Shown one piece after another: positions 1-37,553 of a stretch of DNA of 37,553 bases (positions are counted from its first letter, which is position 1; every line of letters begins with the position of its first letter). Source of the DNA: Clostridia bacterium (lineage in GTDB: Bacteria > Bacillota > Clostridia > Oscillospirales > Acutalibacteraceae). The stretch is from contig JAFTCX010000040.1 of assembly GCA_017454485.1 (NCBI GenBank), positions 1-37,553 on the forward strand. The letters run 5' to 3'. The notes under the pieces are model-generated. The model had not been told where the DNA came from, searched no databases, and saw only the letters and a list, made by a program, of their open reading frames with translations. The position numbers and the translations under genes were made by a program.

Positions 1-36
1 AGCGTTAAGACCGCATAAAAAACATCTTTTCTAATG

Positions 37-73
37 CAGCAGCCGCGACCCGGACGGATCGCGGCTGTTGCTG
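37..73 (-). terminator. Rho-independent terminator after the tnpV-like gene
   Basis: An inverted repeat (CAGCAGCCGCGA with TCGCGGCTGTTGCTG, about 12 bp paired) is followed on the minus strand by a T-rich stretch near positions 20-30. It lies just past the stop of the minus-strand gene ending at 103. Seen in sequence. Confidence 0.6.
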
Positions 74-102
74 TGATTATTTGATTGTTGCTTTATCCCA
101 TC

Positions 103-480
103 TTACGCGTACACCATCTCCCGCAGGACGATCTCTTCCGCAGCGCTTTTGAAGCTATTCATCAACCCTACCCATCGAAGCGGGTCGATCGATTTCATTG
201 CTTCCGTCACGCCTTCGGCTTTTGCCATCTGTGTGACCATCGTTCCCACCATCGCGTGTGCCTGTTCGTCAACTTCCAGCAGATGCGGCCAAAGCTCGTC
301 GCACAGCAGCATCTTGCTGAACAGTGCCTTGCGGTGCTCCTGCAGATAGGTTTTGCGCAGCATGCCGTACTTGCCGAGGGGCGGGTAATCATCTTTGGAA
401 TAAACGAGATTCGGCAAATAAACGTTGCCTTGACGGGTGTAGTACAGTCCGTTCTGTTCGTTGTAAATCTGATCTTTCAT
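103..480 (-). CDS. tnpV: TnpV-like transposon-encoded protein
   Basis: A 125-residue soluble protein with no signal peptide. It resembles the TnpV family of small proteins carried by clostridial Tn4451-like mobilizable elements: an N-terminal YTRQGNVYLPNL strand region, a central RKTYLQEHR helix and a C-terminal end in REMVYA, which in the family reads like 'EIVNKEIIYA'. The family's biochemical role is not established. A strong GGAGG site lies 8 bases upstream of the ATG. No recombinase is visible beside it in the 102 bases to the window edge, and the other neighbour is a housekeeping gene, so it may be a relic of an excised or decayed element, or the end of one that continues to the left. 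The family call is from memory of the motif pattern, fairly sure. Confidence 0.72.
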   Translation of the reverse strand: MKDQIYNEQNGLYYTRQGNVYLPNLVYSKDDYPPLGKYGMLRKTYLQEHRKALFSKMLLCDELWPHLLEVDEQAHAMVGTMVTQMAKAEGVTEAMKSIDPLRWVGLMNSFKSAAEEIVLREMVYA

Positions 481-554
481 TTTGAGTAATCCTCCGTAAA
501 TAGAATTGAGTTTGTCCTGTCAATTCACTCTTTCCAGCTGATTACAAAAGCAAC

Positions 555-584
555 GGGAGACAACTTCCTTACGAAGTGTCTCCC
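555..584 (-). terminator. Hairpin after thyX, probable terminator
   Basis: Arms GGGAGAC and GTCTCCC, with ACTTC/GAAGT extending the stem, form a near-perfect hairpin in the short gap after the minus-strand thyX stop. The following minus-strand sequence (GTTGCTTTTGT) is only moderately T-rich, so termination strength is uncertain. Confidence 0.5.
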
Positions 585-607
585 GCGGGGACCTTTTTCA
601 ATTCGGT

Positions 608-1999
608 TTATTCTGCGTCGTCTTCTCCGAGAAAGCGGCGGCGCATCTCCTGCATCTGTCCGCAGCACATGCGCCCTTCCGGGCATTTGCCGTCGATCAC
701 GCAGCTCGGACCGAAACGGGCGAACAGCAGGGGATTGTCTTTGCGCAAAAGGAACAGCAGCTCGGTTGCCAGCGCACGAATTTCCCATTGCGCACGGTTG
801 CAGGTGCGCAGCTTCAAAAACAGCCGCAGCTCCCGGGCGTTCATCGTGGTCACAAAATCAATCACGTTGCCGGACAGAAGAACATAGACCAGATCGTCTT
901 CGCTCACGCCCTCTGCCTTGAGCGCGTCATAGAGCGCAGCGGTGGAGGAAAACGCGTCGAGATACAGATCGAGCAAATCGGGGTTTTCTTTGATGGCCGG
1001 CGGGATGATGTGGCTTGTGCGGTTGCAGACGTTCAGCGACGGAATGGCGATGCTTTGCATCCGATGGCGCGCAAAGTGGGTCAGCGTGGAAAGCGAAACG
1101 TCACTGAACCGAACCGTAAAGTTTGCCATTTCCAGCGCACGGGGACGACCGCTTTGCACAACGGCGTCCAGCGTCTGACGCAGCGCCGCGTCCTCCTTCA
1201 GCGTTTCTTCGGCGTCCGCTTCGGCGCAGCCATAGCGCTCGATGAGGGCGGTCTTTGCAACAAGGCGCTCGGCGTCCGGTGTGCAGGAAAGCAGTGCGAC
1301 GGCCGGCTGCGCACTTTGAGAACCGCTGCTTTTTTTGATCGGCGGCAGCGGCAAAGTGTCGCAGTAAGCGGCGTTCTTTTCTTCAAAATCGCCGAACACG
1401 CCCGGAGCGGCTTCTTTGCACTGCTTTAAAAGCTGCGTGCCGATGGCGTAGATTTCCGCGTTTTTGCTGCCGCGACCGTAAAGCATGGCGCGCAAAACGC
1501 CGAGCAGCTCGCGGCCGTTCAAAGAGCAGAAGAAGTTGGAATAAAAACAATAGGGCAGAACGAAACGCGCGTCCTCCTTGGGAATGCCGCGTTCGCAAAG
1601 AGTGCCGTACAGGGCAAAGAGCTTGTCCATCTGCGCGGTGTAACGCTCCTTCTGGCTGTCGTTCAGCGAAGCGGGAATGTGATAGCCGCAGTCGGCAAAA
1701 TCCACATAGCGGCGGGATTTGACCGTGAACGACGCGAGACGGAACTCGATCATGAACTGCTCAACCGCCACGGAGACATTTTCAAACGCGAGGTTGAAGA
1801 AAATGTGCTCCACAGTGGAGGTGTGTCCCGAGGCGGTCACCTTGGAGATGAGGTTTGCGTTTTTTTCTGCGTCGCGCGAACGCTCCATGATCTCGAGCGC
1901 CGTGCCTTTTTGCGTGGAGATTCTGCCCGCGGCAGCGCAGACCGCTTCGCCGCAGGAGGACACGCCGATGATGTATGCGCCGTGGTTCATAAACTTCAC
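608..1999 (-). CDS. thyX: FAD-dependent thymidylate synthase, tandem ThyX domains
   Basis: Makes dTMP from dUMP using methylene-THF and reduced flavin. At 463 residues it is about twice the usual ThyX length (about 220-250) and reads as two ThyX modules. The N-terminal module carries a degenerate signature, FRLASFTVKSRRY (residues 86-98), where the family has RHRxxSxNxxSxRY. The C-terminal module has RHRMQSIAIPSLN from residue 311 and a second conserved block RELRLFLKLRTCNRAQWEIR near 390. A short tail holds four cysteines (about 433, 439, 445, 446) that could bind a metal. The start is supported by a GGAAG-like site and a consensus promoter just upstream. dTMP kinase lies 1.6 kb away on the other strand. 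Family known; which module is catalytic is inference. Confidence 0.88.
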   Translation of the reverse strand: MKFMNHGAYIIGVSSCGEAVCAAAGRISTQKGTALEIMERSRDAEKNANLISKVTASGHTSTVEHIFFNLAFENVSVAVEQFMIEFRLASFTVKSRRYVDFADCGYHIPASLNDSQKERYTAQMDKLFALYGTLCERGIPKEDARFVLPYCFYSNFFCSLNGRELLGVLRAMLYGRGSKNAEIYAIGTQLLKQCKEAAPGVFGDFEEKNAAYCDTLPLPPIKKSSGSQSAQPAVALLSCTPDAERLVAKTALIERYGCAEADAEETLKEDAALRQTLDAVVQSGRPRALEMANFTVRFSDVSLSTLTHFARHRMQSIAIPSLNVCNRTSHIIPPAIKENPDLLDLYLDAFSSTAALYDALKAEGVSEDDLVYVLLSGNVIDFVTTMNARELRLFLKLRTCNRAQWEIRALATELLFLLRKDNPLLFARFGPSCVIDGKCPEGRMCCGQMQEMRRRFLGEDDAE

Positions 2000-2018
2000 T
2001 TCCTAATCCGTTTTCTTT

Positions 2019-2047
2019 ATTCTATTATAACAAGGAAGGTTTGTCAA
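2019..2047 (-). promoter_or_regulatory. Sigma-A type promoter of thyX
   Basis: On the minus strand TTGACA, a 17-base spacer and TAGAAT lie about 20 bases ahead of the thyX start. An overlapping TATAAT also exists but at a 12-base spacing, so TAGAAT is the better -10. Confidence 0.7.
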
Positions 2048-2128
2048 TCTTTCTCTTCAAAAAAGATTTTCATCAAATGTTTATTGTTAGCCACCCCACT
2101 GGAGTTTAATCCGTGGTGAACAAGAATA

Positions 2129-2163
2129 AATACTGTGTCCGGATTAAGACCGAACACAGTATT
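2129..2163 (-). terminator. Terminator after the secreted 142-residue protein gene
   Basis: Inverted repeat TACTGTGTCCGG / CCGAACACAGTA with one mismatch, flanked by A-rich and T-rich sides, so it could work in both directions. It lies 37 bases past the stop of the gene at 2200. The rest of the gap to thyX shows only the thyX promoter. Confidence 0.6.
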
Positions 2164-2199
2164 TTTGATTTTCATAATACAGTTTTATCCTTTTTGGAT

Positions 2200-2628
2200 T
2201 CAGGAGCGAACGATAAGGCTGTTATCGCTGCATTTGACATCATAAGAGAACCTAACATCACCACATGCAGAGGATATTTTTAATTTGACGTTTCCGGCAT
2301 TCCCCAACCAAGTTTTAATGCGTATATCAATGGAACCTCCGGTATATACTGTCGCGGTGGTCAGTGTGCCGTATCCGGTTCCGTAGCGTTTTTGCACAGA
2401 ACAGTTACGGACGCCGGCGTTTGTTACATAAATTGATTCAGGACCGACATTCTTGATTGTAATTGTTGTGGTACGCCAAAAAACTTTGTCGCCGGTAGTG
2501 ACAACGGTAAGGGTGTTTGGGCGGCTTTGGTTTGTGACCCTCTTAGCCGAAACAGAAAAACAAACAGTTGCAAGCAAAACGAATACTAAAATGAGGGAAA
2601 GAATTTTATTCACTTTTTTCATAAACAT
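2200..2628 (-). CDS. Small secreted protein of unknown function
   Basis: A 142-residue product with a clear Sec signal peptide (KK near the start, then a run of L/V/I to about residue 26, ending SVSAK). The mature part is rich in Thr, Val and Lys with alternating strand-like segments (TVVTTGDKVFWRTTTITIKN), suggesting a small beta-sandwich outside the cell; three cysteines sit at about 96 (NCSV) and in the C-terminal third. I do not recognise the family. ATG at 2628 and at 2622 are both possible; AAGGAG lies 4 bases before the first and 10 before the second. The gene follows the 27-residue peptide gene and probably shares its promoter. AT-rich codon use sets it apart from the neighbours, which suggests transfer. 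Confidence 0.75.
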   Translation of the reverse strand: MFMKKVNKILSLILVFVLLATVCFSVSAKRVTNQSRPNTLTVVTTGDKVFWRTTTITIKNVGPESIYVTNAGVRNCSVQKRYGTGYGTLTTATVYTGGSIDIRIKTWLGNAGNVKLKISSACGDVRFSYDVKCSDNSLIVRS

Positions 2629-2656
2629 TGAACTCCTTTGATAAAGTTATTTTTTC

Positions 2657-2740
2657 TTAGCCATAGTTTGTATTAGAAAGCGCCGGATCTCCTCTGCAAC
2701 GTGCAAAAATGTTTGGTTTCGTAAATACATCTTTCTTCAT
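2657..2740 (-). CDS. Small peptide gene, 27 residues, first in the cassette
   Basis: Read from the minus strand: ATG at 2740, stop TAA at 2657. It is preceded by GAAGGAGGTGAAC, an almost ideal Shine-Dalgarno sequence, at good spacing, and lies directly behind a consensus promoter. The peptide begins MKKDVFTKPN and ends CRGDPALSNTNYG, with one cysteine, four lysine or arginine residues before it and no hydrophobic signal segment. Its stop is 28 bases before the secreted-protein start. It resembles no family I know; it could be a leader peptide, a signalling peptide or an exported peptide precursor. The RBS and promoter are direct evidence that it is translated; function is unknown. Confidence 0.55.
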   Translation of the reverse strand: MKKDVFTKPNIFARCRGDPALSNTNYG

Positions 2741-2772
2741 AAAAGTTCACCTCCTTCACAATATTCTGATCT

Positions 2773-2809
2773 TTAACACAATTATAGGCTGCTTTTGTGT
2801 TAATGTCAA
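2773..2809 (-). promoter_or_regulatory. Consensus promoter overlapped by a palindromic operator
   Basis: Minus strand TTGACA, 17-base spacer, TATAAT (2809-2781): a perfect sigma-A promoter for the peptide/secreted-protein pair. A perfect inverted repeat, TTAACACAA at 2773-2781 and TTGTGTTAA at 2795-2803, covers the spacer and the -10 edge. It sits between the peptide gene and the divergent XRE gene, so it is the obvious operator for that regulator (inference). Confidence 0.7.
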
Positions 2810-2850
2810 GAAAAAAACGAATCTTTTACATATTTTTTGAGGTGAATGAT

Positions 2851-3096
2851 ATGAAGATTTATGACTATAACGGAAAGAAGAATATCAGCGGCGATAGAAT
2901 CCATGCTGCGCGATGCCAAAAACGATTGACGCAAAGTGAATTGGCGGCAAGATTGCAAGTCAATGGAATTGTAATTGAAAGAGACAGTATTTCAAGAATC
3001 GAAATAGGCACTCGTTTCGTAGCCGATTATGAATTGATGATGCTTGCAAAGATATTGGATGTATCGGTGGAATGGTTGCTGGGAATAGAATCATAG
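2851..3096 (+). CDS. XRE-family helix-turn-helix regulator
   Basis: An 81-residue cytoplasmic DNA-binding protein made of a single XRE domain. The HTH core spans roughly residues 14-60 (RIHAARCQKRLTQSELAARL, then DSISRIEIGTR), followed by ILDVSVEWLLGIES, the usual end of this family. I chose ATG 2851 because GAGGTG lies at the right distance; an upstream in-frame ATG at 2797 lacks an RBS and would add AT-rich nonsense-like sequence. The gene is divergent from the 27-residue peptide and the secreted protein across a palindromic operator, so it is probably their repressor, and possibly represses itself. AT-rich like the rest of the cassette. Confidence 0.85.
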   Translation: MKIYDYNGKKNISGDRIHAARCQKRLTQSELAARLQVNGIVIERDSISRIEIGTRFVADYELMMLAKILDVSVEWLLGIES

Positions 3097-3156
3097 ATCA
3101 ATTTGAACTTTATCAATACAAGTTTCTTTCATTTTTCTGAAAATCCCCAAAAGAAC

Positions 3157-3185
3157 TTGATAAAACTGGAATTTCTTGCTATAAT
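3157..3185 (+). promoter_or_regulatory. Sigma-A promoter of the cupin-tmk-mltG operon
   Basis: TTGATA, 17-base spacer, TATAAT, 30 bases ahead of the cupin start. I see no other good promoter before 11081, so it probably drives the whole run of genes. Confidence 0.7.
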
Positions 3186-3215
3186 AAAGTGAATAACTAT
3201 AGAGGAGACAGTAAC

Positions 3216-3566
3216 ATGATTAAACGTGCAAACGAAATGACGTCTACCGTAAAAGTCAACATGCGCGGCGGTGACGGACAGGCCGTTGTGACCGACATTT
3301 TAAACCAGGGCGAATACAAGGGCAGCGCCCGGCTGCTCGGCACGATTCTGCTTGAGCCCGGCTGCTCGATCGGCGCACATGTGCATGAAAACGAAGAGGA
3401 AGTGTTCTATGTTTTGGAGGGCACCGCAACCTATGACGACAACGGCACGACCGAAATTTTGCACAAGGGTGACAGCTGCCTTTGCCTCGGCGGTCAAAAG
3501 CATTCCATTGCCAACCGCGAACAAGAAGGCAACCTTGTGGTCTTTGCCGCGATTTTGACCTACTGA
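3216..3566 (+). CDS. Cupin-domain protein
   Basis: A 116-residue single-domain cupin. The first metal-binding motif is visible at GAHVHENEEEVFYVLEG (two His, Glu) and the second at KHSIANREQEG. The family binds a divalent metal; substrates vary widely and none can be assigned here. The start at 3216 has AGGAG 8 bases upstream; a GTG at 3189 in frame has none. The stop is one base from the tmk start, so the two are translationally coupled. First gene of the operon. Confidence 0.85.
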   Translation: MIKRANEMTSTVKVNMRGGDGQAVVTDILNQGEYKGSARLLGTILLEPGCSIGAHVHENEEEVFYVLEGTATYDDNGTTEILHKGDSCLCLGGQKHSIANREQEGNLVVFAAILTY

Positions 3567-3567
3567 G

Positions 3568-4233
3568 ATGGGAAAACTGCTTGTCATTGAAGGACTCGAC
3601 GGCAGCGGAAAGGATACGCAGACGCGCCTGCTTTCCGAAAAGCTGACAAAGCGCGGACTGGAAAACACCGTGATCAGCCTGCCGCATTATGAGGACGATT
3701 CCAGCGCGCTGGTCAAGCTTTATCTCGGCGGTGCGTTCGGCAGCCGTCCCGGCGATGTGAACGCCTTTGCCGCGTCGTCGTTTTACGCGGTGGATCGCTT
3801 TGCCGGCTATAAGACCCGCTGGGGCGCCGATTACGAAAACGGAAAGATCATCCTCGCCAACCGCTACACGACCTCCAACGCGTGCCACCAGATGACGAAG
3901 CTGGAGCGCACGCAGTGGGATTCGTTTTTGCAGTGGCTGTTCCACTATGAATACGACCTGCTCGGCATCCCGAAGCCCGACGGCGTGATCTTTCTCGATA
4001 TGCCCGTGGAAGTGTCGCAGTCCCTGCTCGCCGCGCGTTATGCGGGCGATGAGGGCAAAAAGGATGTGCATGAGCGCGACGTGGCATATCTTGCCGCGTG
4101 CCATGAAGCCGCTGGCTATTGTGCGCAAAAGCTCGGATGGGAAACCATCGCCTGTGCGCGGGGCGGAAAGCCGAAAACGGTGGAAGAGATCTCCGACGCC
4201 GTGTTTTCGTGCGCGGAAAGGATCTTGCGATGA
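3568..4233 (+). CDS. tmk: Thymidylate kinase
   Basis: Phosphorylates dTMP to dTDP in the cytoplasm. The 221-residue sequence opens with the P-loop GLDGSGKDTQT (residues 9-19; Asp replaces the usual first Thr of GSGKTT), then DRFAGYKTRW near 71, ANRYTTSNACHQ near 97 matching the DRY-type motif, and a LID-like segment AARYAGDEGKKDVHERD near 151. It overlaps the next reading frame by ATGA (4230-4233). With the nearby thyX it covers two consecutive steps of dTTP synthesis, although the two genes are on opposite strands. Confidence 0.9.
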   Translation: MGKLLVIEGLDGSGKDTQTRLLSEKLTKRGLENTVISLPHYEDDSSALVKLYLGGAFGSRPGDVNAFAASSFYAVDRFAGYKTRWGADYENGKIILANRYTTSNACHQMTKLERTQWDSFLQWLFHYEYDLLGIPKPDGVIFLDMPVEVSQSLLAARYAGDEGKKDVHERDVAYLAACHEAAGYCAQKLGWETIACARGGKPKTVEEISDAVFSCAERILR

Positions 4234-4426
4234 TCACCTTTCGACCGATCGAATTATCCGACAGTGCGTGGATGCGCGCGTGTGTGCGTGCGGACGGACG
4301 CATCAACTGTGAATACAGCTTCGGCAACATCTTCACCTACGGCGCGAGCCTGCCGCTGAGCGCGGCAAACTGCTGCGGCAATCGCTGAAACAGAAAACGA
4401 TCTATATGAATCTTGCTTTGGATTGA
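4230..4426 (+). pseudogene. Truncated DUF2156-family gene remnant
   Basis: ATG 4230 overlaps the tmk stop, as expected for a coupled operon gene. The first about 38 residues (ITFRPIELSDSAWMRACV, then CEYSFGNIFTYGASLP) match the conserved opening of DUF2156 proteins, the C-terminal domain family of phosphatidylglycerol lysyltransferases, normally about 290-300 residues. The frame then stops at 4388. In the +2 frame a coding-like tail continues (ERGKLLRQSLKQKTIYMNLA, stop at 4426). This looks like a large internal deletion plus a frame change. Whether the tail belongs to the same gene is not certain. Confidence 0.6.
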
Positions 4427-4436
4427 GGAGAAAGCT

Positions 4437-4982
4437 ATGGTCTATTGTTATCTTGCAAACGGATTTGAAGAAATCGAGGCGCTCGCGCCGGTGGATCTGC
4501 TGCGCCGTGCCGGCGTTGAGGTCAGGACCGTCGGTGTCGGCGGCAGCGTGATCACCTCTTCGCACGGCATTCCCGTAACGTGCGATCTGACCGAGGCGCA
4601 GGCGCTGCTGACGGACGAACTGGACGCCGTGATCCTTCCGGGCGGTATGCCGGGAACGCTGAATTTGGAAAAAAGCGCCAACGTGCAGGCGGCGCTGGAT
4701 TTTGCCGCGGCCAACGGCAGCTTCATCTGCGCAATCTGCGCCGCGCCGTCCGTGCTCGGCCATAAGGGACTGCTCGACGGCAAAGAAGCCATCGCCTTCC
4801 CCGGCTTTGAAAAAGACCTGATCGGCGCGACCGTCAGCGAAAAGTACGTCGTTACCGACGGCAACATCATCACAGCCAGGGGCGCCGGCGTCGCGGTGGA
4901 TTTCGGTCTTGCGATCGTTGCCGCGCTCAAAGACAGAGCAACCGCCGAAAAGATTCGCGCGGCGATCCAATGTCGGAACTGA
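4437..4982 (+). CDS. DJ-1/YajL/PfpI-family protein
   Basis: A 181-residue cytoplasmic protein of the DJ-1 superfamily. The reactive cysteine is C101 in ICAAPSVLG, and the partner glutamate is in FEEIEA (residues 10-15); LPGGMPG at 67-73 is also typical. Family members act as glyoxalase III-like enzymes, chaperones or proposed deglycases; the exact role here is unknown. GAGGAG lies 6 bases ahead of ATG 4437. The 3' end overlaps the next gene by 13 bases, so it is co-translated with the folate enzyme. Confidence 0.87.
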   Translation: MVYCYLANGFEEIEALAPVDLLRRAGVEVRTVGVGGSVITSSHGIPVTCDLTEAQALLTDELDAVILPGGMPGTLNLEKSANVQAALDFAAANGSFICAICAAPSVLGHKGLLDGKEAIAFPGFEKDLIGATVSEKYVVTDGNIITARGAGVAVDFGLAIVAALKDRATAEKIRAAIQCRN

Positions 4983-5545
4983 CGTGCAAGCAAACGCTGC
5001 GCGAAGCGGCAAAGCGGCAGCGTGCCGCATTGCACAACGCAGACGCGGATGCGAAAATCTTGCAGCAGCTTTTGCAGACCGACGCGTTTCAAAGCAGCGA
5101 CCTTGTGCTGTGCTATGTCAGTGTCGCGTCAGAGGTTGATACCCGTGCGCTGCTTTCATATTGCTTTCAAAGTAAAAAACGTGTGGCGGTTCCGCGCTGC
5201 GAACGCGGCGGTGTGATGCATTTTCATGAGATCGGCGCGCTGTCAGAGCTTGCCGCGTCACCGCTTTCCATCCCCGAACCGGATTTGTCGTGCCCTGTGC
5301 CGGCGTGCAGCGAAAAAACGCTTTGCGTTGTGCCCGGGCTGCTGTTTGACCGCTCCGGCTTTCGCATCGGCTACGGCGGCGGCTATTACGACCGGTTTCT
5401 TGCCCATTTTCCCGGCAAGACAATCGGGCTTTGCTATGAAGCGCTGCTGCGTGAAGCGCTCGTGCGCGAGGCGTTTGACCGCAGCGTGTCAACCGTCATC
5501 ACCGAACAACGAATATTAACTGTCAAATCAAAGGAGACTGCGTAA
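4970..5545 (+). CDS. 5-formyltetrahydrofolate cyclo-ligase
   Basis: Converts 5-formyl-THF to 5,10-methenyl-THF with ATP, salvaging folate inhibited by formylation. At 191 residues it has the normal family length. Visible motifs: KQTLREAAKRQR at the N-terminus (substrate and ATP contacts), VPGLLFDRSGFRIGYGGGYY (121-140) with the diagnostic GYGGGYYDRFL at 134-144, and a C-terminal TEQRILT. It starts inside the DJ-1 gene and its stop shares one base with the mltG start. ThyX and the one-carbon pool nearby fit a folate/dTMP theme. Confidence 0.92.
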   Translation: MSELTCKQTLREAAKRQRAALHNADADAKILQQLLQTDAFQSSDLVLCYVSVASEVDTRALLSYCFQSKKRVAVPRCERGGVMHFHEIGALSELAASPLSIPEPDLSCPVPACSEKTLCVVPGLLFDRSGFRIGYGGGYYDRFLAHFPGKTIGLCYEALLREALVREAFDRSVSTVITEQRILTVKSKETA

Positions 5546-6972
5546 TGGAGAACGAACGCAACAATCCGGAAAACAGACCCGATCCCAACCGTTCGGCGCT
5601 GGATACCTACTATGCCAACCGCAACGCGAAACGGGCTGCGTTCCGCGTCAACATTGAAGGGCTGGACAACGAGCCGCCGGCCTATGTGCCGAAAAACGGT
5701 GCGCAGCGGCCGAATACGCAGCAAAGCGTGGTGCGCCAAACCCGTCCGCAGTCCTCTGCGCGCGACGGTGTTTTGCGTGCGCCGACCACCTCACAGCAAG
5801 CGCAGCACGCTGCGCCAGCGCGCCCGTCCCGGCAGGCGCCCCAGCCGCAGCAGCAATCCAAAAAGCGTAAAAAGAAAGAAAAGCACCGCGGCTATAATTT
5901 TGCACGCGGGCTGATGATCACGCTCATGTGTGTGATCTTCATCGGCATTTTGACCGCAACGGTCTCCACGTTGGCGATTTCAACGCTCAACGACATTCTC
6001 GCTGTCAACAAGGACGGCGGCTCCACGGTGTCGATCGTTGTGCCGGAGAATTCTGATTTTGACGATGTGTTTGACATCTTGTGCGAAAACAACCTTGTGC
6101 ACCAGAAGACGCTGGTTAAGCTCTTTTGTAAATTCCGCCATTACGATGTTAAGCGCGGAAAACCCGTGACCTATGAGCCGGGCGTTTATTATATCGAACC
6201 GGACAGCGGCATCGAAGCGATGCTGGAGATGATCAAGGCGACCACAAACACCTCCCGCGAAACGGTGCGTCTGACCTTCCCGGAGGGCTGGACGATTGCC
6301 AAGGTGTTTGAGCGGATTGAAAAATACAACGTCTGCACAGCCGAAAAGCTGTATGCAAACCTCGACATCGTCGGCAAGCAGTTCAAGTTCTATACGAAGA
6401 TTCCGAACAACGCGGGCCGCTATCTGAAGGCGGAGGGCTATATCTTCCCCGACACTTATGATTTCTATCTCGGCGAAGCGGCGTCGTCTGTGCTCAAAAA
6501 GCTTTACGGCAACTTCCAGAAGAAATGGACGAAGGAATATTCCGCCAAGGCAAAGGCGATCGGCATGAGCATCGACGAGGTCATCACCCTCGCGTCCATC
6601 ATTCAGCGCGAGGCCAAGGACGCCAGCCAGATGAAGGAGATTTCCTCCGTTTTGCACAACCGCTTGAAGGACAGCGCGACCTATCCGCAGCTTCAGATGA
6701 ACTCCACCAAGGAATATATCGACGCGGTCAACGAATACGGGCTGTTCAACGAGGTGTACTATTCCATCTATCTCGACGCGTATAACACCTACAGCGTCAC
6801 AGGCCTGCCCGCCGGCCCGATCTGCAATCCGGGCATCGACGCCATTGAAGCGGCGCTTGAACCGGCGGATACCAACTACAAGTTCTTCTGCCACGACTCA
6901 CAGGGCAACATCTATCTTGCCGAGACCGCCGAGGAACACCAGCGCAACACCGAGCTGGTTTTGTTCAGTTGA
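5545..6972 (+). CDS. mltG: Endolytic murein transglycosylase MltG
   Basis: Cleaves nascent peptidoglycan strands at the outer face of the membrane and helps end glycan synthesis. Of 475 residues, the first about 110 form a Pro/Gln/Arg-rich disordered cytoplasmic tail ending in a basic KKRKKKEKHR stop-transfer patch; one membrane helix spans about 121-146; the YceG domain follows. EGYIFPDTYDF (297-307) and LASIIQREAKD (349-359, catalytic Glu about 356) are diagnostic. The long polar tail is typical of Clostridia and Bacilli versions. ATG has AAAGGAG upstream inside the previous gene. It is followed after one base by the U32 gene, a pairing also common in Firmicutes. Confidence 0.93.
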   Translation: MENERNNPENRPDPNRSALDTYYANRNAKRAAFRVNIEGLDNEPPAYVPKNGAQRPNTQQSVVRQTRPQSSARDGVLRAPTTSQQAQHAAPARPSRQAPQPQQQSKKRKKKEKHRGYNFARGLMITLMCVIFIGILTATVSTLAISTLNDILAVNKDGGSTVSIVVPENSDFDDVFDILCENNLVHQKTLVKLFCKFRHYDVKRGKPVTYEPGVYYIEPDSGIEAMLEMIKATTNTSRETVRLTFPEGWTIAKVFERIEKYNVCTAEKLYANLDIVGKQFKFYTKIPNNAGRYLKAEGYIFPDTYDFYLGEAASSVLKKLYGNFQKKWTKEYSAKAKAIGMSIDEVITLASIIQREAKDASQMKEISSVLHNRLKDSATYPQLQMNSTKEYIDAVNEYGLFNEVYYSIYLDAYNTYSVTGLPAGPICNPGIDAIEAALEPADTNYKFFCHDSQGNIYLAETAEEHQRNTELVLFS

Positions 6973-6973
6973 G

Positions 6974-8212
6974 ATGAATATGATGCAAAAACCCGAATTG
7001 CTCAGCCCCGCAGGAGATCTTGCGCGGCTGAAAGCAGCCATACAGTTCAAAGCAGATGCCGTCTATTTGGGCGGCACTGTTTTCGGTATGCGCTCTGCAC
7101 CCGAAAATTTTGACGACAAGGGGCTGGAAGCAGCGGTTGCCCTTGCGCACGAAAGCGGCGTGAAGGTCTATCTGACGGTCAATGTTCTGCCGCGCAACGA
7201 TGAGCTGCAGGCGCTGCCGCGCTTTTTGGCGCACGCGAAGGACTGCGGCGTGGACGCGCTGATTATCTCCGATCTCGGCGTGCTTGATTACGCAAAGCGC
7301 TACGCACCCGGTGTGGCCATTCATATGTCCACCCAGACCGGCATCGTCAATTACGCCGCCGCAAACGCCTGTTACCGGCTCGGCGCAAGGCGCATCGTCA
7401 CCGCGCGGGAGCTGTCGCTGAAAGAGATCAAAGAATTGCGCGCGCACATCCCCGACGACATGGAGATCGAATGCTTCATTCACGGCGCAATGTGCGTGTC
7501 GTTTTCCGGACGGTGTCTGCTGTCGAATTACCTTGTCGGGCGCGACGCAAACCGCGGCGCCTGTGCGCAGCCCTGCCGCTGGAAATATGCGCTGATGGAA
7601 GAAAAACGACCGGGGCAGTATTTCCCGATGGAAGACGCCGAAGACGGCGGCACCTACATTTTGAACGCGCGGGATCTGTGCATGATCGAGCACATTCCGG
7701 CGCTGATGGACGCGGGCGTGTCGTCCTTCAAGATCGAAGGCCGCGCCAAAAGTGAATACTACGTTGCTGTGATCACCAACGCCTACCGCAAGGCGATCGA
7801 CGCCTATGCCGCAGACCCTGCAGGTTTTGTGCTGCCGCAGTGGCTGCGCGACGAGGTGCGCAAGGTCAGCTACCGTGATTACTGCACCGGCTTTTATTTT
7901 GACGACCCACACGATCAGGCACAGATCAGCTTTCGCGGCGGCTATGACCGCGCGTGGGACGTGATGGCGATTGTGGAGCATTGGGAAAACGGCACCGCCC
8001 ACTGCACGCAGCGCGGCCGCTTTTTTGTCGGCGATACGCTGGAGGTGCTCACGCCGGACAAGGAGCCGTTTTCTGTCACTGTGGCGCAGATCGTCAACGC
8101 GGACGGCGAAGCGGTGGACGCCACACGGCACCCGATGATGGCGTTTTCGTTCCCGTGCGAAACACCGCTGCCCGACGGCGCAATCTTGCGCAAGCAGCGG
8201 GACGAACACTGA
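6974..8212 (+). CDS. Peptidase U32-family protein, TrhP-like
   Basis: A 412-residue protein of family U32. Despite the name, characterised bacterial members (TrhP in E. coli; the YrrN/YrrO pair in B. subtilis) take part in prephenate-dependent 5-hydroxylation of U34 in tRNA. Here PELLSPAGDLARLKAAI opens a TIM-barrel-like fold (residues 7-23), and the U32 signature with four cysteines (ECFIHGAMC, SGRC, GACAQPC; about 166-201) is complete, consistent with an Fe-S site. I chose ATG 6974, one base after mltG, over an upstream start buried in mltG. Whether it modifies tRNA in this organism is inference. Confidence 0.85.
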   Translation: MNMMQKPELLSPAGDLARLKAAIQFKADAVYLGGTVFGMRSAPENFDDKGLEAAVALAHESGVKVYLTVNVLPRNDELQALPRFLAHAKDCGVDALIISDLGVLDYAKRYAPGVAIHMSTQTGIVNYAAANACYRLGARRIVTARELSLKEIKELRAHIPDDMEIECFIHGAMCVSFSGRCLLSNYLVGRDANRGACAQPCRWKYALMEEKRPGQYFPMEDAEDGGTYILNARDLCMIEHIPALMDAGVSSFKIEGRAKSEYYVAVITNAYRKAIDAYAADPAGFVLPQWLRDEVRKVSYRDYCTGFYFDDPHDQAQISFRGGYDRAWDVMAIVEHWENGTAHCTQRGRFFVGDTLEVLTPDKEPFSVTVAQIVNADGEAVDATRHPMMAFSFPCETPLPDGAILRKQRDEH

Positions 8213-8238
8213 AAAGAGCTTTTTAAAGGAGGGATTGT

Positions 8239-9471
8239 ATGCGGCAGATGGCAATCATCGGCGGCGGCGCTGCAGGGCTTTGCTGCGCGTGTGAAGCGGC
8301 GCATCTTGCAAAAAAGCAGAAAAAAGCGCTGCAAATCACGTTGTTTGAAGCGCAAAACCGTGTGGGCAAAAAGCTGCTCGTCACAGGCAACGGCCGCTGC
8401 AATCTGACGAATCTGCAAACGAACGCAGAAGATTATAACGAAAACGCGCGCGATTTTATCACCCCGGCGCTCACACGCTTCCCGCCGCAAAGCACGCTTG
8501 CGTTTTTTGAACGGCTGGGGCTGTTCACCCACGCAGACGCGGCTGGACGGGTATATCCGCTGTCGAATCAGGCGGCGGGCGTACTGGATGCGCTGCGGCT
8601 GGAGGCTGCGCGGCTGGGCGTTCAGGTGCGCACCGAAACGCGCGTGACGGCTGTAAAACGTCAAAACGGCGCGTTCCTTTTGAACGGCAAAGAGCGCTTT
8701 GACGTGCTTGTGCTCGCCTGCGGCGGCAAAGCGGCGGTGAAAGACTATAACGGCGACGCACTTTTGCGTGCGCTTGGCGTGCCGTTTACGGCAACGGCGC
8801 CGTCACTGGTCAAGCTGACCACGACGTCCGATTTTCCAAAGGCACTCAAGGGCGTGCGTGCGGTGGCAACGCTGCGCTTGCTGCTTTGCGGCAAAGCCGT
8901 CGCCGAGGAAGCGGGCGAGCTGCAGTTTTCCGAAGGCGTGCTGTCCGGCATCTGCGCGATGAATCTTTCCGCAAAGCTCGGCCGCTTTTTTGCAAAGGGC
9001 GGTACCGACGCTGCCGTGCAGATCGATTTTGTGCCGTCGATGACAAGCGAAGCGCTGCTGCAAACGCTGCGGCAGCTTTGTGCAAGCGGGCAGCGCACGC
9101 TGAACGAGCATCTGCTTTCGGGGCTGCTGCCAAAGCAGGTGGGGCTGGCGCTGCTCAAACAAGCGAACCTTTCTCCGGCAAAGCCCACCGCGTCCCTGTC
9201 GGGCGAGAACCTTGAAGCGCTGGTGCGCGTGTGCAAGGCGCTGCGTTTGCCCGTGAGCGGCACAAAGGGCTATGCCGACGCGCAGGTCATGCTCGGCGGC
9301 GCAAGGCTGGATGCATTTTTTCCGCAAACGCTGGAAGCGAAAGCGGTGCCGCAGCTTTACTGCATCGGCGAGTTGCTGGATGTGGACGGTCTTTGCGGCG
9401 GTTTCAATTTGCAGTGGGCGTTCGCAAGTGCGCGTCTGTGCGCTGCCGCCGTTGTGGAGGGCACGCCATGA
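8239..9471 (+). CDS. BaiN/HI0933-like FAD-dependent oxidoreductase
   Basis: A 410-residue flavoprotein of the HI0933/BaiN family. The Rossmann motif AIIGGGAAGL is at 5-14, and the family hallmark GNGRCNLTN at 50-58; the C-terminal block ends LYCIGELLDVDGLCGGFNLQ, which closes the FAD site. BaiN was first reported as a bile-acid dehydrogenation enzyme in Clostridium scindens, but most homologues are widespread and of unknown substrate, so no bile role is claimed. AAAGGAGGG lies 8 bases upstream. The stop overlaps the next start by ATGA. Confidence 0.86.
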   Translation: MRQMAIIGGGAAGLCCACEAAHLAKKQKKALQITLFEAQNRVGKKLLVTGNGRCNLTNLQTNAEDYNENARDFITPALTRFPPQSTLAFFERLGLFTHADAAGRVYPLSNQAAGVLDALRLEAARLGVQVRTETRVTAVKRQNGAFLLNGKERFDVLVLACGGKAAVKDYNGDALLRALGVPFTATAPSLVKLTTTSDFPKALKGVRAVATLRLLLCGKAVAEEAGELQFSEGVLSGICAMNLSAKLGRFFAKGGTDAAVQIDFVPSMTSEALLQTLRQLCASGQRTLNEHLLSGLLPKQVGLALLKQANLSPAKPTASLSGENLEALVRVCKALRLPVSGTKGYADAQVMLGGARLDAFFPQTLEAKAVPQLYCIGELLDVDGLCGGFNLQWAFASARLCAAAVVEGTP

Positions 9472-11081
9472 TCAGAATCCGAGAAATCAGACAAAGCCTG
9501 GACGCCGACCGCGACGATCTGCTGCGCGCGGCGGCAAAGGCCTTACATCTTGAGCCGCGGCAAATTCAGTCGCTCACGCTCGTGCGCCGTTCGATTGACA
9601 GCCGCAAAAAAGAGGACGTGCATTTTCGCTTTACCGTGGACGTTGCCGTTGACGGCGACGAGGATCGCATCCTTGCAAAGACAAACAATCCGAAAGTGGA
9701 AAAGGCGCACGATCCGGTCTATGCAATGCCGGAAAACCGCCGCGTTTCCTCCCTGCGCCCGGTGATCGTCGGCTTCGGTCCCGCCGGAATTTTTGCCGCG
9801 CTGGTGCTCGCACGCGCCGGACTGCGGCCGCTGGTGCTGGAACGCGGCGCAGATGTGGAAACGCGCACGCGCGACATTCAGCGCTTTTTTGAAACAAAGC
9901 AGCTCAACACGGAATCGAACGTCCAGTTCGGCGAGGGCGGGGCAGGCACGTTTTCCGACGGCAAGCTGACAACGGGGATTAAGCACCCGTTCTGCCGTTT
10001 TGTGTTCCGTGAATTTTATGAACACGGCGCACCCGAGGAGATCCTGTATTCCGGCACGCCGCACATCGGCACGGACAAGCTCGTTCACGTCATCCGCGCC
10101 ATGCGAAAAGAAATTCTTTCCCTTGGCGGCGAGGTGAAGTTCGGCGCAAAGCTCACCGACCTCATCATCTACAACGCGTCTGTGCAGGGCGTGAGCTATG
10201 TCCAAAACGGGAAGGCCTTTGATTTTGAAACCGACACGGTGATCCTCGCCATCGGCCATTCGGCGCGTGACACGGTGCAGATGCTGCATCGGCGCGGACT
10301 TTCCATGATGCAAAAGCCGTTTTCGCTGGGCGCACGGATCGAGCATCCGCGCGAAGTTATCGACAAAGCGCAATACGGCGCGTTTGCCGGACATCCGCAT
10401 TTGCCGGCGGCGGTGTATAAGCTGGCGTGCCACGGCGAACATGAGCGCGGCGCGTATACCTTCTGCATGTGTCCGGGCGGCACCGTCATTTCCGCAACGA
10501 GCGAAGAAGGCGGCGTTGTGACAAACGGCATGAGCGAGTTTGCGCGTGACCGTGAAAATTCAAACAGCGCCCTGCTCGTCAACGTCTATCCCGAAGATTT
10601 TCCCTCGGCGCATCCGCTCGCGGGCTTTGAGCTGCAAAAAACAATGGAGCATACGGCCTTTGCGCTCGGCGGCGGTGGCTATGCCGCGCCGTGTCAGCTT
10701 GTCGGTGATTTTCTTGCCGACCGCGCATCAAAGCGCCTTTCCTTTGTGAAACCCAGCTTTTCCACCGGTGTCACACCGTCCGACATTCGCCGGTGTCTGC
10801 CACAGAAGGTGACGGACACGATGGCCGGTGCGATCGTGCAGATGGACAAAAAGCTGCACGGCTTTGCGCTGGCGGACGCTGTTTTGACCGCGCCGGAAAG
10901 CCGCAGCTCGTCGCCTGTGCGCATTTTGCGCGACGATATCCTGCAATCGAATGTGCGCGGCGTTTATCCCTGCGGCGAGGGCGCCGGTTACGCCGGCGGG
11001 ATCGTTTCCGCGGCGGTGGACGGCATCAAATGCGCCCATGCGGTGCTTGAAGACGAAAGTGAATGGAATCAGCGCAAGTGA
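9468..11081 (+). CDS. FAD-dependent dehydrogenase, COG2509-type
   Basis: A 537-residue uncharacterised flavoprotein. An N-terminal domain of about 90 residues (IREIRQSLDADRDDLLRAAA, then RRSIDSRKKEDVHFRF) precedes the FAD Rossmann motif VIVGFGPAGIFAAL (99-112); QFGEGGAGTFSDGKLTT and the C-terminal PCGEGAGYAGGIVSAAVDG are hallmarks of this conserved family. Role unknown; family members are often near folate, nucleotide or cell-wall genes. The start at 9468 was chosen because it overlaps the previous stop (ATGA); upstream in-frame sequence belongs to the other gene. Last gene of the operon; its terminator is probably now displaced by the IS630 insertion 60 bases downstream. Confidence 0.86.
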   Translation: MIRIREIRQSLDADRDDLLRAAAKALHLEPRQIQSLTLVRRSIDSRKKEDVHFRFTVDVAVDGDEDRILAKTNNPKVEKAHDPVYAMPENRRVSSLRPVIVGFGPAGIFAALVLARAGLRPLVLERGADVETRTRDIQRFFETKQLNTESNVQFGEGGAGTFSDGKLTTGIKHPFCRFVFREFYEHGAPEEILYSGTPHIGTDKLVHVIRAMRKEILSLGGEVKFGAKLTDLIIYNASVQGVSYVQNGKAFDFETDTVILAIGHSARDTVQMLHRRGLSMMQKPFSLGARIEHPREVIDKAQYGAFAGHPHLPAAVYKLACHGEHERGAYTFCMCPGGTVISATSEEGGVVTNGMSEFARDRENSNSALLVNVYPEDFPSAHPLAGFELQKTMEHTAFALGGGGYAAPCQLVGDFLADRASKRLSFVKPSFSTGVTPSDIRRCLPQKVTDTMAGAIVQMDKKLHGFALADAVLTAPESRSSSPVRILRDDILQSNVRGVYPCGEGAGYAGGIVSAAVDGIKCAHAVLEDESEWNQRK

Positions 11082-11143
11082 GCAGAGGACAGGAAACAGG
11101 GAACAGGAATCAGGGGTCAAGGAACAGAAAAGACGAAACCGTA

Positions 11144-11168
11144 GTGTTCTGTTTCGATTAAAACTTTA
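11144..11168 (+). repeat. Terminal inverted repeat, low-coordinate end of the IS
   Basis: Pairs with 12360-12384; 24 of the 25 bases match except one internal G/T-type difference and the outermost base. The transposase stop at 11158 lies inside this repeat. Confidence 0.88.
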
Positions 11169-11844
11169 TTTCTGGATATAAGTGTTTGAGTTTCATGCGA
11201 GCATCGTCAACAGTAAACTGCCAATCGACACCTTTCTGGTTGGCATTTCGATTTGAATGCCAAGCAGCGATTGTCTCATTGAGTGCATCAATGCTTGGAA
11301 TTCTCTTTCCTAAGAGAGCCTGAACGGTTAATGCAGAAAGCTCTATCTCAGCAATATCAAGCCATGATCCGTGTTTTGGAGTATAGTGGATCTCAAAACG
11401 TTGCGCAAGGCGATATGCCTCTTCGGGCGGAAACGCCTTATACAGAGAAGAAATATCATGCGTATTGAGATTGTCCATCACGAGAACTATCTTTTCTGCA
11501 AGGGGATATTGTTCATCTGCCAGCCATTGAATCTGCTTTGCCCAATCAACGCTGGTTCGTTGGGGTAGTGCGTGAGCTTCACGCCATTGTCCCAACGGCT
11601 CAGTGAACAAGAAAATAGAGCAAGAACCCTTCCGAACGTACTCACAATCATATTTTTCAATATGGTTTGTTTTGCTCATAGGGATTGGCTCCAGATATTC
11701 ATCCAAAAGCTGAAATGGTTTCTCATCCATACATACAACAGGGCGGTTTTCGTCAAACGGTCTGGAATAGACCTCCAAAATGTCTTCCATCCGCGCTGCA
11801 AACTCAGCACTTTGCTTCGGTGGAATACACCACATCTTTTTCAA
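11158..11844 (-). CDS. IS630 transposase, C-terminal DDE part (orfB)
   Basis: 228 residues as an open frame, carrying the whole DDE catalytic domain: VCMDEKPFQLL (first Asp), VLVMDNLNTH (second Asp) and GSWLDIAEIELSAL (Glu). LKKMWCIPPKQ ahead of it is the standard IS630 linker, so the true protein starts upstream in the other frame and reaches this one by a -1 shift. The ATG at 11844 has no RBS and is unlikely to be a natural start. All catalytic residues are present, so the element may be active if the shift occurs. Confidence 0.88.
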   Translation of the reverse strand: MKKMWCIPPKQSAEFAARMEDILEVYSRPFDENRPVVCMDEKPFQLLDEYLEPIPMSKTNHIEKYDCEYVRKGSCSIFLFTEPLGQWREAHALPQRTSVDWAKQIQWLADEQYPLAEKIVLVMDNLNTHDISSLYKAFPPEEAYRLAQRFEIHYTPKHGSWLDIAEIELSALTVQALLGKRIPSIDALNETIAAWHSNRNANQKGVDWQFTVDDARMKLKHLYPEIKF

Positions 11845-12302
11845 GTGAGGCTTATATTTCGTTTTTTTAAAAGTCTGTGTACAGTGACATAGGACAGTTC
11901 ATCTACAAGATGAAGCTCTAATGCTCTTGCCGTCACCAACCGGACCGTCCACCTGGAACACCCCTCGGGTGGTTCGGAGCAAGCCAAGGCAATGATTTTG
12001 GCTTCCCCTTCGCCGCTCAGTTTCGGTTTCCGCGGTGGTTCCGCTCTCTTCTTTCTGGCAATATACGCCTCCACATCATGGCTTTCATAGAATTCATCGC
12101 GCATATTGTAGACGGCTTGAACGGAAATGCCGGCATATTCTGCTGTGCGCTTATACCGAACATGATCTGTCTTGCCGCTCCGATCCAGCATGAGTAGCAC
12201 CCTTGCACGTGTGATTTCATGTGAATTATGAACCCCTGATTTTACGATGCTTCTTAAATACTCTTGTTCTTCAATCGTCAGATAGATGTCTTTGTTTTTC
12301 AT
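11841..12302 (-). CDS. IS630 transposase, N-terminal DNA-binding part (orfA)
   Basis: 153 residues with two helix-turn-helix regions: residues about 10-70 (EEQEYLRSIV, then YKRTAEYAGISVQAVYNMRD) and about 95-150 (LSGEGEAKIIALA, SRWTVRLVTARALE, SYVTVHRLLKK). It ends soon after a run of seven A on the coding strand (11868-11862). The preceding codons are TTA AAA AAA, i.e. A_AAA_AAA, a known -1 slippery heptamer; a -1 shift there continues into the catalytic frame. It may be a programmed shift or a one-base loss in a homopolymer. Confidence 0.87.
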   Translation of the reverse strand: MKNKDIYLTIEEQEYLRSIVKSGVHNSHEITRARVLLMLDRSGKTDHVRYKRTAEYAGISVQAVYNMRDEFYESHDVEAYIARKKRAEPPRKPKLSGEGEAKIIALACSEPPEGCSRWTVRLVTARALELHLVDELSYVTVHRLLKKRNISLT

Positions 12303-12359
12303 TATGATATGCCCCCTTTGTGTTCCTTGGGCATATTATACACCTATCTTGCCTAAATG

Positions 12360-12384
12360 TAAAGTTTTAATAGAAACAGAACAG
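12360..12384 (+). repeat. Terminal inverted repeat, high-coordinate end of the IS
   Basis: Inverted partner of 11144-11168. It lies 58 bases ahead of the transposase start and is followed by the duplicated TA. Confidence 0.88.
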
Positions 12385-12386
12385 TA

Positions 12387-12407
12387 GGGGCGGCCAGTGG
12401 CCGCCCG
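12387..12407. repeat. Dispersed GGCCGCCC hairpin repeat, interrupted by the IS
   Basis: GGGCGGCC-AGT-GGCCGCCC is a perfect 8-bp hairpin. With the CCG left at 11139-11141 and one TA it restores the motif CCGTAGGGGCGGCC also seen (with small changes) at 22675 and, reversed, at 14132. The rest of the gap to the SGNH gene holds a terminator and a promoter. Confidence 0.75.
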
Positions 12408-12505
12408 TGTGTCGGGCACGCTTGAACCCTGTTGATGTGGGTCGCTGATCCTTTTAATATCTGATGTACAGAACTTGCACAGAGAGCAGGTTACAGGTTA
12501 CAGGG

Positions 12506-12528
12506 GGGCGGCGATGGCTGCCCTTTTT
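12506..12528 (+). terminator. Terminator, probably of the 3.2-11.1 kb operon
   Basis: GGGCGGC-GATG-GCTGCCC (7 bp with one G-U pair) followed by TTTTTCTTT. There is no plus-strand gene between 11081 and here, so before the IS insertion this was likely the operon's terminator (inference). Confidence 0.6.
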
Positions 12529-12553
12529 CTTTATGAGAAATACACCATAGCTC

Positions 12554-12582
12554 TTGACGAAACGGCATCGTCCTTTTATAAT
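12554..12582 (+). promoter_or_regulatory. Sigma-A promoter of the SGNH esterase gene
   Basis: TTGACG, 17-base spacer, TATAAT, about 30 bases ahead of ATG 12614. It also shows that an upstream in-frame start at 12554 is not used. Confidence 0.7.
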
Positions 12583-12613
12583 AGAACCAGACCAATCAAA
12601 GCGGGGGAAGTCA

Positions 12614-13783
12614 ATGAAACAATGGGTCCAGTGCTGGGGACAGGCACACGCGCCGCTTTCGGCGTTTTCCTTTGATGACCGCTGTCGCACGGTGCGCCTT
12701 GTGATGAAAACCACAATCAGCGGCACGGCCGTGCGTGTGCGCCTTTCCAACGAATACGGCAAAACCGACTTGCTGCTGGGCGGCGTATCTGCCGCACGCT
12801 GTGACGAACACGGCAACCTCACCGGCGACAGTGTCGATCTTTTTGCGCCGGAAAAGCTGAAAAAGGGCGAACGTGTAATCACGGGCGCGGCGAAGCTGCA
12901 GCTTTGCGCGGGCGATTTCTTTTGTGTGAGTGTCTGTGTGCGCTCCGGCAGGCTCACAAGCGGCAATTTGATGAGCGACGCGCACTGTTTGCTGCTTGCA
13001 GGCGACCGCCGTCACAGCATTTTTGCCCAGTCGCTGCCGCGCTTCAACGACCGTGTGCGCCACGCGGCAACGGGTTTGCTGTCCATCCCGCTGCAAACGC
13101 CCGTTCCGCTGGTCGAAACGGTGGAGCTTTTCAACGAAACCGGCGCAAGGTCCATCGTTGTTTTCGGCGACTCGCTCAGCCAGCAAGGGTTTTGGGTGGC
13201 ACCGTTCACCGCACGCATTTCCGCTGCGTTTCCCGGGCGCTTCAGCGTGATCAACCGCTCCATTATGGGCAACCGCGTGCTGCGCGACGCTTCGCCGGTT
13301 TTTCCGCTGAAAGGGTTTTACGGCGTTTCCGCCAAAGCGCGGCTGGCGCGTGACGTGCTGCAATACGGCGACGTGTCCCATGTGATTTTGATGCTCGGCG
13401 CGAACGATCTGCTGCATTATGCAACGATCAGCGGCCGACCGAACGAACGGCCCTCCCTTGCGGCGCTGGCGGACGGGTTGTTTGCGCTTTCGCGTGAGAT
13501 GCAAAAAAGCGGCATCCGCGTGATGGGGTCAACGCTTGTCAACTTCCGCGACGGTGTGGACGCGACGCAGGAAAAAAGCGATTTGTGCGACCTTGTGAAC
13601 ACGCTCATCCGCGCCGGCGCGCATCATTTTGACGCGCTGTTTGACCTTGCTGCCGTGACCGGCGACCCCGACCGGCCGCAGCACACGCGCGCGGATTTTG
13701 TCGGCGGCGACAAGCTGCATTTCAATGCCGCCGGCGGCGAAGCGATCGCGCAGGCGATGGAGCTGACGTTTTTTGAAAAGTGA
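12614..13783 (+). CDS. SGNH/GDSL-family esterase
   Basis: A 389-residue hydrolase without signal peptide. The N-terminal about 175 residues form a beta-rich domain of the kind that precedes the SGNH fold in several acyl- or acetyl-esterases. The catalytic fold shows block I VVFGDSLSQQG (nucleophile Ser 187), block II SIMGNRVL (Gly 219), block III LGANDLL (Asn 264) and block V GGDKLHFN near 370 (Asp and His). Likely removes acyl groups from a carbohydrate or lipid in the cytoplasm; substrate unknown. GGGGGAAG lies 3-10 bases ahead of ATG 12614. Own promoter; not part of the upstream operon. Confidence 0.85.
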   Translation: MKQWVQCWGQAHAPLSAFSFDDRCRTVRLVMKTTISGTAVRVRLSNEYGKTDLLLGGVSAARCDEHGNLTGDSVDLFAPEKLKKGERVITGAAKLQLCAGDFFCVSVCVRSGRLTSGNLMSDAHCLLLAGDRRHSIFAQSLPRFNDRVRHAATGLLSIPLQTPVPLVETVELFNETGARSIVVFGDSLSQQGFWVAPFTARISAAFPGRFSVINRSIMGNRVLRDASPVFPLKGFYGVSAKARLARDVLQYGDVSHVILMLGANDLLHYATISGRPNERPSLAALADGLFALSREMQKSGIRVMGSTLVNFRDGVDATQEKSDLCDLVNTLIRAGAHHFDALFDLAAVTGDPDRPQHTRADFVGGDKLHFNAAGGEAIAQAMELTFFEK

Positions 13784-13798
13784 ATGATCTCAAGGCTG

Positions 13799-13979
13799 TT
13801 GCTGTGTGCGGCGGCCTTTTTTTGCGCACGGCACTGCCGTGCGCATGTGGCGGCGAGACCGCGCAGCGAAGCTGCGCGAAACGGCGCGCATAGCGCGCCG
13901 TTTGCCTTGCGCCGCAGGCGCAAGGCGTCTCGCCGCCTGCTGTTGCGCAGCGAAGCTGCGCAAAGAAGCCGCACAGCAA
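13799..13979. repeat. Nested palindromic element with a four-way cloverleaf core
   Basis: An outer stem (13799-13812 with 13968-13979, one 2-base bulge) encloses a hairpin at 13824-13844 (10 bp, one-base loop), a multi-branch core and a hairpin at 13943-13963 (9 bp, GAA loop). The core is closed by 13849-13859 with 13927-13937 (11 bp, perfect) and holds three hairpins end to end: 13860-13878 (8 bp), 13879-13903 (11 bp) and 13904-13926 (10 bp), with no unpaired base at the junction. A T-run at 13817-13823 after the first G/C-rich stretch may also end SGNH transcription. No protein-coding signal is convincing here. I know of no named element with this design. Confidence 0.8.
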
Positions 13980-14021
13980 AAGAAAACTCGTGAGATGAAT
14001 ACAAACCCATACACGTTGAAA

Positions 14022-14068
14022 AAGACGCTCTCAGAGGAACTCTTGTCTCTGAAAGCGTCTTGCTTTTG
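14022..14068 (+). terminator. Strong hairpin with T-rich tail
   Basis: AAGACGCT-TCAGAG pairs with CTCTGA-AGCGTCTT (14 bp with a small bulge), followed by TGCTTTTGTGCTTTTT. It is the best terminator after the SGNH gene. A 40-residue open frame that covers it is an artefact of the hairpin. Confidence 0.6.
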
Positions 14069-14123
14069 TGCTTTTTGGGCGGCTGTTTTGCATGAGAGTC
14101 TGTCTTTTTTGCAGTAGTTCTCT

Positions 14124-14153
14124 ATAAAAAACGGGCGGCCAATGGCCGCCCCT
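14124..14153 (-). terminator. GGCCGCCC repeat acting as ilvE terminator
   Basis: On the minus strand GGGCGGCC-ATT-GGCCGCCC is followed by GTTTTTT, a good terminator 35 bases past the ilvE stop. It is a reversed copy of the dispersed hairpin at 12387 and 22681. Next to it, 14156-14186 carries tandem GCTAACA / AGCTAACAG units. Confidence 0.7.
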
Positions 14154-14187
14154 ACTAACAGCTAATTGCTAACAGCTAACAGCTGAC

Positions 14188-15252
14188 TTAAACCGTCACT
14201 CTCCAGCCGCGCGTGTCTTCGCGCTTGCCCCACTGAATGCCGGTCAGCTCGTCATAGAGCTTCTGGGTCAGCTCGCCGATGCTGCCGTCGCCGATGTTCA
14301 TGACCTCGTCCTCATAACGCAGCTTGTTGACGGGGGAGACCACAGCGGCGGTGCCGGTGCCCCAAACTTCTTCAAGGGAACCGTCCTTCGCGGCAGCAAC
14401 AAGCTCATCTACGCTGATGCGGCGCTCTTCCACTTCGTAGCCCCAGTCGCGGCAAACGGTGAGGATGGAATCGCGGGTGACGCCGGGCAGGATGGAACCG
14501 TTGAGCATCGGGGTAACAACTTTACCGTTGATCTTGAACATGATGTTCATCGCGCCGACTTCTTCAATGTACTTGCGCTCCACGCCGTCCAGCCAAAGCA
14601 CCTGAGAATAACCGTCGTCGTGCGCCTTGACCTGGGCAATCAGGCTCGCTGCGTAGTTGCCGCCGGTCTTGGTGAAGCCCATGCCGCCTCTGACAGCGCG
14701 GACGTATTCATCTTCAATCCAGATGCCGACCGGCTCAAGGCCGCTTTCGTAGTAAGCGCCGGAGGGGGAGAGGATGACGATGAACAGATAGGTCTTGGAA
14801 GGCGCAACGCCGAGGAATTCGTCGGTGGCGATGATGAACGGACGAATGTACAGCGAGGTGCCGGGATCGGTCGGGATCCAGTCGCGGTCAACGTCAACAA
14901 CCGCTTTCACAGCGTCCACAAAGTCTTCCACCGGCAGCTCGGGGATCACAAGACGCTTGTTGGAATTGTTGGCGCGCTTTGCGTTCATGTCCGGGCGGAA
15001 CAGATAAACGCTGCCGTCCTCGCCCTTGTAGGCTTTCAGACCCTCGAACATTTCCTGACCGTAATGGAACACCATCGCGGACGGCGCAAGGGACAGATTC
15101 TGATAGGGAACGATGCGGGCGTCATGCCAGCCTTTGCCCTCGGTGTAGTTCATGACGAACATGTGGTCGGTGAAGATTTTGCCGAAACCGAGCGGTTGAC
15201 CCGGCGCGGGCTTTTGCTTCGGAGAAGTGGTTTTTGTGATTTTGATTTCCAT
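14188..15252 (-). CDS. ilvE: Branched-chain amino acid aminotransferase
   Basis: PLP enzyme that interconverts Ile, Leu, Val and their 2-oxo acids with glutamate/2-oxoglutarate. At 354 residues it is the longer (eukaryote/Firmicutes-like, fold IV) form. HYGQEMFEGLKAY (63-75) binds substrate; the PLP lysine is K195 in FTKTGGNYAAS; VLWLDGVERKYIEEVGAMNI and GSILPGVTRDSIL follow in standard order. AAAGGGTG lies ahead of ATG 15252. It is the last of a minus-strand series that starts at the T-box, separated from korC by three tandem repeats, so it may have its own promoter there. The context suggests the amination step of Ile synthesis from 2-oxo acids. Confidence 0.94.
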   Translation of the reverse strand: MEIKITKTTSPKQKPAPGQPLGFGKIFTDHMFVMNYTEGKGWHDARIVPYQNLSLAPSAMVFHYGQEMFEGLKAYKGEDGSVYLFRPDMNAKRANNSNKRLVIPELPVEDFVDAVKAVVDVDRDWIPTDPGTSLYIRPFIIATDEFLGVAPSKTYLFIVILSPSGAYYESGLEPVGIWIEDEYVRAVRGGMGFTKTGGNYAASLIAQVKAHDDGYSQVLWLDGVERKYIEEVGAMNIMFKINGKVVTPMLNGSILPGVTRDSILTVCRDWGYEVEERRISVDELVAAAKDGSLEEVWGTGTAAVVSPVNKLRYEDEVMNIGDGSIGELTQKLYDELTGIQWGKREDTRGWRVTV

Positions 15253-15274
15253 ATAGTTGCACCCTTTCTTATTT

Positions 15275-15896
15275 AATTCGGAATTCGGAATTCGGAATTC
15301 CGAATTGATGGACGCCGCGCTGCGCGCGATGCGTCAAATGTGTAGGATAAGCTGCGAAAAAATTTAATGATAGCCAATGATTTAAAAATATAATTTACGG
15401 ATTGTCAACCGTAGTGTACTTTTTGTCGCGGAGATAATCTTTTTTTATTTTCACTATTCCCGCGACCGCAATTCTGAATTCGGAATTCGGAATTCGGAAT
15501 TGATGGACGCCGCGCTGCGCGCGATGCGTCAAATGTGTAGGATAAGCTGCGAAAAAATTTAATGATAGCCTATGATTGAAAAAATATAATTTACGTATTG
15601 TCAACCGTAGTGCACTTTTCGTCGCGGAGACAATCTTTTTTTATTTTCACTATTCCCGCGACCGCAATTCGGAATTCCGAATTCGGAATTGATGGACGCC
15701 GCGCTGCGCGCGATGCGTCAAATGTGTAGGATAAGCTGCGCAAAAAATTTGATGATAGCCTATGATTGAAAAATATAATTTACGGATTGTCAACCGTAGT
15801 GCACTTTTCGTCGCGGAGACAATCTTTTTTTCTTTTCACTATTCCCGCGACCGCAATTCCGAATTCATAATTCCGAATTCCGAATTGCGAAGCGGA
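15275..15896. repeat. Three tandem about 190-bp repeats with GGAATTC joints
   Basis: Units begin at about 15302, 15497 and 15686 and are joined by tandem AATTCGG / GGAATTC runs. Each holds a GC-rich hairpin-like part (GACGCCGCGCTGCGCGCG), TGTGTAGGATAAGCTGCG, an AT-rich middle and TTTTCACTATTCCCGCGACC. They are nearly identical, differing by a few bases. On the minus strand each contains TTGACA followed by an AT-rich stretch, so they could supply a weak promoter to ilvE. No protein or RNA gene is supported in this 645-base gap. Confidence 0.85.
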
Positions 15897-15898
15897 AT

Positions 15899-16435
15899 TT
15901 ATTCCGCGAGCTCATACCCTGTTTTCAGCGCCTGCAAATTGACGTCGAGCAGGTTCATTTTGCGCGCGGGAATGACCTTTTTGAGCGCGTCTTCGGTGTG
16001 TTCAAAGCTCATGTCTTCGCTCTCCTTGAGGAGCTTGCCCATGAGGATCATGTTCGCCAGCGTGGAAAAGCCCGCGTTTTTCGCAAGCTCCGTGGCGGGC
16101 ACATAGCAAACGCGCACGTCGTCGCGTTCCACTTTGGCGGCAATCAGGGAGGAGTCCACAAGAATCAGTCCGCCGGGAACGACAGCGTTCTCATATTTTT
16201 TCAGCGAGGGCAGGTTCATTGCAACAAGGGTGTTCGGCTCGTTGACGATCGGGGAGCCGACCGGCTCATCACCGACGATGACGGAGCAGTTCGCCGTGCC
16301 GCCGCGCATTTCAGGGCCGTAGGAGGGGAGCCAGCTCACCTGTTTGTCTTCGATCAGACCTTTATTTGCAAGGAACTTTCCGGCAAACAGCACGCCCTGG
16401 CCGCCGAAGCCGGCAATCAGAATCTGGTTCATCAT
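15899..16435 (-). CDS. korC: 2-oxoacid:ferredoxin oxidoreductase, gamma subunit
   Basis: A 178-residue subunit of a ferredoxin-dependent 2-oxoacid oxidoreductase (VOR/KOR type), which oxidatively decarboxylates 2-oxo acids to acyl-CoA and CO2 or runs in reverse. [12 protein letters not shown] (9-20) and [13 protein letters not shown] (38-50) are diagnostic of the gamma domain that binds CoA. It overlaps the beta-subunit stop by four bases (ATGA), so the two are coupled. Last of the four subunit genes. Confidence 0.92.
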
Positions 16436-17190
16436 TTCGCTTCAGCCTCCTTTTGCGCCGTGCGGTCTTTATAAACGCCGAGCGGATAATACGGGATCAT
16501 GTTTTCTTCCAGCCATTGCAGCGCCTTTTCGGGCGAAAGGCCCCAGTTCGTCGGGCAGGAGGAGATCACTTCGATCAGAGAAAAGCCCTTGCCTTCCACT
16601 TGATTCTGGAACGCCTTTTTGATGGCCTTTTTGGCGGCGCGGATGTTTTTGACATTGTTGACCGCCACACGCTCAATGTATTCGGGACCCTCCAGCTGCG
16701 AGAGCATCTCGGAGATCTTTACGGGATAGCCGCAATGGTTGACGTCGCGGCCGTAGGGCGAGGTCTGGGTGACCTGACCGGGCAGGGTGGTCGGCGCCAT
16801 CTGACCGCCGGTCATGCCGTAGATTGCGTTGTTGACAAAGATCACGGTGATATTCTCGTTGCGCGTTGCGGCGTGTACGGTTTCGGCGGTGCCGATGGAG
16901 GCAAGGTCGCCGTCGCCCTGATAGGAAAACACAATGTTTTCCGGGTCGGCGCGTTTGATGCCGGTTGCAACGGCGGGTGCGCGTCCGTGCGCAGCTTCCA
17001 CCATGTCGCAGTTGAAATAGTTGTAGGCCATCACGGCGCAGCCGACAGGCGCAACGCCAATGGTTTTTCCTTCAATGCCGAGCTCGTCAATCGCTTCGGC
17101 AACCAGACGGTGAATGATGCCGTGGGTGCAGCCGGGGCAGTAGTGCAGCGGCACATCGCACAGAGATTTCGGTTTTTCAAAAACGACCAT
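16432..17190 (-). CDS. korB: 2-oxoacid:ferredoxin oxidoreductase, beta (TPP) subunit
   Basis: 252 residues; carries thiamine diphosphate and the catalytic centre. CDVPLHYCPGCTHGIIHR (about 11-28) has the conserved cysteines; YQGDGDLASIGTAETVHAA with VNNAIYGMTGGQMAPTT (about 88-125) is the TPP/Mg site (GDGD ... NN). SLIEVISSCPTNWG is typical of the VOR/KOR branch. The start overlaps the alpha stop by one base. Substrate is not fixed by the motifs; branched-chain or 2-oxoglutarate are both possible for the family. Confidence 0.93.
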   Translation of the reverse strand: MVVFEKPKSLCDVPLHYCPGCTHGIIHRLVAEAIDELGIEGKTIGVAPVGCAVMAYNYFNCDMVEAAHGRAPAVATGIKRADPENIVFSYQGDGDLASIGTAETVHAATRNENITVIFVNNAIYGMTGGQMAPTTLPGQVTQTSPYGRDVNHCGYPVKISEMLSQLEGPEYIERVAVNNVKNIRAAKKAIKKAFQNQVEGKGFSLIEVISSCPTNWGLSPEKALQWLEENMIPYYPLGVYKDRTAQKEAEAK

Positions 17191-18254
17191 TACGCTTGTC
17201 CTCCTTTGTCAGCTTCTTCAATGGCTGCGAGCACCTGTGCCGGAGACGGGATCATGCCGCCTGTGCGGTTGCACAGCGTCACCGGGCGTTTGCAGCGGGT
17301 GGCAAGTTCAATATCTTCCACCATCTGACCCATGTTCAGCTCCACGGAGATGAACTGTTTCACATGCTCCGCTGCGGCAAGCAGTGTCTTTTTCGGGAAC
17401 GGCCAAAGGGTGATCGGGCGGATGAGACCGACCTTGATGCCCTTTTTGCGCGCTTCGTTGATCGCGTTTTTGGAAACGCGCGCGGCAATTCCGAACGCAA
17501 CCACGCAAAGCTCGGCGTCGTCCATCAGGTATTCTTCGACCATCACTTCGTTCTCTTCAATCTGCTTGTAGCGCTCAAAGCGGGCAAAGTTGTTCTTTTC
17601 CAGCTCTTCCGGCTCAAGGAACAGGGAGTTGACGATGTTGTGCGGTCTTTCCATCTTTGTGCCGGTGACAGCCCAGGGCTTTTCATAGTGCTGCACTTCC
17701 ACCTCGCTGAGGTTGACCGGCTCCATCATCTGGCCGGTGGTGCCGTCGGCAAGGATCATCGCCGTCATGCGGTATTTGTCGGCAAGGTCAAAGCCCTTGA
17801 CGGTCAGGCTGGCCATCTCCTGCACGCTCGACGGCGCAAGAACAATCATTTTATAGTCGCCGTGGCCGCCGCCCTTGGTCGCCTGGAAATAGTCGGACTG
17901 GGAGGGCTGGATGCCGCCGAGGCCCGGGCCGCCGCGCTGGACGTTGACCACAAGGGCGGGCAGGTCGGAACCTGCAAGATAGGAGAGACCTTCGCTTTTC
18001 AGCGAGATTCCCGGGCTGGAAGAGGACGTCATGACGCGCTTGCCTGCGCCCGCAACGCCGTAGACCATGTTGATGGCCGCAATTTCACTTTCCGCCTGCA
18101 GGAAGCAGCCGCCGATCTTGGGCATTTTCTTTGCCATGTAAGCGGCGATCTCCGTCTGCGGGGTAATGGGATAACCGAAGTAGTGGCGGCAGCCGGCGAG
18201 AATGGCGGCTTCTGCGATCGCTTCGTTCCCCTTCATCAAAACTTTCTCAGACAT
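17190..18254 (-). CDS. vorB: 2-oxoacid:ferredoxin oxidoreductase, alpha subunit, VorB-like
   Basis: 354 residues, the pyrimidine-binding and C-terminal domains of the alpha subunit: KGNEAIAEAAILAGCRHYFG and YPITPQTEI at the N-terminus, TSSSSPGISLKSEGLSYLAG about 75-95, NVQRGGPGLGG at about 104, and NRTGGMIPSPAQVLAAI at the end. Sequences of this length and pattern are usually annotated VorB (3-methyl-2-oxobutanoate:ferredoxin oxidoreductase), which fits with the nearby branched-chain aminotransferase. The four-gene order delta-alpha-beta-gamma is the normal operon layout. GTGAGGTG lies ahead of the ATG. Confidence 0.92.
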   Translation of the reverse strand: MSEKVLMKGNEAIAEAAILAGCRHYFGYPITPQTEIAAYMAKKMPKIGGCFLQAESEIAAINMVYGVAGAGKRVMTSSSSPGISLKSEGLSYLAGSDLPALVVNVQRGGPGLGGIQPSQSDYFQATKGGGHGDYKMIVLAPSSVQEMASLTVKGFDLADKYRMTAMILADGTTGQMMEPVNLSEVEVQHYEKPWAVTGTKMERPHNIVNSLFLEPEELEKNNFARFERYKQIEENEVMVEEYLMDDAELCVVAFGIAARVSKNAINEARKKGIKVGLIRPITLWPFPKKTLLAAAEHVKQFISVELNMGQMVEDIELATRCKRPVTLCNRTGGMIPSPAQVLAAIEEADKGGQA

Positions 18255-18263
18255 TTTCGCACC

Positions 18264-18470
18264 TCACTTTTCCACTTTGATGATACAATCCGGACACATG
18301 GTTGCGCAGAACGCGCAGCCGATGCACTTGCTTTGATCGGTGATCTCGGCAGGGGAGTGTCCTTTTTGGTTGATCTTGTCCTTGGCGATCACAATGATCT
18401 GCTTCGGACAGACCATGGCGCACAGGCCGCAGCCTTTGCACCAGTCGGTTCTGAATGTGACTTTGGGCAT
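18264..18470 (-). CDS. Ferredoxin-type (delta) subunit of the 2-oxoacid oxidoreductase
   Basis: A 68-residue protein with two complete 4Fe-4S binding motifs, CKGCGLCAMVCP and CIGCAFCATMCP, each Cys-x2-Cys-x2-Cys-x3-Cys-Pro. It carries electrons between the TPP subunit and free ferredoxin. It lies nine bases ahead of the alpha subunit, with GGAAGG before its ATG. First of the four subunit genes, 41 bases after the P-loop ATPase gene. Confidence 0.93.
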   Translation of the reverse strand: MPKVTFRTDWCKGCGLCAMVCPKQIIVIAKDKINQKGHSPAEITDQSKCIGCAFCATMCPDCIIKVEK

Positions 18471-18511
18471 AAACTACCTTCCTTTCGTTCTCGGTAATAT
18501 TGCTTACAAAA

Positions 18512-19180
18512 TTATATAAGTTTTTCCTGCAGATGCAGCGGGAATACGTTTTCGTTCGCCAGCGCCTGTGCGTCGGCAAAATCTTCGCGCACACTTGTCA
18601 TCACCAGCGGCAGACCGGAAAGCGCGGAAAGCTCTTTTGCTTTTTGAGCGCCGAGGAGAATGTCATCGACCGCCGTCGCGTCGCCGATGTTGGAGTTGTT
18701 CACAATGCCGGTGAAGGGCAGGTGACAGGCCGTTTCAATGTCACGCAGAACCTCCAGCGCTTCCTGCGCTGTTTTTGTCAGCGGGCGGAAAAAATTTGAC
18801 ACAAAAAGCATATCGTAATTGCCTTCCGCTTTGATCTGGTCGGCAAATCTGCCGAGCGCCACGGCGCCCTGATCGTCGCCGCCGATATCGAGCACACAAA
18901 ACGTATCGTGGTCGGCAATCGGACGCTGCATCGCGGCAGGCAAAGCAGGGATGTCAAGGTTGGAGCCGGCATAATCGGAGCAGATCAGCTCCACACCGGC
19001 GGCGTCCAACTCTGTTTGACTGTCCTTCGTGCGAAAATAGGGGTTCACGATGTCGAGGTCCAGAATGGCAACCTTTTGGTGCGTCTGCCGAAGATGCAGA
19101 GCGAAGTTCACGGCAATGTTCGTTTTTCCGCTGCCGTAGTGGCCGCAAAAGATCGTAATGCGTTTGGGGTGGTTGGACAT
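18512..19180 (-). CDS. P-loop ATPase, MinD/ParA-like, of unknown role
   Basis: A 222-residue NTPase. Walker A is GHYGSGKTNIAVNFALHL (about 13-30), then a SIMIBI-type VAILDLDIVNPYFRTKD and VLDIGGDDQGA where MinD relatives have the switch regions. It is not a standard MinD, Mrp or nucleotide-loading protein by any motif I recognise. The start at 19180 has GGAGG at good spacing; longer in-frame starts run into the repeat element. It lies just before the oxidoreductase genes on the same strand and may be co-transcribed; a role in assembling or inserting a cofactor, as for other SIMIBI ATPases, is only a guess. Confidence 0.8.
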   Translation of the reverse strand: MSNHPKRITIFCGHYGSGKTNIAVNFALHLRQTHQKVAILDLDIVNPYFRTKDSQTELDAAGVELICSDYAGSNLDIPALPAAMQRPIADHDTFCVLDIGGDDQGAVALGRFADQIKAEGNYDMLFVSNFFRPLTKTAQEALEVLRDIETACHLPFTGIVNNSNIGDATAVDDILLGAQKAKELSALSGLPLVMTSVREDFADAQALANENVFPLHLQEKLI

Positions 19181-19205
19181 AGAAACCTCCAGATGAGGGA
19201 AGATA

Positions 19206-19456
19206 ATTCGGAATTCGGAATTCGGAATTCCGAATTCCGAATTGTGGGGCGCCGCCTGCGGCGATGCGCCAAAGTGCTTACAAGCAATTGTAATTTGGAC
19301 TTGATGGAGCGAAGGTGTCCGTCTGATTGAAAAATATGATTTGCGGATTGTCACCCGAAGCGCACTTTTCGTCGCGGAGGATACTTGTATTTCAGTTCCA
19401 CTTTTTCCGCGACCGCAATTCCGCATTCCGCATTCCGCATTCCGAATTCCGAATTC
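19206..19456. repeat. Diverged fourth copy of the GGAATTC-bounded repeat
   Basis: Starts and ends in tandem GGAATTC / TTCCGCA units. The middle shares GATTGAAAAATATGATTTGC, GGATTGTCACCCGAAGCGCA and CACTTTTCGTCGCGGAG with the three tandem units at 15275-15896, but the GC-rich part differs (GGCGCCGCCTGCGGCGATGC). It separates the acyl-CoA synthetase gene from the ATPase gene. Confidence 0.8.
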
Positions 19457-19478
19457 ACAAATTGTAAAGCCGAGGGCT

Positions 19479-21749
19479 TTACAATTTGCTGCGAATGATT
19501 TTCCCGCTGATCGTCTTGGGCAGATCGTCGCGGAAGACCACAATGCGCGGATATTTATAGGGCGCGGTGTTCGTTTTCACGTAGGTCTGGATCTCTTTTT
19601 TGAGCGCTTCGCTCGGCTCGGTGCCCTTGGTGAGCACAACGCTCGCCTTCACCACCTGGCCGCGCACCTCGTCCGGCGCCGCGGAAACGCCGCATTCCAG
19701 CACATAGGGCAGCTCCATGATGACGTTTTCGATCTCGAACGGTCCGATGCGGTAGCCGGAGGATTTGATCACATCGTCGATGCGGCTGACATACCAGTAA
19801 TAGCCGTCCTCATCGCGCCAGGCGGTGTCGCCAGTGTGATACATCCCGTCGCGGCAGGCTTCCGCCGTCTGTTCTTCGCTGCCATAGTATTCCATGAACA
19901 ATCCACAGGGCTTGCCTTTGTCAAGGCGCACAACAATTTCGCCGGTCTCGCCGGTGTCCACCGGGTTGCCGTCGGGGTCCACAAGGTCAATATCGTAAGA
20001 GGGGATCGCCTTGCCCATCGCGCCCGGCTTCGGCGTTGTGCCGAACAAATTGCCGATCGTCAGCGTGGTCTCGGTTTGACCGAAGCCTTCAAAGATCGTA
20101 AGACCGGTCGCCTCCTTGAAGCGATAAAAGACCTCGGGGTTGAGCGCTTCGCCGGCCGTTGTGGCATATTGGATGGAGGACAGGTCATATTTGGACAGAT
20201 CCTCTTTGATGAACATACGATACATCGTCGGCGGAGCGCAGAAGGTGGTGATGTTGTATTTTTTAAACATCGGCAGGATATCGTCGGCGTGGAAGCGGTC
20301 AAAGTCATAGGTGAAGACCGCGCCCTCGCACATCCACTGTCCGTAAAGCTTGCCCCAAAGGGCTTTGCCCCAGCCGGTGTCGGAGATGGTGAAATGCAGT
20401 CCGTCGGAGCGGACGGTGTGCCAGTATTTGGCGGTGATGTAATGCCCGAGTGCATATTTATAGTTGTGCAAAACAATCTTCGGGTAGCCCGTTGTGCCGG
20501 AAGAGAAGAACATCAGCATCGGGTCGCTGCCGCAGGGCGTTTCGTCTGTGCGCGGGAACACGCTGCGGAACATGGTGTATTCCTCATCAAAGCAGTGCCA
20601 GCCGTCGCGTTTGCCGTGGACGATGACTTTCACCGCGCGCTCACCGACGGTTTTTTCGGCCTTTTCCACTTCGGCCGCCGTGTTGTCGTCGGCAGTGCAG
20701 ACAATCGCCTTGACATCGGCGCGCTCAAAGCGATATTCAAAATCGTGCGCGAGCAGCTGATGTGTTGCCGGAATGGGGATGGCGCCGATCTTGTGCAGCG
20801 CAAGGATGGAATACCAGAACTCAAGGTGACGCTTGAGCACCAGCATGACACGGTCGCCCTTCTTGATGCCGAGGCTTTTGAAATAGTTTGCCGTGCGTGC
20901 GGAGTTCCGTTTCATATCCAGGAAAGTGATCCGCTGTTCGACCTTGTCTTTGGAGACGTGAAGCATTGCCAGCTTGTCGGGATCGCGGTCGGCGATGGCG
21001 TCCACAACGTCATAGGCGAAGTTGAATTTTTCCTCGTTTTTGAAGGCGAGGGAGAGCAGGTGTCCTTTTTCGTCCTCGGTGGCGTCGATGAACGGGCTGA
21101 TGGCGAAGGTCTGCGCTTTTCCGGCGGAGACGATGGTCTCTTCCACTTTGGTGTCGCTGACCTTTTTATCGTCGGGCATCACGACCGCGAGGAAGGAGCA
21201 GTCCTTGCCGTTCATGGCAATCATACCGTGGGGCAGGCCGCTGTTATAGTAGATGCTGTCGCCCTCTTCCAGCACGACCTCGTGCCCGTCGACCTGCACC
21301 TTCAGCGTGCCTTCCAGCACAAGGTCGAACTCCTGACCGGCGTGGGTCGTCGTGTGGATCGGGCGGTTTTGCAGCTTTTCGTTGTAATCGTATTTTGCAA
21401 GATAGGGCTTGGCGATTTTTCCGCGGAACAGCGGCGCAAGCTTGCGGATCTCGATGCCGTCCTCTTTTGCGGTGCGGATCGCCTGACCCTTTCGAGTCAC
21501 GGTGTAAGTGGACAGATGCGCAGACTGTCCTTCCAACAAGTCCGTAATGCCGATGCCGAACGCGAAAGCGCATTTGTGAATGAAGGTGAACGGCAGATCG
21601 ACCGTTGCCGTCTCATAGGAAATGTACTGTGCTTCACTCAGTTCGGTTTTTTGTGCCATTTCAGCGGTGGAATAGCCGTAAATCTGACGCATCTCGCGAA
21701 TTCGTTCCGCCACCTGCTGTACTTCGTTGGAAAGGTGATTTTTCTGCAT
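19479..21749 (-). CDS. HTH-cupin-acyl-CoA synthetase fusion protein
   Basis: A 756-residue fusion. About residues 10-72: XRE-type HTH (RIREMRQIYGYSTAEMAQKT, then GIGITDLLEG). About 125-192: cupin (HTTTHAGQEFDLVLEG, SIYYNSGLPHGMIAM). From about 235: an acyl-CoA synthetase that adenylates a carboxylic acid and transfers it to CoA, with MFFSSGTTGYPKIVLHN (ATP loop), FEGFGQTET, TGDTAWRDEDGYYWYVSRID and the C-terminal LPKTISGKIIRSKL with the catalytic lysine. The domain resembles medium/branched-chain (MACS-type) synthetases. ATG 21749 is preferred over 21755: GGAGG is 8 bases from it, but only 2 from the other. Controlled by the T-box leader directly upstream. Substrate is inference from context. 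Confidence 0.88.
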   Translation of the reverse strand: MQKNHLSNEVQQVAERIREMRQIYGYSTAEMAQKTELSEAQYISYETATVDLPFTFIHKCAFAFGIGITDLLEGQSAHLSTYTVTRKGQAIRTAKEDGIEIRKLAPLFRGKIAKPYLAKYDYNEKLQNRPIHTTTHAGQEFDLVLEGTLKVQVDGHEVVLEEGDSIYYNSGLPHGMIAMNGKDCSFLAVVMPDDKKVSDTKVEETIVSAGKAQTFAISPFIDATEDEKGHLLSLAFKNEEKFNFAYDVVDAIADRDPDKLAMLHVSKDKVEQRITFLDMKRNSARTANYFKSLGIKKGDRVMLVLKRHLEFWYSILALHKIGAIPIPATHQLLAHDFEYRFERADVKAIVCTADDNTAAEVEKAEKTVGERAVKVIVHGKRDGWHCFDEEYTMFRSVFPRTDETPCGSDPMLMFFSSGTTGYPKIVLHNYKYALGHYITAKYWHTVRSDGLHFTISDTGWGKALWGKLYGQWMCEGAVFTYDFDRFHADDILPMFKKYNITTFCAPPTMYRMFIKEDLSKYDLSSIQYATTAGEALNPEVFYRFKEATGLTIFEGFGQTETTLTIGNLFGTTPKPGAMGKAIPSYDIDLVDPDGNPVDTGETGEIVVRLDKGKPCGLFMEYYGSEEQTAEACRDGMYHTGDTAWRDEDGYYWYVSRIDDVIKSSGYRIGPFEIENVIMELPYVLECGVSAAPDEVRGQVVKASVVLTKGTEPSEALKKEIQTYVKTNTAPYKYPRIVVFRDDLPKTISGKIIRSKL

Positions 21750-21767
21750 TGTCATGTCCTCCTTATT

Positions 21768-22049
21768 TTAAAAAATAAGCCCGCCTCAAAGAAATCCTTT
21801 GAGACGAGCATTGTTTCAATACCCGCGGTACCACTCAAATTGCGGAAGGCCGCCACTCTCGGGTTCTAACAAACCCCATGCATTGACGCAGCAATCACGG
21901 AAGACACTACTCGCGCTTGTTTTCGCATCTTCAGCTCGGAAGGGATGGGACACTGAGAGGGTGTTCCTGCCGGGCTTTCACCGCCCCCGGCTCGCTGAAA
22001 GATCGTTCTCTCGTCCGTCTTCGTCACAGCTTTTTGTTGTTATTCACTT
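21768..22049 (-). promoter_or_regulatory. T-box leader, specifier read as ATC (isoleucine)
   Basis: Minus strand. The T-box sequence GAGTGGTACCGCGGGTAT is present (21823-21840), followed by the terminator GTCTCAAAG / CTTTGAGGC and a T-run (21770-21806). Upstream, the stem I apical signature GCGAGCCGGGGGCGGTGAAA and GCCCGGC is clear. The specifier lies in TGTCCCATCCCTTCCGAGC (21935-21953), six bases before the conserved GAGC as in B. subtilis glyQS; that reads ATC, Ile. The base after it is C rather than the usual A, which leaves some doubt. High uncharged tRNA-Ile would let transcription continue into the synthetase gene. Confidence 0.85.
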
Positions 22050-22055
22050 GAAAGA

Positions 22056-22084
22056 AGTTTAACACTTCCAAACGGAATTGTCAA
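22056..22084 (-). promoter_or_regulatory. Sigma-A promoter of the T-box leader
   Basis: Minus strand TTGACA, 17-base spacer, TAAACT. It places the transcript start just ahead of the T-box stem I. Confidence 0.65.
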
Positions 22085-22134
22085 GCTTTTTTTGCTCGCT
22101 CAAAGAAAAACCGTTTTGGCGAAAGACGTGCGCC

Positions 22135-22398
22135 TTATTCGGCGAAGCCGGATTCCACCAGTTTTACCAGCGCGTCAACCGCTTCCTGTTCGTCTGCGCC
22201 GCCGGCGATGATGCGGATGTCTGTGCCGCCCATGATGCCAAGAGAAAGGACGCCGAGCAAGCTCTTTGCGTTGACTCTTCTTTCTTCCTTTTCAACCCAG
22301 ATGGAAGATTTGAATTCGTTCGCCTTCTGGATGAAGAACGTTGCCGGACGCGCGTGAAGGCCAACCTGATTCTGAACTTTTACATCTTTCACGTACAT
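22135..22398 (-). CDS. ptsH: HPr-family phosphocarrier protein
   Basis: 87 residues, the normal HPr length. The phosphorylatable His 15 is in NQVGLHARPAT and the regulatory Ser 46 in NAKSLLGVLSLGI, so both PTS phosphotransfer and HPr-kinase regulation (catabolite repression) are possible. No enzyme I or PTS genes are adjacent. GGAGA lies ahead of the ATG and a promoter lies about 50 bases upstream. Canonical residues point to HPr rather than Crh, which lacks His 15. Confidence 0.93.
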   Translation of the reverse strand: MYVKDVKVQNQVGLHARPATFFIQKANEFKSSIWVEKEERRVNAKSLLGVLSLGIMGGTDIRIIAGGADEQEAVDALVKLVESGFAE

Positions 22399-22445
22399 AG
22401 ACTCTATCTCTCCTACACAAAAAATTAATCATTCATTTAATGCAT

Positions 22446-22473
22446 ATTATATCACAAAATTTTTCTTCGTCAA
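22446..22473 (-). promoter_or_regulatory. Sigma-A promoter of the HPr gene
   Basis: Minus strand TTGACG, 16-base spacer, TATAAT. The bases from 22474 to 22618 beyond it show no gene, hairpin or repeat that I can support. Confidence 0.65.
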
Positions 22474-22618
22474 CAGGTAAAAACGAGGAAAAACCCCATT
22501 TTTCGATATTTTGGTTGATAGCCTGAACATTGTCACCTTTTGAGTTTTGGTTTTGTGCAATTTGACAACGTGGCTGAAAATGGCTGGTGCAATGTGCACA
22601 ATTGGGAAGCAAGGGATG

Positions 22619-22760
22619 GCTGATAGCTGTTAGCTGTCAGAGGACAGGATACAGGTGGAAAGCTGAGAGGCGAGCCGTAGGGACGGCCGGTGGCCGCCCG
22701 AATGGGATAAAGGGATTAAGGGATTGAGGGATGGAGGGACTGAGGGATGGAGGGGCTGGA
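22619..22760. repeat. Mosaic of short dispersed intergenic repeats
   Basis: Modules in order: TGATAGCTGTTAGCTGTCAG, an AGAGGACAGGATACAGG unit, CCGTAGGGACGGCCGGTGGC with its GGCCGCC hairpin (the IS-free form of the insertion site at 11142), and GGGATTGAGGGATGGAGGGA tandem units. Related pieces occur at 11082-11130, 12484-12506 and 14130-14186. No coding signal. Confidence 0.7.
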
Positions 22761-22769
22761 AAGACGGTG

Positions 22770-22798
22770 AAAAGAAAAGGGCCGCCCGAAAGGGCGGC
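22770..22798 (-). terminator. Terminator of the PRPP synthetase gene
   Basis: GCCGCCC-TTTC-GGGCGGC followed on the minus strand by CCTTTTCTTTT, nine bases past the stop. Confidence 0.75.
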
Positions 22799-22806
22799 GT
22801 GTTTGC

Positions 22807-24006
22807 TTATTTGAGGTCATACAGTTCAATGTAGTCCTGAATTTTTTTGAGGGGGTTGAGGTAGGGGCTGACGGTTTCGTCATGGTTGAGCGCGTTGATG
22901 ATGAGCGCGCAGTATTTGGACATATCCACATAGCCGTACCATTCGCGCTGTTTCAGTGCTTCCGGCACATAGATCAGGTTCGTGGTGAAGATTTTGTCGA
23001 AAATGCCTTCTTTATACGCTTCGTCAAACCGCTCCAAGCCGGAGGAGAACAGTCCGAAGGTGGCAAACACGAAGATGCGGCCGGCTTTGAGGTTTTTGAG
23101 CTGGCGGCAAACGTCGATCATGCTGTCGCCGCTGGAGATCATATCGTCGGCCACGATCACGTCCATGCCCTCCACATTGGCGCCGAGAAATTCGTGCGCC
23201 GTGATCGGGCAGCGGCCGTTGACGACCTTCGTGTAGTCTCTGCGTTTATAGAACATGCCGAGGTTGATGCCGAGCACCTGCGAATAATATACGCAGCGGC
23301 TCATACCGCCTTCATCGGGCGAAATCATCATGGTTCTGTCGGGTTGGAATTTGATCTGATTGTTTGTGCTTCTGGCGAGCGCCTTGATCATCTGATAGGT
23401 CGGGGAAACGCTTTCAAAGCCGATGCCGATCGCGTTTTGCACGCGCGGGTCGTGGGCGTCGAAGGTGATGATGTTTTCCACACCGAGACCTTCCAGCTCA
23501 CGCAGCGCCATCGCACAGTCGAGCGATTCACGCATGGAGCGTTTATGCTGTCTGCCCTCGTAAAGCATGGGCATAATGACATTGATGCGTTTGGCCTTGC
23601 CGGCGCAGGCGGAAATGATGCGCTTGAGGTCGGCAAAGTGGTTGTCCGGGCTCATCGGCACCTCGAGCGGTTTGCCTTCGGCGTCCTTGAGGTCGTAGAT
23701 GTGATAGGTGACGCTGTAGTTGAAGCAGTCGGCGATGATGAACAGGTCATAGCCGCGGATGGAATCGTTGATTACGCACTTGCCTTCGCCGGTGGAAAAC
23801 CGCGGGAATTCCACATTGAGCACATAGTTTTCTTTGTGATAGCCGTGAAAGAAGATGGAATCCTGATGCGCGACCTCATATTCCTGACGGCACGCGACGA
23901 TATAATCGTTGATTCTTTGTGCCAGCGCTTCGCTGCCGCGAATGGGTATGAGGCCGAGTTTGCCGCGCGGTGTGTTGGTCAGTTCCTTGATGGTTACGTT
24001 TTCCAT
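22807..24006 (-). CDS. prs: Ribose-phosphate pyrophosphokinase, long clostridial form
   Basis: Makes PRPP from ribose 5-phosphate and ATP, for nucleotide, His and Trp synthesis. At 399 residues it is longer than the about 315-residue classical enzyme. ENYVLNVEFPRFSTGEGKC near 60-80, MPMLYEGRQHKRSMRES near 150 (the PYARQDR-type active-site block) and IITFDAHDPRVQNAI near 180 are in family order. The PRPP loop reads VIVADDMISSGDSMID (about 286-301), with Ser in place of the usual Thr-Gly (DDIIDTGGT), a change seen in this subgroup. GGGGG is ahead of the ATG. It has its own promoter and terminator. Confidence 0.9.
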   Translation of the reverse strand: MENVTIKELTNTPRGKLGLIPIRGSEALAQRINDYIVACRQEYEVAHQDSIFFHGYHKENYVLNVEFPRFSTGEGKCVINDSIRGYDLFIIADCFNYSVTYHIYDLKDAEGKPLEVPMSPDNHFADLKRIISACAGKAKRINVIMPMLYEGRQHKRSMRESLDCAMALRELEGLGVENIITFDAHDPRVQNAIGIGFESVSPTYQMIKALARSTNNQIKFQPDRTMMISPDEGGMSRCVYYSQVLGINLGMFYKRRDYTKVVNGRCPITAHEFLGANVEGMDVIVADDMISSGDSMIDVCRQLKNLKAGRIFVFATFGLFSSGLERFDEAYKEGIFDKIFTTNLIYVPEALKQREWYGYVDMSKYCALIINALNHDETVSPYLNPLKKIQDYIELYDLK

Positions 24007-24074
24007 GAGCAGTTCCCCCTACATCATTTTTTGCAGAAATGTTCCCCGGCCGGAGTTTCTTTCTGCTTACTCTT

Positions 24075-24103
24075 ATTCTACTTTTTTCCACGAAGAGAAT
24101 CAA
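24075..24103 (-). promoter_or_regulatory. Sigma-A promoter of prs
   Basis: Minus strand TTGATT, 17-base spacer, TAGAAT, about 70 bases ahead of the prs start. Confidence 0.6.
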
Positions 24104-24178
24104 GCTTTTTCCGAAAATTCCCCGCATAGAATATCTTTCGGGAAACGAAGGGTTTTTGGTGTAATTTGACGAAAGGCC

Positions 24179-25102
24179 TCACTGCTTGAGATGGACGTCG
24201 AGCTGATTGAACGGAATGGAGATGCCGTGTTTGTCAAAGGCGAGCTTCACGCGCTCATGAATGGCAAAAAACACATCCCAGTAATTGCTGCTGTCGCACC
24301 AGACAAGGGCAACAAGCTCTACGCTGCTTTCGCCGTGGCCACCGACAGCGATGGTCGGCTGCGGGTCGTGCAGCACATTCTCCGTGGCAAGCACAGCTTC
24401 GCGCAGAACCTGCTTGGCTTTGCCGATGTCGTCGTCATAGCTGATGGAAAAGCTGAAATCAATGCGGCGTTTGCCTTCCACAGAACAGTTGACGATGTGG
24501 TTTTTCGTCAGATCCGAGTTCGGCATCACGATGCGCTTGTTGTCGAGCGTGCGGATGATCGTTGTCATAAAGCCGATCTCCACAACATTGCCCGACACGC
24601 CGGCAACCTCGATGAAGTCGCCCGTGCGGAACGGGTGGTTGAGCAAAATCTGCACGCCGCTGACAAACTGTGCAACGCTGTCCTGCAAACCCAAACCGAC
24701 CGCCACGCCGACGGCGCTGAGCGCGGCGATGATGGAGTTGATCTTGATAAACATGGAAACGGCCATCAGTAAAAATGTAATGCGGATAATAAAACGCACC
24801 ATTTTGGCAATGAAGTTATAAACGGCAAAATCGGCCTTTTTCAGCTTCATGGCGCGCACAAGCAGCTTTGAGACGACATGCGCAAGCACAAAGCCAAACG
24901 CAAGCAGAACAATGGCGGCAACAATCCGCGGCGCGGCGTCAAGGAGCTTATTCCAAAGATCCCATTGAGCCCAAAGCTTCGCAAAATAGCCGAGCGTCTC
25001 CTTGGGCTTTGTGATGTCCACCTCGGGGTCGGAGAGAATATCGGCAAGCGTTGTGGTGGATTCCTCAATGGTTTGCACGGTGGTTTCCAACAGTTTCAGC
25101 AT
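24179..25102 (-). CDS. Small-conductance mechanosensitive channel, MscS family
   Basis: 307 residues; releases solutes on hypo-osmotic shock. A soluble N-terminus of about 55 residues is followed by three membrane helices (about 58-82, 96-118, 124-150). The pore helix INSIIAALSAVGVAVGLGLQ has the glycine/alanine pattern of MscS TM3, and the beta domain begins HPFRTGDFIEVAGVSGNV, ending in a C-terminal alpha-beta domain. AAGGAGGA lies ahead of the ATG. Single gene with its own promoter. Confidence 0.92.
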   Translation of the reverse strand: MLKLLETTVQTIEESTTTLADILSDPEVDITKPKETLGYFAKLWAQWDLWNKLLDAAPRIVAAIVLLAFGFVLAHVVSKLLVRAMKLKKADFAVYNFIAKMVRFIIRITFLLMAVSMFIKINSIIAALSAVGVAVGLGLQDSVAQFVSGVQILLNHPFRTGDFIEVAGVSGNVVEIGFMTTIIRTLDNKRIVMPNSDLTKNHIVNCSVEGKRRIDFSFSISYDDDIGKAKQVLREAVLATENVLHDPQPTIAVGGHGESSVELVALVWCDSSNYWDVFFAIHERVKLAFDKHGISIPFNQLDVHLKQ

Positions 25103-25138
25103 AGCGCGTCCTCCTTCGTTTCTTTCTATAATACTGTA

Positions 25139-25167
25139 ATTCTAACATGAAGCAGGCGGAATTGCAA
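25139..25167 (-). promoter_or_regulatory. Sigma-A promoter of the MscS gene
   Basis: Minus strand TTGCAA, 17-base spacer, TAGAAT, 37 bases ahead of the start. Confidence 0.6.
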
Positions 25168-25205
25168 CCGCTCAAAAAAAGTTTTCAAAAAAATGAAAAA
25201 AAGGC

Positions 25206-25234
25206 TTGACAAATGCAGATGAAAGGGGTATACT
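25206..25234 (+). promoter_or_regulatory. Sigma-A promoter of tRNA-fMet
   Basis: TTGACA, 17-base spacer, TATACT, 28 bases ahead of the tRNA 5' end. Confidence 0.8.
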
Positions 25235-25261
25235 AATCAGGCACTTGTGAAGTGCATATGT

Positions 25262-25338
25262 CGCGGAGTAGAGCAACCCGGTAGCTCGTCGGGCTCATAA
25301 CCCGGAGGTTGTAGGTTCAAATCCTGCCTCCGCAACCA
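25262..25338 (+). tRNA. Initiator tRNA-fMet (CAT anticodon)
   Basis: A 77-base tRNA with encoded CCA. The acceptor arms CGCGGAG and CTCCGCA pair except at the first position, giving the C1:A72 mismatch that marks bacterial initiators. The anticodon CAT is at 25296-25298, and its stem ends in GGG/CCC, the other initiator hallmark. D loop GAGC-AACCCGGTA-GCTC and T loop TTCAAAT are normal. Confidence 0.96.
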
Positions 25339-25341
25339 TGA

Positions 25342-25382
25342 AAAACCTCTTTTGTTTATCGGACAAGAGAGGTTTTCTTTTT
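25342..25382 (+). terminator. Terminator of tRNA-fMet
   Basis: AAAACCTCT pairs with AGAGGTTTT, extended by TTTGT/ACAAG, then CTTTTT. Three bases past the tRNA end. Confidence 0.85.
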
Positions 25383-25427
25383 GCAAACCGCTCTGCCGGC
25401 AGATCATGCGAATTCTTTTTTAATCGG

Positions 25428-25456
25428 TTGAAAAGCTCATATTATCCGAGTATAAT
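25428..25456 (+). promoter_or_regulatory. Sigma-A promoter of the flavodoxin-like reductase
   Basis: TTGAAA, 17-base spacer, TATAAT, 38 bases ahead of the start. Confidence 0.65.
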
Positions 25457-25494
25457 AAACGAAGGAATCGACAGATTGGGGGTTGCGGAGGAAA

Positions 25495-26193
25495 ATGAAA
25501 ATAACGGTCATTCACGGGCAGAATCATAAGGGCTCCACATGGCATGTTGCGGAGGAACTGCTCAAGAACATAAAGACAAAACACGACGTCAAGGAGTTCT
25601 TTTTGCCAAGAGACCTGAATCACTTTTGCATAGGTTGTTTTGCCTGCCTCAAATCGCGAGAGAACTGTCCTTTTTGGGCAGACAAAGAAAAGATCGACCT
25701 TGCGCTGAGGGAAGCGGATCTGCTGATTTTTACAACGCCGAACTATTGTATGATGCCCTCCGCGCCGATGAAAGCGTTTATAGATCTGTTTTTTACCAAC
25801 TGGATGAGTCATAAACCCTGCATGGAGATGTTTTCAAAACGTGCCGTTGTCATTTCTACCACAGCCGGCATGGGGGCGAAAAAAGCAGTCAAACCGATTG
25901 CAACGATGCTGTTGTATTGGGGGGTCCCGAAGGTTTATCAATATTGCTTGGCGGTCAATGCAACCGGATGGGAAAACATCCCAGAAAAGAAAAAAGCAGT
26001 GATCATCCGGGATATGAAAAAACTCGGAAAAAAGCTTTCTGTTGAAACTGCGCCGACCGTCGGCATCAAGACAAAAGCCCTGTTTCGGATGATGGCAGGT
26101 ATGCAGAAATCAGACTGGGGCGCGTCTCCGGAGGAAAAAAACTATTGGCAGGAACAAGGATGGCTGAGCGGGAAGAAGCCGTGGAAAGACTGA
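25495..26193 (+). CDS. Flavodoxin-fold NAD(P)H-dependent reductase
   Basis: A 232-residue flavoprotein of the FMN-reductase/flavodoxin_2 group. The FMN phosphate loop is ITVIHGQNHKGSTWHVAEEL (2-21); CIGCFACLKSRENCPF (about 45-60) is the cysteine-rich motif common in clostridial members; DLLIFTTPNYCMMPSAPMKAF (about 77-97) contacts the flavin. Substrate unknown. GGAGG lies only three bases ahead of ATG 25495; a TTG at 25483 is an alternative start. Single gene. Confidence 0.87.
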   Translation: MKITVIHGQNHKGSTWHVAEELLKNIKTKHDVKEFFLPRDLNHFCIGCFACLKSRENCPFWADKEKIDLALREADLLIFTTPNYCMMPSAPMKAFIDLFFTNWMSHKPCMEMFSKRAVVISTTAGMGAKKAVKPIATMLLYWGVPKVYQYCLAVNATGWENIPEKKKAVIIRDMKKLGKKLSVETAPTVGIKTKALFRMMAGMQKSDWGASPEEKNYWQEQGWLSGKKPWKD

Positions 26194-26290
26194 AATCGGT
26201 TGATTTATCCCGGTTTGTCGGAACGTTCGGCGCTGCGTTTGTTCTTTGTTTCTTTGAAAAGTATATGGTGGTGCGCTCTTTCACATGAAT

Positions 26291-26320
26291 AACGGAGATT
26301 TTCGGCGGTCCCCGTTTTCT
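26291..26320 (+). terminator. Probable terminator after the reductase gene
   Basis: AACGG and CCGTT, with GA/TC extending inward, then TTTTCTTTTG. Weak stem, good T-tail. Confidence 0.4.
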
Positions 26321-26332
26321 TTTGTTTTCACA

Positions 26333-26361
26333 TTTACATTCCCTTTGTTTTGTACTATAAT
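26333..26361 (+). promoter_or_regulatory. Sigma-A promoter of the GH43 gene
   Basis: TTTACA, 17-base spacer, TATAAT, 30 bases ahead of the start. Confidence 0.65.
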
Positions 26362-26391
26362 ATTCCCAAAACCGCAAAGGGAGGCAACCAC

Positions 26392-27705
26392 ATGAAACAG
26401 CAAAACGATATGGCCAACATTCAAACGCCGGGGCTGAACCCGTTTTTGCCGTTCGATCTCTATATCCCGGACGGCGAGCCGAAGGTGTTCGGCAACCGGG
26501 TTTATCTCTACGGTTCGCTCGACAAAGAGAACGGGAGCTACTGCAGCCGCGAATATCACGTCGTCTCCGCGCCGGTTGACGATTTGACCGACTGGACAGA
26601 TCACGGCGTCAGCTTTTCCTCAGACCTTGTTCCGTGGTCAAACGCAGCGCTTTACGCGCCGGATGTGCTGTTTCACGGCGGACGGTATTATCTGTTTTTC
26701 TGCATGGCCGACGGCAGCGAGGGCGTGGCGCAGAGCGATTTTCCGCAGGGCCCGTTTGTGCAGCCGCGCCGCATCACGCTTGCGGGCGAACCGATTACGG
26801 GCATCGACCCGTCTGTGCTGGAGGACGACGGGCATATCTATTATACCTGGGGTCAGTTTTCGCTGCAGATGGGCGAGCTGGCGGACGATCTTTGCTCGTT
26901 GAAGCCGGAAACGGTGCGCAGCGACGCGCTTTCCAACGCGGACGGGCGCGAGGGTTTTCATGAGGGCTCTTCTTTGCGCAAGCTCGGCAAGCGGTACTGC
27001 ATGATTTATGCGTCGGAATATGCCGCCGCGTTCCCGCATCACGGCGCAAGGCCGACCAAGCTGGATTACGCGCTCAGCGAATCGCCGTTCGGCCCGTATG
27101 TGCGGCGCGGCACCGTGATTGACAACGAGGGCTGCGACCCGTCCACATGGAACAACCACGGTTCCGTTCTCAAAATCGGCAGCGAGTGGTACGTCTTTTA
27201 TCATGCGTCGTCTGCCAACGGTGCGTATTTGCGCCGTGCACGGGCGGAAAAGCTGCAGGTGGACGAGGAAAACGGCGTGATTGCGCAGGCAAAGCCCACC
27301 ACAAACGGCTTTGTGCCGATTCTGCTTCCCGAAATGATCACGTCGCCGCTGCACGCCTGCCGCTTTTTCGGCTTCGCCTATACGCAGGAGATTTCCAACG
27401 GCGTTTTTGCCGCGCTTTTGCCGGGCGCCGGCGCCGGGTTTTCCTTCAGTCCGATCCGCTTTGAAACTGGGAATTACAGCCTGACGGTGCACTACCGCGC
27501 AAGCAAAGATGTGCGCGTTCGTGTGCAGCTCGGAACGCAGAGCACAGAACCCCAACTGCTTCCCGCAAACGAGACGGGCGGCTGCGTTACGATTCCTTTG
27601 ACTGCCGCGGCAGGGGTGTTTCCGCTTTCTTTCGAGCGCACGGACGCTGCAGAAGATGCGGCGTGCGCCATTGTGCGGCTGAACCTTCGTGAAAGTACCC
27701 ACTGA
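26392..27705 (+). CDS. Glycoside hydrolase family 43 (arabinosidase/xylosidase type)
   Basis: 437 residues, no signal peptide, so it acts on imported oligosaccharides. The three GH43 acids are visible: Asp 27 in IPDGEPKVF (base), Asp 139 in GIDPSV (pKa modulator) and Glu 191 in FHEGSS (acid). A beta-sandwich C-terminal region from about 330 (FFGFAYTQEISNGVFAALL, NYSLTVHYRASKDVRVRVQL) resembles a carbohydrate-binding module. Family members remove arabinose or xylose from plant hemicellulose. GGGAGG is ahead of ATG 26392; an earlier in-frame ATG at 26350 lies in the promoter region. Monocistronic. Confidence 0.9.
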   Translation: MKQQNDMANIQTPGLNPFLPFDLYIPDGEPKVFGNRVYLYGSLDKENGSYCSREYHVVSAPVDDLTDWTDHGVSFSSDLVPWSNAALYAPDVLFHGGRYYLFFCMADGSEGVAQSDFPQGPFVQPRRITLAGEPITGIDPSVLEDDGHIYYTWGQFSLQMGELADDLCSLKPETVRSDALSNADGREGFHEGSSLRKLGKRYCMIYASEYAAAFPHHGARPTKLDYALSESPFGPYVRRGTVIDNEGCDPSTWNNHGSVLKIGSEWYVFYHASSANGAYLRRARAEKLQVDEENGVIAQAKPTTNGFVPILLPEMITSPLHACRFFGFAYTQEISNGVFAALLPGAGAGFSFSPIRFETGNYSLTVHYRASKDVRVRVQLGTQSTEPQLLPANETGGCVTIPLTAAAGVFPLSFERTDAAEDAACAIVRLNLRESTH

Positions 27706-27718
27706 TGAAACCGATCAA

Positions 27719-27760
27719 AAAAGCAGCTCGCGGAACCCCGTGGCTGCTTTTGCTTTTTTT
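27719..27760. terminator. Bidirectional terminator between GH43 and DUF3592 genes
   Basis: AAAAGCAG-CTCGCGG pairs with CCGTGG-CTGCTTTT, with T-rich tails on both strands. It ends two convergent genes. Confidence 0.8.
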
Positions 27761-27770
27761 GCTTGTTTTG

Positions 27771-28190
27771 TTACGGACGCACGACCGCTTTGATGATGGC
27801 GACCACACCGCCGAGGGTGAGCACTGCGCCGACGGCGATGAAAATGATGGAATTGCCGGTGATGTTCTTTTCGGCAAAATGCTCGGGATTTGAGGAGTCA
27901 TATACGATCTCGATCTCGTCACCCTTCTGCATGGAGCTGTTGTAGCCGGGATATTCTCTGTTTTCATATTTCTGACCGTCGACTTCATACGTGACATAGA
28001 CTTTATAGTCATATTCGTCAAAGCCATCCTCGTCAACGCCTGTCCACTCGCGTTCAATACCTTCAATGACCGCAGTGGTGGAAGCGTCGTACTGATCCTT
28101 GGTCTGCATCTTCTGCACGCCGCTGACGATGGCGAAAATGCCGAAGGCGATGGCGATGATCGGGAAAAGGATGCGCATGATTTTGTTCAT
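27771..28190 (-). CDS. DUF3592-domain membrane protein
   Basis: 139 residues with one membrane helix near 5-27 and another near 112-135; the loop between them carries VYVTYEVDGQKYENREYPGY and GDEIEIVYDSSNPEHFAEKN, the DUF3592 hallmark. Function is unknown. AACGGAGG lies ahead of the ATG, with an extended -10 TGCTACAAT about 30 bases upstream on the minus strand. Confidence 0.85.
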   Translation of the reverse strand: MNKIMRILFPIIAIAFGIFAIVSGVQKMQTKDQYDASTTAVIEGIEREWTGVDEDGFDEYDYKVYVTYEVDGQKYENREYPGYNSSMQKGDEIEIVYDSSNPEHFAEKNITGNSIIFIAVGAVLTLGGVVAIIKAVVRP

Positions 28191-28270
28191 AGAAAAAACC
28201 TCCGTTTTGTTTTTTTAATTGTAGCATAAACTGCCGAAAAGTGTGTGAATATTTTGCAAATCATGCAGCC

Positions 28271-29851
28271 TTAAAGGTCGAATTCATAATACGCCGCAAG
28301 TCTTTTTGCGTCTGCATCGGTGAACGCCTTGTTGAAAATCAAAAGATCGTCCATACAAATCAGCGCGTCATTGCCGCGTGTGAGCTTGTGCGACGCCTCG
28401 TCGCCGACCGTGAACGGCAGCGCGTCGAGCGAAGCGCCTTTGAAGCAATCGGGCAGCGCGAACGTGCGCTTGCGCTTGAAATTCCGATAAAGGTCAATGG
28501 CGTTTTCGCCTCGGCGGAACACGAACGAAACGTGCAGCCAGCCGCCGGAGATGTCGCGCAGATAGGGGGTGGTGTGCTCCTGATAGGAGGAGGGGTCGGG
28601 CGTTTCCACACCCAGCCAGGTGGCAACATTCGTAAAGCCGAGCGAAAAGCCCGCGCCGGAATCCGTCATTGTTTTTGTGGCGCAGTAGTACGCCTCAGAC
28701 GCCGGTGCGCCGTCCACCTTGAGCCAGGCGCAAACGGTGAAATCGTCGGCGCCGAATTTGACGTCGTCGGTGAACAGACAGCCGGTCGCGCCAAGCTCCG
28801 CATACGCGCCGCGCACACCGCCGGCATAGTATTTCACTTCGCCCTTTTGCTGAAACGCTGCCTTGCCGGTCGCGTCTTCTGCGCCGTATTCAAAAAACAG
28901 CGCCAGCTTGATCTCGTCTTCGCTGAAAAAGCGGGTCAGACCGTGTTCGCCGCGAAAATCGGGCTGCTCTTTCGGCTCCAGATCGCAGCGCGTGCCGTTT
29001 TCGTCCGTTTTGTAGGGCACGTTCCAGTCGCTGAAGACGCCGGCCGGTACCTGCGAGGAATAGCCGTCGGGGTCGGGCGCCGGAATGTCAAGCCCGAACG
29101 CATAGCGCACAATGGCGTTGACATCGCGCGTCAGGGCGAAAAAGTCGTCTGTTTTGTTGACCGTTTTGCCCGACAGACCGAGGAAGATGTATTTTTCGCC
29201 GTCGGTGTAGCCGCCGTGGCCGCATTTGAAGCCGCCGTGGTCGGTGATGGCCAGGAAGAGCGTGTCGTCGATGATGCCCGCGTCGCAGTAAGCGTCATAG
29301 ATGCGCCCGACCATCGCGTCCACGCGCGAGATGGTGTCCAGATGCCCCTGTGTGCCGTAACCGTAATGGTGGCCGCCCTCGTCGGGGTCGTCAATGTGAA
29401 TGAACAGCAGGTTCGGCTTGCGCGTTTTGACGCAGGCAACCACCTTGTCCGTTGTCTTTTCGCCGTTCTCTGCGCTTTGCAGCTCGGCGCCGATATCGTG
29501 CTCGATGATGCCGATGTTGATCGGCTCCCAGTTGCTCACGGAGCAAAGCACAAAATCGGGATATGCTTGCCGCACAGTCGTAAAGATGGACGGCAGCGCA
29601 CGGTTGGTGTATTCCTGCTGGCTGATGCTGCCGTTGGTCAGTCCGTGCACCTCCGGCGCGGCGCCGAGCAGCATGGCGCCCCAGTTTTGCGCGCTGATGG
29701 TCGGAAACATCGACATTGCGCTGAGCGTTTTTGCGCCGTTTTCAAAAATCTTGTCCATGCACGGGGTTGGGGTGTTTTTGCAAAAAACACCCATGCCGTC
29801 GATGCCGACGATCACAACATGGCGATAACGTGGTTGAGGTTGGGTTTGCAT
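28271..29851 (-). CDS. Type I phosphodiesterase-like enzyme with LamG-type C-terminus
   Basis: 526 residues of the alkaline-phosphatase superfamily (type I phosphodiesterase/nucleotide pyrophosphatase). Metal and nucleophile residues are visible: IVGIDGMG (Asp 18), MFPTISAQNWG (Thr 51 nucleophile), IHIDDPDEGGHHYGYG (about 151-166) and LAITDHGGFKCGHGG (about 200-214). From about residue 320 a concanavalin/LamG-like region follows (FTDDVKFGADDFTVCAWLKV, WLHVSFVFRRGENAIDLY). There is no signal peptide, so it should stay in the cytoplasm, unusual for a LamG fusion. Substrate unknown; nucleotide, phosphonate or sulfated glycan are possible. Divergent from the next gene. Confidence 0.85.
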   Translation of the reverse strand: MQTQPQPRYRHVVIVGIDGMGVFCKNTPTPCMDKIFENGAKTLSAMSMFPTISAQNWGAMLLGAAPEVHGLTNGSISQQEYTNRALPSIFTTVRQAYPDFVLCSVSNWEPINIGIIEHDIGAELQSAENGEKTTDKVVACVKTRKPNLLFIHIDDPDEGGHHYGYGTQGHLDTISRVDAMVGRIYDAYCDAGIIDDTLFLAITDHGGFKCGHGGYTDGEKYIFLGLSGKTVNKTDDFFALTRDVNAIVRYAFGLDIPAPDPDGYSSQVPAGVFSDWNVPYKTDENGTRCDLEPKEQPDFRGEHGLTRFFSEDEIKLALFFEYGAEDATGKAAFQQKGEVKYYAGGVRGAYAELGATGCLFTDDVKFGADDFTVCAWLKVDGAPASEAYYCATKTMTDSGAGFSLGFTNVATWLGVETPDPSSYQEHTTPYLRDISGGWLHVSFVFRRGENAIDLYRNFKRKRTFALPDCFKGASLDALPFTVGDEASHKLTRGNDALICMDDLLIFNKAFTDADAKRLAAYYEFDL

Positions 29852-29880
29852 AGCGTCATCTCCTGCGATTTATTTTTTTC

Positions 29881-29910
29881 ATTATACCGTAAATGTGTAT
29901 GAAAAATCAA
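29881..29910 (-). promoter_or_regulatory. Promoter of the phosphodiesterase-like gene
   Basis: Minus strand TTGATT, 18-base spacer, TATAAT, about 30 bases ahead of the start. Confidence 0.6.
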
Positions 29911-29918
29911 GAGGAATC

Positions 29919-29947
29919 TTGCAAAATGTCGGACAGAATGCTATAAT
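29919..29947 (+). promoter_or_regulatory. Promoter of the secreted alpha/beta hydrolase gene
   Basis: TTGCAA, 17-base spacer, TATAAT with an upstream TGC, 41 bases ahead of ATG 29989. Nearly back to back with the divergent promoter. Confidence 0.65.
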
Positions 29948-29988
29948 AAGAATAAGCCTGCTTTTGCGGGCGGGAAGGAGCTTTTTTT

Positions 29989-31923
29989 ATGAGAACCATC
30001 AACCGAAAAGCGCTTGCGCTTCTGCTTTCGCTGCTGCTCGTTTTTTCGCTTGCCGGCTTTGCGTTTGCCGAAACGCCGCAGGAAGTGAACTACAACGGCA
30101 ACCCGATCGTGGTCGTCGGCGGCTATGGCGGCGCACAGCTCAAGCTGACGGAAAACGGCGAGGTGATCTGGTATATGGACACCGACGCGATCATGCACGA
30201 TCTGCTGCAAAACCTGATTCGCATCGTGCCCGACCTCGCGCTGATGAAAGCGCGTCATCCGGAATACATCGCAAAGACGCTGCGTCCGTATCTGGAAAAA
30301 TATCTCGGCAAATTCAAAACCGACGAAAACGGCGAGAGCGTCTATGACATTTCGCCGACGCTGGAGCCGACAGCCGAAAGCGCACATTACACACAGATCG
30401 AGGACAGCGCGGACATGGATCTTTTGACCCATCTTGAAGGGATCGTGCCGCTGGAGCAGTGCTATTTTCTCGGCTTTGATCTGCGCAGTCACGCCATTGA
30501 CAACGCGAACCGTCTGAAACAGCTCATCGACAGCGTGCTGGAAACGACCGGCGCAGAAAAGGTCGATCTGATGGGCCAGTCCTACGGCGGGCAGGTGATT
30601 GCGACCTATCTGAGCCTGTATCCGCAGGAGGCGGGCAAAAAAGTGGAAAACGCGGCGCTGTTTGTGCCGGCCATGGGCGGCGCAACGCTCGCGTATGACG
30701 TTTTGATGGATCAGGTGTCGCTCGATGAGCGCTCGTTGCTGGAATATATCGAGTTCGGCTTTTCCTGGGAGACCGATTTTCATCAGCTTTTGAACACGTC
30801 GCCGGAATTTCTGGTGGACGATCTTGTCAAGGCGGTCATGCCGCAAATTCTTGAAATTGCCGGAACGTGGCCGAGCCTGTGGGATTTTGTGCCGCTGGAG
30901 CTGTTTGACGAAGCGATCAAAAAGCTGGACGAAGTCAAAAACGCAAAGCTCATTGCCGATACGACCTACTACCATGAGCAGATCATGGCAAAGTATCACG
31001 AAAACCTGACAAAGGCGCAAAATGCCGGCACAACGATCTCCATCATCGCCGGCGCGGGCGCACAGGCGCTGAGCGGTTCCCTGCTCAACTCCGACGGCAT
31101 CATCCCGGTCTCCGGCTCCACCGGCGCGGTCGCTGCGCCGTTCGGCAAGCGCTTCAACGACGGTTATACTGCGCGCGGCACCACCTGCAGCGATCCGCAG
31201 CACCGGCACATTTCGCCTTCGATGGAGCTCGATCTTTCCACGGCGTATCTGCCGGAAAACACCTGGGTGTGCGACGGGCTGTATCACGGGATGGAGGAAT
31301 TCGACGAATGGTCGCGTGCGCTGTTCATTCGGCAGGCATTTTCAAAGAACCCGCTGCAAAGCGTCCATGAAGACAAGCGCTTTTCGCAGTTCCACGCCGC
31401 GTCCAACGCCTCCACGGGTCTGCTTGCGCGGTTCGACCATTCCCCGGAAGGCTACCTTTGCGGCGACGACAGCGCGCTGCTGGTCAAAAACTACTCCGCG
31501 TCAAAAATGCTTGTGCTCGACATCTCGTCGCAAAACGCGGGCATCGATTTTGAAAACGTGTACCGCGTGCTCGCACCGGGCGAAACCGCCGCGTTTTCGC
31601 TTTGCGGCGAACTGCAAAAGGTTTCGGCGGTCAAAACCGACGTCACGGTGACCTACACGCTGCTCGGCACAAGCTCCGCCACGCCGACCGCGCAGCGCCG
31701 GCTGGATTTTACGATCATGAACGGCCCGAAAGCGCCGTTTGACAAAGCGCATCCGCTCACAGACGCCGACGCGGAATATGACTATTTTTCCTACACCGGC
31801 CCGCTCGCATCGTTCTGCATCAAAAAGAGCGGTCTTTCCGAAACGCTCAATGTGCTGTTCAAAATTCTTGAGCGTTTGCAAAAGACACTGACGGGCTTTG
31901 TTTTCAACACGAAAAGGAGCTGA
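29989..31923 (+). CDS. Secreted alpha/beta hydrolase (LCAT/lipase-like)
   Basis: A 644-residue exported protein. Signal peptide 1-28 (RTINRKALALLLSLL, ending AGFAFAE). The mature part begins NPIVVVGGYGGAQLKL and contains the nucleophile elbow MGQSYGGQVIA (Ser 198) in an LCAT/PGAP1-like lipase fold. A His/Asp partner is probably in DGLYHGMEEFDEWSRA near 425 and an Asp between. The last about 120 residues, from NYSASKMLVLDIS, look like an extra beta domain. No anchor or sorting signal is obvious. AAGGAG is ahead of the ATG; only four bases separate it from the next gene, so the two form an operon. Confidence 0.82.
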   Translation: MRTINRKALALLLSLLLVFSLAGFAFAETPQEVNYNGNPIVVVGGYGGAQLKLTENGEVIWYMDTDAIMHDLLQNLIRIVPDLALMKARHPEYIAKTLRPYLEKYLGKFKTDENGESVYDISPTLEPTAESAHYTQIEDSADMDLLTHLEGIVPLEQCYFLGFDLRSHAIDNANRLKQLIDSVLETTGAEKVDLMGQSYGGQVIATYLSLYPQEAGKKVENAALFVPAMGGATLAYDVLMDQVSLDERSLLEYIEFGFSWETDFHQLLNTSPEFLVDDLVKAVMPQILEIAGTWPSLWDFVPLELFDEAIKKLDEVKNAKLIADTTYYHEQIMAKYHENLTKAQNAGTTISIIAGAGAQALSGSLLNSDGIIPVSGSTGAVAAPFGKRFNDGYTARGTTCSDPQHRHISPSMELDLSTAYLPENTWVCDGLYHGMEEFDEWSRALFIRQAFSKNPLQSVHEDKRFSQFHAASNASTGLLARFDHSPEGYLCGDDSALLVKNYSASKMLVLDISSQNAGIDFENVYRVLAPGETAAFSLCGELQKVSAVKTDVTVTYTLLGTSSATPTAQRRLDFTIMNGPKAPFDKAHPLTDADAEYDYFSYTGPLASFCIKKSGLSETLNVLFKILERLQKTLTGFVFNTKRS

Positions 31924-31927
31924 AAGA

Positions 31928-32698
31928 ATGAAAATTACCTGGTACGGCACGGCGACAGTCGGCATTGACGACGGAAAAACAAAGCTGCTTTTCGATCCGT
32001 TTGTGCGCATGAACCGGCGCATGGAAACCACCCCGATCGAAGGCTTTGCCGGCTTTGACGCGGTCTTTGTGACCCACGGCCACCTCGATCATATCTACAG
32101 CATCCCGGCGCTTGTGCAGGTGGATCAAACCGTGCCGGTCTATTGCACGAACACGCCGAAGAAAACCCTGCTTCGTCGCGGTGTGCCCGAAGAACGCATA
32201 CACACCATCCGGCCGGACGACGAGCTGCAGATCGGTGGATTCAAAATTCGCGTGCGCCGCTTTCGCCACATCGTTTTTGACCCGATCTACATCCTCACCG
32301 TGGTGCCGAAAAGCATCGTGATGTTCCCGCGATTGTTCTGGCAGGCCTATATGAACCATCAAATGCCCGAGGGCGGCGAGATCGTCGCCTATGAGATCGA
32401 GGCCGAGGGCAAAAAGGTTTTTCTCACCGGCTCGTTCCGTGAATATCCGGGCGAGGAATATCCGCAGGACATCGATCTGTTCATCCTCGCCAACGGCGGC
32501 AGCGTCTTTGTGCCGGAAAAGGTGAAGGGCTTCATCGACAAATACCGCCCGAAGAAAATTCTTGTGGATCATTTTGACAACGCCTTTCCGCCCGTGACGC
32601 GGACCGTCAGCGTGAAGCGGCTGCAAAAAACGGTGGAAAAGCGGCACCCCGAAATCGAATTCATCGTGCCGCAGGTCTGCGAGCCGATCGAACTGTAA
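31928..32698 (+). CDS. MBL-fold metallo-hydrolase
   Basis: A 256-residue cytoplasmic enzyme of the metallo-beta-lactamase fold. KITWYGTATVGIDDGKTKLL at the N-terminus and VTHGHLDHIYSIP (about 49-61, the HxHxDH zinc motif) are clear; LTGSFREYPGEEYP and KILVDHFDNAFPP (His) complete the metal site. Substrate unknown. GGAGC lies ahead of ATG 31928, inside the previous gene's 3' end. Confidence 0.88.
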   Translation: MKITWYGTATVGIDDGKTKLLFDPFVRMNRRMETTPIEGFAGFDAVFVTHGHLDHIYSIPALVQVDQTVPVYCTNTPKKTLLRRGVPEERIHTIRPDDELQIGGFKIRVRRFRHIVFDPIYILTVVPKSIVMFPRLFWQAYMNHQMPEGGEIVAYEIEAEGKKVFLTGSFREYPGEEYPQDIDLFILANGGSVFVPEKVKGFIDKYRPKKILVDHFDNAFPPVTRTVSVKRLQKTVEKRHPEIEFIVPQVCEPIEL

Positions 32699-32710
32699 AC
32701 CAAAATCAGA

Positions 32711-32754
32711 AAAAGCCTTGAAACAGGAGAGTCTCCTTCGTTCCAAGGCTTTTT
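32711..32754. terminator. Bidirectional terminator
   Basis: AAAAGCCTTG pairs with CAAGGCTTTT, inner GGAGA/TCTCC; A/T-rich on both sides. Ends the MBL and aldo/keto reductase transcripts, which converge here. Confidence 0.85.
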
Positions 32755-32769
32755 GCTTTGCGCTTCGTA

Positions 32770-33684
32770 TTACGGCAAGCGGAAGCCTGCCGCGCGGTAG
32801 ATCGCGTACCAGTCCGCTCTGGAAAGCGCAAGGTCGGCGCCGGCGGCAATCTCCTTCATGCGCTGCGGAGAGACCGAGCCGGAGATGAGCTGCATCTTTG
32901 CCGGATGCCGCAGCACCCACGCGGCGGCAATGGCGGTCGGCGTTGTGTCATACTGTGCGGCAAATTTGTCCAGCGCTTCGTTCAGGGCGGGGTAGCGCTC
33001 TCTGTCGCCGATGAACGGGCCGCGGAAAAAGCCGCCCTGAAACGGGGACCACGCCTGCAATGTGATGCCGTTCAGGCGCAGATATTCCAGTGCGCTGCCG
33101 TCGTGCATGACGGATTCGTCGTTTTTCATATTGACGTTCAGGCCGCTTGTCACAAGCCCGGATTCCGGGATGGAAAACTGCAGCTGATTTGCAACAATGG
33201 GCTGCGTCACAGCGCTTTTCAGCAGCTCGATCTGCATCGGGTTGTGGTTGGACACGCCGAAAAAGCGCACCTTCCCGTCGCGTTCCAGCGCATCGAACGC
33301 TTCGGCGACCTCCTGCGGCTCCATCAGCGTGTCGGGGCGGTGCAGCAGCAACACATCGATATAATCGGTACGCAGCCGCCGCAAAGAGGCTTCCACCGAA
33401 GAAAGAATGTGCGCTTTGGAAAAATCGTAATAGCCGTCGCAGATGCCGCACTTTGTTTGAAGAATGATCTTTTCGCGCAAGGACGGATGCTCGGCCAGCC
33501 AGTCGCCGAAGATGCGTTCACATTCCCCGCCGCCGTAGATGTCCGCGTGGTCAAAAAAGTTGACGCCGCATTCCAGCGCCGTGCCGATCACGCGCTCCGG
33601 CGTTTGCTTGGCGTCGGCAAGGCGCATACAGCCCTGCGCAACCGCTAAAACCGGCAAAAGCTTGCCGAGCAGTCGTTGCTTCAT
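32770..33684 (-). CDS. Aldo/keto reductase
   Basis: 304 residues, NADPH-dependent carbonyl reductase of the YdhF-like group. NFFDHADIYGGGECERIFG (about 42-60) gives the catalytic Asp and Tyr; IILQTKCGI supplies Lys and VLLLHRPD the His. GVSNHNPMQIELL and LISGSVSPQRMKEI (the NADP loop) follow. It overlaps the next upstream gene by four bases (ATGA), so it belongs to a three-gene operon. Physiological substrate unknown. Confidence 0.9.
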   Translation of the reverse strand: MKQRLLGKLLPVLAVAQGCMRLADAKQTPERVIGTALECGVNFFDHADIYGGGECERIFGDWLAEHPSLREKIILQTKCGICDGYYDFSKAHILSSVEASLRRLRTDYIDVLLLHRPDTLMEPQEVAEAFDALERDGKVRFFGVSNHNPMQIELLKSAVTQPIVANQLQFSIPESGLVTSGLNVNMKNDESVMHDGSALEYLRLNGITLQAWSPFQGGFFRGPFIGDRERYPALNEALDKFAAQYDTTPTAIAAAWVLRHPAKMQLISGSVSPQRMKEIAAGADLALSRADWYAIYRAAGFRLP

Positions 33685-34361
33685 GGTGTTTCCTCCGTTT
33701 CGTTCGTTGAAAGCACAGACAGGATATAGTCCGCAATCCTTGTGCTGTTCATGATATAGCCCGTGTGACCGGCGTGTTCAAAAATTTTGAGCTTTGCGCC
33801 GGGAATCGTCTGCGCAAGATGCGCGGTGTGCGCTTGCTTGATCACATCGTGCGCCCCGGCGGTCACAAAGGTCGGAACGCGAATTTTGCGCAGCATCTCG
33901 TCGGTGATGTTCGGCTCGCGCAGCATGATGCGCATTTTGTCGCTGCGGTCCACATGGCTCCAGAGCCGGAAAAATTTCAGCGGCAGATCCTTTGTGCTGT
34001 CCGGGCGCAGACTCGCGCCGCTGACGATCAGCGAAGAGAGCAGGTCCGGATACTTGGACGCGAGCAGCAGACCGATGATGCCGCCGTCGGAAAAGCCGTA
34101 AAACACCGGACGCTCAAGCTGCAGCGCAAGGATGAACTGACGCAGATCCTCCGCCATGTCTTCATAATGCAGCGTTTTCACCTTTTCGCTTTTGCCGTGG
34201 TCGCGGGAATCGGGCAGATAGACCATGAACGATTGCGCAAGCACTTTTGCGGCTTTGCGGAAGATTTTGTGATCCATGCTGTTGCAATGGACCATGATGA
34301 GCGGCGGCCCTGTGCCGGTCTTTTCATAGAACAGCCGAATGCCGTTGACTGTGATCTCCAT
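33681..34361 (-). CDS. Alpha/beta hydrolase
   Basis: 226 residues, cytoplasmic. The nucleophile elbow is GFSDGGIIGLLLA (Ser about 94); the acid is in TAGAHDVIKQ and the His in EHAGHTGYIM near the C-terminus. PLIMVHCNSMDHKIF after strand 3 forms the oxyanion region, with Cys-Asn in place of the usual Gly. Could be an esterase or a lactonase. Second gene of the operon; 18 bases after the upstream gene. Confidence 0.87.
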   Translation of the reverse strand: MEITVNGIRLFYEKTGTGPPLIMVHCNSMDHKIFRKAAKVLAQSFMVYLPDSRDHGKSEKVKTLHYEDMAEDLRQFILALQLERPVFYGFSDGGIIGLLLASKYPDLLSSLIVSGASLRPDSTKDLPLKFFRLWSHVDRSDKMRIMLREPNITDEMLRKIRVPTFVTAGAHDVIKQAHTAHLAQTIPGAKLKIFEHAGHTGYIMNSTRIADYILSVLSTNETEETP

Positions 34362-34379
34362 GCAGATACCCCGTTTCGT

Positions 34380-35063
34380 TTATTTCAGTACCTTGCGCAG
34401 CGCTGCTTCGGATGCGTCCGGAAACAGCGTGTGCAAATGTGACAGCAAATGCTGATAAGATTCCTCCGGCGCGCGCCGGTAGGCTTCTTCAAAAAACGAT
34501 GCGCCGAATTGCTTTTCCGGCGTGGAATATTCCGCAATGCCCCAGCCGTAGGGCTTGCCGGTCTTGTCTGTGGCGTAGACGAAATCGGAAATGAGCACAT
34601 AGCACTGCGACTGCAGCCGCGTGATGCGTGTGTCAAAGCCCTTTTTGCCGCCCTTGCGGTAATTGCCCAGCGCCTTGAGCTGCCGTGTAAGAATCGGCGC
34701 GTTGCCTTCGATCAGGTCAAACAGCTCCTTGTCCTGAAAGGGTGCAAGCCCCTCGTCAAAGCGCGCGTCAAAATCATACCCGTCGCGGCGGTAGTTGGCA
34801 AAATCCGCAAACCACGCGCGGCTGATGAACGCCGCCTTGTTTTCAAAGAATTTGCCGTAGGCGCAGCCGCTTTCGCGGATGACCGGCCCCTTCCATTCCC
34901 AGACGGGCCATGTGTCGTTTCCGCTGTACCAAAGGCCGGGCGCAACGTGTTCTTCCAGCGAAAAGCCGGGGATGGAGCCGGCGAAAAACGGCAAAAAGCC
35001 GAATTGCTCAATGACATTGAGCAGATCCTGCCTGCTCCTGACCGTAAAATCAAAGCTGCTCAT
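34380..35063 (-). CDS. Uncharacterised protein, possibly AlkZ-related
   Basis: 227 residues, Trp- and Phe-rich, no signal or membrane segment. WYSGNDTWPVWEWKGPVIRE (about 46-65), GCAYGKFFENKAAFISRAWF and RRDGYDFD are typical of a conserved Firmicutes family that I recall as annotated AlkZ-related (AlkZ is a DNA glycosylase with a winged-helix fold); DNA binding is not shown here. First gene of a minus-strand operon with the hydrolase and the reductase. Moderately sure of family, unsure of function. Confidence 0.65.
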   Translation of the reverse strand: MSSFDFTVRSRQDLLNVIEQFGFLPFFAGSIPGFSLEEHVAPGLWYSGNDTWPVWEWKGPVIRESGCAYGKFFENKAAFISRAWFADFANYRRDGYDFDARFDEGLAPFQDKELFDLIEGNAPILTRQLKALGNYRKGGKKGFDTRITRLQSQCYVLISDFVYATDKTGKPYGWGIAEYSTPEKQFGASFFEEAYRRAPEESYQHLLSHLHTLFPDASEAALRKVLK

Positions 35064-35095
35064 AGCTTCACCGTCCTTGAAATTTGCTTTCCTAT

Positions 35096-35123
35096 ATTAT
35101 ACACCATTCTCTGCCGTTTGCAA
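35096..35123 (-). promoter_or_regulatory. Promoter of the AlkZ-related/hydrolase/reductase operon
   Basis: Minus strand TTGCAA, 16-base spacer, TATAAT, about 33 bases ahead of the first gene. Confidence 0.6.
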
Positions 35124-35173
35124 GAAAAAGATGGGGCGTGCCGCTCAAACAGCGCATTTTTTTGCGTTTTCGC

Positions 35174-35202
35174 TGGACAATGAGCGATAAATATGCTATA
35201 AT
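35174..35202 (+). promoter_or_regulatory. Promoter of the nucleosidase lipoprotein gene
   Basis: TGGACA, 17-base spacer, TATAAT, 33 bases ahead of the start. Confidence 0.65.
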
Positions 35203-35235
35203 TCAAAACAAAAAAAATCACAGGAGGGGTTTCTT

Positions 35236-36024
35236 ATGAAAAAAAGAGTTTTCGCTGTCTGTCTGATCCTTGCGCTTGTTGCCGCCGTGTTTTCCGGTTG
35301 CGGAAACGGCGCTTCAACGGAAAAGACGAACGTCATCGGTGTGATCGGCGCGATGGATGTGGAGGTCACCTCGCTGAAGGAGGCGGCCAATGTTACTAAC
35401 ACCACCGAGATCGCCGGCATGGAATTTTGCGAAGGAAAGCTCGGCGAAAAGAACGTGGTCATCGTCAAGTGCGGCATGGGCAAGGTCAATGCCGGCATCT
35501 GCGCGCATACGCTGATTCATACGTTTGGCTGCACAAGCATCATCAACACCGGCGTCGCAGGGTCGCTGGACGCGAAAATTGACATCGGCGATATCGTGGT
35601 TTCCACCGACGCCGTGCAGCACGATTTTAATGTGGAGGCCATCGGCTTTCAAAAGGGCGAGATCCCTTACACCGGCCTTTATGCGTTTGAGGCCGATGAG
35701 ACGCTGCGTGCCGCTGCGGTGAACGCGGTCAAAACCGCCGCGCCGGAGATTCATGTGTTTGAAGGCAGGGTTTGCTCCGGCGACCAGTTCATCTCCACCA
35801 AAGAGCAAAAGGAGAAGATCATCTCCGATTTCGGCGGCATGTGCTGCGAAATGGAAGGCGCAGCCATTGCGCAGGCCTGCTATTTGAACGATACGCCTTT
35901 TGTGGTCATCCGCGCCATTTCGGACAAGCCGAACGAAACGGAATTTGTGGATTACAAAGTGTTTGAAGCGCAGGCGGCCGCCAGATGTGCCGAGATCGTC
36001 CGCTATATGGTGGAAACGCTTTGA
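35236..36024 (+). CDS. MTA/SAH nucleosidase with lipoprotein signal
   Basis: Hydrolyses 5'-methylthioadenosine and S-adenosylhomocysteine to adenine and the ribosyl thio product. Of 262 residues, about 31 precede the usual enzyme start: a KKR n-region, a hydrophobic core and a lipobox VFSGC (Cys 22), followed by a short Gly/Ser/Thr linker. The enzyme follows in full: GAMDVEV (Glu 43, acid/base), NTGVAGSL, CCEMEGAAIA (Glu 207) and AISDKPN (Asp 230). So the protein should be lipid-anchored on the outer face, whereas this family is normally cytosolic. CAGGAGGGG is ahead of the ATG. Single gene with its own promoter. Confidence 0.9.
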   Translation: MKKRVFAVCLILALVAAVFSGCGNGASTEKTNVIGVIGAMDVEVTSLKEAANVTNTTEIAGMEFCEGKLGEKNVVIVKCGMGKVNAGICAHTLIHTFGCTSIINTGVAGSLDAKIDIGDIVVSTDAVQHDFNVEAIGFQKGEIPYTGLYAFEADETLRAAAVNAVKTAAPEIHVFEGRVCSGDQFISTKEQKEKIISDFGGMCCEMEGAAIAQACYLNDTPFVVIRAISDKPNETEFVDYKVFEAQAAARCAEIVRYMVETL

Positions 36025-36036
36025 TAAGAGGATAAT

Positions 36037-36086
36037 AAAAGGGGCTGTCGCATTGAGCGAAAATGCAACAGCCCCTTTGTTTTTTT
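36037..36086. terminator. Bidirectional terminator
   Basis: AAAGGGGCTGT / ACAGCCCCTTT, extended by GCATT/AATGC, with T-runs on both strands. Ends two convergent genes. Confidence 0.9.
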
Positions 36087-36093
36087 CAGTTGT

Positions 36094-37320
36094 TCAGCTC
36101 AGTCCGAGCAAAACGGCGGAAAAACTGCGCAGCAGTTCTGTGAGCTTATAGAGCGCTTGATGGAACACGCCGACGATCTTCTGCAGCGCGTTTCCGGAAT
36201 GATCCTTGCCGCAAAGCGGGCAAAGCTCAGCGCCTGCTGTGGGAACGGTTACGCCTTCCAGCGCTTTGAAGTTGATGCCGCTGATTTTGCAGGCCTTTTC
36301 AATTTCGCCGCCGGCGGGCGCGGTCACGGTGATCCAGTCATTGGCTGTGCACCAGTCGTTTTCCGCACCGATGGACATATTGACTAGTCGGCTTGTGTCA
36401 TTTACACGCTCCATCTCTTCCGATATCATTGTGCGCAGGTTCTCCTCCGGCACAAGCTCGGTGTTGCCGTCGTCATCTGTTTCTACGGTGAAGATTTCTT
36501 CAACGCTCGTGAAGGCTGTGCCGTACTGCTCGTTGAGCTTATCCAGCGCCGCGGGAACAAGTTCGGCAAGATTCGTCGCCTCGGTGCCGAGGTAGGCGTT
36601 ATAGATGTCGAGCATTTCCTGCTTTGCGTCTTCGTCCATATTGTTCCAGTTGGCGTCATCGCCGAAGTAGTAAACATCGGCATACGTGTGCAAAGCGTCA
36701 AAAGGCAGAAGATCATAATCATATTGCTCCTGCTCTCCCTTTTGCGCTATGAAGGCTTCGATCGCGGTGTCAAGATCAGCGTAAGGCTCCGCGTCGTTTT
36801 CATAGGCGCTGACATAAAGCGGCAATTCCTGCAGCGTCACACTGCTGATGGTGAGCCCTTCGGTGAATTTCAGCTCAATGGAGTCAAAGCCGACCTCGTT
36901 CAGCGTCGATGGCAGCGTAACAAAGCGCGGATACATGCCGTAAAATTCATCCTGCGGAATGGCGGTGATGCCATCTTCCACAACGATCTCTTTGACAAGC
37001 GCAAACCGGGTGCGCGCTGCGGTTGCCGCATCCATCCCTTCGACCAACGTTTCGTAATAGGCGGCGAAGGTCATGGAGATGGAATCGACGATGGCTAAGA
37101 TGGTGTTGCCGTCTTCATCCACTTCGGTTTCTGTTTTGTCCTCAATCGGTCCGTTGCCGCTGACCGTCAGAACACCGTCATCGGTCAAAACCCAGTTGAC
37201 GTTTTTTCCCGCGGTGCCGGAAAGCACTACATTGTCCGGCGCGGCAAAAGCGGCTGTGGCGAGCAGTGCTGTCATCAAAACGGCAAGCAGAACTGCGAGG
37301 GCGGATTTCATTCTTTTCAT
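36094..37320 (-). CDS. Secreted protein with C-terminal Cys-x2-Cys-Gly motif
   Basis: 408 residues with a Sec signal peptide (KRMKSALAVLLAVLM, cleaved near AAFAAPDN). The mature start (VNWVLTDDGVLTVSGNGPIE) resembles the first repeat of BspA-like leucine-rich proteins, and VKEIVVEDGITAIPQDEFYG is LRR-like, but a full repeat array is missing. The middle is acidic and helical. The last about 45 residues read AELCPLCGKDHSG, then an amphipathic helix (NALQKIVGVFHQALYKLTEL). A similar tail recurs on secreted clostridial proteins I have seen, role unknown. No LPXTG. Function not assigned. Confidence 0.8.
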   Translation of the reverse strand: MKRMKSALAVLLAVLMTALLATAAFAAPDNVVLSGTAGKNVNWVLTDDGVLTVSGNGPIEDKTETEVDEDGNTILAIVDSISMTFAAYYETLVEGMDAATAARTRFALVKEIVVEDGITAIPQDEFYGMYPRFVTLPSTLNEVGFDSIELKFTEGLTISSVTLQELPLYVSAYENDAEPYADLDTAIEAFIAQKGEQEQYDYDLLPFDALHTYADVYYFGDDANWNNMDEDAKQEMLDIYNAYLGTEATNLAELVPAALDKLNEQYGTAFTSVEEIFTVETDDDGNTELVPEENLRTMISEEMERVNDTSRLVNMSIGAENDWCTANDWITVTAPAGGEIEKACKISGINFKALEGVTVPTAGAELCPLCGKDHSGNALQKIVGVFHQALYKLTELLRSFSAVLLGLS

Positions 37321-37379
37321 AATTTAAACTCCTTTGCAGAAAAATGCGGATGCCCGAAAGATGATGTTTTGGTTTTTTC

Positions 37380-37408
37380 ATTATAGCATTTTTTGAGAAA
37401 AAAAGCAA
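37380..37408 (-). promoter_or_regulatory. Promoter of the secreted 408-residue protein gene
   Basis: Minus strand TTGCTT, 17-base spacer, TATAAT with upstream TGC. The remaining bases to 37553 show no feature I can support. Confidence 0.6.
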
Positions 37409-37553
37409 GATGCGGCACTGCATTTACATCATTTATGTACGTTTGTCAATGATGTGAGACAAAGTTGTTGAAAAAAGAAGTACGAGATTAGAATAAGCTT
37501 AGCGGATGGATGCAAGCGCCTTGGGAAGCGACCGAAGGCGTAGCCGAGGGAGC

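Follow-up and report, generated by a model that had tools for sequence, protein, structure and literature searches.

A gene cluster on the minus strand of a contig from a Clostridia bacterium raises the question whether isoleucine could be made there from a branched fatty acid under the control of a T-box. The window, by which we mean the whole stretch of 37,553 nucleotides that was analysed (contig JAFTCX010000040.1), had earlier been read from its letters as carrying a T-box leader with an Ile specifier, an acyl-CoA synthetase fusion, a P-loop ATPase, a complete four-subunit VOR and ilvE. Here we present a computational analysis of this locus, of the genome that contains it and of related loci.

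Gene content and signals of the locus

The region 14130-22090 carries on its minus strand, in this order, a promoter-like site, the T-box, the synthetase fusion, the P-loop ATPase, a ferredoxin, VorB, VOR beta, VOR gamma, IlvE and a terminator-like hairpin. All parts named in the original prediction were found where it had placed them, on that strand and in that order, which confirmed its observation of the locus. The features are the following.

22056..22084, minus strand: sigma-70-like promoter, TTGACA-17-TAAACT (consensus scan, 10/12 matches, TG ahead of the second hexamer; by itself no proof of function)
21797..22036, minus strand: T-box leader (RF00230, 75 bits, E 1.4e-16; covarying stems in 29 leaders)
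21944..21946, minus strand: specifier codon AUC (Ile), ATC in DNA (position rule, which agreed with the amino acid expected for 6 control T-boxes of the genome)
21830..21833, minus strand: UGGU of the T-box bulge (sequence)
21779..21809, minus strand: intrinsic terminator of the leader, 14 pairs and a T-run (scan; kept across the alignment of 29 leaders)
19479..21755, minus strand: HTH(XRE)-cupin-acyl-CoA synthetase fusion, 758 aa, AMP-forming (Pfam; AlphaFold model; nearest solved structure 3ETC)
18512..19183, minus strand: P-loop ATPase, CbiA/ParA-like (Pfam; found again in relatives, between synthetase and VOR)
18264..18470, minus strand: VOR delta, a 2x[4Fe-4S] ferredoxin (Pfam cut-off passed)
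17190..18254, minus strand: VorB, VOR alpha (NF005507, 548 bits, cut-off 399)
16432..17190, minus strand: VOR beta, TPP (PF02775, above cut-off)
15899..16435, minus strand: VOR gamma (PF01558, above cut-off)
15283..15859, minus strand: three tandem copies of an interspersed repeat of about 193 nt, between VOR gamma and ilvE (repeat search; a fourth, diverged copy at 19220-19421)
14188..15252, minus strand: IlvE, branched-chain aminotransferase (TIGR01123, 419 bits, cut-off 250)
14133..14151, minus strand: terminator-like hairpin past ilvE (8 G-C pairs and a T-run)

The VOR is predicted from sequence to consist of four subunits. VorB scored above its NCBIfam cut-off and the gamma, beta and ferredoxin subunits above their Pfam cut-offs; beta, gamma and delta stayed below the NCBIfam equivalog cut-offs. 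The scan for signals gave 11 promoter-like sites against 3.9 in shuffled sequences, and 14 terminator-like sites against 12.4, which for the sites as a set is no excess. Downstream of the leader, the hairpin at 14151-14133 past ilvE was the strongest terminator-like site of the minus strand.

The fusion (19479-21755) links a metabolic enzyme with a cupin sensor and an HTH that would bind DNA. The HTH_19 model matched the N-terminus of the window protein with only 18.9 bits (cut-off 30.2); it matched 59/59 of the aligned fusion homologues, the best with an E of 8e-13. The AlphaFold model of the fusion (mean pLDDT 83) comprises five N-terminal helices, a run of strands at the Pfam cupin and the synthetase domain, which by fold, too, has 3ETC as its nearest solved structure. 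Because the best 50 matches of a fold search with this model were synthetases only, with no HTH or cupin structure among them, the assignment of these two domains rests on Pfam and on the helices and strands of the model. The HTH-cupin part is possibly a second layer of control, by the acid or by the acyl-CoA.

The P-loop ATPase (18512-19183) recurs beside VOR and synthetase, and was also seen in a module without readable T-box (locus L275). The 193-nt repeat has GAATTC-rich ends and 70 matches in the genome, to the whole repeat or to parts of it, spread across many contigs.

The T-box leader and its specifier codon

With 75 bits the leader lies under the curated gathering score of RF00230, which is 93, and is absent at the gathering threshold. 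T-boxes before thrS, alaS and a trpB-like gene in the same genome also fell under 93 (82.9, 81.4 and 75.4 bits), and the cut-off therefore looks strict for this lineage. We treated the missed score as a matter of curation threshold and as no biological feature. Both the UGGN...ACCGCG T-box bulge and the terminator are present in the window leader; the UGGU presumably pairs with the ...ACCA of the tRNA.

Nine T-boxes were found in the genome. As specifier we took the triplet that lies nine bases ahead of the GAG found at the 3' base of Stem I. Since GAG also occurs elsewhere in each leader, position within Stem I decided which site was used; in the trpB-like leader the chosen site is GAGG, not GAGC. 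In six controls the rule gave UUC for pheS, UGC for cysE/cysS, GUC for valS, ACC for thrS, GCC for alaS and UGG for the trpB-like gene, and in further T-boxes of the genome GUC for ilvB and CUC for a LeuA-like gene. The genes behind these T-boxes scored over their NCBIfam cut-offs, except for the LeuA-like one (NF002086, 310 bits, cut-off 532). By the same rule, right in 6/6 controls, the specifier of the window leader reads ATC at 21946-21944 on the minus strand, in agreement with the Ile codon proposed earlier. Other codons in the 3' strand AGUGUCCCAUCC (UCC, GUC, CCC) were excluded as specifier by alignment to T-boxes of the same genome and to homologues.

For the leader alignment 35 leaders were drawn, of which 29 were used and six left out. 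As they had been chosen among leaders already read as ATC, the invariance of this codon in the alignment is the product of selection and was not used as evidence. In the 29 leaders 35/58 predicted pairs have both partners altered in one sequence or more; given the choice of leaders, this covariation is evidence for the fold and not for the codon. Folded as a single sequence, the leader showed no excess of stability (z -0.75). Taken together, the window leader is supported as a predicted Ile T-box that would respond to uncharged tRNA-Ile.

The specifier loop (21940-22030) does not contain the AGUA/GAA letters of the Rfam consensus. Many relatives instead have ACGGA in the 5' strand, with UCC or the like in the 3' strand. 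The changed letters may represent a variant T-box specifier loop.

The fused synthetase, its pocket and its paralogues

The solved structure closest to the fusion was MacsMa, the acyl-CoA synthetase of Methanosarcina acetivorans (PDB 3ETC; 616 bits, next 348). The match spans residues 213-756 of the window protein, whereas the solved chain lacks the HTH-cupin part. MacsMa prefers 2-methylbutyrate, and its Trp259 is critical for substrate binding; no T-box control is described for it in the passages of this source (PMC10455477). In an alignment of 59 of 61 fusion proteins, with positions paired to MacsMa by eye, Trp259 and the CoA-site residues Tyr460, Arg490, Lys519, Tyr525 and Tyr527 correspond to W467, Y668, R698, K727, Y733 and Y735 of the window protein, all of them invariant in 59/59. 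The pocket Trp is thus conserved.

Among NCBIfam models the best match of the fusion was MbcS of Staphylococcus aureus (NF047394, 435 bits); the cut-off is 850 and the fusion is not classed as MbcS, and this model covers the synthetase domain only. MbcS acts on branched C4-C5 acids and feeds lipid synthesis, and is described as selective for 2-methylbutyrate and isobutyrate and poor on isovalerate (passages of PMC10026030). By analogy, this weakness on isovalerate would fit a system in which Leu is served by other genes.

To relate the window to its relatives, the fusion was searched in 59 of them, 56 of which gave a match of some kind at E <= 0.001, and across 394 genomes of the order, where 238 reached E <= 1e-140 among the matches listed. 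A further 80 loci, the best 80 of 593 candidates from a scan of named genomes, are all titled as MAGs or as uncultured bacteria, and many carry the names of ruminant samples. The order fusion, P-loop ATPase, ferredoxin and VOR recurs in relatives, often with short gaps and with ilvE before or after; some fusions, chiefly those of distant relatives, have no adjoining VOR.

The synthetase is duplicated in relatives, where we found 78 distinct tandem pairs. Wherever both specifiers could be read (58/58 pairs), the upstream gene had an Ile and the downstream gene a Val specifier; the other 20 pairs, with at least one specifier missing or unread, hold none that contradicts this order. The paralogue with the Val T-box shares the same VOR and IlvE with the Ile-type synthetase. 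A midpoint-rooted tree of 244 fusions (identical proteins removed, at least 600 aligned residues each) consists of an Ile clade of 163 and a Val clade of 81 proteins. Their T-box labels were 144 Ile and 65 Val, with 28 proteins lacking a T-box match and 7 having an unread specifier. The Ile/Val labels change once on the tree, compared with at least 46 changes in 200 shuffles.

Nine alignment columns separate the two clades at >80% conservation per clade, and one of them, position 463, lies in the synthetase domain. It corresponds to Gly255 of MacsMa, four residues ahead of the pocket Trp259, and is Gly in 162/163 proteins of the Ile clade and Ala in 81/81 of the Val clade. A bulkier Ala side chain is the direction that would be expected for a substrate smaller by one carbon. 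Split HTH-cupin and ligase paralogues were examined at 25 loci, and the two with a readable T-box (L057, Ile with Gly; L049, Val with Ala) agree with this pocket rule. The 23 split loci without readable T-box have 20 Ala, 2 Leu and 1 Met at this position; Ala is therefore the usual residue, with Gly characteristic of the Ile type and of MacsMa. We infer from the sequence that the window synthetase would prefer 2-methylbutyrate.

At L275:165-5785 and L277:56-4875, VOR was found with split HTH-cupin and ligase genes, no readable T-box and Ala as the pocket residue; these are perhaps a related module for another acid.

The original prediction had assigned Ile, Val and Leu to one operon. Its Ile part was supported. 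The window assembly yielded no fused synthetase other than the Ile-type one, and Val from isobutyrate is therefore better assigned to the downstream Val T-box paralogue of the relatives; Leu codons are read by the T-box of a separate module. This module, which often adjoins the Ile operon, comprises a LeuA-like protein, a TIM-barrel/acyl-CoA ligase fusion and an amidohydrolase. We collected 63 distinct LeuA-like genes, 37 with a readable T-box, 3 with an unread one and 23 without T-box match, and all 37 readable specifiers were Leu codons (29 CUC, 7 CUG, 1 CUU). The module is a possible novel route to Leu. At L264:5621-10426 (G000:C7) a Leu T-box (CUC) precedes the LeuA-like gene, the TIM-barrel/acyl-CoA ligase fusion and the amidohydrolase; a LeuC-type gene was not found in this genome, which is that of the window.

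Usual branched-chain synthesis, rival explanations and meaning

It had been suggested to check whether the genome lacks ilvA or cimA, ilvC and ilvD, and none of these was found in the window assembly (2.42 Mb, 90 contigs, 87% complete). For ilvC and ilvD there was no match, and for ilvA none at its level in the assembly (best 66 bits, cut-off 379). cimA is counted as not found because the only HMGL-like protein in the assembly is the divergent LeuA-like one. A LeuC-type gene was not found there either, the single aconitase-family gene being a 779-codon frame of TCA size, not LeuC size. As the assembly is fragmented and 87% complete, single absences are weak. Acetolactate synthase large and small subunits (ilvBN) are present, over their cut-offs and under a Val T-box (GUC), and their retention without ilvC or ilvD counts against the explanation that we prefer below. 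At L263:7523-9854 (G000:C36) ilvBN stand alone under this T-box, with no ilvC beside them and neither ilvC nor ilvD found in the genome.

We compared the presence of ilvC with that of the fusion by Fisher test, on counts taken without regard to the kinship of the genomes, with full-length fusions defined as E <= 1e-230 and the window genome left out. Among the matches listed, ilvC occurred in 115/156 genomes of the order without fusion match, in 55/97 with weaker matches and in 33/140 with the full-length fusion. Both paralogues were present in at least 39 genomes seen in the fetched loci, and ilvC in 3/39 of these (absent in 36/39); G148, G199, G265 and G392, which have two listed fusion matches on separate contigs, were not counted among the 39. 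In the family of the window ilvC was found in 30/30 genomes without full-length fusion compared with 5/12 with it (counted by eye among the matches listed, window genome left out). The genus of the window showed no link with ilvC loss (15/27 with fusion, 4/6 without), and the Ile operon can therefore be an addition there and not a replacement.

We consider it probable, at roughly 0.8, that the operon is a T-box-controlled salvage system making Ile from 2-methylbutyrate. The specifier, the gene content, the unfound ilvA, cimA, ilvC and ilvD, and the Val T-box paralogue that in relatives shares VOR and IlvE support this reading, which was also that of the original prediction. A T-box switches genes on under starvation for its amino acid, here Ile. 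Upon Ile shortage, uncharged tRNA-Ile would read the AUC specifier and stabilise the antiterminator, and transcription would read through the terminator of the leader into the operon. The fused synthetase would then convert 2-methylbutyrate to 2-methylbutyryl-CoA (ATP to AMP), VOR with reduced ferredoxin would carboxylate this to 3-methyl-2-oxopentanoate, and IlvE would transaminate the keto acid to Ile.

VOR and IlvE are reversible and AMP-forming ligases favour acid activation. The first property would permit catabolism, in which Ile is turned via keto acid and acyl-CoA into 2-methylbutyrate for energy, and VOR beside split HTH-cupin and ligase genes without readable T-box (L275, L277) points the same way; induction on Ile starvation, the direction of the ligase and the association with ilvC loss where both paralogues occur argue against it, and we regard it as the least likely of the readings weighed. 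That the operon provides membrane lipids with branched acyl-CoA primers, in the way of MbcS in S. aureus, the best NCBIfam match (PMC10026030), is very unlikely too, because this role would call for no VOR or IlvE in the operon and for no division of amino-acid-specific T-boxes among the paralogues.

More weight, while still unlikely, falls to the same chemistry with a broader scope, in which the lone synthetase here also takes isobutyrate, so that Val and perhaps Leu would come from the Ile-controlled operon as well. This would suit a genome in which only an Ile-type synthetase and neither ilvC nor ilvD were found, and MbcS accepts both acids (passages of PMC10026030); however, in relatives a distinct paralogue is kept under a Val T-box, with Ala for Gly beside the pocket Trp, and ilvBN are retained here under a Val T-box. 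It is improbable, in our view, that the T-box governs the synthetase alone, with vor and ilvE on their own promoters past the repeats. Repeats do lie between the fusion and the P-loop gene and between gamma and ilvE, with two weak hairpins in those ahead of ilvE, but many relatives have the same gene set with short gaps, and the minus-strand promoter-like sites in 14000-22200, the leader's aside, are all inside the fusion gene. In the preferred salvage reading the T-box would reach over vor and ilvE in one transcript across the repeats.

Reductive carboxylation, which the original prediction had named as established rumen physiology, is indeed described for rumen bacteria and methanogens, from 2-methylbutyrate to Ile, isobutyrate to Val and isovalerate to Leu (passages of PMC7356843 and PMC10658910), and 2-methylbutyrate and isobutyrate are described as the precursors of Ile and Val, respectively, in rumen fermentation (PMC7356843). 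The chemistry proposed here is the same; those passages name no genes, whereas this study adds a gene set, T-box control and synthetase paralogues matched to the amino acid. Compared with the T-boxes of amino acid and tRNA synthetase genes, the window leader has the same specifier, antiterminator and terminator, but it would control acid salvage and not de novo synthesis, and its specifier loop is without the Rfam AGUA/GAA letters. A T-box-led vor or acyl-CoA synthetase operon was not found in titles and abstract openings of open-licence PMC text, among the matches listed, in line with the original prediction, which knew of no such set; T-box regulon tables (supplement of PMC3766115) and TBDB (PMC7778990) may already hold such leaders. 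As far as open PMC text goes, the rumen chemistry and T-boxes as a kind are known already, and the T-box-addressed gene set, with its synthetase paralogues divided according to amino acid, is new.

The description of branched volatile acids as growth factors for ruminococci goes back to the 1960s, by a title among the references of PMC7356843. The gene set, the regulatory signal and the substrate prediction for each synthetase provide candidate genes for this process, so that the old rumen physiology becomes testable gene by gene, and in uncultured bacteria of the gut and rumen the T-box specifiers label the function of the enzymes. For the order of gut Clostridia we tentatively propose, at somewhat less than even chance given the missing link with ilvC loss in the window's genus, that several lineages have replaced or backed up de novo branched-chain synthesis with tRNA-addressed acid salvage. 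Each synthetase would have its own T-box (Ile, Val, and Leu via the separate module) and all would feed one VOR and one IlvE; the Gly-to-Ala pocket change would have come together with the specifier after one duplication, and the synthetase may also be a DNA-binding sensor via its HTH-cupin part. The finding also suggests a dependence of such bacteria on branched acids released by their neighbours.
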